Positions 1 to 37,824 of a DNA stretch of 37,824 nucleotides are shown piece after piece. The notes beneath the pieces were generated by a model. That model did no database searches and was not told the DNA's origin. It saw only the letters and a program-made list of their open reading frames with translations. Positions within the stretch are counted from its first letter, which is position 1. Each line of letters begins with the position of its first letter. The position numbers and the translations under genes are program-made. Origin of the DNA: Gammaproteobacteria bacterium (lineage in GTDB: Bacteria; Pseudomonadota; Gammaproteobacteria; Magnimaribacterales; AG-339-G14); the NCBI GenBank assembly GCA_003331625.1, contig QOPF01000001.1, forward strand, positions 231,474 to 269,297. The letters are read 5' to 3'.

Positions 1-1391
<1,391 letters not shown>

Positions 1392-2294
1392 ATGATTAGC
1401 CTAAAACAAATTAATTATGCGCTTGCTGTTGAAAGTAAGATGCATTTTAAAAAAGCAGCTGACAAGTGTTTCGTTTCCCCATCGACGCTTAGTAACGCAA
1501 TTTTAGAAATGGAAAAACAATTAGGATTTGAAATTTTTGAAAGAAATAATAAGAAAGTGATGATCACAAAAGTTGGTAAAGAAATTTTAGAGAAGTATAA
1601 AAATATAAAGCTTCTAATGGAAGATATTCAAAAAATTTCTGAAAGTAATTCTAAAACTCTTGCACACCCAATTACTCTTGGTGTTATTCCAACAATAAGT
1701 CCTTTCTTACTTCCTCACGCAATTCAAACTTTAGAAAAAAAATTTCCGGATTTAAATCTTATTATCTCTGAAGGACAATCTGATGATCTCATTCATAAAG
1801 TAAAAAATGGAGAATTAGACATGGCTGTTGTTGCCTTGCCATACAAATTACAAGGATTAATTCCTATTAAATTTTGGTCTGAAGATTTTTTTTGGATTAC
1901 AAAAAAAAGTGATCGACGTTCAAAAGCGAAAGAAATAAAAGCTAGTGATTTAGAGTTTTCAGAATTACTCTTACTTGAAGATGGAAACTGTTTAAAAGAT
2001 CACGTTCTTTCAGCCTGTAAGATGACGAAGAAGAAAAGCAACATTTCTTTCAAGGCCTCTTCTTTAAATACATTGGTGCAATTTGTAAAAAGTGGTTTGG
2101 GAACAACTTTGGTACCAAAAATGGCAGTTAATCAGCTTATGTTAGGTAATAATGATTTAAAAAGTCTTCACTTAAAAGGAGAAGGGCCGCATAGAGAAAT
2201 TGCTCTGATTATTCGTCCTAGTTATGGAGGAATTCAAGATGCAAAATTATTAGGTTTGGAATTAAAAGAGATTTTAGATAAGAACTTTGGATAA
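1392..2294 (+). CDS. oxyR: OxyR-type LysR family peroxide-sensing regulator
   Basis: LysR-family transcription factor of 300 aa with an N-terminal winged helix-turn-helix (about residues 1-60; typical F-K-K-A-A-D-K and S-P-S-T-L-S recognition helix) and a C-terminal sensor domain. The sensor holds EDGNCLKDHVLSAC, in which Cys200 and Cys209 keep the spacing of the redox pair Cys199/Cys208 of E. coli OxyR. This makes a peroxide sensor far more likely than a generic LysR protein. Divergence from katG supports the call. No clear ribosome site precedes the ATG; an earlier ATG is followed at once by a stop. Its 3' end is only 6 nt from the convergent corC gene. Confidence 0.9.
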   Translation: MISLKQINYALAVESKMHFKKAADKCFVSPSTLSNAILEMEKQLGFEIFERNNKKVMITKVGKEILEKYKNIKLLMEDIQKISESNSKTLAHPITLGVIPTISPFLLPHAIQTLEKKFPDLNLIISEGQSDDLIHKVKNGELDMAVVALPYKLQGLIPIKFWSEDFFWITKKSDRRSKAKEIKASDLEFSELLLLEDGNCLKDHVLSACKMTKKKSNISFKASSLNTLVQFVKSGLGTTLVPKMAVNQLMLGNNDLKSLHLKGEGPHREIALIIRPSYGGIQDAKLLGLELKEILDKNFG

Positions 2295-2300
2295 ACTTAG

Positions 2301-3188
2301 CTAAGTATTTTTTGCAATCTTTACTCTAAGTTTTAAGATTTGTCTTTTATTAGCTGCTAAAACCGTAAATTTAAAGTTTTCTATCTCTATAGAATCATTT
2401 ACTAGAGGAATTTTTCCAAAAGCATTTAAAACGATTCCCCCAATAGTGTCGAAACCGATAGACTCAAATGCACTTCCAAGACGCTCATTAAAAGAATCTA
2501 TTTCTGTCAAAGCAGATACATTGTATTCATCATCAGTTAATTGGATAATATCTTCGGATTCGTTGATGTCTGTTTCATCTTTAATCTCTCCTACAATTTC
2601 CTCTAAAACATCTTCGATAGTTACGATGCCACTTATTTCTCCGAATTCATCCACTACTGCTGCCATGTGACTTCTGTTAGATTTGAATTCTTCAAGAAGT
2701 ACATTTATTTTTTTACTCTCTGGAATTAAATTCACAGGACGAATCACTTCGGATAAATCGAAGTTCAAATTTTCTTCTTGGCCTAGAAGGCCTGGACCAA
2801 ACTTCAATAAATCTTTTGCCAACAAAATACCTTTAATTTTTTCTTGAGGTTCGTCAAAAACAGGAAATCTTGAATGAGCTGATTCTAATATTCTAGGTAA
2901 AAATTCTTCAAGAGTTTCCGAATCTTTAATCGAAATTACTTGAGTCTTTGGAACCATAACTTCTCTGACTGCGGTAGAAGAGAACTCTATGGTTTCCTCC
3001 ATCATATCTAAGACATCTTTTTCGATGAGATTATTTTCTTCAGCATCTCTTAAAACGGAAGTTAATTCATCCTGATTGGAAGGCTTGAAGGAAATTCTTA
3101 TGTGAAAATCCCTAAAATAATTTTTTATTCTTTGAATTAAGCCCAACTTTGAAGGTTGAGCATTCGTACTTGGAGGTTCTTCTTTCAT
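2301..3188 (-). CDS. corC: CorC/YbeX-type CBS-domain protein
   Basis: Protein of 295 aa with two CBS repeats (about residues 70-200, including VREVMVPKTQ and GIVTIEDVLEEIVGEI) followed by the C-terminal CorC/HlyC transporter-associated domain. It has no membrane segments, so it is the soluble YbeX/CorC type and not the membrane-bound HlyC type. The family has been linked to magnesium/cobalt efflux and, as YbeX, to ribosome-related functions; the exact role is unsettled. It is the last gene of the orn-miaB-phoH-ybeY-corC run, 3 nt after the ybeY stop. The next gene in the enteric order, lnt, is not here: the regulator gene converges directly. Confidence 0.93.
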   Translation of the reverse strand: MKEEPPSTNAQPSKLGLIQRIKNYFRDFHIRISFKPSNQDELTSVLRDAEENNLIEKDVLDMMEETIEFSSTAVREVMVPKTQVISIKDSETLEEFLPRILESAHSRFPVFDEPQEKIKGILLAKDLLKFGPGLLGQEENLNFDLSEVIRPVNLIPESKKINVLLEEFKSNRSHMAAVVDEFGEISGIVTIEDVLEEIVGEIKDETDINESEDIIQLTDDEYNVSALTEIDSFNERLGSAFESIGFDTIGGIVLNAFGKIPLVNDSIEIENFKFTVLAANKRQILKLRVKIAKNT

Positions 3189-3191
3189 TTT

Positions 3192-3653
3192 TTAATAAGG
3201 CGCCTCATTGAGACAGCTTGAAATAATATCATTTTCCAGTTTTTCCATCTCGATTTGTTCGCTTTTTTTCTTATGATCAAAACCTAATAAATGAAGTACC
3301 CCGTGAACAATCATGTGTTTAAGCCTTGTTTCCAATTTTTTTTTATAAAGTTTAGCTTCTCTTTCTATTTCTTTAATACAAATGGCTATTTCTCCAATTA
3401 ACTGCTCCTCTTCTTCGGCGAATTCTAAAAAATTTGAAAAAGCTAAAACGTTGGTTACACCTTGTTTCTTATAGAACTTTTCGTTGAGCATTTTCATCTC
3501 TTCTTCTGAAGTGTACTTAATGTTTATTTGCTTATTTTCAAGATTTTTATAGTCAATTTTTTCTAGAACACGATCTACAAGCTTTACCACCTCACTTTTT
3601 TTAAAAGGTTCTGGAATTTTTTTAAAATGATTATTAATTAGTTCAATCTTCAT
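3192..3653 (-). CDS. ybeY: Endoribonuclease YbeY (16S rRNA maturation)
   Basis: Zinc-dependent RNase involved in 16S rRNA 3'-end maturation and ribosome quality control. The zinc signature HGVLHLLGFDH is present near the C-terminus. I start at the ATG at 3653 (protein begins MKIELINNHF, 153 aa), which fits the family length. An upstream in-frame start at 3716 would add 21 residues lying wholly inside phoH and is unlikely. The chosen ATG overlaps the end of phoH by 11 nt, so translation is probably coupled. The partner gene phoH upstream and corC 3 nt downstream reproduce the conserved ybeZYX order. Confidence 0.93.
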   Translation of the reverse strand: MKIELINNHFKKIPEPFKKSEVVKLVDRVLEKIDYKNLENKQINIKYTSEEEMKMLNEKFYKKQGVTNVLAFSNFLEFAEEEEQLIGEIAICIKEIEREAKLYKKKLETRLKHMIVHGVLHLLGFDHKKKSEQIEMEKLENDIISSCLNEAPY

Positions 3654-4620
3654 AATCTTGAGGTTTTTTTTCGTAAGCTTCGATAATGCTTTGTACCAAA
3701 TTATGTCTAACAACATCTTTAGAGTTAAAGTGAAAAAATGATATGCCTTTTTGTGAGCTTAAAATTTCAACGGCATCAGCAAGTCCGGACATTTTTTTTG
3801 AAGGAAGATCTATCTGAGTAATATCTCCAGTGACAACAGCCTTTGAATTAAAGCCCAAACGAGTAAGAAACATTTTCATTTGCATAGAAGTGCAATTTTG
3901 AGCTTCGTCTAAGATAAGAAAAGCGTCATTTAAGGTTCTTCCTCGCATATATGCTAAAGGAGCTAATTCTATATTTCCTCTTTCAATGAGTTTATTGACT
4001 GTTTCAAAGCCTAACATTTCAAATAAGGCATCATAAAGAGGTTGCAAATAAGGATCTACTTTTTGAGCAACGTCTCCAGGTAAAAAGCCAAGTCTTTCCC
4101 CGGCTTCCACTAAAGGCCTAGTTAAAATAATTTTATTTATCTTCCGGTTAATAAATAAATTTACGGCCACTGCCACAGCAAGATAAGTTTTTCCTGTACC
4201 TGCCGGTCCAATACCAAAAGAAATATCGTGTGCAGAAATAGATTTAATAAAATCTTCTTGAGATTTATTTCGAGGAATAACTTCTAATTTTGGTGTAGAC
4301 AAAGAAAAAGTACTTTTAGATTCTAATTTAAATTTTTGTTCTTTATCATTTGGCTGATTCAAAGCTTTTGAAATGAAAAAATGAATTTCTTTAGGAGAGA
4401 TATCTTTTGATTCATCTGCAAAACTAAAAAGCTCTTCAATAACATCTCTGCCTTTAGAAATGTTCTGATCTTCGCCTGAAAGAGAAAAAAGACTTCCCCT
4501 ATTTTTAATTTTTATAGATAGGGAATCTTCAATTTTAGAAAGATTTGAATTTATTGGTCCACAGATAATGGATAACTTTTTTGAGTCTTCTGACTCTAGT
4601 TTGAACTTTAATTCAGACAT
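3643..4620 (-). CDS. ybeZ: PhoH-like ATPase YbeZ
   Basis: PhoH-family P-loop ATPase of 325 aa, usually acting with YbeY in RNA metabolism. The N-terminal ~60 residues look like the KH-like domain of this family. The Walker A motif GPAGTGKT is at about 138-145 and the Walker B LILDEAQN at about 235. The gene starts 3 nt after miaB. The AGGAGG inside the last codons of miaB is 16 nt from the ATG, a long spacing, so coupling from miaB may matter more than that ribosome site. Its last 11 nt overlap ybeY. Confidence 0.94.
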   Translation of the reverse strand: MSELKFKLESEDSKKLSIICGPINSNLSKIEDSLSIKIKNRGSLFSLSGEDQNISKGRDVIEELFSFADESKDISPKEIHFFISKALNQPNDKEQKFKLESKSTFSLSTPKLEVIPRNKSQEDFIKSISAHDISFGIGPAGTGKTYLAVAVAVNLFINRKINKIILTRPLVEAGERLGFLPGDVAQKVDPYLQPLYDALFEMLGFETVNKLIERGNIELAPLAYMRGRTLNDAFLILDEAQNCTSMQMKMFLTRLGFNSKAVVTGDITQIDLPSKKMSGLADAVEILSSQKGISFFHFNSKDVVRHNLVQSIIEAYEKKPQDYED

Positions 4621-4623
4621 AAA

Positions 4624-5955
4624 TTAATTAATTAATCCTCCTAAATATAAACCTCTTAAAGAATTTGGTTTCGCTTCCACAATATCAAGGTCAATGAATT
4701 TACCAATCATGTTTTTTGCTGATGAAAAGTTAACAACTCTATTGTTTTCTGTTCTCGCTTGAAATTCTCCTGGGTTTCTTTTCGAGATATCCATTACTAA
4801 GCATTTTTCATTGGTCCCAACCATTTTTCTACTTATTTGACTTGAATAGTTATTTAACTTTTCTTGTAAAATATTTAACCTTTCTTTTTTTTCGAGTGGA
4901 CTAACATCATCTTCCATTTTTGCTGCAGGAGTATTTGGTCTTGGGCTGTAGATGAAACTAAAAGATTCATCAAACTTAACTTCATCAATAATATCAAGTG
5001 TATTTTGAAAATCCTCTTGGGTTTCTCCCGGAAATCCAACTATAAAATCTGAAGAAAAGCTTATTTCAGGTCTGTTATTTCTAATTCTATCGACCAATTT
5101 TAAATACGAATCTCTGCTATACCTGCGCCTCATGAGTTTTAGAATCCTATCAGACCCACTTTGAACTGGTAAATGGACGTGACTTACTAATTCTGGCGTG
5201 TCTTTATAAAGGTCTACAAGATCATCTTTGAACTCAAAGGGATGACTCGTTGTAAATCTTAAACGCTCAATGTTTTCAATATTTGCTGAATCTTTGATTA
5301 ATTCTGCAAGAGAAGATTTTTCTCCATCTTTTTCTCCCTTAAAGTTATTAACATTTTGACCAAGAAAGTTTATTTCCCTTACGCCTTGATTAGCTAACGA
5401 AGACACTTCTTCTAAAATATCTTCAAAAGGCCTGCTGACTTCATGACCTCTAGTGTGAGGAACAACACAAAATGAGCAATATTTATTACAACCTTCCATA
5501 ACAGAAACAAAGGCTGATGGACCATCTGCATGAGGTTCTGGAAAGTGATCGAATTTTTCAATCTTCGGAAAAGATATGTCTAATTTTCTCTTACCATCCA
5601 GAGAAGATTCTTCATATAAATCTGGTAACTTATGAAGTGTTTGAGGTCCAAATACAATATCAACTGCTGGGGCTCGTTTTGAAATTGCCTCTCCTTCTTG
5701 ACTTGCTACGCAACCTCCAATGGCAATTTTTAAATTGGGATTCTTTTCTTTCAAAGATTTCCAACGACCTACTTGATGAAATACTCTTTCCTGAGCTTTT
5801 TCCCTGATAGAACAGGTATTGAGAACTAACAAATCAGCTTCGGCCTCGTTTTCAGTAGTTTGAAAATTACTTTTTTCTCCAAGTAACTCCAGCATTTTTG
5901 CGGAGTCATATTCATTCATCTGACAGCCGTGTGTTTGAATATAAACTTTCTTCAT
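4624..5955 (-). CDS. miaB: tRNA methylthiotransferase MiaB
   Basis: Radical SAM enzyme that adds the 2-methylthio group to isopentenyl-adenosine 37 of tRNA. The 443-aa protein has all three expected parts. The N-terminal UPF0004 domain has Cys11, Cys48 and Cys82, ligands of the auxiliary iron-sulfur cluster. The radical SAM core has CNKYCSFC at 156-163 (Cys156, Cys160, Cys163). A C-terminal TRAM domain follows. The length matches the family. It follows orn by 57 bp on the same strand and heads the miaB-ybeZ-ybeY-corC order known from E. coli. Confidence 0.97.
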
Positions 5956-6012
5956 ATATCTTTAGGGACAGCAATTATAAAGAAAAAGTGAAAAGAAGCA
6001 GTAAAAAAATAA
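5956..6012 (-). promoter_or_regulatory. Candidate promoter for the miaB operon
   Basis: The 57-bp gap between orn and miaB contains a perfect TATAAT on the minus strand (plus-strand 5974-5979). It would start transcription about 12 nt before the miaB ATG. No convincing TTGACA-like -35 box lies 16-18 bp upstream. The call therefore rests on one hexamer in AT-rich DNA. Confidence 0.35.
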
Positions 6013-6552
6013 TTATTTTTTTGCAAAAAATTCATCACGGTAAAACCGTAGTTCATTAATGGATTCGAAAACATCGGCCCTAGCACGATGCGCTACTTGC
6101 TTGGTTTGTTGCATTACGACTTCAGGTCGCCAACGCTTAGACACTTCTTTAAAAGAACTTACATCTATATTTCTATAATGAAAATATTCTTCTAGTTGAG
6201 GCATATATAAGGTTAAAAACTTTCTATCATGGTGGATAGTATTTCCGCATAAAGGAGATTTATTTTTACCCACGTGTTCTTTAATAAAATTTAGAGTTCT
6301 CATTTCAGCATCTTCTTGACTAATTTCACTGTTTTTTACTTCATCTAATAGTCCTGATCTGGAATGATGATCTTGATTCCAATCATCCATATTGTCTAGA
6401 AACTCTTCGGGTTGAGAAATGACGATATTAGGCCCTTCTTCTACTTCGGTTAAATCTTCGTTAGTAATGGCAGTAAATATCTCTATAATTCTTTCAGACT
6501 GTGGTTCTAGACCAGTCATTTCTAAGTCTAGCCAAATTAATTTGTTTTCCAT
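6013..6552 (-). CDS. orn: Oligoribonuclease
   Basis: 3'-5' exoribonuclease that degrades 2-5 nt RNA fragments and pGpG, the last step of RNA and cyclic di-GMP turnover. The 179-aa protein is the usual length. DEDDh-type motifs are visible: WLDLEMTGL (Asp9, Glu11), a middle HHDRKFL segment and the final HRARADV with catalytic His and Asp. It is divergent from ubiE with a 35-bp gap and is the first gene of the leftward run leading into miaB. Confidence 0.97.
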   Translation of the reverse strand: MENKLIWLDLEMTGLEPQSERIIEIFTAITNEDLTEVEEGPNIVISQPEEFLDNMDDWNQDHHSRSGLLDEVKNSEISQEDAEMRTLNFIKEHVGKNKSPLCGNTIHHDRKFLTLYMPQLEEYFHYRNIDVSSFKEVSKRWRPEVVMQQTKQVAHRARADVFESINELRFYRDEFFAKK

Positions 6553-6587
6553 ATGAATAATTTACAATAGTATCAGATTCTAAAGAA

Positions 6588-7337
6588 ATGAGTAAAAACG
6601 AAAACAAAGATACAAATTTTGGCTTTAAAAAAGTTAATAAGGATAAAAAGCCAAAAATGGTTAAAGGCGTATTTGACTCTGTTGCTGAAAACTATGACCT
6701 AATGAATGACTTAATGTCTTTTGGAATCCACAGATTATGGAAGCGCGGTACGATAGAACTTACAAATTTAAGGGAAGGAGATACTGTGCTGGATGTAGCC
6801 GGAGGAACGGGAGATTTATCTATATTGATGTCTGATTTGGTCGGGGAAACTGGAGAAATCATTCTAAGTGACATAAATGAAAGAATGCTAAAACTGGGTA
6901 AAGCAAGAAGTCTCGACAAAAATAAACTTAACATTAGAACTACTGTTGCTGATGCTGAGAATCTACCTTTTTGTGATGAGAAATTTAACTGCATAACCAT
7001 TGGTTTCGGAATTAGAAACGTAACAGATAAAGATAAGGCCTTAAAGGATTTTTATAGATGTCTAAAGCCCGGCGGAAGATTATTAGTTCTAGAATTTTCT
7101 AAACCAGACTTGCCGGTGATATCAGATCTTTATGATTTTTATTCATTTAAAATTTTACCGAAATTAGGAAAGTTTTTTGCTCAAGATGAAGAGAGTTATC
7201 AATACCTTGCTGAATCGATAAGAATGCATCCTTCTCAAGAAGAATTTAAAAAGATGCTTGAATCAGTTAATTTTAAAAATGTTTCCTACGACATCATGTC
7301 AGCTGGAATAGTAACGCTTCATTTAGCTCATAAATAA
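6588..7337 (+). CDS. ubiE: Ubiquinone/menaquinone C-methyltransferase UbiE
   Basis: SAM-dependent C-methyltransferase of ubiquinone (and, where present, menaquinone) synthesis. The 249-aa protein shows VFDSVAENYDLMND near the N-terminus, the SAM-binding motif I VLDVAGGTGDLS at about 67-78 and the family motif IRNVTDKDKAL. No strong ribosome site precedes the ATG. It is followed after 1 nt by ubiB. In most Gammaproteobacteria an ubiJ gene sits between the two; it is missing here. Confidence 0.97.
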   Translation: MSKNENKDTNFGFKKVNKDKKPKMVKGVFDSVAENYDLMNDLMSFGIHRLWKRGTIELTNLREGDTVLDVAGGTGDLSILMSDLVGETGEIILSDINERMLKLGKARSLDKNKLNIRTTVADAENLPFCDEKFNCITIGFGIRNVTDKDKALKDFYRCLKPGGRLLVLEFSKPDLPVISDLYDFYSFKILPKLGKFFAQDEESYQYLAESIRMHPSQEEFKKMLESVNFKNVSYDIMSAGIVTLHLAHK

Positions 7338-7338
7338 T

Positions 7339-8874
7339 ATGGCTATTTTTAGTCTTATTCGTATTGCATATATTTTTTGCAAACATAGGCTAGACGAATT
7401 ACTAGATCCTCTTGGAAATAAAATTTTATTATTTATTTTATTTTTATTTCCAAAAATATTTTTTCGAAAGAGGAAAAAAATTGAACATCGACTAGGCGAT
7501 GCCTTAGAAGAAATGGGACCTCTGTTTATTAAGTTTGGTCAGCTTTTATCCACTAGACCCGATCTAGTTGGAGATAAACAGGCTTCTGCTTTAAAAAAAT
7601 TCCAGAACAATCTTTCCCCTTTTTCTGAAAAAGAGGCAGTAAAAATAGTTGAAAAAGATCTAGGAAATTCTTTAGATGAAATTTTTGAGTCATTTGATAA
7701 GAAGCCACTTGCTGCAGCATCAATAGCACAAGTCCATGAAGCAACTTTAAAAAATGGTGATACCGTCGTAGTAAAAATTGTTAGACCTGGCCTAGATAAA
7801 AGGATTTCAACCGATGTTAATTCGATAAAGTTTCTAGGAAATCTAGCTGAAATATTTCTCTCAGATGCAAGGCGTTTGAAATTAATGGAGCTAATAAGGG
7901 AGTATGAATTAGTTATTACAGCTGAAACAGATTTAAAAAAAGAAGCAGCAAATGCAATCCAAACGAAAAATTATTTTAAAGACAATAAACTTTTATACAT
8001 TCCAAAGGTTTATCAAGACTTTTCTTCTTCGAATGTAATGACTATGGAAAAAATATCAGGAATTCCAGTCACTGATATGGCAACGCTTAAAAAGAAAAAA
8101 ATAAATTTAAAATCACTTGCTGAAACAGGAGTAAAAATTTTTTTCAAACAACTTTTTGATGATAATTTTTTTCATGCCGATATGCATCCAGGTAATATTT
8201 TTGTTAACGAAACAAGTCCAGAAAATCCAACTTATGTTGCAGTTGACTATGCAATTTGTGGATCTTTAACTGAAAAAGAGCAGCTCATTATTGGGAAAAT
8301 GCTTTCTGAGATGTTCAATAAAAACTATTTAGGTGTAGCCAAGACAATGATAAATGCAAAGTGGGTCGGCGAAGATACTAAAGAAGTAGAGTTAGAAGTA
8401 GTGGTAAAAACAGTTTTAGATCCTATCTTTGAAAAACCTTTCAATGAAATTAAATTTGGTGAAATGTTACTTTACTTGTTTGATGCAACAAGAAGGTTTA
8501 ATTTATCTCTTCCCACTTCCCTATTATTGTTAAATAAAACACTCATAAATATAGAAGGTTTGGGAAGACAAATTTATCCAGATTTAGATTTGTGGACAAC
8601 AGCCAAACCTTTTATACAATCGTGGGTTGCAAAAAAATATAGTCCAAAAGCAATGTTTGAGAGATTTAAAAACGATTCTTTTGCATTAGCTGAGAAAGCT
8701 TATGAACTTCCTGAAAAAATAGAAATCATATTAGAAAACTTATCAAATTTAGAAGAGTACAACTCTGAAATAAAAAACTTAAAAGCAGAAATTAAACAGT
8801 CAAAAAACAACAATAAATTTTTCTATCTAGGCATTGCCGCTCTGATATTAATCGCCATAATAGTTATTCAATGA
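7339..8874 (+). CDS. ubiB: Atypical kinase-like protein UbiB
   Basis: ABC1/ADCK/UbiB family protein needed for ubiquinone synthesis, thought to act as an ATPase that helps extract lipid intermediates from the membrane. The 511-aa sequence has the family KxGQ motif (FIKFGQLLSTRPDL), the alanine-rich loop AAASIAQVHEA, HADMHPGN and a VDYAICG segment in place of the usual DFG-like motif. One hydrophobic stretch lies near the N-terminus and a clear membrane anchor (LGIAALILIAIIVI) ends the protein. It overlaps the next gene by 4 nt (ATGA). Confidence 0.96.
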   Translation: MAIFSLIRIAYIFCKHRLDELLDPLGNKILLFILFLFPKIFFRKRKKIEHRLGDALEEMGPLFIKFGQLLSTRPDLVGDKQASALKKFQNNLSPFSEKEAVKIVEKDLGNSLDEIFESFDKKPLAAASIAQVHEATLKNGDTVVVKIVRPGLDKRISTDVNSIKFLGNLAEIFLSDARRLKLMELIREYELVITAETDLKKEAANAIQTKNYFKDNKLLYIPKVYQDFSSSNVMTMEKISGIPVTDMATLKKKKINLKSLAETGVKIFFKQLFDDNFFHADMHPGNIFVNETSPENPTYVAVDYAICGSLTEKEQLIIGKMLSEMFNKNYLGVAKTMINAKWVGEDTKEVELEVVVKTVLDPIFEKPFNEIKFGEMLLYLFDATRRFNLSLPTSLLLLNKTLINIEGLGRQIYPDLDLWTTAKPFIQSWVAKKYSPKAMFERFKNDSFALAEKAYELPEKIEIILENLSNLEEYNSEIKNLKAEIKQSKNNNKFFYLGIAALILIAIIVIQ

Positions 8875-9191
8875 AAAATATAATAGAAAGGTTAAGCGAA
8901 TTACTACAAGAGCGCAGAAATGCTGATCCCAGCTCCTCCTATGTGGCAAGTTTGTACTCAAAGGGAAATGGAAAAATTATCGAAAAGATTTCAGAAGAAA
9001 CAGAAGAACTTATAGCGGAAATTAATGACAGCATTGAAAGAAAAAAGGTTATTCATGAGGCAGCAGATTTATGGTTTCACGTCATGGTATTATTAACTAA
9101 TAATGGAATTGATCCTTCTGAAATTCTTAAAGAATTGGAACATAGAGAGGGTCTTTCCGGAATTGAAGAAAAAAAGGAAAGGAAGGAATAA
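8871..9191 (+). CDS. hisE: Phosphoribosyl-ATP pyrophosphatase HisE
   Basis: Second enzyme of histidine synthesis, hydrolysing phosphoribosyl-ATP to phosphoribosyl-AMP and pyrophosphate. The protein is 106 aa, the size of stand-alone HisE, with the all-alpha MazG-like fold. Metal-binding acidic motifs EKISEETEEL and HEAADLWFH are visible. The charged tail EEKKERKE is an extra. A lone hisE between ubiB and tatA is the arrangement I know from Pseudomonas; hisI is not adjacent here. The stop codon abuts the tatA ATG (TAAATG). Confidence 0.92.
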   Translation: MKNIIERLSELLQERRNADPSSSYVASLYSKGNGKIIEKISEETEELIAEINDSIERKKVIHEAADLWFHVMVLLTNNGIDPSEILKELEHREGLSGIEEKKERKE

Positions 9192-9368
9192 ATGGGATTT
9201 GGCGGAATAAGTATTTGGCAATTGCTAATCATTCTTGCAATTATTATTTTAATCTTTGGTACAAAAAGAATTAGAAATCTAGGTGGTGATTTGGGTTCTT
9301 TCGTAAAAGGTTTTAAAAAAGCTGTTAAACAAGAAGACAAAAATCTAGACGACAAAAAAGAAGATTAA
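9192..9368 (+). CDS. tatA: Sec-independent translocase subunit TatA
   Basis: Small TatA subunit that forms the pore-like assembly of the twin-arginine export system. The reading frame is only 58 codons. It begins [19 protein letters not shown], a short N-terminal membrane helix, followed by the hinge motif [14 protein letters not shown] and an amphipathic helix [11 protein letters not shown], then a charged tail. It starts directly after the hisE stop and its own stop abuts the tatB ATG. Position before tatB and tatC makes the call firm despite the small size. Confidence 0.95.
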
Positions 9369-9575
9369 ATGTTCGATATAGGATTTTTTGAAATCTTATT
9401 GATAGGTATCATTTCATTACTTATTTTGGGTCCAAAACGCTTACCAGGATTCCTCACGAAATTAGAAGAGTATGTAAAATTAATACGCTCTAAAGGGACT
9501 TCTATTTCGCAAGAAATAAAACAAGAAATCTACTCAGAAGATTTTGAAAATAAAGAAAAAAATAAAGATGACTGA
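9369..9575 (+). CDS. tatB: Sec-independent translocase subunit TatB
   Basis: TatB component that joins TatC in the substrate receptor complex. The 68-aa protein begins MFDIGFFEILLIGIISLLILGPKRLP, the typical TatB N-terminus with the membrane helix and GPKRLP hinge, followed by a short amphipathic helix. It is much shorter than enteric TatB (about 170 aa), lacking most of the C-terminal tail. It overlaps tatC by 8 nt. Confidence 0.93.
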   Translation: MFDIGFFEILLIGIISLLILGPKRLPGFLTKLEEYVKLIRSKGTSISQEIKQEIYSEDFENKEKNKDD

Positions 9576-10278
9576 AAAGAGTTATCTGGAACATTTAAAT
9601 TCTCTTCGCAATGTTCTATTAAGAAGCTTAGGGGCTATTGCTTTGATCTTTTTTATTTTGGTTTTTTTTAGAAATGAAATTTTTCTCATTTTTGCCAATC
9701 CCTTAACTCAAATCTTACCTGCCAATTCTTCAATGATCGCTACTGGGGTTGTATCACCCTTTTTGACTCCATTAAGACTTACTTTCTATGTTGCAACATT
9801 TATAGCTATTCCCTATTTACTTTTTGAATTATGGAACTTCATTGCGCCAGGATTGTACAAAGAGGAAAAGATAAGTTTTTTTGCCGTTTTATTTTCCAGT
9901 ATCGTCTTATTTCTTGCAGGTATTTGTTTTGCTTTTTTTGTTATTTTTCCACTAATTTTTACTTTTTTTGTTCAAGCTTCTCCTTCGGAAGTCTTGGTGA
10001 TGACCGATATCAATGAATACATTGATTTTATTGTCAGAATTCTTTTTGTTTTTGGGTTTGCTTTTGAAGTACCAATTGTTTTGATACTTATGATTTGGTC
10101 AGGAGTTACAAATACTCAACAGCTCTCTAGTGCTCGACCTTATGTAATCATAGGATGTTTTGTTGTGGGAATGTTTCTCACACCTCCTGATATTTTTTCG
10201 CAGGCTCTTTTGGCCCTTCCTGTCTGGCTACTCTATGAAGTTGGAATTATGGCGGGTAGATTTTTTATAAAGAAATAA
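9568..10278 (+). CDS. tatC: Sec-independent translocase subunit TatC
   Basis: Polytopic inner-membrane receptor for twin-arginine signal peptides. I start at the ATG at 9568 (MTEKSYLEHLNSLRN), giving 236 aa; an in-frame ATG at 9544 would add eight lysine-rich residues and overlap tatB more deeply. Several membrane segments are evident. Conserved features include the N-terminal YLEHLNSLRN, FELWNFIAPGLYKEEK, the FAFEVPI segment with the membrane Glu, and TPPD near the last helices. It ends 4 bp from the convergent aldolase gene. Confidence 0.95.
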   Translation: MTEKSYLEHLNSLRNVLLRSLGAIALIFFILVFFRNEIFLIFANPLTQILPANSSMIATGVVSPFLTPLRLTFYVATFIAIPYLLFELWNFIAPGLYKEEKISFFAVLFSSIVLFLAGICFAFFVIFPLIFTFFVQASPSEVLVMTDINEYIDFIVRILFVFGFAFEVPIVLILMIWSGVTNTQQLSSARPYVIIGCFVVGMFLTPPDIFSQALLALPVWLLYEVGIMAGRFFIKK

Positions 10279-10282
10279 AGGG

Positions 10283-11299
10283 TTATCCTTCTAAATTTTC
10301 TGACCACTCGCCTTTTGCAGCTAACATATTCATTTTAGCTCTGTGGCTGAAGGCCTCTTGCGCGGCTTGCTCGTTATCTTGTTTGCCGCTCCAAGTTTTG
10401 AGAGCAGCCTGTTGCAAAGCTCTGCCATAAGAGAAGCTTAGCTTCCAAGGATTACCACCAATTTTATTCATGGCATCCAAGTGAGCGGTTGCATTTATAT
10501 CGGATTGTCCTCCGGATAGAAATGTAATTCCTGGTAGATTACTTGGCACATTCTCCAATAAACAATTGAGCGTCATTTCTGCTACTTGTTGGATTCCTGC
10601 TTGTTCCAAGCTTTCATTACCTGAAACTACCATGTTAGGTTTCAAAATGGTTCCTTCAACCAAAACATTTTTTTTTGCCAAAGATTCAAAAAGAGTACTC
10701 AAACATCTTTTTGTTGCGTCTTCACAAGATTCTAAGGAGTGATTGCCATCCATTAAGACTTCAGGTTCAACGATTGGAACCATGTTATTTTCTTGAACTA
10801 TTTTTGCATAATCAGCAAGAGCATCCATATTTGCTTTTATGGCTTCTTGAGAAGGCAAGCCATCAGAAATTTTTATAACTGCGCGCCATTTGGTAAATTT
10901 AGCACCTAATTCAAAATATTCTGCACATCGTTCATTTAGTCCATCTAAACCTCCAGTAATATTTTCTTCAGGAGAAGAATCGAGGGGACTAATACCTTTA
11001 TCTACTTTTATACCGGGAAGAGCTCCTTGCTCAGAGATTACTTCTCTCAAAGGAGTGCCGTCTTTTGCAGCTTGTCTTAAGGTCTCATCAAATAAAATAA
11101 CCCCGCCAATGTTATTTTTCATGCCATCTGCACGAAATAGCATTTCACGGTAATCTCTTCTTGAATCTTCTGTTGATTCGGTATTTATTGTTGCAAATCT
11201 TTTACCAATCGTTGGAGTGCTCTCATCGGCGGCTAAAATGCCCTTTCCATTAGAAACAATATACGATGCTATTTCTTCTAGTTTCATATTTTTATCCAT
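10283..11299 (-). CDS. Class I fructose-bisphosphate aldolase (eukaryote-like type)
   Basis: Schiff-base aldolase that interconverts fructose-1,6-bisphosphate with dihydroxyacetone phosphate and glyceraldehyde-3-phosphate. The 338-aa protein belongs to the animal/plant-type class I family: ILAADEST (Asp25), KWRAVIKI (Lys143), VPIVEPE (Glu179) and VEGTILKPNMV with the Schiff-base Lys220. The C-terminal Tyr of animal enzymes is not present. The ATG at 11299 overlaps the pgk stop by 8 nt; a second ATG at 11287 (MKLEEI) could be used instead. It ends the tkt-pgk-fba run, where many Gammaproteobacteria carry a class II enzyme. Confidence 0.96.
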   Translation of the reverse strand: MDKNMKLEEIASYIVSNGKGILAADESTPTIGKRFATINTESTEDSRRDYREMLFRADGMKNNIGGVILFDETLRQAAKDGTPLREVISEQGALPGIKVDKGISPLDSSPEENITGGLDGLNERCAEYFELGAKFTKWRAVIKISDGLPSQEAIKANMDALADYAKIVQENNMVPIVEPEVLMDGNHSLESCEDATKRCLSTLFESLAKKNVLVEGTILKPNMVVSGNESLEQAGIQQVAEMTLNCLLENVPSNLPGITFLSGGQSDINATAHLDAMNKIGGNPWKLSFSYGRALQQAALKTWSGKQDNEQAAQEAFSHRAKMNMLAAKGEWSENLEG

Positions 11300-12452
11300 T
11301 ATTCTTTTTGATTATTTTATCTATACAAGGTAAAGATTTATTCTCTATATATTCTAAAAAAGCTCCTCCTGCAGTGGAAGCATAATTTACAGAATTCATT
11401 AAATTTATATTGGCAAAAGAAGTGATAGTTTCACCGCCGCCAATAATGCTATAGGCACTTGATTGTGACATAAGCTTAGCAACCTCAGAGGTTCCTTCTG
11501 AAAATCTTGAATCTTCAAATTTCCCTAGAGGCCCATTCCAAAAAACTGTTTTCGCTGAAGAAATGTGTTTTTGAAAATAATCAAGTGATTTTCTTCCTAC
11601 ATCACAAATAGCTTCATGGTTTTCAACATTATCGATATGCTTTTCTAAAACAGAATCGTTTGAAGTATCAAGTACAACAACATTTTCCGGCAAAACAATC
11701 TTATTATTTTCAGTTAACTTTTTTGCTACCTCTATATATTCTTCTTCAAACAAAGATTTCCCAATATTCTTTCCCATTGCTAAATAACATGTATTTGCAA
11801 GTGCGCCGCCGATAATTAATTTATCCACATAAGAAGTTAAAGAATCAATTACGTTAATTTTTGTTGATATTTTAGATCCTCCAATAATACCTATGAGAGG
11901 TTTTTCAGGATTAACTAAAATCTTTTTTAAAGCTTTTAATTCATCTTCAACTAAAAAACCAACACCGGCTTCGGAGATTGAATCAATTACAGCAAATGTT
12001 GATGCTTGTTTTCTATGTGCCGTTCCAAAGGCATCCATAATATAAATATCGCTGGATTTGCCCAATTGCCTTGCAAGTTCTTTGGAATTGTTTTTTTCAC
12101 CATTAAAAAATCGTATGTTCTCTAACATTATTATTTTTGTAGCTTGGTCTAAATCTTCCAATGAATTTGCTATGGGTATAGGGATATCTAAAAGTTGAGA
12201 TAGTCTTTTGGCAATTGGTTTAACTGAGAACTCAGGTTGAATCTTTCCAGACTCTTGTGGTCTACCCCTATGAGTTATGATTCTTAAAGATTTTGCGTGC
12301 TCTAATAAATATTCAATGGTAGGCAAGGCTCTTACCATTCTTTCATCATTCAAGATTTCATCATCTCTAATTGGAATATTAAAATCTACCCTGAGCAGAA
12401 CTCTCTTACCTATTAAGTCAAAAGAGGATAAATTTGAATTTGTTAAATCCAC
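11292..12452 (-). CDS. pgk: Phosphoglycerate kinase
   Basis: Glycolytic kinase that transfers phosphate from 1,3-bisphosphoglycerate to ADP. The 386-aa protein has the N-domain motif LLRVDFNIP, the substrate-binding THRGRP and FGTAHR segments, IGGSKISTK and WNGPLGKFE. The nucleotide-site loop reads GGGET where most PGKs have GGGDT/S. The GAFLEY segment near the C-terminus is present. The gene abuts the tkt stop and overlaps fba by 8 nt. No gap/epd gene lies in this run. Confidence 0.96.
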   Translation of the reverse strand: MDLTNSNLSSFDLIGKRVLLRVDFNIPIRDDEILNDERMVRALPTIEYLLEHAKSLRIITHRGRPQESGKIQPEFSVKPIAKRLSQLLDIPIPIANSLEDLDQATKIIMLENIRFFNGEKNNSKELARQLGKSSDIYIMDAFGTAHRKQASTFAVIDSISEAGVGFLVEDELKALKKILVNPEKPLIGIIGGSKISTKINVIDSLTSYVDKLIIGGALANTCYLAMGKNIGKSLFEEEYIEVAKKLTENNKIVLPENVVVLDTSNDSVLEKHIDNVENHEAICDVGRKSLDYFQKHISSAKTVFWNGPLGKFEDSRFSEGTSEVAKLMSQSSAYSIIGGGETITSFANINLMNSVNYASTAGGAFLEYIENKSLPCIDKIIKKNNG

Positions 12453-14426
12453 TTAAATTATTTTTTCTATTTTTTTGATGACATTTGAAACAGTAAAACC
12501 AAAATGAGTCATTAGGTCATCGATTGGGGCAGATTCACCAAATTTATCAATACTAATTATTTTATCTTTGTCATTGCAATATTTATTCCAAAAATCTCCT
12601 TGTCCTGCCTCAATAAATATTTTTGGAACTTGGCCTAGAGTATCTTTTTTATAATCATTTGACTGAAGATCGAAAATTTCTGTGCAAGGAATTGAAACTA
12701 CTCTGCAATTTATTTTTTTTGAATGAAGCTCTGCTTTAACTTTCATGGCTAAAGTTACCTCAGAACCTGATGCTACTAATGTGACTTTGGGCTCTTCTGC
12801 TGAAGATAGTTCATAGCCTCCCTTAGAAATTTGTAAATTATCTTTCCTTTTTTGAGCATCAAGAGATTGTCTGGATAGAATCAAAGCAGTTGGAGATGAA
12901 TTTGATTCTAGAGCAAATTTCCAAGCGTAGGCTGTCTCTACTCCATCGCAAGGTCTCCAAGTATAAATACCGGGAGTTATTCTCAACATAGATATATGTT
13001 CAATTGGCTGATGTGTAGGACCATCCTCTCCAACCCCTATAGAATCATGAGTATAGATATAAATTACTGGTAACTTCATTAATGCAGACATGCGAACTGC
13101 ATTTCTCGCATAATCTAAAAAAGTCAGAAATGTTCCTGCATAAGGCCTTATACCTCCATGGAGAATCATTCCATTCATAATTGCAGACATACCAAACTCC
13201 CTAACACCATAATTTAGATAATTTCCATCTCCATCAATTGTTAAGTGGGAAGTTCCTTTCCATTCAGTATTATTTGATGGAGAAAGGTCAGCGGAACCTC
13301 CAATCAATTCAGGCATAATTGGACCTATAGCATCTAAACAAATACCGGAACATTTTCTACTAGCATAAGAGTTCTCGTCTTTATCAAAGTCACTTATTAA
13401 GTTTTGAATGGTTTTATCTAATTCTTCAGGCAAGTTGCCATTAATTAATCGTTCTAATTCTGCAGCATCCTGAGCAAAATTATTTTTAAAAGTTAAAAAT
13501 AATTCTTGCCACTTTTTTTCTTCAGCATTGCCAATTTCTTTATGGTCCCATTCTTCATAAATATCGTCGGGTATTATGAAGGGCTCATGATGCCAGTTTA
13601 AATTTTCTCTAGTTAATTTTATTTCTTCCTCTCCTAAGGCAGCCCCATGTGCATCAGAAGTTCCAGATTTGTTCGGGGAGCCTTTTCCAATTTCTGTTTT
13701 ACAACATATCAAGGTTGGTTTATCTGATTTTCTTGCTGTTTTAATAGCTTCATCAATACTTTGAAAATTATGTCCATCAACGTTGGCAATAACATTCCAA
13801 CCATAACTTTTAAACCTTTCTGGAGTGTTATCGGTAAACCATCCTTCTACTCTTCCATCAATACTTATGTCGTTATCATCATATAAAACAATCAACTTAT
13901 TTAGTTTATGGGTACCTGCTAATGAACAAACCTCATGGGAAATACCTTCCATTAAACAACCATCGCCACAAAAAACATATGTGTAGTGATCAATAATTGG
14001 AAAATCAGGTTTATTGAATTTTTTTGCTAAGATTTTCTCGGTCATAGCCATGCCAACCGCATTGGCAATACCCTGGCCTAATGGACCAGTAGTTGTTTCT
14101 ACACCGGGAGTAACATCGCATTCAGGATGGCCAGGAGTTTTTGAGCCTAATTGACGGAAATTTTTTATTTCTTCAATTGGTAAATCATATCCTGTTAAAT
14201 GCAAAACAGAATATAAAAGCATTGAGCCATGTCCATTTGAAAGGACAAACCTATCCCTATCAAACCAGTCAGGATTGGAAGGAGAGAATTTTAAATGTTT
14301 CGACCAAAGAACTTGGGCAATATCTGCCATTCCCATTGGCATTCCAGGATGTCCACAGTTTGCTGCTTGAACAGCATCCATGGATAGTGCTCTTATTGCA
14401 TTAGCTAAATCTTGTTGATTGGGCAT
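12453..14426 (-). CDS. tkt: Transketolase
   Basis: Thiamine-diphosphate enzyme of the pentose phosphate pathway, moving two-carbon units between sugar phosphates. The 657-aa length is standard. Visible motifs are NCGHPGMPMGMADI near the N-terminus, the thiamine-binding GDGCLMEGISHE, SISIDG-like metal ligands and the transketolase domain-2 sequence THDSIGVGEDGPTHQP. It is the first gene of the leftward tkt-pgk-fba run and is divergent from metK across 75 bp, the same neighbourhood as in Pseudomonas (which also has epd between tkt and pgk). Confidence 0.97.
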   Translation of the reverse strand: MPNQQDLANAIRALSMDAVQAANCGHPGMPMGMADIAQVLWSKHLKFSPSNPDWFDRDRFVLSNGHGSMLLYSVLHLTGYDLPIEEIKNFRQLGSKTPGHPECDVTPGVETTTGPLGQGIANAVGMAMTEKILAKKFNKPDFPIIDHYTYVFCGDGCLMEGISHEVCSLAGTHKLNKLIVLYDDNDISIDGRVEGWFTDNTPERFKSYGWNVIANVDGHNFQSIDEAIKTARKSDKPTLICCKTEIGKGSPNKSGTSDAHGAALGEEEIKLTRENLNWHHEPFIIPDDIYEEWDHKEIGNAEEKKWQELFLTFKNNFAQDAAELERLINGNLPEELDKTIQNLISDFDKDENSYASRKCSGICLDAIGPIMPELIGGSADLSPSNNTEWKGTSHLTIDGDGNYLNYGVREFGMSAIMNGMILHGGIRPYAGTFLTFLDYARNAVRMSALMKLPVIYIYTHDSIGVGEDGPTHQPIEHISMLRITPGIYTWRPCDGVETAYAWKFALESNSSPTALILSRQSLDAQKRKDNLQISKGGYELSSAEEPKVTLVASGSEVTLAMKVKAELHSKKINCRVVSIPCTEIFDLQSNDYKKDTLGQVPKIFIEAGQGDFWNKYCNDKDKIISIDKFGESAPIDDLMTHFGFTVSNVIKKIEKII

Positions 14427-14501
14427 GAATTTTTTTGCCTATTTTCTACTATTTCTTATTCACTTCATAGTAGAATTCTGTTCGTTTAAAAAATTAATCT
14501 T
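14427..14501. promoter_or_regulatory. tkt / metK divergent promoter with a 9-bp inverted repeat
   Basis: The 75-bp spacer between the two divergent starts carries a perfect inverted repeat, TTCTACTAT and ATAGTAGAA, at 14444-14452 and 14467-14475 with a 14-nt centre. A TAGAAT that could be the metK -10 box (14471-14476) lies within the right arm. A factor bound here, or an RNA hairpin, could therefore control metK and tkt. The spacer is too short for known SAM riboswitch architectures other than the smallest, and I recognise none of them. Confidence 0.45.
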
Positions 14502-15662
14502 ATGTCTAGTTATAAAACCTTTACTTCCGAGTCTGTATCCGAAGGTCACCCTGACAAAATGTCTGATCAAATTTCAGATGCCATTTTAGATGCATTTCTA
14601 AAAGATGACCCTGAATCAAGGGTTGCTTGCGAAACATTAGTAAAAACAGATTTGGTTGTCATTGCCGGTGAAATTACTTCTGATGCAAAGCCAGATTTAG
14701 AAAAAGTCGTTAGAAAAGTAATTAACGATATTGGCTACGATAATGATGACGTTGGCTTTAATGGCTCAAAAGTAGAAATCATTAATGCAATTGGTATGCA
14801 ATCTAATGATATTGCTCAAGGCGTAGATGAGGGAAGTGGAACAGATGAAAATCAAGGAGCTGGAGATCAAGGCTTAATGTTTGGCTATGCGAATAATGAG
14901 ACAAAAGTTTTGATGCCTGCACCGATAACCTATTCCCACTTGCTTGTTAAGAAACAAGCTGAAGTAAGAAAATCAGGCGTCTTACCTTGGCTTCGCCCAG
15001 ATGCTAAAAGTCAATTGAGTTTTGTTTATGACGATAATGGAAAACCACAATATATTTCTGCAATAGTTTTATCTTCCCAACATAATCCTGACATTTCTCA
15101 AAAAGATTTAGAAGAAGGAATTAGAGAAGAAATTATAAAAAAAACTATTCCCTCTGAATGGATAACTGATGAAACAAAAGTTTTTATAAATCCAACAGGC
15201 AGATTTGTAATTGGCGGACCTGTTGGAGATTGTGGTTTAACAGGCAGAAAGATAATAGTAGATACTTATGGAGGAATGGCGCGTCATGGTGGAGGAGCTT
15301 TTTCTGGAAAGGATCCTTCCAAAGTTGATAGATCTGCTGCCTATGCTGGACGTTATGTAGCAAAAAATATAGTCGCTGCAAATCTGGCTGAAAAATGTGA
15401 AATCCAAATTTCCTATGCTATTGGAGTGGCAGAACCTACATCTATAAGCATCGATACATTTGGAACTGGGAAAATATCAGAGGACGAAATAGTTAAAGTT
15501 ATAAGTGAGAATTTTGAACTTAAACCTAAAGAATTAATCCAAATGTTGAATCTTAAAAGACCAATCTACCAAAATACAGCTGCTTATGGTCATTTTGGCA
15601 GAGAAGATTCTGACTTCTCTTGGGAAAAAACAGATAAATCAAGTACGATAAAAAGAAATTAA
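14502..15662 (+). CDS. metK: S-adenosylmethionine synthetase
   Basis: Makes S-adenosylmethionine from methionine and ATP. The 386-aa protein has the three-fold repeated domain structure and standard motifs: [15 protein letters not shown] at the N-terminus, [12 protein letters not shown], and the glycine-rich phosphate loop [20 protein letters not shown]. It begins the run metK-ahcY-argH; ahcY follows after 9 nt. This pairs SAM synthesis with removal of its by-product. Confidence 0.98.
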
Positions 15663-15671
15663 GGAAAAAAT

Positions 15672-17045
15672 ATGAATTTTAAAGATTACAAAGTAGCTGA
15701 TATCTCTTTAGCAGAATTTGGAAGAAGAGAAATCACACTAGCAGAATCTGAAATGCCTGCTTTGATGAAGTTAAGAGAAAAATATGGTTCTGTCCAGCCA
15801 CTTGCTGGAGCAAAAATCATGGGTTGTATTCATATGACAGTTCAAACTGCCGTTTTAATAGAAACTTTAGTTGCTCTTGGAGCATCAGTTCGATGGTCTT
15901 CTTGCAATATCTTTTCAACTCAAGATCACGCAGCTGCTGCTATTGCTGCAGCTGGTATTCCTGTTTTTGCTTGGAAAGGAATGAATGATAAAGAATTCGA
16001 CTGGTGTATCGAACAAACTATATTACTGGATGGCTCTCCCTGGGATGCAAACATGATTTTAGATGATGGTGGAGATTTAACTTCAATGGTTCATACAAAA
16101 TTTCCGGAAATGTTATCTAATATTCATGGTGTTTCAGAAGAAACAACAACTGGTGTTCATAGACTTTTGGAAATGTTAGAAAAAGAAGAATTAAAAATTC
16201 CCGCAATAAATGTAAATGATTCAGTTACCAAATCAAAAAATGATAATAAATATGGCTGTCGTCATAGTCTCAATGATGCGATTAAAAGAGGAACAGATAT
16301 TCTTATGGCAGGTCGTAAGGCCTTAGTTATAGGCTATGGAGACGTTGGCAAGGGTTCGGCAATGAGTTTAAAACAAGAGGGTATGATTGTAAGAATTACT
16401 GAAATTGATCCTATTTGTGCAATGCAAGCTTGTATGGATGGTTTTGAAGTGGTTTCCCCATATATTAATGGAGAAAATAAGGGCAATGATGAATGCATTA
16501 ATAAAATACTACTTGAAGATACAGATTTAATTGTTACAACTACTGGAAATGTAAATGTTTGTGATAAGTTTATTTTAAACAACCTCAAAAAAGGTTCGAC
16601 TGTTTGTAATATAGGTCACTTCGACAACGAAATTGATACTCAATATATGAGAGATAATTGGAAGTGGGAAGAAATTAAACCTCAAGTTCACAAAATAGCT
16701 AGATCAGACAATGCTGGAGACTATCTAATCCTTTTAGCTGAAGGAAGACTGGTTAATCTTGGTAACGCTACAGGTCATCCTTCTAGAATAATGGACGGTT
16801 CTTTTGCTAATCAAGTTTTAGCGCAAATGTTTTTATACAAACAAGCTTTCGCTACTATTAATGATGAAGAAACAAAAAAAGAAATGTTAAAAATAGAAGT
16901 ACTTCCGATGGAGTTAGATGAAGAGGTCGCATCTTATATGGTTGAAGGTTTTGGTGGGGTCGTAACAAAGCTCACTAAAGATCAAGCAAAATATATAAAT
17001 GTAGATGTTGATGGGCCTTTTAAACCCGAAAGCTACAAATACTGA
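15672..17045 (+). CDS. ahcY: Adenosylhomocysteinase
   Basis: Hydrolyses S-adenosylhomocysteine to adenosine and homocysteine, completing the activated-methyl cycle with MetK. The 457-aa protein contains the SAHase signatures [15 protein letters not shown] and the NAD-binding [10 protein letters not shown], and ends with FKPESYKY, the typical C-terminal K-x-x-x-Y that reaches the neighbouring subunit. An AAGGAAA ribosome site lies in the 9-nt gap after metK. That gap leaves no room for an SAH riboswitch. Its last base is shared with the argH start. Confidence 0.98.
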
Positions 17046-18430
17046 TGGCTAAAAAAAATCCTTCTTGGGGAGGAAGATTTACAAAGAAACCTTCTCTTGC
17101 TGCACAAAAATTTTCTTCGTCTGTTGAGACAGATAAAGTTCTATATGCTCAAGATATTGCAGGCTCTATTGCTTATGCTGAAGCTTTAACAAATGCAAAA
17201 GTTTTATCTAAAAATGAATTTAAAAAAATCAAATCTGGATTAAATAAAATAAAGAAAAAAATAGATTCAGGAAAGTTCAAATGGAGTTCCGAACTTGAAG
17301 ACGTTCATATGAATATTGAATCTGCTTTAGAAAAAGAAATTGGAGTAACGGCTAAAAAATTACATACTGGCAGATCTAGAAACGATCAAGTAGTTACTGA
17401 TTTTAAATTATTTTTACTATTTCAAAACGAAGAAATAGAGAAACTTTTAAAAAAATTAATGCTTTCTTTGGTTAAAAAAGCTGAAGAAGAATTACATACC
17501 TTAATGCCTGGATTTACACATTTACAGAATGCACAGCCTGTTAGTTTGGCTCATTATTTAATGTCATGGCATGAAATGATTAAAAGAGATTTATTAAGAT
17601 TAGAGAATGGCAAAGAACAATTAAAAATAAGTCCGCTAGGCTCAGGCGCCTTATCTGGTAATAGATTTAATATTGATAGAAATAAACTAGCAAAAAAATT
17701 AGGTTTTACATCTGTAACTAAGAATTCTATTGACGCTGTCTCTGATAGAGATTTTGCTTTAGAACAGGTTTTCAATCTAAGCATTTTGAGCATCCATTTT
17801 TCTAGAATTTGTGAAGAGCTAATTATTTGGTCTTCATCACAATTTAATTACGTCCAACTCCCTGAAGAGCTTTGTACTGGGTCTTCGATAATGCCCCAAA
17901 AGAAAAATCCAGATATGGCAGAACTAGTGAGAGGTGGTTCTGCAAAAACTCTGGGTAACTTAATGACCTTGCTAAGCCTCATGAAAAATCAGCCTCTGGC
18001 TTATAACCGAGACAATCAAGAAGATAAAAAACCTGTTTTTGATACTGTGGAATTTAGCATTGAAGCTCTGACAATTATGAATGAAATGATTGATGGTGTT
18101 TCTTTTAATAGAGATCAAATGCTTGCTGATGTTTATGATGATTTTCTTACAGCAACTGACCTTGCTGAATATTTAGTAATTAAAGGAGTTCCTTTTAGAG
18201 AAGCACATGAAATTACAGGACAGGCAGTAAAATATGCTGAAGATAAAGATATCTTATTATTTGAAATGTCGTTAAAGGAATTCAAAAAGATTTCAAGTAA
18301 AATATCTTCAGATGTTTTTGACTATATTGATCCTATTGATTCAGTTCAATCCAAAACATCTATTGGAGGAACTGCTTTGAAACAAATAAAAAAAGAGATT
18401 AGCCAAGCTAAAAACTTTTTAAAAAAATGA
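17045..18430 (+). CDS. argH: Argininosuccinate lyase
   Basis: Last step of arginine synthesis: argininosuccinate to arginine and fumarate. The 461-aa protein has the superfamily signature GSSIMPQKKNPD, the substrate-binding HTGRSRNDQV and HLQNAQPVSLAHYL. The start overlaps the ahcY stop by one base. Its TGA overlaps the ATG of a tiny lipoprotein gene. argH next to lptM/lysA/dapF matches enteric and pseudomonad neighbourhoods of the lysA region. Confidence 0.97.
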   Translation: MAKKNPSWGGRFTKKPSLAAQKFSSSVETDKVLYAQDIAGSIAYAEALTNAKVLSKNEFKKIKSGLNKIKKKIDSGKFKWSSELEDVHMNIESALEKEIGVTAKKLHTGRSRNDQVVTDFKLFLLFQNEEIEKLLKKLMLSLVKKAEEELHTLMPGFTHLQNAQPVSLAHYLMSWHEMIKRDLLRLENGKEQLKISPLGSGALSGNRFNIDRNKLAKKLGFTSVTKNSIDAVSDRDFALEQVFNLSILSIHFSRICEELIIWSSSQFNYVQLPEELCTGSSIMPQKKNPDMAELVRGGSAKTLGNLMTLLSLMKNQPLAYNRDNQEDKKPVFDTVEFSIEALTIMNEMIDGVSFNRDQMLADVYDDFLTATDLAEYLVIKGVPFREAHEITGQAVKYAEDKDILLFEMSLKEFKKISSKISSDVFDYIDPIDSVQSKTSIGGTALKQIKKEISQAKNFLKK

Positions 18431-18546
18431 AAATTTTTTTATTTTTTACGTGTCTAATTTTCTTTGGTCTAATAAACTCCTGTGGAATAAAAGGGCCTTT
18501 ATTCCTTCCTGAAGAAGATAGCACTAATGAACTTAGAACAATTTAA
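18427..18546 (+). CDS. lptM: LptM (YifL)-like small lipoprotein
   Basis: A 39-codon frame begins at an ATG overlapping the argH stop (ATGA) and runs 20 nt into lysA. The product is MKIFLFFTCLIFFGLINSC..., a lipoprotein signal peptide with lipidated Cys20, followed by GIKGPLFLP. The C-G-x-K-G-P-L-x-x-P pattern is the LptM/YifL signature; in E. coli LptM binds the LptD/LptE machine and aids LptD disulfide maturation. Position just before lysA/dapF matches yifL in E. coli. The short length and strong lipobox support a real gene. Confidence 0.88.
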   Translation: MKIFLFFTCLIFFGLINSCGIKGPLFLPEEDSTNELRTI

Positions 18547-19747
18547 TTACTTAAATAATAATCTGCATATTGAAGACGTAGATCTCGTAGATTTGGCTTC
18601 AAATATTGAAACGCCCTTTTATGTTTATTCCTCAAAAACTATAAAAGATAACTGTAAATCTTATTTAAAAAATTTATCAACGAATGACTTGGTTTGTTAT
18701 GCCGTTAAAGCTAATAGCAACCTGAGTATTTTATCTTTGATAAAAGATGAAGGACTTGGATTTGACGTGGTTTCTGGTGGAGAATTAAAGAGAGTGCTTC
18801 AAATAGGAGCAAATCCAAGAAAAATTGTTTTTTCAGGAGTAGGTAAAAACAAAAGTGAGCTCTTACTAGCATGCGAAGCAGACATCTTTTCGATAAATGT
18901 CGAATCTGAATATGAATTAAATATTTTAGAAGAGTTAAGCAAAAAGCCCAGAATATCTTTTCGAATTAATCCAGATATTGCTGCAGAATCTCATCCTTAT
19001 ATTGAAACTGGTAAAGCTGATTGTAAGTTTGGTATTTCCGAAGATGAGGCGCTTTTACTTGCTCAGAAATATTCTCCTGATAATTTAAATTTGGTTGGAG
19101 TCTCTGCTCATATAGGTTCTCAGATTACCAATACTGAATTACTAATTGATTCTTATATAAAGCTTGAAAATTTAGCTGACCAATTATGCTCTTTGGGTTA
19201 TCAAATAGATCATATAGATATAGGAGGCGGGCTAGCAGTTGATTATGAATTAGAAAAAACTTTTGAACCCGAAGAACTCATAAAAAGAATCAAATCGGTC
19301 TCCTCTAAATATAATTTAACTTTAGAACCTGGCCGTTCAATAGTTGCGCAGTCTGGTGCTTTGGTCACTAAAGTCTTGGGAATTAAAGAAAATGGTAGTC
19401 AAAGGTTCGTTATCGCAGATGCAGGAATGAACGATTTAATGAGGCCGTCTTTATATAAAGCAAGACATAAAATTGAAAATTTAGTTAACTCCCAGACCAA
19501 AAAGGAATTATATTCTGTGGTAGGTCCTGTCTGTGAAACAGCAGATAGTTTTGGTTCTGATTTTGAGATAAATGCAAAAGCAGGAGATTATTTAGCAATA
19601 TATTCTTCAGGTGCCTATGGTTCGAGCATGGGGTCAAACTATAATTCTAGATTAAAGCCTGCTGAAATTTTAATTGAAGGATCGCATCACAAAGTAATTA
19701 GAAAACTTGAAAGCTTTAAAGATTTAATTAAAGAAGAGGAAATTTAA
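18527..19747 (+). CDS. lysA: Diaminopimelate decarboxylase
   Basis: PLP-dependent decarboxylase making lysine from meso-diaminopimelate. The 406-aa protein has the PLP lysine in YAVKANSN (Lys61), the HIGSQI segment, the glycine loop DIGGGLAV and the C-terminal catalytic GPVCETADSF. The start lies inside the end of the small lipoprotein gene, 20 nt overlap. It shares one base with dapF, the preceding step of the same pathway, so the two are translated together. Confidence 0.97.
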   Translation: MNLEQFNYLNNNLHIEDVDLVDLASNIETPFYVYSSKTIKDNCKSYLKNLSTNDLVCYAVKANSNLSILSLIKDEGLGFDVVSGGELKRVLQIGANPRKIVFSGVGKNKSELLLACEADIFSINVESEYELNILEELSKKPRISFRINPDIAAESHPYIETGKADCKFGISEDEALLLAQKYSPDNLNLVGVSAHIGSQITNTELLIDSYIKLENLADQLCSLGYQIDHIDIGGGLAVDYELEKTFEPEELIKRIKSVSSKYNLTLEPGRSIVAQSGALVTKVLGIKENGSQRFVIADAGMNDLMRPSLYKARHKIENLVNSQTKKELYSVVGPVCETADSFGSDFEINAKAGDYLAIYSSGAYGSSMGSNYNSRLKPAEILIEGSHHKVIRKLESFKDLIKEEEI

Positions 19748-20562
19748 TGCCCTTAATCCAATTTATGGAGGCCTTAGGTAATAATTTTGTAATCATAGAT
19801 GCTGTTACCCAAGATTTTAATTTTGATAAAAAACTAATTAAAAAATTAGTTAATAACGATGAATATCCTGTTTTTGATCAAATTCTAATAATTGAACCTC
19901 CAAAATCAGAGTCAGCAGATTTTTCAATCAGAATCTATAACATCGATGGTAGTGAGGCTGAAAATTGTGTAAATGGTGTGAGATGCGTAGCAAAGTACTT
20001 ATGCGATCAAAAGATTTCAGTAAATAACAAAATAAAATTACTTGTAAAAAATAATTTACTTTCTGTTGAAAAAATAAACGATGAATTTATTGTAGAAAAT
20101 CCTTTCTCTTTTGTACCTGATAATATTGGGCTTAAAAATGAATCACATATTTTCTCCCTAAATAAAGATGATCAGAAGGTTGAATGTTTTGGAGTTGCGG
20201 TCGGAAATCCGCATGCTGTTATCTTTAATGATGAATTAAAATTAGACGTTGAATTGTTTGGTAACTTTTTACAGGAGAGTAATATTTTTAAAAACGGCGT
20301 AAATGTTGGCTTTGTTGAAGTTATTAATCCTAATGAGATAAATTTAAGAGTTTACGAAAGAGGAGTAGGAGAAACTCAGGCTTGTGGAAGTGGAGCTTGT
20401 GCAGCTGCTGTTGCTTGTGCTCTCTCAAAAGAAATGAAGTCAGAAATTAAAATAAATTTCCATCAAGGACAAGTACTCACAAGAGTGGATGTTGAAAATT
20501 CGAAGGTTTTTCTAATTGGAAAAGCTAATTATCGTAAAGAAAACGTAATCCTAGAAAATTGA
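19747..20562 (+). CDS. dapF: Diaminopimelate epimerase
   Basis: Cofactor-free epimerase converting LL- to meso-diaminopimelate, for lysine and peptidoglycan. The 271-aa protein has two homologous halves with catalytic Cys74 (AENCVNGVRC) and Cys213 (QACGSGAC), plus GNPH and the ERGVGET loop. The first cysteine motif reads C-V-N-G rather than the usual C-G-N-G, an uncommon change right beside the catalytic residue. It begins on the last base of lysA. Confidence 0.96.
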   Translation: MPLIQFMEALGNNFVIIDAVTQDFNFDKKLIKKLVNNDEYPVFDQILIIEPPKSESADFSIRIYNIDGSEAENCVNGVRCVAKYLCDQKISVNNKIKLLVKNNLLSVEKINDEFIVENPFSFVPDNIGLKNESHIFSLNKDDQKVECFGVAVGNPHAVIFNDELKLDVELFGNFLQESNIFKNGVNVGFVEVINPNEINLRVYERGVGETQACGSGACAAAVACALSKEMKSEIKINFHQGQVLTRVDVENSKVFLIGKANYRKENVILEN

Positions 20563-20569
20563 AGTGAAA

Positions 20570-21247
20570 ATGTTTAGCAAATCTTTAAAGCCAGAAGAAG
20601 TGATAAATTTTCTGAAAAAAAATCCTGATTTTTTTATTGAGTATCCTGATGCAATAGAATCTCTAGAGATTAAACACGAATCTGGGGAAGCTGTTAGTTT
20701 TATTGAAAAACAAGTTCAATTAATAAAAGCTAAAAACCTAGAAACAAGTACAAAACTAAAAGAATTTATTATCAATGCTAAAGAGAATGAAATTCTTTTT
20801 CTAAAAATAAAAAAACTTATAGGTATCATCTTAAATTCCGAAGATTTGGAAAGACTATTAACTTCTACAGAAAATTTTTTTGAAAAAGAATTAGGGTCAG
20901 AAAAATGTAAAATATTTTTTTTTACTCAAGATGACCTTTTCAAGGTATCTGATGGAAGAGTAATACAACCAGAAATAGCAACTCCTGTTTTTTCAAGCAT
21001 CTTTAAGACTAAGAACATTTATTTAGGTGGAATTTCTAATAATGTAGCTTCGCTTACCTTTGGAGCAAAGGCAGGCTTTCAAGAATCTGCTATTTGTAAA
21101 TTAAATTCAAAAGAAGTTGCTGGTATATTGATTTTAGGATCCTCATCTCAACAGAAATATACTCCAGATCAAGATACGCTATTTTTAAATTTTGTTCTTG
21201 AAGTCCTTAGTCATCAAATAGATAAGTTAATTGAAGTCCGAAATTAG
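20570..21247 (+). CDS. DUF484 family protein (YigA-like)
   Basis: DUF484/YigA family protein, here 225 aa, with the usual N-terminal helical part (EEVINFLKKNPDFFIEYPD) and a GAF-like C-terminal half. Function is unknown; it is almost always placed between dapF and xerC. I start at the ATG at 20570; a GTG at 20564 would add only two residues. The gene overlaps the TTG start of xerC by 17 nt. Confidence 0.88.
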   Translation: MFSKSLKPEEVINFLKKNPDFFIEYPDAIESLEIKHESGEAVSFIEKQVQLIKAKNLETSTKLKEFIINAKENEILFLKIKKLIGIILNSEDLERLLTSTENFFEKELGSEKCKIFFFTQDDLFKVSDGRVIQPEIATPVFSSIFKTKNIYLGGISNNVASLTFGAKAGFQESAICKLNSKEVAGILILGSSSQQKYTPDQDTLFLNFVLEVLSHQIDKLIEVRN

Positions 21248-22130
21248 TAAATCAGTAAAACATTTTTTGCTCTTTCTAAAAGAGACTAGAAATTATTCAG
21301 ACCATACTCTTAAGAGTTATAAAAATGATTTAAATAAATTTGATCTTTTTTTAAAAGATAATGAGGTTTCTCAATATTCCGAAATCAATAATTCAACTGT
21401 AAGAAACTTTCTAGGCCTTTATAGAAGAAAAGGCCTCAGTCCAAGAAGTCTGGCTAGGATTTTGTCTTCGTTAAGAAGTTTTTTTAAATTTCTTAAGACT
21501 GAAGGAAACCTATTAAATGATCCTACCGTAGGTATTTCAGCTCCAAAACAAGAATCCTTACTTCCCAAAGCATTAGATACAGATATGATTGATAAGCTCT
21601 TGAATTTTAAGCCTAAAAATTGGATTGAATCTAGAGATAAAGCTTCTATGGAGTTAATTTATTCATCCGGTTTAAGGCTATCAGAACTTTGCTCATTAGA
21701 TTTAAAAGATCTGCTTCTGGAAGAACAAATGTGTCGGGTTTTGGGAAAAGGAAATAAAGAGAGAATTTGTCCAATTGGTTCAAAAGCAATTGAAGCTCTA
21801 GAAGATTGGTTTTCTCATAGAGGTAAAATAGCAAAAGATGACGTAAAGGCAGTATTTGTTAATAAGGAAGGAAACAGATTGGGTCCTCGAACTGTTCAAG
21901 TAAGATTAAAGAAAATAAGCTTAGATAGGGGCTTGCCATATATTCATCCACACATGTTAAGACATTCCTTTGCCACTCATATTTTAGAATCCAGTGGAGA
22001 TTTAAGAGCTGTTCAAGAATTACTAGGACATGCTAACCTTAGTACCACTCAAATCTACACAAAATTAGATTTCCAGCATTTGGCAAAGGTTTATGACAAA
22101 AGCCATCCTCATGCAAAAAATAAAAAATGA
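21231..22130 (+). CDS. xerC: Tyrosine recombinase XerC
   Basis: Site-specific recombinase that, with XerD, resolves chromosome dimers at dif. The 299-aa protein keeps the catalytic set: Arg149 (SSGLRLSE), Lys173, His241 and Arg244 (HPHMLRHSFA), His267 (LLGHANL) and Tyr276 (IYTKLD). The start must be the TTG at 21231: a stop codon lies immediately before it in frame and the next possible start would cut into the SAM-like N-domain. It overlaps DUF484 by 17 nt and the HAD gene by 4 nt. The place after dapF-DUF484 is classical for xerC rather than xerD. Confidence 0.96.
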   Translation: MKSEISKSVKHFLLFLKETRNYSDHTLKSYKNDLNKFDLFLKDNEVSQYSEINNSTVRNFLGLYRRKGLSPRSLARILSSLRSFFKFLKTEGNLLNDPTVGISAPKQESLLPKALDTDMIDKLLNFKPKNWIESRDKASMELIYSSGLRLSELCSLDLKDLLLEEQMCRVLGKGNKERICPIGSKAIEALEDWFSHRGKIAKDDVKAVFVNKEGNRLGPRTVQVRLKKISLDRGLPYIHPHMLRHSFATHILESSGDLRAVQELLGHANLSTTQIYTKLDFQHLAKVYDKSHPHAKNKK

Positions 22131-22825
22131 ATATTAAAGCCGTTACTTTTGATTTAGATGATACTTTGTGGCCTCTTAGAGAAGTTATTATCCATGCTCA
22201 TAAAGAATCCAATAATTGGCTCATTGAAAAATATCCTGAAATGAAGAATGTTTTATTTACTGAACAGGAACAAAAAATGTGGCAAACGCTGATTTCAAAA
22301 GATGGCACCTTAAGACATAAACTTTCCGAATTACGAATAAAAGTTATTGAAACTCTTTTGCTAGAAAACGGTATAGAAGAAAATGAAGCTAGTTCTTCGT
22401 CGAAAACGGCGTTTGATATTTTTTTAAACCTCCGTCACGACATAAAATATTTCGAGGGTACTCTTGAAGTATTGGAATCTTTAAAAGAAAAATATGTTTT
22501 AGGAGTTTTAACAAATGGTAATGCTAGTATTGAAACTTTAAAAATTGATCATTTATTTGATTTCTATTTGAACGCTGAGATGGTGGGTGATAGCAAACCA
22601 GGTGCCGTAATGTTTGAAGAAGCTCTAAAGATTACCGATTTAAAACCTGAAGAAATTTGTCATATTGGCGATCATCCAGAAAATGACGTTGAAGCAGCTA
22701 TAACAATTGGGATGAGAGCCATTTGGCTTAATCTTTTAAATGCTGAATGGCCTAAAGATAAAAATTTTGAGCCAATCGAAGTTACTTCTTGGTATGACTT
22801 AGAGGAGAAAATTTCTAATCTATAA
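22127..22825 (+). CDS. yigB: HAD-superfamily phosphatase (YigB-like)
   Basis: HAD hydrolase of 232 aa with motif I FDLDDTLWP (nucleophile Asp), motif II LTNGN, a lysine in GDSKPG and motif IV GDHPENDVEAA. YigB of E. coli dephosphorylates FMN and related compounds, and the gene follows xerC there as it does here. The substrate is inferred from this position. It overlaps xerC by 4 nt (ATGA) and its 3' end overlaps the convergent cytochrome c5 gene by 6 nt. Confidence 0.9.
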   Translation: MNIKAVTFDLDDTLWPLREVIIHAHKESNNWLIEKYPEMKNVLFTEQEQKMWQTLISKDGTLRHKLSELRIKVIETLLLENGIEENEASSSSKTAFDIFLNLRHDIKYFEGTLEVLESLKEKYVLGVLTNGNASIETLKIDHLFDFYLNAEMVGDSKPGAVMFEEALKITDLKPEEICHIGDHPENDVEAAITIGMRAIWLNLLNAEWPKDKNFEPIEVTSWYDLEEKISNL

Positions 22826-23170
22826 AGCGTTTAACATATATTGAACTGCTTCTTCTAACTCAGACGAAGTGCAATTCATACACAATCCCATAGCGGGCAT
22901 ACCACGGAGACCGTTTTTTACACTGTGAGTTAGCTCTTCAAGAGTTTTATTTTTTCTTTCTCCCCAAGATGAAGAATTACCAAAAATTGGAGCTCCTGCT
23001 AGTCCTGCTTGATGGCATACAGAACAGGAAATCTCATAAACATTTTTTCCATTTCTAATTTCACTTGAAGAATTTTGGGTCAGGACAGCTTCTGAAAAAA
23101 AAATGAAAAGAAAAAAAATAAGACTTAATTTTATAAAATTTACATTTTTATAATCTAGAAAGATATTCAT
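22820..23170 (-). CDS. Cytochrome c5-family monoheme cytochrome
   Basis: Periplasmic electron carrier of 116 aa. A hydrophobic signal or anchor segment spans about 14-30. The heme site is CSVCH at 49-53 and the axial Met is in RGMPAMG (Met91 likely). A second cysteine pair, Cys97 and Cys100 in GLCMNC, is the hallmark of the c5 group. The ATG at 23170 overlaps the blue copper gene by 23 nt, so the two are co-transcribed and probably exchange electrons. Unlike the c5 proteins I have in mind, it lacks the ERI-x-P leader before the heme domain; that element is found on the copper protein instead. Confidence 0.92.
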   Translation of the reverse strand: MNIFLDYKNVNFIKLSLIFFLFIFFSEAVLTQNSSSEIRNGKNVYEISCSVCHQAGLAGAPIFGNSSSWGERKNKTLEELTHSVKNGLRGMPAMGLCMNCTSSELEEAVQYMLNAL

Positions 23171-23753
23171 CTAGTCTTTCTTGATTCATTACAAAAGTTG
23201 ATTTCAATGAACTTGCAGCTGATTGAATCTCATTTAGATTTACTGCTTCACCGACTTGAATAACACCAATCATAGCCATCATTGCATGAGGCGTGCAGTT
23301 GTAAACATAAACGCCTTCCGTATCAAACGTAACACTAATGTTTTCATTTATTGCTCCGTTCCAACTACTAGCATTGCTTGGAATCATATTCGGCAAAGAG
23401 GCCGAATTATGCATAGGATCTACCAGAACAAAATTAACAGTATCTCCAACAGAAACCTTAATGACCGCTGGTTCAAATACCATACTGCCATCTTCTCCTG
23501 CATTAAGCATTTTTACTTCATGAACATTACCTTCAGAAAGTTTGACTTTGTTAGCTGTCGAAGGCGCAGCTGAAGTATTATTATTTATAGCGACTTTATA
23601 ACCCGGTCCTGAAGTTTCTATTCCGCAGTCATCGGTACTAAGGCAGACACTTGCAAAAGATGAAATTCTTTCTGATATCGCTTCTTCTCGCATATCCTCC
23701 ATAAAAGAATTAGAAGAAATTAAAAGCATGGAAACTAATACTAAATTTTTCAT
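23148..23753 (-). CDS. Pseudoazurin-like blue copper protein with N-terminal extension
   Basis: Type 1 copper protein of 201 aa. The C-terminal domain (about 77-170) is pseudoazurin-like: it opens HEVKMLN, continues VFEPAVIKVSVGDTV, and has the four copper ligands His115, Cys153, His156 and Met161 at exactly the pseudoazurin spacing (38, 3 and 5 residues apart). An N-terminal signal (about 1-16) is followed by a helical AISERISS segment and a Cys37/Cys43 pair (VCLSTDDCG), then a low-complexity linker rich in Asn, Ser, Thr and Ala. About 30 residues follow the copper domain. It is co-transcribed with a cytochrome c5, a plausible redox partner. A TATAAT lies so close to the ATG that the mRNA may be leaderless. 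Confidence 0.88.
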   Translation of the reverse strand: MKNLVLVSMLLISSNSFMEDMREEAISERISSFASVCLSTDDCGIETSGPGYKVAINNNTSAAPSTANKVKLSEGNVHEVKMLNAGEDGSMVFEPAVIKVSVGDTVNFVLVDPMHNSASLPNMIPSNASSWNGAINENISVTFDTEGVYVYNCTPHAMMAMIGVIQVGEAVNLNEIQSAASSLKSTFVMNQERLDEYLSRL

Positions 23754-23863
23754 GCAGGGATTATAGTTTATAGCTTGAGATAATTGGATTATGGGCTTAC
23801 TTTGTCCTTAAAAGGTTTAAGCTTATTTATAAAAATTTTAAGGGCTTAAAAAATAATGAGAGT
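23754..23863 (-). promoter_or_regulatory. hflX-pseudoazurin spacer: candidate promoter and interlocked inverted repeats
   Basis: This 110-bp spacer lies after hflX and before the copper protein gene, both leftward. A perfect TATAAT on the minus strand (plus 23760-23765) ends 6 nt before the ATG at 23753, which would make the ATG about the first transcribed base. No good -35 box is seen. Further up are two overlapping inverted repeats: CCTTAAAA/TTTTAAGG (23806-23813, 23836-23843) and TTTAAGC/GCTTAAA (23816-23822, 23844-23850). They could form an operator or part of the hflX 3' end. Confidence 0.4.
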
Positions 23864-25180
23864 CTAGAGTCTTTTGCCAATTTCTATTTTTTTTGTATTT
23901 GAGTCAAATAGAATTTCTACTTGAGAAGTTTCTAGATATTCTTTTAATAAATCATTTCCCACTTTGAGTTGTAAATGCCATTCATGATCTTTTGCCACTT
24001 CGTCAAGAACACAACCTTCTCGATAAAGGCTTGCCCTTTCCGCTGAACAAAGATGAGGTACGGATACCCAACCACTGAATAGACCATTATTTGTTAGCTC
24101 TATAATTCTTTCTTTTAAAAAATTAATGCCTTGTTTTTTTTCAGCAGAGATAAAAACCTCTTCAGGATTTTGTATCTCTAATTCTTTGAGCTTAGAATCA
24201 GATAAGTAATCTACTTTGTTGTTTACAATGAGTTGTGGAATGTTATCAATCTTTAAATCTTTCATGATTTTCATCACTTCCTTTTGTTTTAAGGTTTTTT
24301 CAGGATCATTGATATCTACCAGATGTAATAATAAATCTGCAGATCTAAGGTCATCTAAAGTAGTTTTGAATGATTCAACTAATTCAGTAGGAATTTCTGA
24401 AATAAATCCAACCGTGTCTGTAAAAAGAATAGCCCTACTTCCTGGGCTTAGATTTTTTCTAGTTACTGAATCTAGCGTTGCAAACAATTGATCTGCTTTA
24501 TACTCATTGCCTCCAGTTAAAGCATTAAACAAAGTTGTTTTTCCAGCATTGGTGTATCCAACTAAAGCTACTATTTTGTTTTTGCCTTTTTTTCGAGCAT
24601 ACCTATTTAAGGATTTTTGATTATGGCTTTTTTCTAATTTCTTTTTTAAGGATTTAATCCTATTGCCAATCAATCTTCTATCTGTTTCAAGTTGAGTTTC
24701 TCCTGGGCCACGAAGACCAATTCCTCCTTTTTGCCTTTCTAAATGAGTCCACCCTCGAACCAATCTGGTAGATAAATGAGTTAATTGCGCCAACTCAACT
24801 TGTAATTTTCCAACGTGACTGAAAGCTCTTTTAGCAAAAATATCTAAGATCAATCCAGTTCTATCCAAAACTCTTGTTTTTAAATATTTTTCAATATTTC
24901 TTTCTTGAGAAGGAGAAAGGGAATGGTTAAAAATGACTAATTCAATTTGATTTTTATGAATCTCTTCTTTGATTTCTTCTAATTTACCTTTTTGAATAAA
25001 ATATCTTGGCGACGCTATTTCTTGCTTTCCAATAACTTCGTTAAGAATATTAGCTCCAGCAGATCTTGCTAATTCTCTAAACTCAGCAAAAGAATTGTCA
25101 AAATTTAGAATTCTTTTTACCTTGGTAGTTTCTACTTGAACTAAAAGCGCTTTTTCAGAAAAATCTTTTTTTTGAGGCAT
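23864..25180 (-). CDS. hflX: GTPase HflX
   Basis: Ribosome-associated GTPase that splits stalled or heat-damaged 70S ribosomes. The 438-aa protein has the N-terminal HflX domain with the glycine-rich segment GGIGLRGPGETQLETDRR (about 152-169), then the G domain: P-loop GYTNAGKTT at 208-216, DTVGFI and NKVD. The start ATG shares one base with the methyltransferase stop (TAATG). It is away from hfq/miaA, its usual neighbours, at the end of the leftward run from cytochrome c4. Confidence 0.96.
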   Translation of the reverse strand: MPQKKDFSEKALLVQVETTKVKRILNFDNSFAEFRELARSAGANILNEVIGKQEIASPRYFIQKGKLEEIKEEIHKNQIELVIFNHSLSPSQERNIEKYLKTRVLDRTGLILDIFAKRAFSHVGKLQVELAQLTHLSTRLVRGWTHLERQKGGIGLRGPGETQLETDRRLIGNRIKSLKKKLEKSHNQKSLNRYARKKGKNKIVALVGYTNAGKTTLFNALTGGNEYKADQLFATLDSVTRKNLSPGSRAILFTDTVGFISEIPTELVESFKTTLDDLRSADLLLHLVDINDPEKTLKQKEVMKIMKDLKIDNIPQLIVNNKVDYLSDSKLKELEIQNPEEVFISAEKKQGINFLKERIIELTNNGLFSGWVSVPHLCSAERASLYREGCVLDEVAKDHEWHLQLKVGNDLLKEYLETSQVEILFDSNTKKIEIGKRL

Positions 25181-26229
25181 TAAGCTTTAACTTCAAAAAC
25201 CATATTTGTACCAGTTCTAGCAGACTCTCTAACATGATTAAAACCTGCAGAATTTAATACTTCTTTAAGTCTTTTTGGGCCCGCTTGAGCACCCAAACAA
25301 AGACCAACCTCTTGAGCTCTAGAAGTAGGAACACAAACTACAGTAGAAAAGCCATAAGCCAAGCCTCCAAAGGTATTGAGATTATCTTCTAAATTATCTC
25401 CTGCAGCTGGTTCAACCAACATAAAAGTTCCATCATCAGAGAGAACATTCTTGATATGTTCTGCTACGCCAACAGGATCTCCCATGTCATGAAGAGCATC
25501 AAAAATACAAGCAAAGTCATATGACTCTTTAGGAATATCTCTGGCATCCGATACATGAAATTCTATATTTTTGAGGCCTAGTTCCTCTGCTCTTTTACTT
25601 GCTTCTTCTATGGAAGGAGCATGAAAATCATATCCATGGACTGTTGAGTTAGGGTAGGTTTGCGCCATAATTATTGTTGTGGAGCCAAGTCCGCATCCAA
25701 TATCAGCAATTTTTACACCGCCTTTAAGTTTTTCGTCAACTCCATCTAAAGATGGGATCCAATTAGTAATTAAATTTCCTACATAGCCTGGTCTGAAAAA
25801 TCTATCTGTTCCACAAAAGCAACATAAATGATGTTCTCCCCAAGGCCTTCCCTTTCCAGATTTAAACGTTTCAACTGCTTTTTCATGTTCTGCATACTGA
25901 CCTACAATCGCTTGAAAATATCCTTGAAGACAAGTTGGCTGACCATCTTGAGCAAAAACTGCCGACTGTTCTGGGGTTAAAAAAAATTTTTCTTCGGCTG
26001 AATCATAAGTTACGTATCCATTTGCTGCGTTTGAAGACAAAAATTCTCTTAGATATCTTTCATCTAAATTTGCTGCTTGCGCAATTTCTTGAGTTGTTGC
26101 CGGACCAAGTTTATCCATAGTGACGTAAACTTCTGATTGATCTCCGATGTAAGCAAGCAAAAGTCCCACTGCTCCAGCAGCATCTCCAATGACTTTTTGA
26201 GTAAGTTGACTTAATTTTTCAGCATCCAT
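25180..26229 (-). CDS. SAM-dependent methyltransferase with N-terminal winged helix
   Basis: Class I methyltransferase of 349 aa, substrate unknown. An N-terminal winged-helix domain (about 1-95: TTQEIAQAANLDERYLREFL) is followed by a linker with a cysteine cluster, CCFCG at 136-140, and a Rossmann domain with SAM motif I ADIGCGLGSTT (about 175-185). The layout is that of the Rv2258c-like group and of O-methyltransferases of secondary metabolism. A strong AAGGAG site precedes the ATG. It lies 57 bp downstream of the CoA-transferase gene and shares a base with hflX, so it may belong with either. Confidence 0.85.
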   Translation of the reverse strand: MDAEKLSQLTQKVIGDAAGAVGLLLAYIGDQSEVYVTMDKLGPATTQEIAQAANLDERYLREFLSSNAANGYVTYDSAEEKFFLTPEQSAVFAQDGQPTCLQGYFQAIVGQYAEHEKAVETFKSGKGRPWGEHHLCCFCGTDRFFRPGYVGNLITNWIPSLDGVDEKLKGGVKIADIGCGLGSTTIIMAQTYPNSTVHGYDFHAPSIEEASKRAEELGLKNIEFHVSDARDIPKESYDFACIFDALHDMGDPVGVAEHIKNVLSDDGTFMLVEPAAGDNLEDNLNTFGGLAYGFSTVVCVPTSRAQEVGLCLGAQAGPKRLKEVLNSAGFNHVRESARTGTNMVFEVKA

Positions 26230-26286
26230 GTTTTTTCTCCTTATACTTTAAATAAGTTTAGTCTTCTAAATTAACTATGAAAAGGT

Positions 26287-27477
26287 TCATATAATTTCTT
26301 TATCTTCAAGATTTTTGATGTTTTCTTCATCAAAATTCAACCAATCTCTTAAGATACTTTTAGTGTGTTCTCCAAGATTCGGTGATCGATTAAATTCTTC
26401 GGAATGATTTGAAATTTTTACTGGATTACCTGGCATTTTCACAGGGGCGCCATTTTCTTGGAGTACCTCGACAATCATATTACGTTTTAATAAATCCTGA
26501 TCTTGGAAAGTTTCAGACAAACTATTAATTGGTCCACATGGCACTCTGTTTTCTTGTAAAAGACTTAACCAAAATTCAGTCTTATTTGTTAAAAAAATAC
26601 TCTGGATAGTCTTATCTATGCTTTCTCTATTCTTTAATCTGCCTTTTCTTTCTTTGTTTTCATCTGTATCAAGCTCATTTAAATTTAAAGCCTTAACTAA
26701 ATTAGGCCAAAAGTCTTCTGCAACAACTCCAATTTGGATAAAGCCATCTTTTGTTTGATAAGAGTTGAATGGAACATGATTCATGTGTTGGTTACCAATT
26801 GGCTCTGGATCCTCGCCCGATAAAAAATGCATAGTAGCCATATAAGTTAATAAACTTACCTGAGTATCCAACATAGAAATATCAACGTGCTCGCCTACCC
26901 CGTGAGTATCTCTTGAACGTAATGCGCTTAAAATACCAATTACTGCATAAAGTCCTGCCCCAAGGTCAGCTATTGGAATGCCAGATTTTACTGGATTTTC
27001 TTTATCTATACCGGTGATAGACATAGCCCCTCCGTAACCCTGTATGAGATTATCGTAAGCAGGTCGGTTTATTTCTGTATCTCCAAAACCACTAATCGAG
27101 CAGGTAATAATTTTCGGATTTACTTTGGCAAGCTGTTTATGATCTATTCCAAGTCGTTTGGTTACACCTTGGCTAAAATTATCTACTACTACATCAGCAG
27201 CATTTACTAATTTCAAAAATAGTTCTTTGCCTGAATCTGATTTTAGATCTAATTCAAAGCTTTTTTTATTTCTTGCTAAAGTGAGGTGATAGGCGCCTAC
27301 TCCATCCAATGAATACTTAGGATCATCTTTGAGTAAATTTCTAGTGATATCGCCTTTTTTTGGTTGTTCAATTTTTACAACTTCAGCACCCAAATCTGCC
27401 AAAATCATGGTCGTGTATGGACCTGCTAGCATATGAGTTAAATCAAGAACTTTTATGCCGGTAAGAGATTGCTTCAA
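26287..27477 (-). CDS. Class III (CaiB/BaiF) CoA-transferase
   Basis: Moves CoA between carboxylic acids. The 396-aa protein has the family N-terminus (GIKVLDLTHMLAGPYTTM), ADLGAEVVKIEQP, and the catalytic aspartate as Asp171 in GIPIADLGAG. The start is a TTG at 27477, one base after the maoC stop; it is needed to keep the canonical N-terminus and no ATG is available. Next to a MaoC hydratase and a CitE lyase, the likely substrates are C5 dicarboxylates (itaconate, mesaconate or citramalate) with succinyl-CoA as donor. That role is inferred from context, not from residues. Confidence 0.9.
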   Translation of the reverse strand: MKQSLTGIKVLDLTHMLAGPYTTMILADLGAEVVKIEQPKKGDITRNLLKDDPKYSLDGVGAYHLTLARNKKSFELDLKSDSGKELFLKLVNAADVVVDNFSQGVTKRLGIDHKQLAKVNPKIITCSISGFGDTEINRPAYDNLIQGYGGAMSITGIDKENPVKSGIPIADLGAGLYAVIGILSALRSRDTHGVGEHVDISMLDTQVSLLTYMATMHFLSGEDPEPIGNQHMNHVPFNSYQTKDGFIQIGVVAEDFWPNLVKALNLNELDTDENKERKGRLKNRESIDKTIQSIFLTNKTEFWLSLLQENRVPCGPINSLSETFQDQDLLKRNMIVEVLQENGAPVKMPGNPVKISNHSEEFNRSPNLGEHTKSILRDWLNFDEENIKNLEDKEII

Positions 27478-27478
27478 C

Positions 27479-27997
27479 TTAATAATCTATTTTATCGTCT
27501 ACCGCATTTCCTTTGGTCGGAACTAAAGCTGATCTTTTAAAAGATGCGACGACTTTACCATCTTGATTTTTTCCAATGGTTTTTACTGTAACTATTCCCG
27601 CATTTTTCCTCGATTCTGAAAGACGAGTTTCTAATACTTCTGATTCAGCATATAAAGTGTCGCCGACGAACAAAGGGTGCGGTAAGACAATGTCGGTCCA
27701 GCCTAAATTTGCTATGGCTTTTTGGCTTATATCACTCACACTCATCCCAACCATAACAGAAACAGTGAAAGTACTGTTTACAAGATTTTTACCAAATTCA
27801 GTTGCTTTGCCATATTCTTTATCAAAATGTAAAGGATGCGTATTCATTGTTAAAAGGGTAAACCAAGTATTGTCTGATTCGGTAATGGTTCTACCTGGGC
27901 GATGTTCGTAGATGTGACCTACTTCGAATTCTTCAAAGTAACGACCAAATGACTCTCTAAATCTGTTGTTGCCTAATTCTTTGCTAGATTTTGACAT
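27479..27997 (-). CDS. MaoC-like enoyl-CoA hydratase/dehydratase
   Basis: Single hot-dog-fold hydratase, 172 aa. The family motif normally read as G-D-x-N-P-L-H appears as M-N-T-H-P-L-H (Asn52, His54, His57) after an ITESDNTWF segment. This variant is the one I associate with MaoC genes paired with CitE lyases, such as the Rv2499c/Rv2498c pair. Likely substrates are itaconyl-CoA or mesaconyl-CoA. A strong AGGAGG site precedes the ATG, 3 nt after the citE stop, and the CoA-transferase gene starts one base after its own stop. Confidence 0.87.
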   Translation of the reverse strand: MSKSSKELGNNRFRESFGRYFEEFEVGHIYEHRPGRTITESDNTWFTLLTMNTHPLHFDKEYGKATEFGKNLVNSTFTVSVMVGMSVSDISQKAIANLGWTDIVLPHPLFVGDTLYAESEVLETRLSESRKNAGIVTVKTIGKNQDGKVVASFKRSALVPTKGNAVDDKIDY

Positions 27998-28000
27998 GGA

Positions 28001-28828
28001 TTAGTCCTCCTCTTTTTTATCTCCTAAAGATAACTTTAAACGCATAGCTTCGGCGATAGGCTCATCAACCATTTTTCCATCGATCTTGACGGCTCCACCA
28101 TCCATTTTTTGATATTCTTCTAATACTTTTTTAGCCTCTTCTTTTTCCTCTTTGGTAGGTTCAAAAGCATCGTTAATGAAATCTATTTGCGTAGGATGAA
28201 TTGCTGCTTTTCCAGTAAAGCCTAAATTCTTAACTGCCTCAGCTTCTTCTTTCAAGCCCTCTTCATTATCGATATAGAAGAAAGGAGCATCGATTGTAAA
28301 TAAGTTATACATCGCTGCTGCAAGAGCAACTTTGTGTCGAGCATAAAGTAAAGGTTCCCAAGCTAATTTGGATCCCATGCCTGCTGAAAAATCTGCTGCA
28401 CCAAAAAACAACCCTATAACTCCTTTAAAGGCTGCAATCTGTGTGACTGTATCTACTGCTCTTGGAGTTTCAATCAGGGGTACTAATTTATTTTCAAAAG
28501 CAATCATTGGAGCAAGTGTAGCTAGAAAGTCAAAACTTTGTGTTTTCGGTAAAATAATAGCCTCAATTTGACTTTCATAATCTGAGAGCGAATCTATATC
28601 TTGCCTGCCATTTTCGTTCATGGCGTCGTTTACTCTGACAAACAAAGGCTTTGTAAACACGTTTCCTTTTTTTAACAAACCAATTAGCTCTTCTCTGGCA
28701 TCAATTTTTTTATCTTCTGGACATCCATCTTCTAAATCAATAATTAGAGAGCTTGCATTACTATTTAGACCTCTGTCTAAACGATCTAATGTGTGTCCTG
28801 GTATGAAGAGATTGGATTTGTATTGCAT
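28001..28828 (-). CDS. CitE-like acyl-CoA lyase (citramalyl/malyl-CoA lyase family)
   Basis: HpcH/HpaI aldolase superfamily protein of 275 aa with a TIM-barrel fold. Recognisable are the opening SNLFIPGHTLDRLDRGL, the LIIDLEDG strand, Arg65 in FVRVND for CoA-ester binding, and the magnesium ligands Glu120 (LVPLIETPRA) and Asp146 (FGAADFSAG). No citrate lyase alpha or gamma subunit genes lie nearby, so it is not the classical citrate lyase subunit. With the adjacent MaoC hydratase and CoA-transferase, citramalyl-CoA cleavage to acetyl-CoA and pyruvate is the best guess; malyl-CoA is the alternative. It starts 1 nt after dsbA. Confidence 0.88.
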   Translation of the reverse strand: MQYKSNLFIPGHTLDRLDRGLNSNASSLIIDLEDGCPEDKKIDAREELIGLLKKGNVFTKPLFVRVNDAMNENGRQDIDSLSDYESQIEAIILPKTQSFDFLATLAPMIAFENKLVPLIETPRAVDTVTQIAAFKGVIGLFFGAADFSAGMGSKLAWEPLLYARHKVALAAAMYNLFTIDAPFFYIDNEEGLKEEAEAVKNLGFTGKAAIHPTQIDFINDAFEPTKEEKEEAKKVLEEYQKMDGGAVKIDGKMVDEPIAEAMRLKLSLGDKKEED

Positions 28829-28829
28829 A

Positions 28830-29453
28830 TTATTTCCTTTCTAAATTTATTAAGTAATCAACCACATCAAGTAGTTCATTCGTGCCTACATCTCTTGAAG
28901 CTGAAACTTTATACTTGCCATTGACGACAAAAGCAGGGACGCCACGGACTTCGTATTTCAAACCAAAGGTTTCGGCCCTACGAATTTTATTTTTCATTGC
29001 AAACGAATTAAACAATGATTGGTATTTATCTTCACTTACTCCAAAGCTGGCGAAAAAAGGTTTTAATTCTTTATCGGATGTCATCATTCTTTGGTTTGCA
29101 TGAATTGATACAAAAGTATTGGAAATAATTTCTGGTTTCTTAAAGAATTCCGCAGCATAGAATAATTTTGCGTGGGTTTTGGCCATTTCATTCCAGGTAA
29201 TAGGAGAACGCCAAAAATCTACGTTAGAAGAGAGTTTTTTTTCCCAGCTATTTAGTTGGTTTTCTAGACTGTAACAGTGGCCACAACCGAACCAGAAAAA
29301 CTCTATGACTTCTATTTTTTCTGAATCACGAGTAGCAATTGGTTCAGCTAGAATTTGATAATGTTTACCCGCACGATAATCATCAGCAACTATAGAAGTG
29401 CTTATGAAAAATAATGAGATGAAAAAAAATTTTTTAATAAAGTCCAGATACAT
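28830..29453 (-). CDS. dsbA: Thiol:disulfide interchange protein DsbA (CGHC active site)
   Basis: Periplasmic oxidase that introduces disulfide bonds. The 207-aa protein has an N-terminal signal (about 1-23), the active site FFWFGCGHCYSLE (Cys57, Cys60) and the cis-proline loop RGVPAFV (Pro173). The dipeptide between the cysteines is Gly-His, as in eukaryotic PDI, in place of the Pro-His of E. coli DsbA. Its start overlaps the cytochrome c4 gene by 20 nt. Its partner dsbB lies at 33624-34109, beyond engB and polA. Confidence 0.94.
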   Translation of the reverse strand: MYLDFIKKFFFISLFFISTSIVADDYRAGKHYQILAEPIATRDSEKIEVIEFFWFGCGHCYSLENQLNSWEKKLSSNVDFWRSPITWNEMAKTHAKLFYAAEFFKKPEIISNTFVSIHANQRMMTSDKELKPFFASFGVSEDKYQSLFNSFAMKNKIRRAETFGLKYEVRGVPAFVVNGKYKVSASRDVGTNELLDVVDYLINLERK

Positions 29454-30075
29454 AATTCGCTACCGCCCTAATCTCTTCGATGCTAAGTCTTGTGGCAATG
29501 CCTTGCATAATTTTACCGTGATCATCGATTGCCCTTTCACCTGTTTGATAAGCCAATAAACTCGTCACTACGTATTCGGCTTTTTGCCCACCGAGCATTG
29601 GATATTCTGCAGATTCTAAACCTTTGCCAGCTGGACCATGGCAACCTGTGCAGGCTGGAACTCCGGAAGATAAATTCCCCGCTCGATAAATTTTTTGTCC
29701 CAACTCCAGATTTGATTCGTCTGCCTTACCTACTAGAGTAGTTTGCTTGGAATAAAAGGCAGAAACATCTCTTAAATCATCATCGGAATAGTCATTTAAC
29801 AAGCCTTTCATAACTGCGATGACTCTTTCTTCATCTCTGATATGTTCAAGTTGTTCATAAAGGTAGCTTTCTCTTTGCCCAGCAAGAGTGGGCCATTGGC
29901 CAACCACACTATTTCCATCGGCTCCATGACAGGCAACACAAGTTCCAACTAATTTTGAACCTTTTTCGGCATTTCCTCTTTCCATCGGCTTAGCTTCTGA
30001 AGCATCTCCAGAAGATGCAGTGAAAGCACTTACAGAACCAATCAAAAGCGACAAGAATAGTAATTTTTTTATCAT
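29434..30075 (-). CDS. Diheme cytochrome c4
   Basis: Periplasmic two-heme electron carrier, usually feeding cbb3-type oxidases. The 213-aa protein has a signal peptide (about 1-18) and two homologous cytochrome c domains with heme sites CVACH (46-50) and CTGCH (142-146), each followed by a later Met-containing segment (AVMKGLL; KIMQGIA). It is the first gene of the leftward run that continues into dsbA with a 20-nt overlap. The engB/c4/dsbA arrangement matches Pseudomonas. Confidence 0.94.
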   Translation of the reverse strand: MIKKLLFLSLLIGSVSAFTASSGDASEAKPMERGNAEKGSKLVGTCVACHGADGNSVVGQWPTLAGQRESYLYEQLEHIRDEERVIAVMKGLLNDYSDDDLRDVSAFYSKQTTLVGKADESNLELGQKIYRAGNLSSGVPACTGCHGPAGKGLESAEYPMLGGQKAEYVVTSLLAYQTGERAIDDHGKIMQGIATRLSIEEIRAVANYVSGLY

Positions 30076-30148
30076 TTAAACTTTAATAGTGGGCTAAATG
30101 GTTGAGAATTATATACTATAGAATGCGGTTTTTCCCGATTTTAGAAGA
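30076..30148. promoter_or_regulatory. Divergent cytochrome c4 / engB promoter region
   Basis: A 73-bp spacer between divergent genes. On the minus strand a perfect TATAAT (plus 30108-30113) would place the cytochrome c4 start point about 25 nt before its ATG. On the plus strand TATACT and TAGAAT at 30112-30124 are possible engB -10 boxes, overlapping the other promoter. No -35 box is convincing. The function follows mainly from the layout. Confidence 0.4.
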
Positions 30149-30757
30149 ATGAGTTATAAGTCAAAACCTTTGCACTTAGAGTTCAGTTGTGCGGCAACTG
30201 AAAGCAAGCTTTTTCCTGAAGATATGGGAAATGAAATTGCTTTATGCGGCAGATCTAATTCCGGTAAATCTACTTTAATAAATACGATTGCAAACCAAAA
30301 AAAATTAGCAAAAACTTCAAATACGCCCGGCAGAACGCAATCGATAAATTTTTTTCATCTAAAAGGTAACGATAATAAAAAAATTATAGATTTACCCGGT
30401 TTTGGCTATGCTAAGGCCAGTAAAGCAGACCAAAATTCTTGGGCTAAATTAATATTAAGTTACCTTAAAAAAAGAAATGCTTTGACCGATCTGATTTTGA
30501 TTATGGATATGCGCCATCCTTTTCAAACCAAAGATTTTGAATTTCTGCAGCTTTGTGAATCTCTTGAACTGCCAATTCATTTAGTTCTGACAAAAGCAGA
30601 TAAGCTTAATAACAAAGAAACACAACAAGCACTTAAGCTAGTAGCTCAAAAATCTCCAGAATTCCCAAACATAATGAGTTCAATAGTTTTTTCCGCGCCA
30701 AAAAAAATAGGCTTAGATTCTTTGACTGAAAAAATTAAACAGCTTTTAGAAATTTAA
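30149..30757 (+). CDS. engB: Ribosome-biogenesis GTPase EngB (YihA/YsxC)
   Basis: Small GTPase needed for 50S subunit assembly. The 202-aa protein has the P-loop GRSNSGKST, switch region TPGRTQSINFF, the DLPGFGYA G3 motif and TKAD. Length and motifs are standard. It is divergent from cytochrome c4 and convergent with polA, the same arrangement as yihA/polA in E. coli. Its stop codon is 1 nt from the left arm of a strong inverted repeat. Confidence 0.96.
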   Translation: MSYKSKPLHLEFSCAATESKLFPEDMGNEIALCGRSNSGKSTLINTIANQKKLAKTSNTPGRTQSINFFHLKGNDNKKIIDLPGFGYAKASKADQNSWAKLILSYLKKRNALTDLILIMDMRHPFQTKDFEFLQLCESLELPIHLVLTKADKLNNKETQQALKLVAQKSPEFPNIMSSIVFSAPKKIGLDSLTEKIKQLLEI

Positions 30758-30903
30758 ACCCGTCGGCAGTTTTCAGGGGAGAGAGATGCCGACGGGCCAC
30801 AAGGATTGTAAATTTCCTTATTTTTAGGAGAACACTTTTTAGACTAGTAAAATTTAAAAAAGTTCTTGGCTATTATTAAAAAGAGAAATGCTATAAAAAG
30901 AAA
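30758..30903 (-). terminator. engB-polA convergent spacer with 10-bp inverted repeat, likely polA-side terminator or small RNA 3' end
   Basis: A perfect 10-bp GC-rich inverted repeat, CCCGTCGGCA / TGCCGACGGG, lies at 30759-30768 and 30787-30796 with an 18-nt centre. It stands out strongly from the AT-rich surroundings. Read on the minus strand (the polA direction) the hairpin is followed by TTTAAATTTCT, a broken T-tract; on the plus strand no T-tract follows. The minus-strand loop is CU-rich (CTCTCTCCCC). A polA terminator is the simplest reading, but it sits over 100 nt past the polA stop, at the place of Spot 42 RNA in enterics. The rest of the spacer is plain AT-rich sequence. Confidence 0.55.
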
Positions 30904-33588
30904 TTAGTGAGCTTCGCCCCAATTTTTAGCAATACCACTTTCTACCTCTAACGGAACGCGCAACTTGGCAGCGTCTTGCATGATTTGGGAGACTTTTTTT
31001 TCAACTTCCGCTGTATCTTGATCTTTAACTTCTAAAATAACTTCATCGTGTACTTGCATGATCATGCGCGCATCAAATCTACTTGAAGCCAGCCATTTAT
31101 GAATATCAATCATGGCAATTTTCATAATATCCGCAGCGGTTCCTTGCATAGGCGCGTTGATTGCTGCTCGCTCAGCTGCCATGCGACTTCGACCACTGTG
31201 AATCCCTGGTAAGTAAAGCCTTCTTCCAAAAAAAGTTTCCACAAAGCCTTTTTCTTTAGCTAATTCTTTAGTGCGTTCCATATACAACTTCACTCCAGGA
31301 TATTTATGAAAATAAGAGTCGATGTAATCAGCTGCTACGGGACGCGAAATATTCAAAGCTTTACTAAGACCAAAAGCCGACATGCCATAAATCAAACCAA
31401 AATTTATCGCCTTTGCACCGCGCCTTTGTTCAGCAGTGACTTCTTCACCAGGTTCAGCAAAAACTTCTGCTGCTGTAACAGAATGAATATCTTCGCCATT
31501 TTCAAAAGCTGATATCAAACCATTGTCTTCAGATAAGTGCGCCATGATGCGTAACTCTATTTGCGAATAATCAACAGCAAGTAATTGATAGCCTTTTGGA
31601 GCAACGAATGCAGTTCTAATTAATCTGCCTTCGTCTGTTTTAATTGGAATATTTTGTAAATTAGGATCGGCGGAAGACAATCTTCCCGTTGACGTCACCG
31701 CTTGGTGAAAAGAAGTATGCACTCGGCCAGTTTTGGCAGATATTTGTTGCGGTAAGCTATCGGTATAAGTGCTTTTTAATTTTGCCAAGGTCCTGTGCTC
31801 AAGCAAGATTTTAGGCAGCTCATATTGATTTGCTAGTTCTTGTAAAACCGATTCGTCCGTTGAAGGCTGGCCACCTGGGGTTTTTTTAACAACGGGTAGC
31901 TCCATCTCGTCAAAAAATATGGCTCTTAAATCCTTCGTTGAGGCTAGATTGAATTCTTTTCCAGCTTCTCGATACGCTTGTTCTTCTAAACCACTGATTC
32001 GTTGGCCAAGATTATTAGATTGAATCTTTAAAGAGTCTTTATCGACTAAAGCGCCAGCTTGCTCCATGTCAGACAGAACAGGTACTAAGGGTATTTCAAT
32101 TTCACTCAAAACTTTTTCTAAAGATGGCGTTTTAGCCAATTTGGGTTTGAGGTGTGCGTAACAGCGAAAAGTAATATCTGCATCTTCAGCAGCATAGTCG
32201 CTGGCTTTTTCCAGAGGAATTTGGTTAAAAGTTAGTTGCTTTACCCCTTTACCGGCAACATCCTCAAAAGTTGTTGTTTTAACATTTAGATAATGCCCTG
32301 CCATGGCATCCAAGTTATGTCTGGTTGCAGTCGGATCAAAAACATAAGACATGAGCATGGTGTCATTTTCAATTTCATTTATCGTAATGTCGTAATTGGA
32401 TAAGACATTACGATCGAATTTTAAATGCTGTCCAATTAAAGGCGTACTTTCAATAATGGGTTTTAATTTTTTTAAAACCACTTCTAGATCAAGTTGTTTA
32501 GGTGCACCATCATAATCATGCCCAACTGGGATGTAATAAGACTTTTCTTCATTAGCGGCTAAAGAAAGTCCCACTAAATTTGCTTGAGTGAAATCTAAGG
32601 AATCCGTTTCCGTATCAAATGCTAAAAACTCAGCGGTTTTTAGTTCTTTCACTAAATCGTTTAACTCTTTCTCTGTTAAGACGCAGCGGTAATTTTCTTT
32701 AGTAACGGGAGTTTTTTTGGCTTCAGTATTTTTTAAAAGCGTTTTGAACTCAAATTCAGAAAAAAGTTTATGCAACTTATCTTGATTGATATCGTTTACT
32801 GCGAGATCTTCAATACCGAAATCTAAAGCTACGTCTTTTTTAATAGTGGTTAATTGTTGTGAAAGTTTGAGTTGTTCAATGCCTTCTCGTAAATACTCGC
32901 CGACTTTGCCCGATATTTCATCGGATTTTTCAATGATACTTTCTACGGTGCCGTACTTGGAAAGCCAATTAACTGCAGTTTTTGGACCGACTTTGTTTAC
33001 GCCTGGAATGTTATCTGAAGTATCACCTACCAAAGCTAAATAATCGATAATTTGATTAGGTAAAACTCCAAATTTCTTTTCGACTCCCTTTTGGTCTAAG
33101 ACTTCGTTGGTCATGGTGTTTACGAGCTTGATATTTTTAGTGACTAATTGAGCTAAATCTTTGTCCCCAGTTGATATAACCGTAGGAATACCCTTTTCTT
33201 CTGCCTCTTTAGCAAGCGTGCCGATAACATCATCTGCTTCGACGTTGTCGACGACAAAAATTTTTATCCCCAAAGCTTCGACAATGTCATAAATAGGTTG
33301 GATTTGTGGGCGCAAATCATCCGGCATTGGCGGTCGATTGGCCTTGTATTCTTCATACATCTCGTGACGAAAGGTATCGCCTTTAGCATCAAAAATCATA
33401 CCAATTGGAGAGTTAGGATGATCCTCTAAAATTCGCATCACCATTGTGGTAACCCCTCTGACTGCGCCAGTTGGATGACCAGAGGAAGTGGTTAGTGGGG
33501 GTAAGGCATGATAAGCCCGATAAACATAAGAAGAACCATCGATTAAAATTACCGAATCGGTATCTGCTGTGCTCTCTGGTTTTGCCAT
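30904..33588 (-). CDS. polA: DNA polymerase I
   Basis: Repair and Okazaki-fragment polymerase, 894 aa, with all three domains. The 5' nuclease begins VILIDGSSYVYRAYHALPP. The 3'-5' exonuclease keeps its acidic motif (LAFDTETDSLDF), so proofreading should be intact. The polymerase domain shows VDYSQIELRIMAHLS (motif A), the O-helix region RRGAKAINFGLIYGMS and HDEVILEV (motif C). It is divergent from dsbB across 35 bp and convergent with engB. Confidence 0.98.
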   Translation of the reverse strand: MAKPESTADTDSVILIDGSSYVYRAYHALPPLTTSSGHPTGAVRGVTTMVMRILEDHPNSPIGMIFDAKGDTFRHEMYEEYKANRPPMPDDLRPQIQPIYDIVEALGIKIFVVDNVEADDVIGTLAKEAEEKGIPTVISTGDKDLAQLVTKNIKLVNTMTNEVLDQKGVEKKFGVLPNQIIDYLALVGDTSDNIPGVNKVGPKTAVNWLSKYGTVESIIEKSDEISGKVGEYLREGIEQLKLSQQLTTIKKDVALDFGIEDLAVNDINQDKLHKLFSEFEFKTLLKNTEAKKTPVTKENYRCVLTEKELNDLVKELKTAEFLAFDTETDSLDFTQANLVGLSLAANEEKSYYIPVGHDYDGAPKQLDLEVVLKKLKPIIESTPLIGQHLKFDRNVLSNYDITINEIENDTMLMSYVFDPTATRHNLDAMAGHYLNVKTTTFEDVAGKGVKQLTFNQIPLEKASDYAAEDADITFRCYAHLKPKLAKTPSLEKVLSEIEIPLVPVLSDMEQAGALVDKDSLKIQSNNLGQRISGLEEQAYREAGKEFNLASTKDLRAIFFDEMELPVVKKTPGGQPSTDESVLQELANQYELPKILLEHRTLAKLKSTYTDSLPQQISAKTGRVHTSFHQAVTSTGRLSSADPNLQNIPIKTDEGRLIRTAFVAPKGYQLLAVDYSQIELRIMAHLSEDNGLISAFENGEDIHSVTAAEVFAEPGEEVTAEQRRGAKAINFGLIYGMSAFGLSKALNISRPVAADYIDSYFHKYPGVKLYMERTKELAKEKGFVETFFGRRLYLPGIHSGRSRMAAERAAINAPMQGTAADIMKIAMIDIHKWLASSRFDARMIMQVHDEVILEVKDQDTAEVEKKVSQIMQDAAKLRVPLEVESGIAKNWGEAH

Positions 33589-33623
33589 AAAATTTTTTAG
33601 TTAAATTTCGTTATACTTATACC

Positions 33624-34109
33624 ATGAATTTGCTGCAAGAAACGCGTGTTGTTTTAACTTTAATTTTGCTCTTTTGCCTCGGTTTGCTTGCCACTGCATT
33701 TTACATGGAATACCAACTTGGGCTCGAACCCTGTCCGATGTGTATCGTGCAAAGAATTGCAGTTGCTTTGTCAGGAGCAGTTGCCTTAATAGGAATATTG
33801 CATAATAACTTTGGTAAACTCTATTTATCCTTGACTGGTTTTTTTAGTCTTGCTGGAGGGGCCTCAGCAATTAGACATCTTTATTTACAATCCTTACCTC
33901 CCGATCGAATTCCCTCTTGTGGTCCAGATCTAAATTATTTACTTGATAATAATTTTGTTTCAGATGCCTTGATTCAATTGTTTATCGGAGATGGGAATTG
34001 TGCTGAAGTAATGTGGAGTTTGTTAGGTATATCCATTCCTGGTTGGGTCCTTATTTGTTGCTCTTTGATTTTTCTTCTCTCGATTAGACAATTTAAAGCA
34101 CAGTTCTAA
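33624..34109 (+). CDS. dsbB: Disulfide bond formation protein DsbB
   Basis: Inner-membrane quinone reductase that reoxidises DsbA. The 161-aa protein has four membrane segments and both periplasmic cysteine pairs: Cys37/Cys40 in EPCPMC and Cys99/Cys126 in PSCG and DGNCAEV. Together with dsbA in the same window this gives a complete oxidation pathway. The stop shares its last base with the rmuC start. Confidence 0.95.
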   Translation: MNLLQETRVVLTLILLFCLGLLATAFYMEYQLGLEPCPMCIVQRIAVALSGAVALIGILHNNFGKLYLSLTGFFSLAGGASAIRHLYLQSLPPDRIPSCGPDLNYLLDNNFVSDALIQLFIGDGNCAEVMWSLLGISIPGWVLICCSLIFLLSIRQFKAQF

Positions 34110-34996
34110 TGGACTTATCCACGCTGACATTAATTTTATCCATCTGCACGCTTGCCATTGTGGTGTATATTTTTCTTAAGTTAAGAGATCAAAAAACCAT
34201 CGAATCTGGAAAGTCAGAAAATCTTGAAAACAAAATTGATTCGGTTTCTAAAGATCTAAACGATATTGAAAATCAATTGGCTTCTGTTACAACGCCAATA
34301 AATGAACTCAATAGATTTTTAGGTGGAAATGTTACAACCGGTAGATTAGGTGAATGGAGTTTGGAATCCATTGTCAAAGAAATCCTGCCAGACGGTAGTT
34401 ACAATTTTCAAGCCCAAATCAATAAAGAAACACAGGATCGAGTAGATTGTGCAGTCAAAACTGCAGACGGTTTGACGATTCCTGTCGATTCAAAATTTTA
34501 TGCTGGTCAGTACAAACAATATCAAGAAGCAAGTCGTGATAACGAGCGCGGGAACGTTTTACGCGATTTAAGAACGGCCATTTTAAGAGATGCTGACGAT
34601 ATTGCCTCAAAGTATATTAGGCAAAACACTACTTCCAATTATGCAGTGCTTTATATTGCCTCTGAAAAACTGATTGATTTGGTCGATGATATTGAAAACT
34701 TGAGACAAGATTGTTTGGCAGAAAAGAAGGTTCTTATTCAAGGGCCAAATACTTTAGCTGCCTTTCTCGATACCGTTAGAATAGGACACCACTATCTTCA
34801 ACTCAATGAAACGGCTGAAAAAGTTGCTGAAGTAGTGAGAAGAATAAAAACTCAATTCGATACTTTTGATAAAAGCACTGAAGCAGTCACCAAAAGACTT
34901 GAAGCTTCAATTAAAGAAGTAACTTCTTTGCAAACAAGAATAAATGTTTTGAGCAGAGAATTAAATAAGGGCGCTGAAGATTTAAAGGATGATTAA
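34109..34996 (+). CDS. rmuC: RmuC-family protein, short form
   Basis: RmuC limits recombination at inverted repeats in E. coli and has a nuclease-like fold. Here it is 295 aa compared with about 475 in E. coli. An N-terminal membrane segment (about 5-25) is followed by a short coiled coil (about 30-70) and the RmuC domain, with TTGRLGEWSLESIVKEILP and the RVDCAVK...IPVDSKF core. The long N-terminal coiled coil of other members is largely missing. It shares one base with dsbB. Confidence 0.88.
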   Translation: MDLSTLTLILSICTLAIVVYIFLKLRDQKTIESGKSENLENKIDSVSKDLNDIENQLASVTTPINELNRFLGGNVTTGRLGEWSLESIVKEILPDGSYNFQAQINKETQDRVDCAVKTADGLTIPVDSKFYAGQYKQYQEASRDNERGNVLRDLRTAILRDADDIASKYIRQNTTSNYAVLYIASEKLIDLVDDIENLRQDCLAEKKVLIQGPNTLAAFLDTVRIGHHYLQLNETAEKVAEVVRRIKTQFDTFDKSTEAVTKRLEASIKEVTSLQTRINVLSRELNKGAEDLKDD

Positions 34997-35105
34997 ATAT
35001 TTAAGTTGATCGATATAGAAATTTTTAAGAAATCCATCGAATGGATTAGATTCTGTTGAAGCCATGACTTCTTATAAAGTACACTAATTTTTTAGGAGAA
35101 TTTCA
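34997..35105 (+). promoter_or_regulatory. Promoter region of the 35106 lipoprotein gene
   Basis: A reasonable sigma-70 promoter is visible: TTGAAG at 35056-35061, an 18-bp spacer, and TACACT at 35080-35085. A strong ribosome site AGGAG follows at 35094-35098. Upstream at 35031-35047 is a perfect small palindrome AATCCAT-CGA-ATGGATT, which could be an operator or the weak 3' end of rmuC; no T-tract follows it. Confidence 0.5.
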
Positions 35106-35579
35106 ATGAAAAAATTTATTTATCTATTTGCTTTGGTGATTGTAGTTACAGCCTGTAGCAGTAACGTAGATGCTAATAAGAAAATGGCCGGAGAGTTTTT
35201 AGATCTTGCTTTATCGGCTAGTCCTTTAGATGCTCAAGCTCTAACGCATCCTGACTTTACATTCACTTTTATGGGAAATACTGAAATTTCCAACATTCCT
35301 TATGACCGTGTGGAATATTTTGATTATTGGCTACCCGAAGTAGTTGGCAAATTATTACCCACAGGTATCACGCTCACCACCACCGATATGATTGCCGATA
35401 ATGATGGTGTTGCCGTCATTATGGAAGGCGATGCCGAGGGCATCAACGGTGAATACGACAATAAGTACGTCTTTGTTTACAAATTCAAGGATGGCAAAAT
35501 TTTGTCAATTGTTGAATACAACAGTGATTTATTAGTTGCCACCAGACTTTATAAGAATAAGTTAGTGCCTAGTGACTAG
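35106..35579 (+). CDS. Lipoprotein of unknown function, possibly SnoaL/NTF2-like
   Basis: I do not recognise this 157-aa protein with certainty. It has a lipoprotein signal with Cys17 in VVTACSS, so it is membrane-attached in the envelope. The remainder (HPDFTFTFMG, FDYWLPEVV, a run of beta strands ending GKILSIVEYNSD) resembles the NTF2/SnoaL-like fold, a cone-shaped binding or enzyme domain. The stop codon falls in the second copy of a 7-bp repeat, TAGTGAC, whose third copy supplies the start of the next gene. It has its own promoter and a strong ribosome site. Confidence 0.8.
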   Translation: MKKFIYLFALVIVVTACSSNVDANKKMAGEFLDLALSASPLDAQALTHPDFTFTFMGNTEISNIPYDRVEYFDYWLPEVVGKLLPTGITLTTTDMIADNDGVAVIMEGDAEGINGEYDNKYVFVYKFKDGKILSIVEYNSDLLVATRLYKNKLVPSD

Positions 35580-35590
35580 TGACTAGTGAC
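35570..35590. repeat. Three tandem 7-bp copies spanning a gene junction
   Basis: TAGTGAC is repeated exactly three times. In the lipoprotein frame it gives TAG then TGA, two stop codons, and six bases after the first stop ends, GTG in the same frame begins the nuclease gene. A change in copy number by one unit would shift the frame and alter the junction. Confidence 0.9.
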
Positions 35591-36053
35591 AAAGACATTT
35601 AAGCTACTTTTTCTTTTAACGCTGTGCATAAGTGCAGGGGTTGCTAGTGCTTATACACCATTAAAAAATATCAAAGTAGTGGATGGCGATACCATTAGAG
35701 CTGAAGCCAAAGGACAAGAAATAAAAATCCGTTTGGTTGAAATAGATGCTCCAGAAATGGATCAGCCATTTGGCTTGCAATCAAAAAATTTTTTAAACAG
35801 ATTATTGTATAAAAAAAATGTCACTCTAGTTGCTCAAGGTGAAGATCGATATGGTCGAGTTTTAGGAAATATTTTTTCTGATGAAATCAATGTAAATCTG
35901 CTAATGGTGAAGTATGGTATGGCTTGGGTTTATGAAAAGTATGCAAAAAATTCATCCCTTTTCAAACATCAAGCTCAAGCTCAAGAAGAGAAATTAGGTA
36001 TATGGAAAACCAAAGAACCAATGGCGCCTTGGGTGTGGCGCAGACAAAATTGA
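35586..36053 (+). CDS. Secreted staphylococcal-nuclease-like protein (thermonuclease family)
   Basis: Secreted or periplasmic calcium-dependent nuclease of 155 aa. A signal peptide (about 1-22) ends in ASA. The nuclease core keeps the key residues at the spacing of staphylococcal nuclease: Asp33/Asp35 in VVDGDT, Arg49, Asp54 and Glu57 in IRLVEIDAPE, and Arg91 in DRYGR. The start is a GTG at 35586 inside a 7-bp tandem repeat, 6 nt after the lipoprotein stop and in the same frame. No ribosome site is evident, so coupling or reinitiation is likely. Confidence 0.9.
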   Translation: MTKTFKLLFLLTLCISAGVASAYTPLKNIKVVDGDTIRAEAKGQEIKIRLVEIDAPEMDQPFGLQSKNFLNRLLYKKNVTLVAQGEDRYGRVLGNIFSDEINVNLLMVKYGMAWVYEKYAKNSSLFKHQAQAQEEKLGIWKTKEPMAPWVWRRQN

Positions 36054-36067
36054 TTTAAACTTATTTT

Positions 36068-37087
36068 ATGCAAGCTTTTTTCATCAAACTTCTATTTAAA
36101 TTGCCTAAGAGTCTGCTTATAAGGTGGTCTGGTAAAGAGCAAATTGTTAAAGGTTATCGAAAGCTTGATCCTGGTTTTCAATATTTATTAAAACTTTTTG
36201 AAGACAGAGATGCACAAGTGGATTTTACAAAACCGGCAGCCGAAGTAAGAAAAGGTTTTGATGAAGGCAGAAACGTAATTGCCTCCTCTCTTCCCTCTAA
36301 TATAAAAACTAAAGATCACTTCATTCAAGTTGATGGAGCGGAAATAAAAATCAGAGAATATGCTCCTGAATCTATTGGCAATATCTATCCGGCTTTAGTT
36401 TTTTTTCATGGTGGTGGATGGGTCCTTGGAAGCATTGATACCCATGAAGCGTTTACTGGTTTTCTAGCAAAAGAATTAAAGGCAAAAGTTTTTTCTGTTG
36501 ACTATCGCTTGGCACCTGAACATCCCTTTCCCATTCCATTAGAAGATTGTAAAGCCGCTTTTAATTGGGTAAAGAAAAATGCTTCAGACCTTGGCATCAA
36601 TCCGAATCGAGTTTCTGTTGGAGGGGATAGCGCTGGGGGAAACTTAGCAGCTGCTTTATGCATTAAATGTCAGCAAGAAAGCGTGTCAATGCCAAAAGCA
36701 CAGCTTTTAATATATCCCGTGACCGATCTTAATCTGGAACAACCTTCAATAGATGAAATGGCGGAAGGCTTCTTTTTAACAAAAGAGGCCATGCAGTTCT
36801 TTAGAAATCAGTATTTAGAAAATGAGAATCAGATTAAAGATCCTTTGGTTTCACCTCTTTTAGCAGATGATCTTTCAAATCATCCGGCTGCGGTTGTAGC
36901 GACAGCCGGCTTTGACCCTCTTCGTGATGAAGGTGATAAATACGCCCAAGCCTTGCGCCAGGCAAATGTAGAAATCTATCATCGAACACATGACAGCTAC
37001 ATTCATGGATTTGTAAATATGATGATGATAAATGGCGTCGATCACGCGTTAAAAAGAATTTGCGACGATTTTCGAAAGATTTTTTAG
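36068..37087 (+). CDS. Alpha/beta hydrolase, hormone-sensitive-lipase family esterase
   Basis: Cytoplasmic esterase of 339 aa in the HSL/Aes group. It shows the oxyanion motif HGGGW (114-118), the nucleophile elbow GGDSAGG (Ser188), and the acid and base in FDPLRDEG (Asp283) and HGFVN (His313). Preferred substrates are probably short acyl esters. The first ~80 residues form the family's N-terminal cap. It starts 14 nt after the nuclease gene. The stop codon lies in the left arm of an inverted repeat. Confidence 0.93.
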   Translation: MQAFFIKLLFKLPKSLLIRWSGKEQIVKGYRKLDPGFQYLLKLFEDRDAQVDFTKPAAEVRKGFDEGRNVIASSLPSNIKTKDHFIQVDGAEIKIREYAPESIGNIYPALVFFHGGGWVLGSIDTHEAFTGFLAKELKAKVFSVDYRLAPEHPFPIPLEDCKAAFNWVKKNASDLGINPNRVSVGGDSAGGNLAAALCIKCQQESVSMPKAQLLIYPVTDLNLEQPSIDEMAEGFFLTKEAMQFFRNQYLENENQIKDPLVSPLLADDLSNHPAAVVATAGFDPLRDEGDKYAQALRQANVEIYHRTHDSYIHGFVNMMMINGVDHALKRICDDFRKIF

Positions 37088-37114
37088 AGGAAAGACATAG
37101 CCTTCCCTCTAAAA
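37082..37114. terminator. Inverted repeat between convergent genes
   Basis: A 9-bp perfect inverted repeat, TTTTAGAGG and CCTCTAAAA, at 37082-37090 and 37106-37114 lies in the short spacer between the esterase (+) and the unknown secreted protein gene (-), covering the esterase stop. It may act as a two-way terminator. The arms have T before and A after the stem on either strand, the reverse of a classical intrinsic terminator, so the call is tentative. Confidence 0.4.
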
Positions 37115-37116
37115 GG

Positions 37117-37542
37117 TTAAAATGGATAGAAAGTCATTTCCAAAGTTTCATCGGTTAAGTTCAATTTAGAAATACAAAAATTTCTGTTTCCATCAGTTAC
37201 GTCATCTAGCGAATGGAAGGTAATGATATTCCCTTCCCTCTTCCAGACTCCATGACGTGGAGCGGAGTTACGCGTGCCGTCATCTGCAATACCAACGCCT
37301 CTTCCAATGAATGATCCTTGAGAGCCAAAATTTGGGTTGTCTCTTCTTAAATTATAAGTAAGAAAGACTTTTCCATATCGGCCTGCTTTACTGGACACAT
37401 TTATCACTCCGCCTTGATCAGTCAAAGAAATTGAAGTTACTTTGCCAGACAAAGTAAATTTCTCATCTGCAGAAACAGTAAGCCCAAACATACTGATCGA
37501 GCAAAAAATAGCAATTGTTAATAAAGTAATTTTTTTATACAT
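37117..37542 (-). CDS. Secreted protein of unknown function
   Basis: I do not recognise this 141-aa protein. An N-terminal signal peptide (about 1-25, ending LTVSA) is followed by about 115 residues that look all-beta, with GKVTSISLTDQGGVINVSS, a glycine-rich middle and alternating hydrophobic strands at the end (KLNLTDETLEMTF). One cysteine remains in the mature part. A strong AAGGAG ribosome site precedes the ATG. It is divergent from another secreted protein gene across 77 bp, hinting at related roles. Confidence 0.8.
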   Translation of the reverse strand: MYKKITLLTIAIFCSISMFGLTVSADEKFTLSGKVTSISLTDQGGVINVSSKAGRYGKVFLTYNLRRDNPNFGSQGSFIGRGVGIADDGTRNSAPRHGVWKREGNIITFHSLDDVTDGNRNFCISKLNLTDETLEMTFYPF

Positions 37543-37619
37543 TTTTTTCTCCTTAAAATATTATGATAATTGATTTCAAATTATATAAAATTAATTTTTT
37601 AAAATAATTAGGAGAAACA
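37543..37619. promoter_or_regulatory. Divergent promoter region of two secreted-protein genes
   Basis: A 77-bp extremely AT-rich spacer that must hold both promoters. Strong ribosome sites, AAGGAG on the minus strand and AGGAG on the plus strand, lie next to each gene. Several TATA-like hexamers are present and none can be singled out. Confidence 0.4.
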
Positions 37620-37824
37620 ATGAAATTATTTTTTTACTCAATCATTGCAATTTTTGCCGTAGGCTCATTATTTGCCGATGATCACTCAAACACCTCGCAA
37701 GCAGGTCTTCCAGAAGGAGGGTTTTCTACTTTCCATGTCGTGGCTGAAGATCCATATGCTTACATCGATTATTTGAAATCTAATCCTGAATCACTGTCTG
37801 GTAATGGTTCAGATATAGTTGGCT
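37620..37824 (+). CDS. Secreted protein, truncated by window end
   Basis: The ATG at 37620 has an AGGAG site 5 nt upstream and opens a frame of 68 codons with no stop before the window ends. It begins MKLFFYSIIAIFAVGSLFA, a signal peptide probably cut before DDHS. The mature start (FSTFHVVAEDPYAYIDYLKSN) suggests a small alpha/beta domain of the dimeric-barrel sort, but this is a guess from a fragment. Confidence 0.75.
   Translation, partial: MKLFFYSIIAIFAVGSLFADDHSNTSQAGLPEGGFSTFHVVAEDPYAYIDYLKSNPESLSGNGSDIVG

Follow-up and report, generated by a model that had tools for sequence, protein, structure and literature searches.

A single locus in genomes of the SAR86 cluster has repeatedly changed the redox domain, or head, that it encodes behind one kind of N-terminal leader, the head being a pseudoazurin copper domain, a cytochrome c5 domain or a c554/c4-type haem domain. 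We posit, with a probability of roughly 0.6, that this leader is a portable docking peptide on respiratory carriers of Gammaproteobacteria with exchangeable redox heads. The window, by which we mean the whole stretch of 37,824 nucleotides analysed here, comes from a genome of the SAR86 cluster and contains the following features.

23148..23753, minus strand: leader-pseudoazurin gene, 201 aa (open reading frame; TIGR02375 over its cut-off; PF00127)
23700..23753, minus strand: signal peptide, approximately residues 1-18, with a putative cleavage site (by inspection; in congeners AxA-like ends stand right before DMREE)
23589..23693, minus strand: leader module, residues 21-55, MREEAISERISSFASVCLSTDDCGIETSGPGYKVA, with C37 and C43 (profile A4; c5-derived matrix)
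23520..23588, minus strand: low-complexity linker, residues 56-78 (gappy and variable in a 19-row alignment)
23151..23519, minus strand: pseudoazurin copper domain, residues 79-201, ligands H115, C153, H156 and M161 (TIGR02375, alignment, PDB matches)
22820..23170, minus strand: leaderless cytochrome c5 gene, 116 aa (open reading frame; PF13442; ATG within the pseudoazurin gene)
23148..23170, minus strand: overlap of the pseudoazurin and c5 genes, 23 nt (open reading frames; identical offset in six g273 genomes)
22127..22825, plus strand: HAD-hydrolase gene, convergent neighbour and locus marker in 118 of 118 loci read (open reading frame, gene order)
23864..25180, minus strand: HflX-like GTPase gene, found upstream in the family f1 genera g1 and g273 (gene order)
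28830..29453, minus strand: DsbA-like gene (PF01323), next to the leader gene in most loci of f2 and f166, at a greater distance in the window
29434..30075, minus strand: di-haem cytochrome c4-like gene, adjoining DsbA (PF00034, two stretches; gene order)

The names HAD for the convergent neighbour (22127..22825) and HflX for the upstream GTPase gene (23864..25180) are ones that we assume to apply. An earlier note on this DNA had placed the pseudoazurin and c5 genes at 22820-23753 with a 23-nt overlap, and the list of open reading frames agrees with it in both coordinates and overlap, with both genes on the minus strand.

The pseudoazurin and the leaderless c5 of the window

The same note had called the copper protein a pseudoazurin, an identification borne out by TIGR02375 (137.2 bits against a cut-off of 109.85, residues 82-200) and by the four ligands that it had predicted, all of which are invariant in the 19-row alignment, window protein included. 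We take H115, C153, H156 and M161 to be type 1 copper ligands in pseudoazurin spacing. Pseudoazurins of the PDB start aligning at window residue 77-80, and about 60 extra residues lie between the signal peptide and the copper domain of the window protein; in its typical form a pseudoazurin has no leader and its domain begins shortly behind the signal peptide. Behind its leader the window protein has the copper domain and no c5 haem domain, the latter being what stands there in six congeners. An AlphaFold prediction of the window pseudoazurin with 18 relatives has a mean pLDDT of 51.7, with values below 50 over residues 10-72, leader included.

The 116-aa protein encoded downstream is a class I cytochrome c with a CXXCH haem domain (PF13442, E 4.6e-15) and, as had been reported, is without the leader, carrying instead a signal peptide of its own by inspection. 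The offset of its ATG inside the pseudoazurin gene recurs identically in 6 g273 genomes. Seven congeners have a leaderless c5 with no ATG at the position of the window's ATG; judged by inspection, its start there is likely a TTG just past the pseudoazurin stop, which would make a frameshift unnecessary in these seven. Faster evolution of the leaderless c5 was looked for in the within-genus ratio of c5 to neighbour gene, with no clear difference between leaderless groups (1.05, 0.68 and 0.63) and leader-c5 groups (0.22-1.35).

Identity and distribution of the leader

That the pseudoazurin bears a leader of the c5 type, as first proposed from the window alone, is upheld by a matrix built on the c5 leaders of 16 loci in other genomes, of which one belongs to the SAR86 order. 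This matrix scores the window leader 19.6, a value that was reached in 0 of 20,000 shuffled versions of that part of the window protein's N-terminus. Profile A4, which has the window leader among its 12 rows, matches it over positions 1-35 (E 1.1e-19); the leader includes R29, C37 and C43. None of the Pfam models matched the leader above its threshold, RuvA_N at E 0.19 falling below its cut-off. The wider leader motif reads [ED][RN][IL]xPxGx[VI]; the window leader is in register with it, though with S and A in place of the usual P and G. These comparisons set chance similarity aside and confirm, at the level of sequence, homology between the leader of the window pseudoazurin and those of c5 cytochromes of the class.

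The leader occurs in 16 of the 30 c5 loci fetched and is common to SAR86 pseudoazurins, and is thus neither absent from c5 nor unique to the window protein. Of 70 leader loci looked at across the class, 64 carry a c5 head by a simple pattern. In the portions examined, the other 14 of the 30 c5 loci (window's included) show no leader, so that c5 can work without it. The earlier description of an ERI-x-P...VC...DDC leader typical of c5 holds for the leader itself but not for its Cys pair, found in only 7 of 64 class c5 leaders. Within SAR86 the pair is present in 117 of 118 leader loci, as CX5C in most. By inspection, the leader sits behind signal peptides, lipoprotein-like anchors and membrane anchors alike.

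Outside SAR86, none of the 27 pseudoazurin loci examined carries the leader, exceptions reached by other routes being G287 and the named records L019, L020 and L023. The copper domain of G287 scores 95.4 bits, below the TIGR02375 cut-off. In family f40, leader-copper in G287 contrasts with leader-c5 in G039, both behind EngB-c4-DsbA. A c551-type head follows the leader in G350, with the c551 structure 1DVV as its best PDB match.

In the SAR86 order the leader was found in 115 of 151 genomes, one gene each, G446 having a second, weak match within a 19-aa frame. The HAD gene lies within 0.6 kb of the leader gene in every one of the 118 loci read, its frame beginning -9 to 554 nt past that gene. 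The heads behind the leader in these loci are pseudoazurin (74), c5 (33) and a c554/c4-type cytochrome (11). Copper alone accounts for 57 of the pseudoazurin-headed loci; the other 17 have a leaderless c5 downstream. This tandem of leader-pseudoazurin and then c5 is distributed over g1, g273, g275 and g282 and is also present in L020 and L023, there with a lipoprotein-like leader-pseudoazurin. The c554/c4-type heads belong to g277, g278 and g290 and have c554 (2ZZS) as best PDB match; a protein with such a head also matches 8SMR_L (E 8.7e-4), along a stretch that takes in the leader (residues 21-92). DsbA adjoins the leader gene in most loci of f2 and f166, and also in f40. A single-chain copper-c5 fusion, which the earlier note had envisaged, was sought by pattern and found in none of the 118 loci.

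Exchange of heads at one locus

Six genera (g1, g276, g281, g282, g283 and g284) contain both copper and haem forms. On the tree of the neighbour gene at least 14 copper/haem changes are required, compared with a minimum of 29 and a mean of 35.6 over 200 shuffles, and g1 (support 100) and g283 (support 99) form groups in which both states occur. The earlier note's idea of a module swap or split ancestral fusion is borne out: six genomes of the window's genus have, at the same locus, a leader-c5 protein with no copper domain. In these six assemblies the protein is 94-100% identical to L117 and is flanked by HflX and HAD in 6 of 6, one copy lying inside a 680-kb contig.

In genus g282, the tandem allele G411 is offset against the leader-c5 allele G399 by 510 nt, a block located between leader and c5 and containing the copper domain; the alignment runs through the leader and resumes from c5 onward, with 84% identity of c5 DNA over 204 nt. 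Identity in pairs from g276, g281 and g284 spans the leader, ends, and restarts past the gene. By position, the copper domain lies between leader and c5 in the window's genus as in g282. Within the window's genus, G448 has a c5 with 62% protein identity to a congener's leaderless c5 and 65-71% to c5 of other genera or families, the 71% being to a c5 of family f183, while the neighbouring HAD proteins of the pair are 89% alike. A starred branch of the c5 tree separates the G448 c5 from the congener's leaderless c5. Import of a head, or fast change of the leaderless c5, would in this genus be as likely as a simple split. Alleles of the window's genus differing solely by the copper block were considered and rejected, the 81% identity over 875 columns being mostly that of the HAD gene, with 64% in the c5 part.

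That a portable docking peptide makes respiratory carriers of Gammaproteobacteria modular, and that SAR86 repeatedly swaps the metal of its carrier between copper and haem, in both directions, behind this peptide at one locus as a genetic response to the marine supply of iron and copper, is an idea that we hold only tentatively, as less likely than not. A real possibility, though one we do not favour, is differential loss from an old tandem. A SAR86 ancestor would have had leader-pseudoazurin followed by c5, and lineages would then have dropped either c5 or the copper domain, the latter by an in-frame loss that brought leader and c5 together again, through passive sorting and not adaptation. 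This competes with the evolutionary part of our reading and leaves docking untouched. It accords with the 17 tandem loci in four genera and the tandems of L020 and L023, with copper and c5 head trees that cluster mostly by genus, and with the single block that separates G411 from G399. It fits poorly with g276, g281, g283 and g284, in which states are mixed and no tandem was seen, with a leader-c5 head in g1 that resembles c5 of other families at least as much as it does the leaderless c5 of its congener, and with the 11 c554/c4-type heads, which require a separate replacement.

Somewhat unlikely, in our view, is allelic exchange of the whole stretch of leader and head between SAR86 genera of one family, which would make the leader a co-adapted part and not a free module. 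The 54 genes of the six mixed genera speak on both sides. Compared by leader alone, a same-genus partner with another head is the better match in 19 of 54, 5 are ties, and an other-genus partner with the same head is better in 30; leaders are thus often closer to same-head leaders of sister genera, and leader and head may travel together. With the signal peptide included the result is the opposite: in 40 of 54 genes the closest same-genus partner with another head outranks the closest same-head partner from another genus. On that measure the most similar other-head leader comes from the same family in 54 of 54 genes, which argues that one leader type bears several heads at family level, and from the same genus in 44. 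What is exchanged may be the head by itself, or leader and head as a unit.

A proposed docking role for the leader

The kind of leader stays constant whether the head is copper or either of the two haem types, and this holds inside single genera too, which suggests that the leader is probably a plug to the respiratory machinery. We infer a portable docking or tethering peptide of periplasmic electron carriers in Gammaproteobacteria, borne most often by cytochrome c5. It would stand at or near the mature N-terminus, probably opening with a short helix, and in SAR86 it probably contains a disulfide, with CX5C spacing in most. The leader would keep the carrier attached to the bc1 complex, or to an assembly of bc1, c4 and oxidase, and a flexible linker would let the head swing. 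If it is the leader that docks, heads that are unrelated in fold can share one site and may be equal in function. At the one SAR86 locus, the same leader start would accept pseudoazurin, c5 or a c554/c4-type haem domain as head, and metal supply or drift may decide which head a lineage retains. The window has the tandem allele, in which the copper domain separates leader from c5 and the c5 remains as a gene of its own, leaderless and overlapping.

The earlier note had suggested that the leader perhaps docks or tethers carriers that share one oxidase, which may be so. Cytochrome c1 is present in 56 of 58 leader genomes and in 94 of 127 others (p 1.8e-4, shared ancestry ignored), whereas the leader as a mark of cbb3 users was not supported among the class genomes (37 of 58 vs 64 of 127, p 0.11). 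The SAR86 genomes G000, G176 and G031 have c1 and no ccoN match. Class-wide, the leader is associated with c1 more than with cbb3, which makes bc1 no less likely a partner than an oxidase. COX1 is a single gene in 9 of 10 SAR86 genomes searched; the window's own genome has two partial matches on two contigs.

A role in maturation or export, for instance as a tag for disulfide-dependent folding or cofactor loading that is kept for secretion and not for docking, appears improbable. The Cys pair in 117 of 118 SAR86 leaders would suit it, as would a DsbA gene beside the leader gene in f40 and in most loci of f2 and f166, but 57 of 64 class c5 leaders are without the pair, and the leader follows quite different export signals and anchors by inspection. 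Haem and copper proteins, moreover, use different maturation systems. We give almost no weight to the idea that a short N-terminal stretch came to look alike by chance or convergence. The motif has few positions, and a permissive class search that admits E values up to 1 finds weak matches in 273 of 369 genomes, but the shuffles, the ungapped register with both Cys, and one locus with related leaders on different heads contradict it. Nor do we credit assembly chimeras or binning errors uniting unrelated genes, for although many genomes are MAGs or incomplete assemblies, six assemblies share the same leader-c5 protein, flanked in all by HflX and HAD.

Under our preferred reading of a docking peptide, the interface seems to form a conserved module of its own, so that what a carrier needs for acceptance by a complex can be asked of the peptide alone, and a function can be sought for the N-terminal stretch of c5 outside Pfam coverage. 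For SAR86, an abundant group of the surface ocean, metagenomes could show which allele is present, copper or haem, for comparison with the iron and copper measured along ocean sections.

Comparison with known systems

In the open-access papers searched, none was found on SAR86 and pseudoazurin together, the match listed for SAR86 and cytochrome c5 concerns Chloroflexi, and no title among the matches listed is about a leader shared by c5 and pseudoazurin. In the PDB, the chain of 8SMR named 'Cytochrome C5' reads DDAIAKRLEPVGKVCVQGKEC, followed by an Ala/Gly-rich linker and then the c5 domain. Entries 8SMR and 8SNH, which we take to be the bc1-cbb3 supercomplex of Pseudomonas aeruginosa, each contain this leader-bearing c5 together with a c4 chain.

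The docking idea fits the c5 with leader in these entries and the COX1 counts in SAR86.

As known here from the chain sequences, 8SMR and 8SNH have the same leader and the same class of c5 head; the window differs in that its leader bears pseudoazurin, not c5, and G000, G176 and G031 show no ccoN. Pseudoazurins (TIGR02375; PDB 1BQK, 1PAZ and others) have the copper domain and ligands of the window protein, in which the leader is extra. Cytochromes of the c554/c4 and c551 types provide heads behind the leader, the best-matched stretches lying mostly in the head.

In photosynthesis, plastocyanin and cytochrome c6 interchange as whole separate genes, and to our knowledge copper and haem carriers standing in for each other are known only in that form. 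These two carriers, one copper and one haem, are of unrelated fold and share partners, as stated in PMC13036084. SAR86 differs from that pair in using one gene at one locus, in which the same kind of N-terminal module precedes different redox domains.

The leader and its distribution

The window is part of contig 1 in an 11-contig assembly (1.09 Mb) which belongs to the SAR86 cluster: among named genomes the window pseudoazurin has 19 relatives, and SAR86 records account for 14. It holds two genes overlapping by 23 nt:

23148-23753, minus strand: open reading frame, pseudoazurin gene, 201 aa
22820-23170, minus strand: open reading frame, leaderless cytochrome c5 gene, 116 aa

Residues 82-200 of the 201-aa protein match TIGR02375 with 137.2 bits (cut-off 109.85), and the copper ligands recognized in the earlier note (H115, C153, H156 and M161) are invariant across an alignment of 19 rows, while the 116-aa protein matches PF13442 and belongs to the c5 kind of class I cytochromes c. 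Alignments with pseudoazurins in the PDB begin no earlier than window residue 77-80, and more than 70 residues thus stand ahead of the copper domain, comprising a signal peptide, the leader (residues 21-55, including C37 and C43) and a linker. A Pfam search of the leader returned no model. The c5 start codon falls inside the pseudoazurin gene at the same place in the window and six genomes of genus g273, and seemingly is a TTG after that gene in seven congeners. In two loci of genus g282 (L183, L192) the leaderless c5 is in frame with the pseudoazurin just past its stop, with a TAA between them followed by likely TTG starts.

With the window c5 as query, matches were found in 132 of 185 genomes of the class. 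Read by eye, 16 of 30 fetched c5 loci have a leader that fits [ED][RN][IL]xPxGx[VI] ahead of a linker, and none is visible in the sequence inspected for the other 14, the window's own included. A score matrix built from those 16 c5 leaders gave 19.6 for the window leader and 25.4 and 21.2 for those of L013 and L015; for each of these three pseudoazurins, chosen for the test, the N-terminal stretch was shuffled 20,000 times without once attaining the real score. The pseudoazurin leader is therefore of the c5 type, as had been proposed from the sequence alone. A combined profile (23 rows, seven of them pseudoazurin leaders) was run on 369 genomes of the class, and 70 of the approximately 150 matches listed were examined, a count that leaves out the high-ranking matches in genomes G175, G031 and G282. 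By a simple pattern 64 of the 70 have a c5 head, meaning the redox domain behind the leader; three (L218, L222, L233) have c5-like heads with a variant pattern, two are SAR86 pseudoazurins, and one has a c551-type head, confirmed by PDB matches:

L221 and L282 (genome G350), L282 3742-4425, minus strand: leader with c551-type head, a fourth kind of redox head

A pseudoazurin profile matched 49 of the 369 genomes at E up to 1e-10, 22 of the 49 above the cut-off. Among 30 pseudoazurin loci inspected with the leader profile, all three from SAR86 have the leader and none of the 27 others does; leader-bearing pseudoazurins do exist beyond SAR86, in genome G287 and the named records L019, L020 and L023. 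The preponderance of c5 heads among leader matches and the few leaders among non-SAR86 pseudoazurins show the leader to be chiefly a c5 trait, common to some pseudoazurins. Across the phylum it matched 29 of 239 genomes at E up to 0.01; 28 of these belong to the window's class, and the remaining match, to a 792-aa frame, comes from another class.

Different heads at a single locus

When the 151 genomes of the order were searched with a SAR86 leader profile, 115 matched with one gene apiece, plus an extra weak match to a 19-aa frame in genome G446. The 36 non-matching genomes include incomplete assemblies and members of family f2; in two that were read, G377 and G385, the c5 leader has diverged. 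We read 118 loci, namely the 115 and those of G377, G383 and G385, whose leaders fall short of E 0.01. Among the markers looked for, the next gene in all 118 is a convergent HAD-hydrolase gene of the window's kind, its frame -9 to 554 nt past the leader gene. Families f2 and f166 contribute 53 loci, and 47 of them show the complete order EngB, c4, DsbA, leader gene, HAD. In the window's lineage (window 23864-30075) several genes separate the leader gene from the DsbA-c4-EngB group, its direct neighbour in the majority of f2 and f166 loci.

Heads, as assigned by pattern, are pseudoazurin alone (57 of 118 loci), pseudoazurin followed by a leaderless c5 (17, including the window), c5 (33) and a c554/c4-type cytochrome, named from PF00034 and PDB matches (11, in genera g277, g278 and g290). 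The gap between leader gene and HAD frame in these last 11 loci, 221-530 nt, exceeds that in most others. Every genus of the window's family (f1) is copper-headed except part of the window's own genus, g1. Copper and haem forms both occur within each of six genera (g1, g276, g281, g282, g283 and g284). The module swap or split ancestral fusion envisaged in the earlier note is borne out. At a separate locus many SAR86 genomes encode another pseudoazurin of smaller size (open frames of roughly 136-183 aa, for example G283:C1:901911-902291), to which matches start past the leader.

Changes of head at this locus are evident from the tree of the HAD protein, quickly built and limited to this single linked gene, which requires at least 14 copper/haem changes; 200 shuffles of the labels required 29 or more, 35.6 on average. 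In this tree g1 (support 100), g283 (99) and g282 (99, containing a flagged long branch) each form one group, g281 (84) and g284 (38) are weaker groups, and g276 falls apart. Genus labels, which are independent of this tree, require six changes provided that every genus forms a single clade.

At the DNA level, we compared eight pairs of congeners whose heads differ. In g282, the tandem of G411 (leader-pseudoazurin, then leaderless c5) and the leader-c5 of G399 are 75% alike upstream and into the leader and, past a 510-nt offset, 90.5% alike over 846 nt from c5 onward (c5 by itself 84%); the copper domain lies between leader and c5, either inserted there or lost in the sister allele. Identity spans the leader, breaks off and returns past the gene in two g276 pairs and those of g281 and g284, and in two g283 pairs a long upstream match either reaches 10 nt into the leader or ends well upstream of it. 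Within g1, six genomes (G499, G467, G448, G455, G458 and G436) have a leader-c5 protein with no copper domain at the locus. The tandem of G372 aligns with G448 with a 482-nt offset; their c5 parts agree at only 64% (DNA) and 62% (protein), compared with 89% for HAD, and the G448 c5 is nearer that of G442 from family f183 (71%). A starred branch of the c5 tree separates the two g1 groups. For this genus, either an imported head or fast evolution of the leaderless c5 has to be reckoned with. Within genera no rate difference was found between leaderless and leader-bearing c5.

The six mixed genera hold 54 genes. Using signal peptide plus leader, the closest leader with another head came from the same family in every case and from the same genus in 44. 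When the best same-genus, other-head partner was set against the best other-genus, same-head partner, 40 of 54 genes were closer to the same-genus partner by signal peptide plus leader, but only 19 by the leader alone, with five ties and 30 the opposite way. By sequence comparison, one leader type thus carries different heads at family level, and leader and head may sometimes travel together at genus level. Exchange of the two as one unit may account for the 30 genes that favour the other-genus partner. Part of the head pattern may also reflect sorting of an old tandem, consistent with the clustering by genus of copper heads and, for the most part, c5 heads.

A contrast like that in SAR86 occurs in a small-genome lineage beyond it, genus g41 of family f40:

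L280 (genome G287) 3128-3799: leader with pseudoazurin-like domain
L281 (genome G039, same genus) 3186-3671: leader with c5

EngB-c4-DsbA precedes the leader gene in both. The leader matches are weak (E 0.04 each), the leaders being read by eye, and the G287 copper domain, at 95.4 bits, is below the TIGR02375 cut-off. Lipoprotein-like leader-pseudoazurins followed by a leaderless, also lipoprotein-like c5 occur in L020 (2905-3920), a Cellvibrionales record, and L023 (2824-3839), which is titled Flavobacteriaceae yet closely resembles L020 and is probably a mislabelled bin.

Partner and comparison with known carriers

PDB entries 8SMR and 8SNH, which we take to be the bc1-cbb3 supercomplex of Pseudomonas aeruginosa, contain cytochrome c4 and a chain named 'Cytochrome C5' with the leader DDAIAKRLEPVGKVCVQGKEC, an Ala/Gly-rich linker and a c5 domain. 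In 185 genomes of the class, cytochrome c1 was found in 56 of 58 with the leader (E up to 0.01) vs 94 of 127 without (p 1.8e-4), and ccoN in 37 of 58 vs 64 of 127 (p 0.11), both uncorrected for shared ancestry and with 12 genomes whose only ccoN matches were full-length ones far below the cut-off scored as lacking it. SAR86 genomes G000, G176 and G031 have cytochrome c1, and a ccoN search of the three gave no match. A COX1 search of ten SAR86 genomes found one gene in each of nine, regardless of head; the window's own has two partial matches on two contigs. In view of the c1 association, c1 without ccoN in the three SAR86 genomes, and one COX1 whatever the head, a partner in bc1, or bc1 with c4, would fit best, over a particular oxidase. 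On contig C10 of the window's genome, L003 (846-1988) looks like subunit II of a cytochrome oxidase that ends in a cytochrome c domain, presumably of caa3 type, and is a possible acceptor for the carriers.

The data demonstrate that heads change, and from them we infer docking by the leader and its partner, and likewise the reason for head switching. We conclude that the leader would act as a docking and tethering peptide, and the head as a replaceable electron-transfer part. Against this reading, many c5 proteins have no leader. No leader contact was seen in any structure, and the predicted model of the window protein is poor. The Cys pair is present in 117 of 118 SAR86 leaders but, class-wide, in only 7 of the 64 leaders with a c5 head, which excludes a disulfide as the central element of leader function.

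An open-access search found no literature joining SAR86 and pseudoazurin, and for SAR86 with cytochrome c5 matched only work on Chloroflexi. Plastocyanin and cytochrome c6 are the textbook copper and haem carriers for one job (PMC13036084). The SAR86 system differs from that pair in that one gene at one locus combines a like N-terminal module with varied redox domains, of which there are three kinds in the SAR86 order and a fourth elsewhere.
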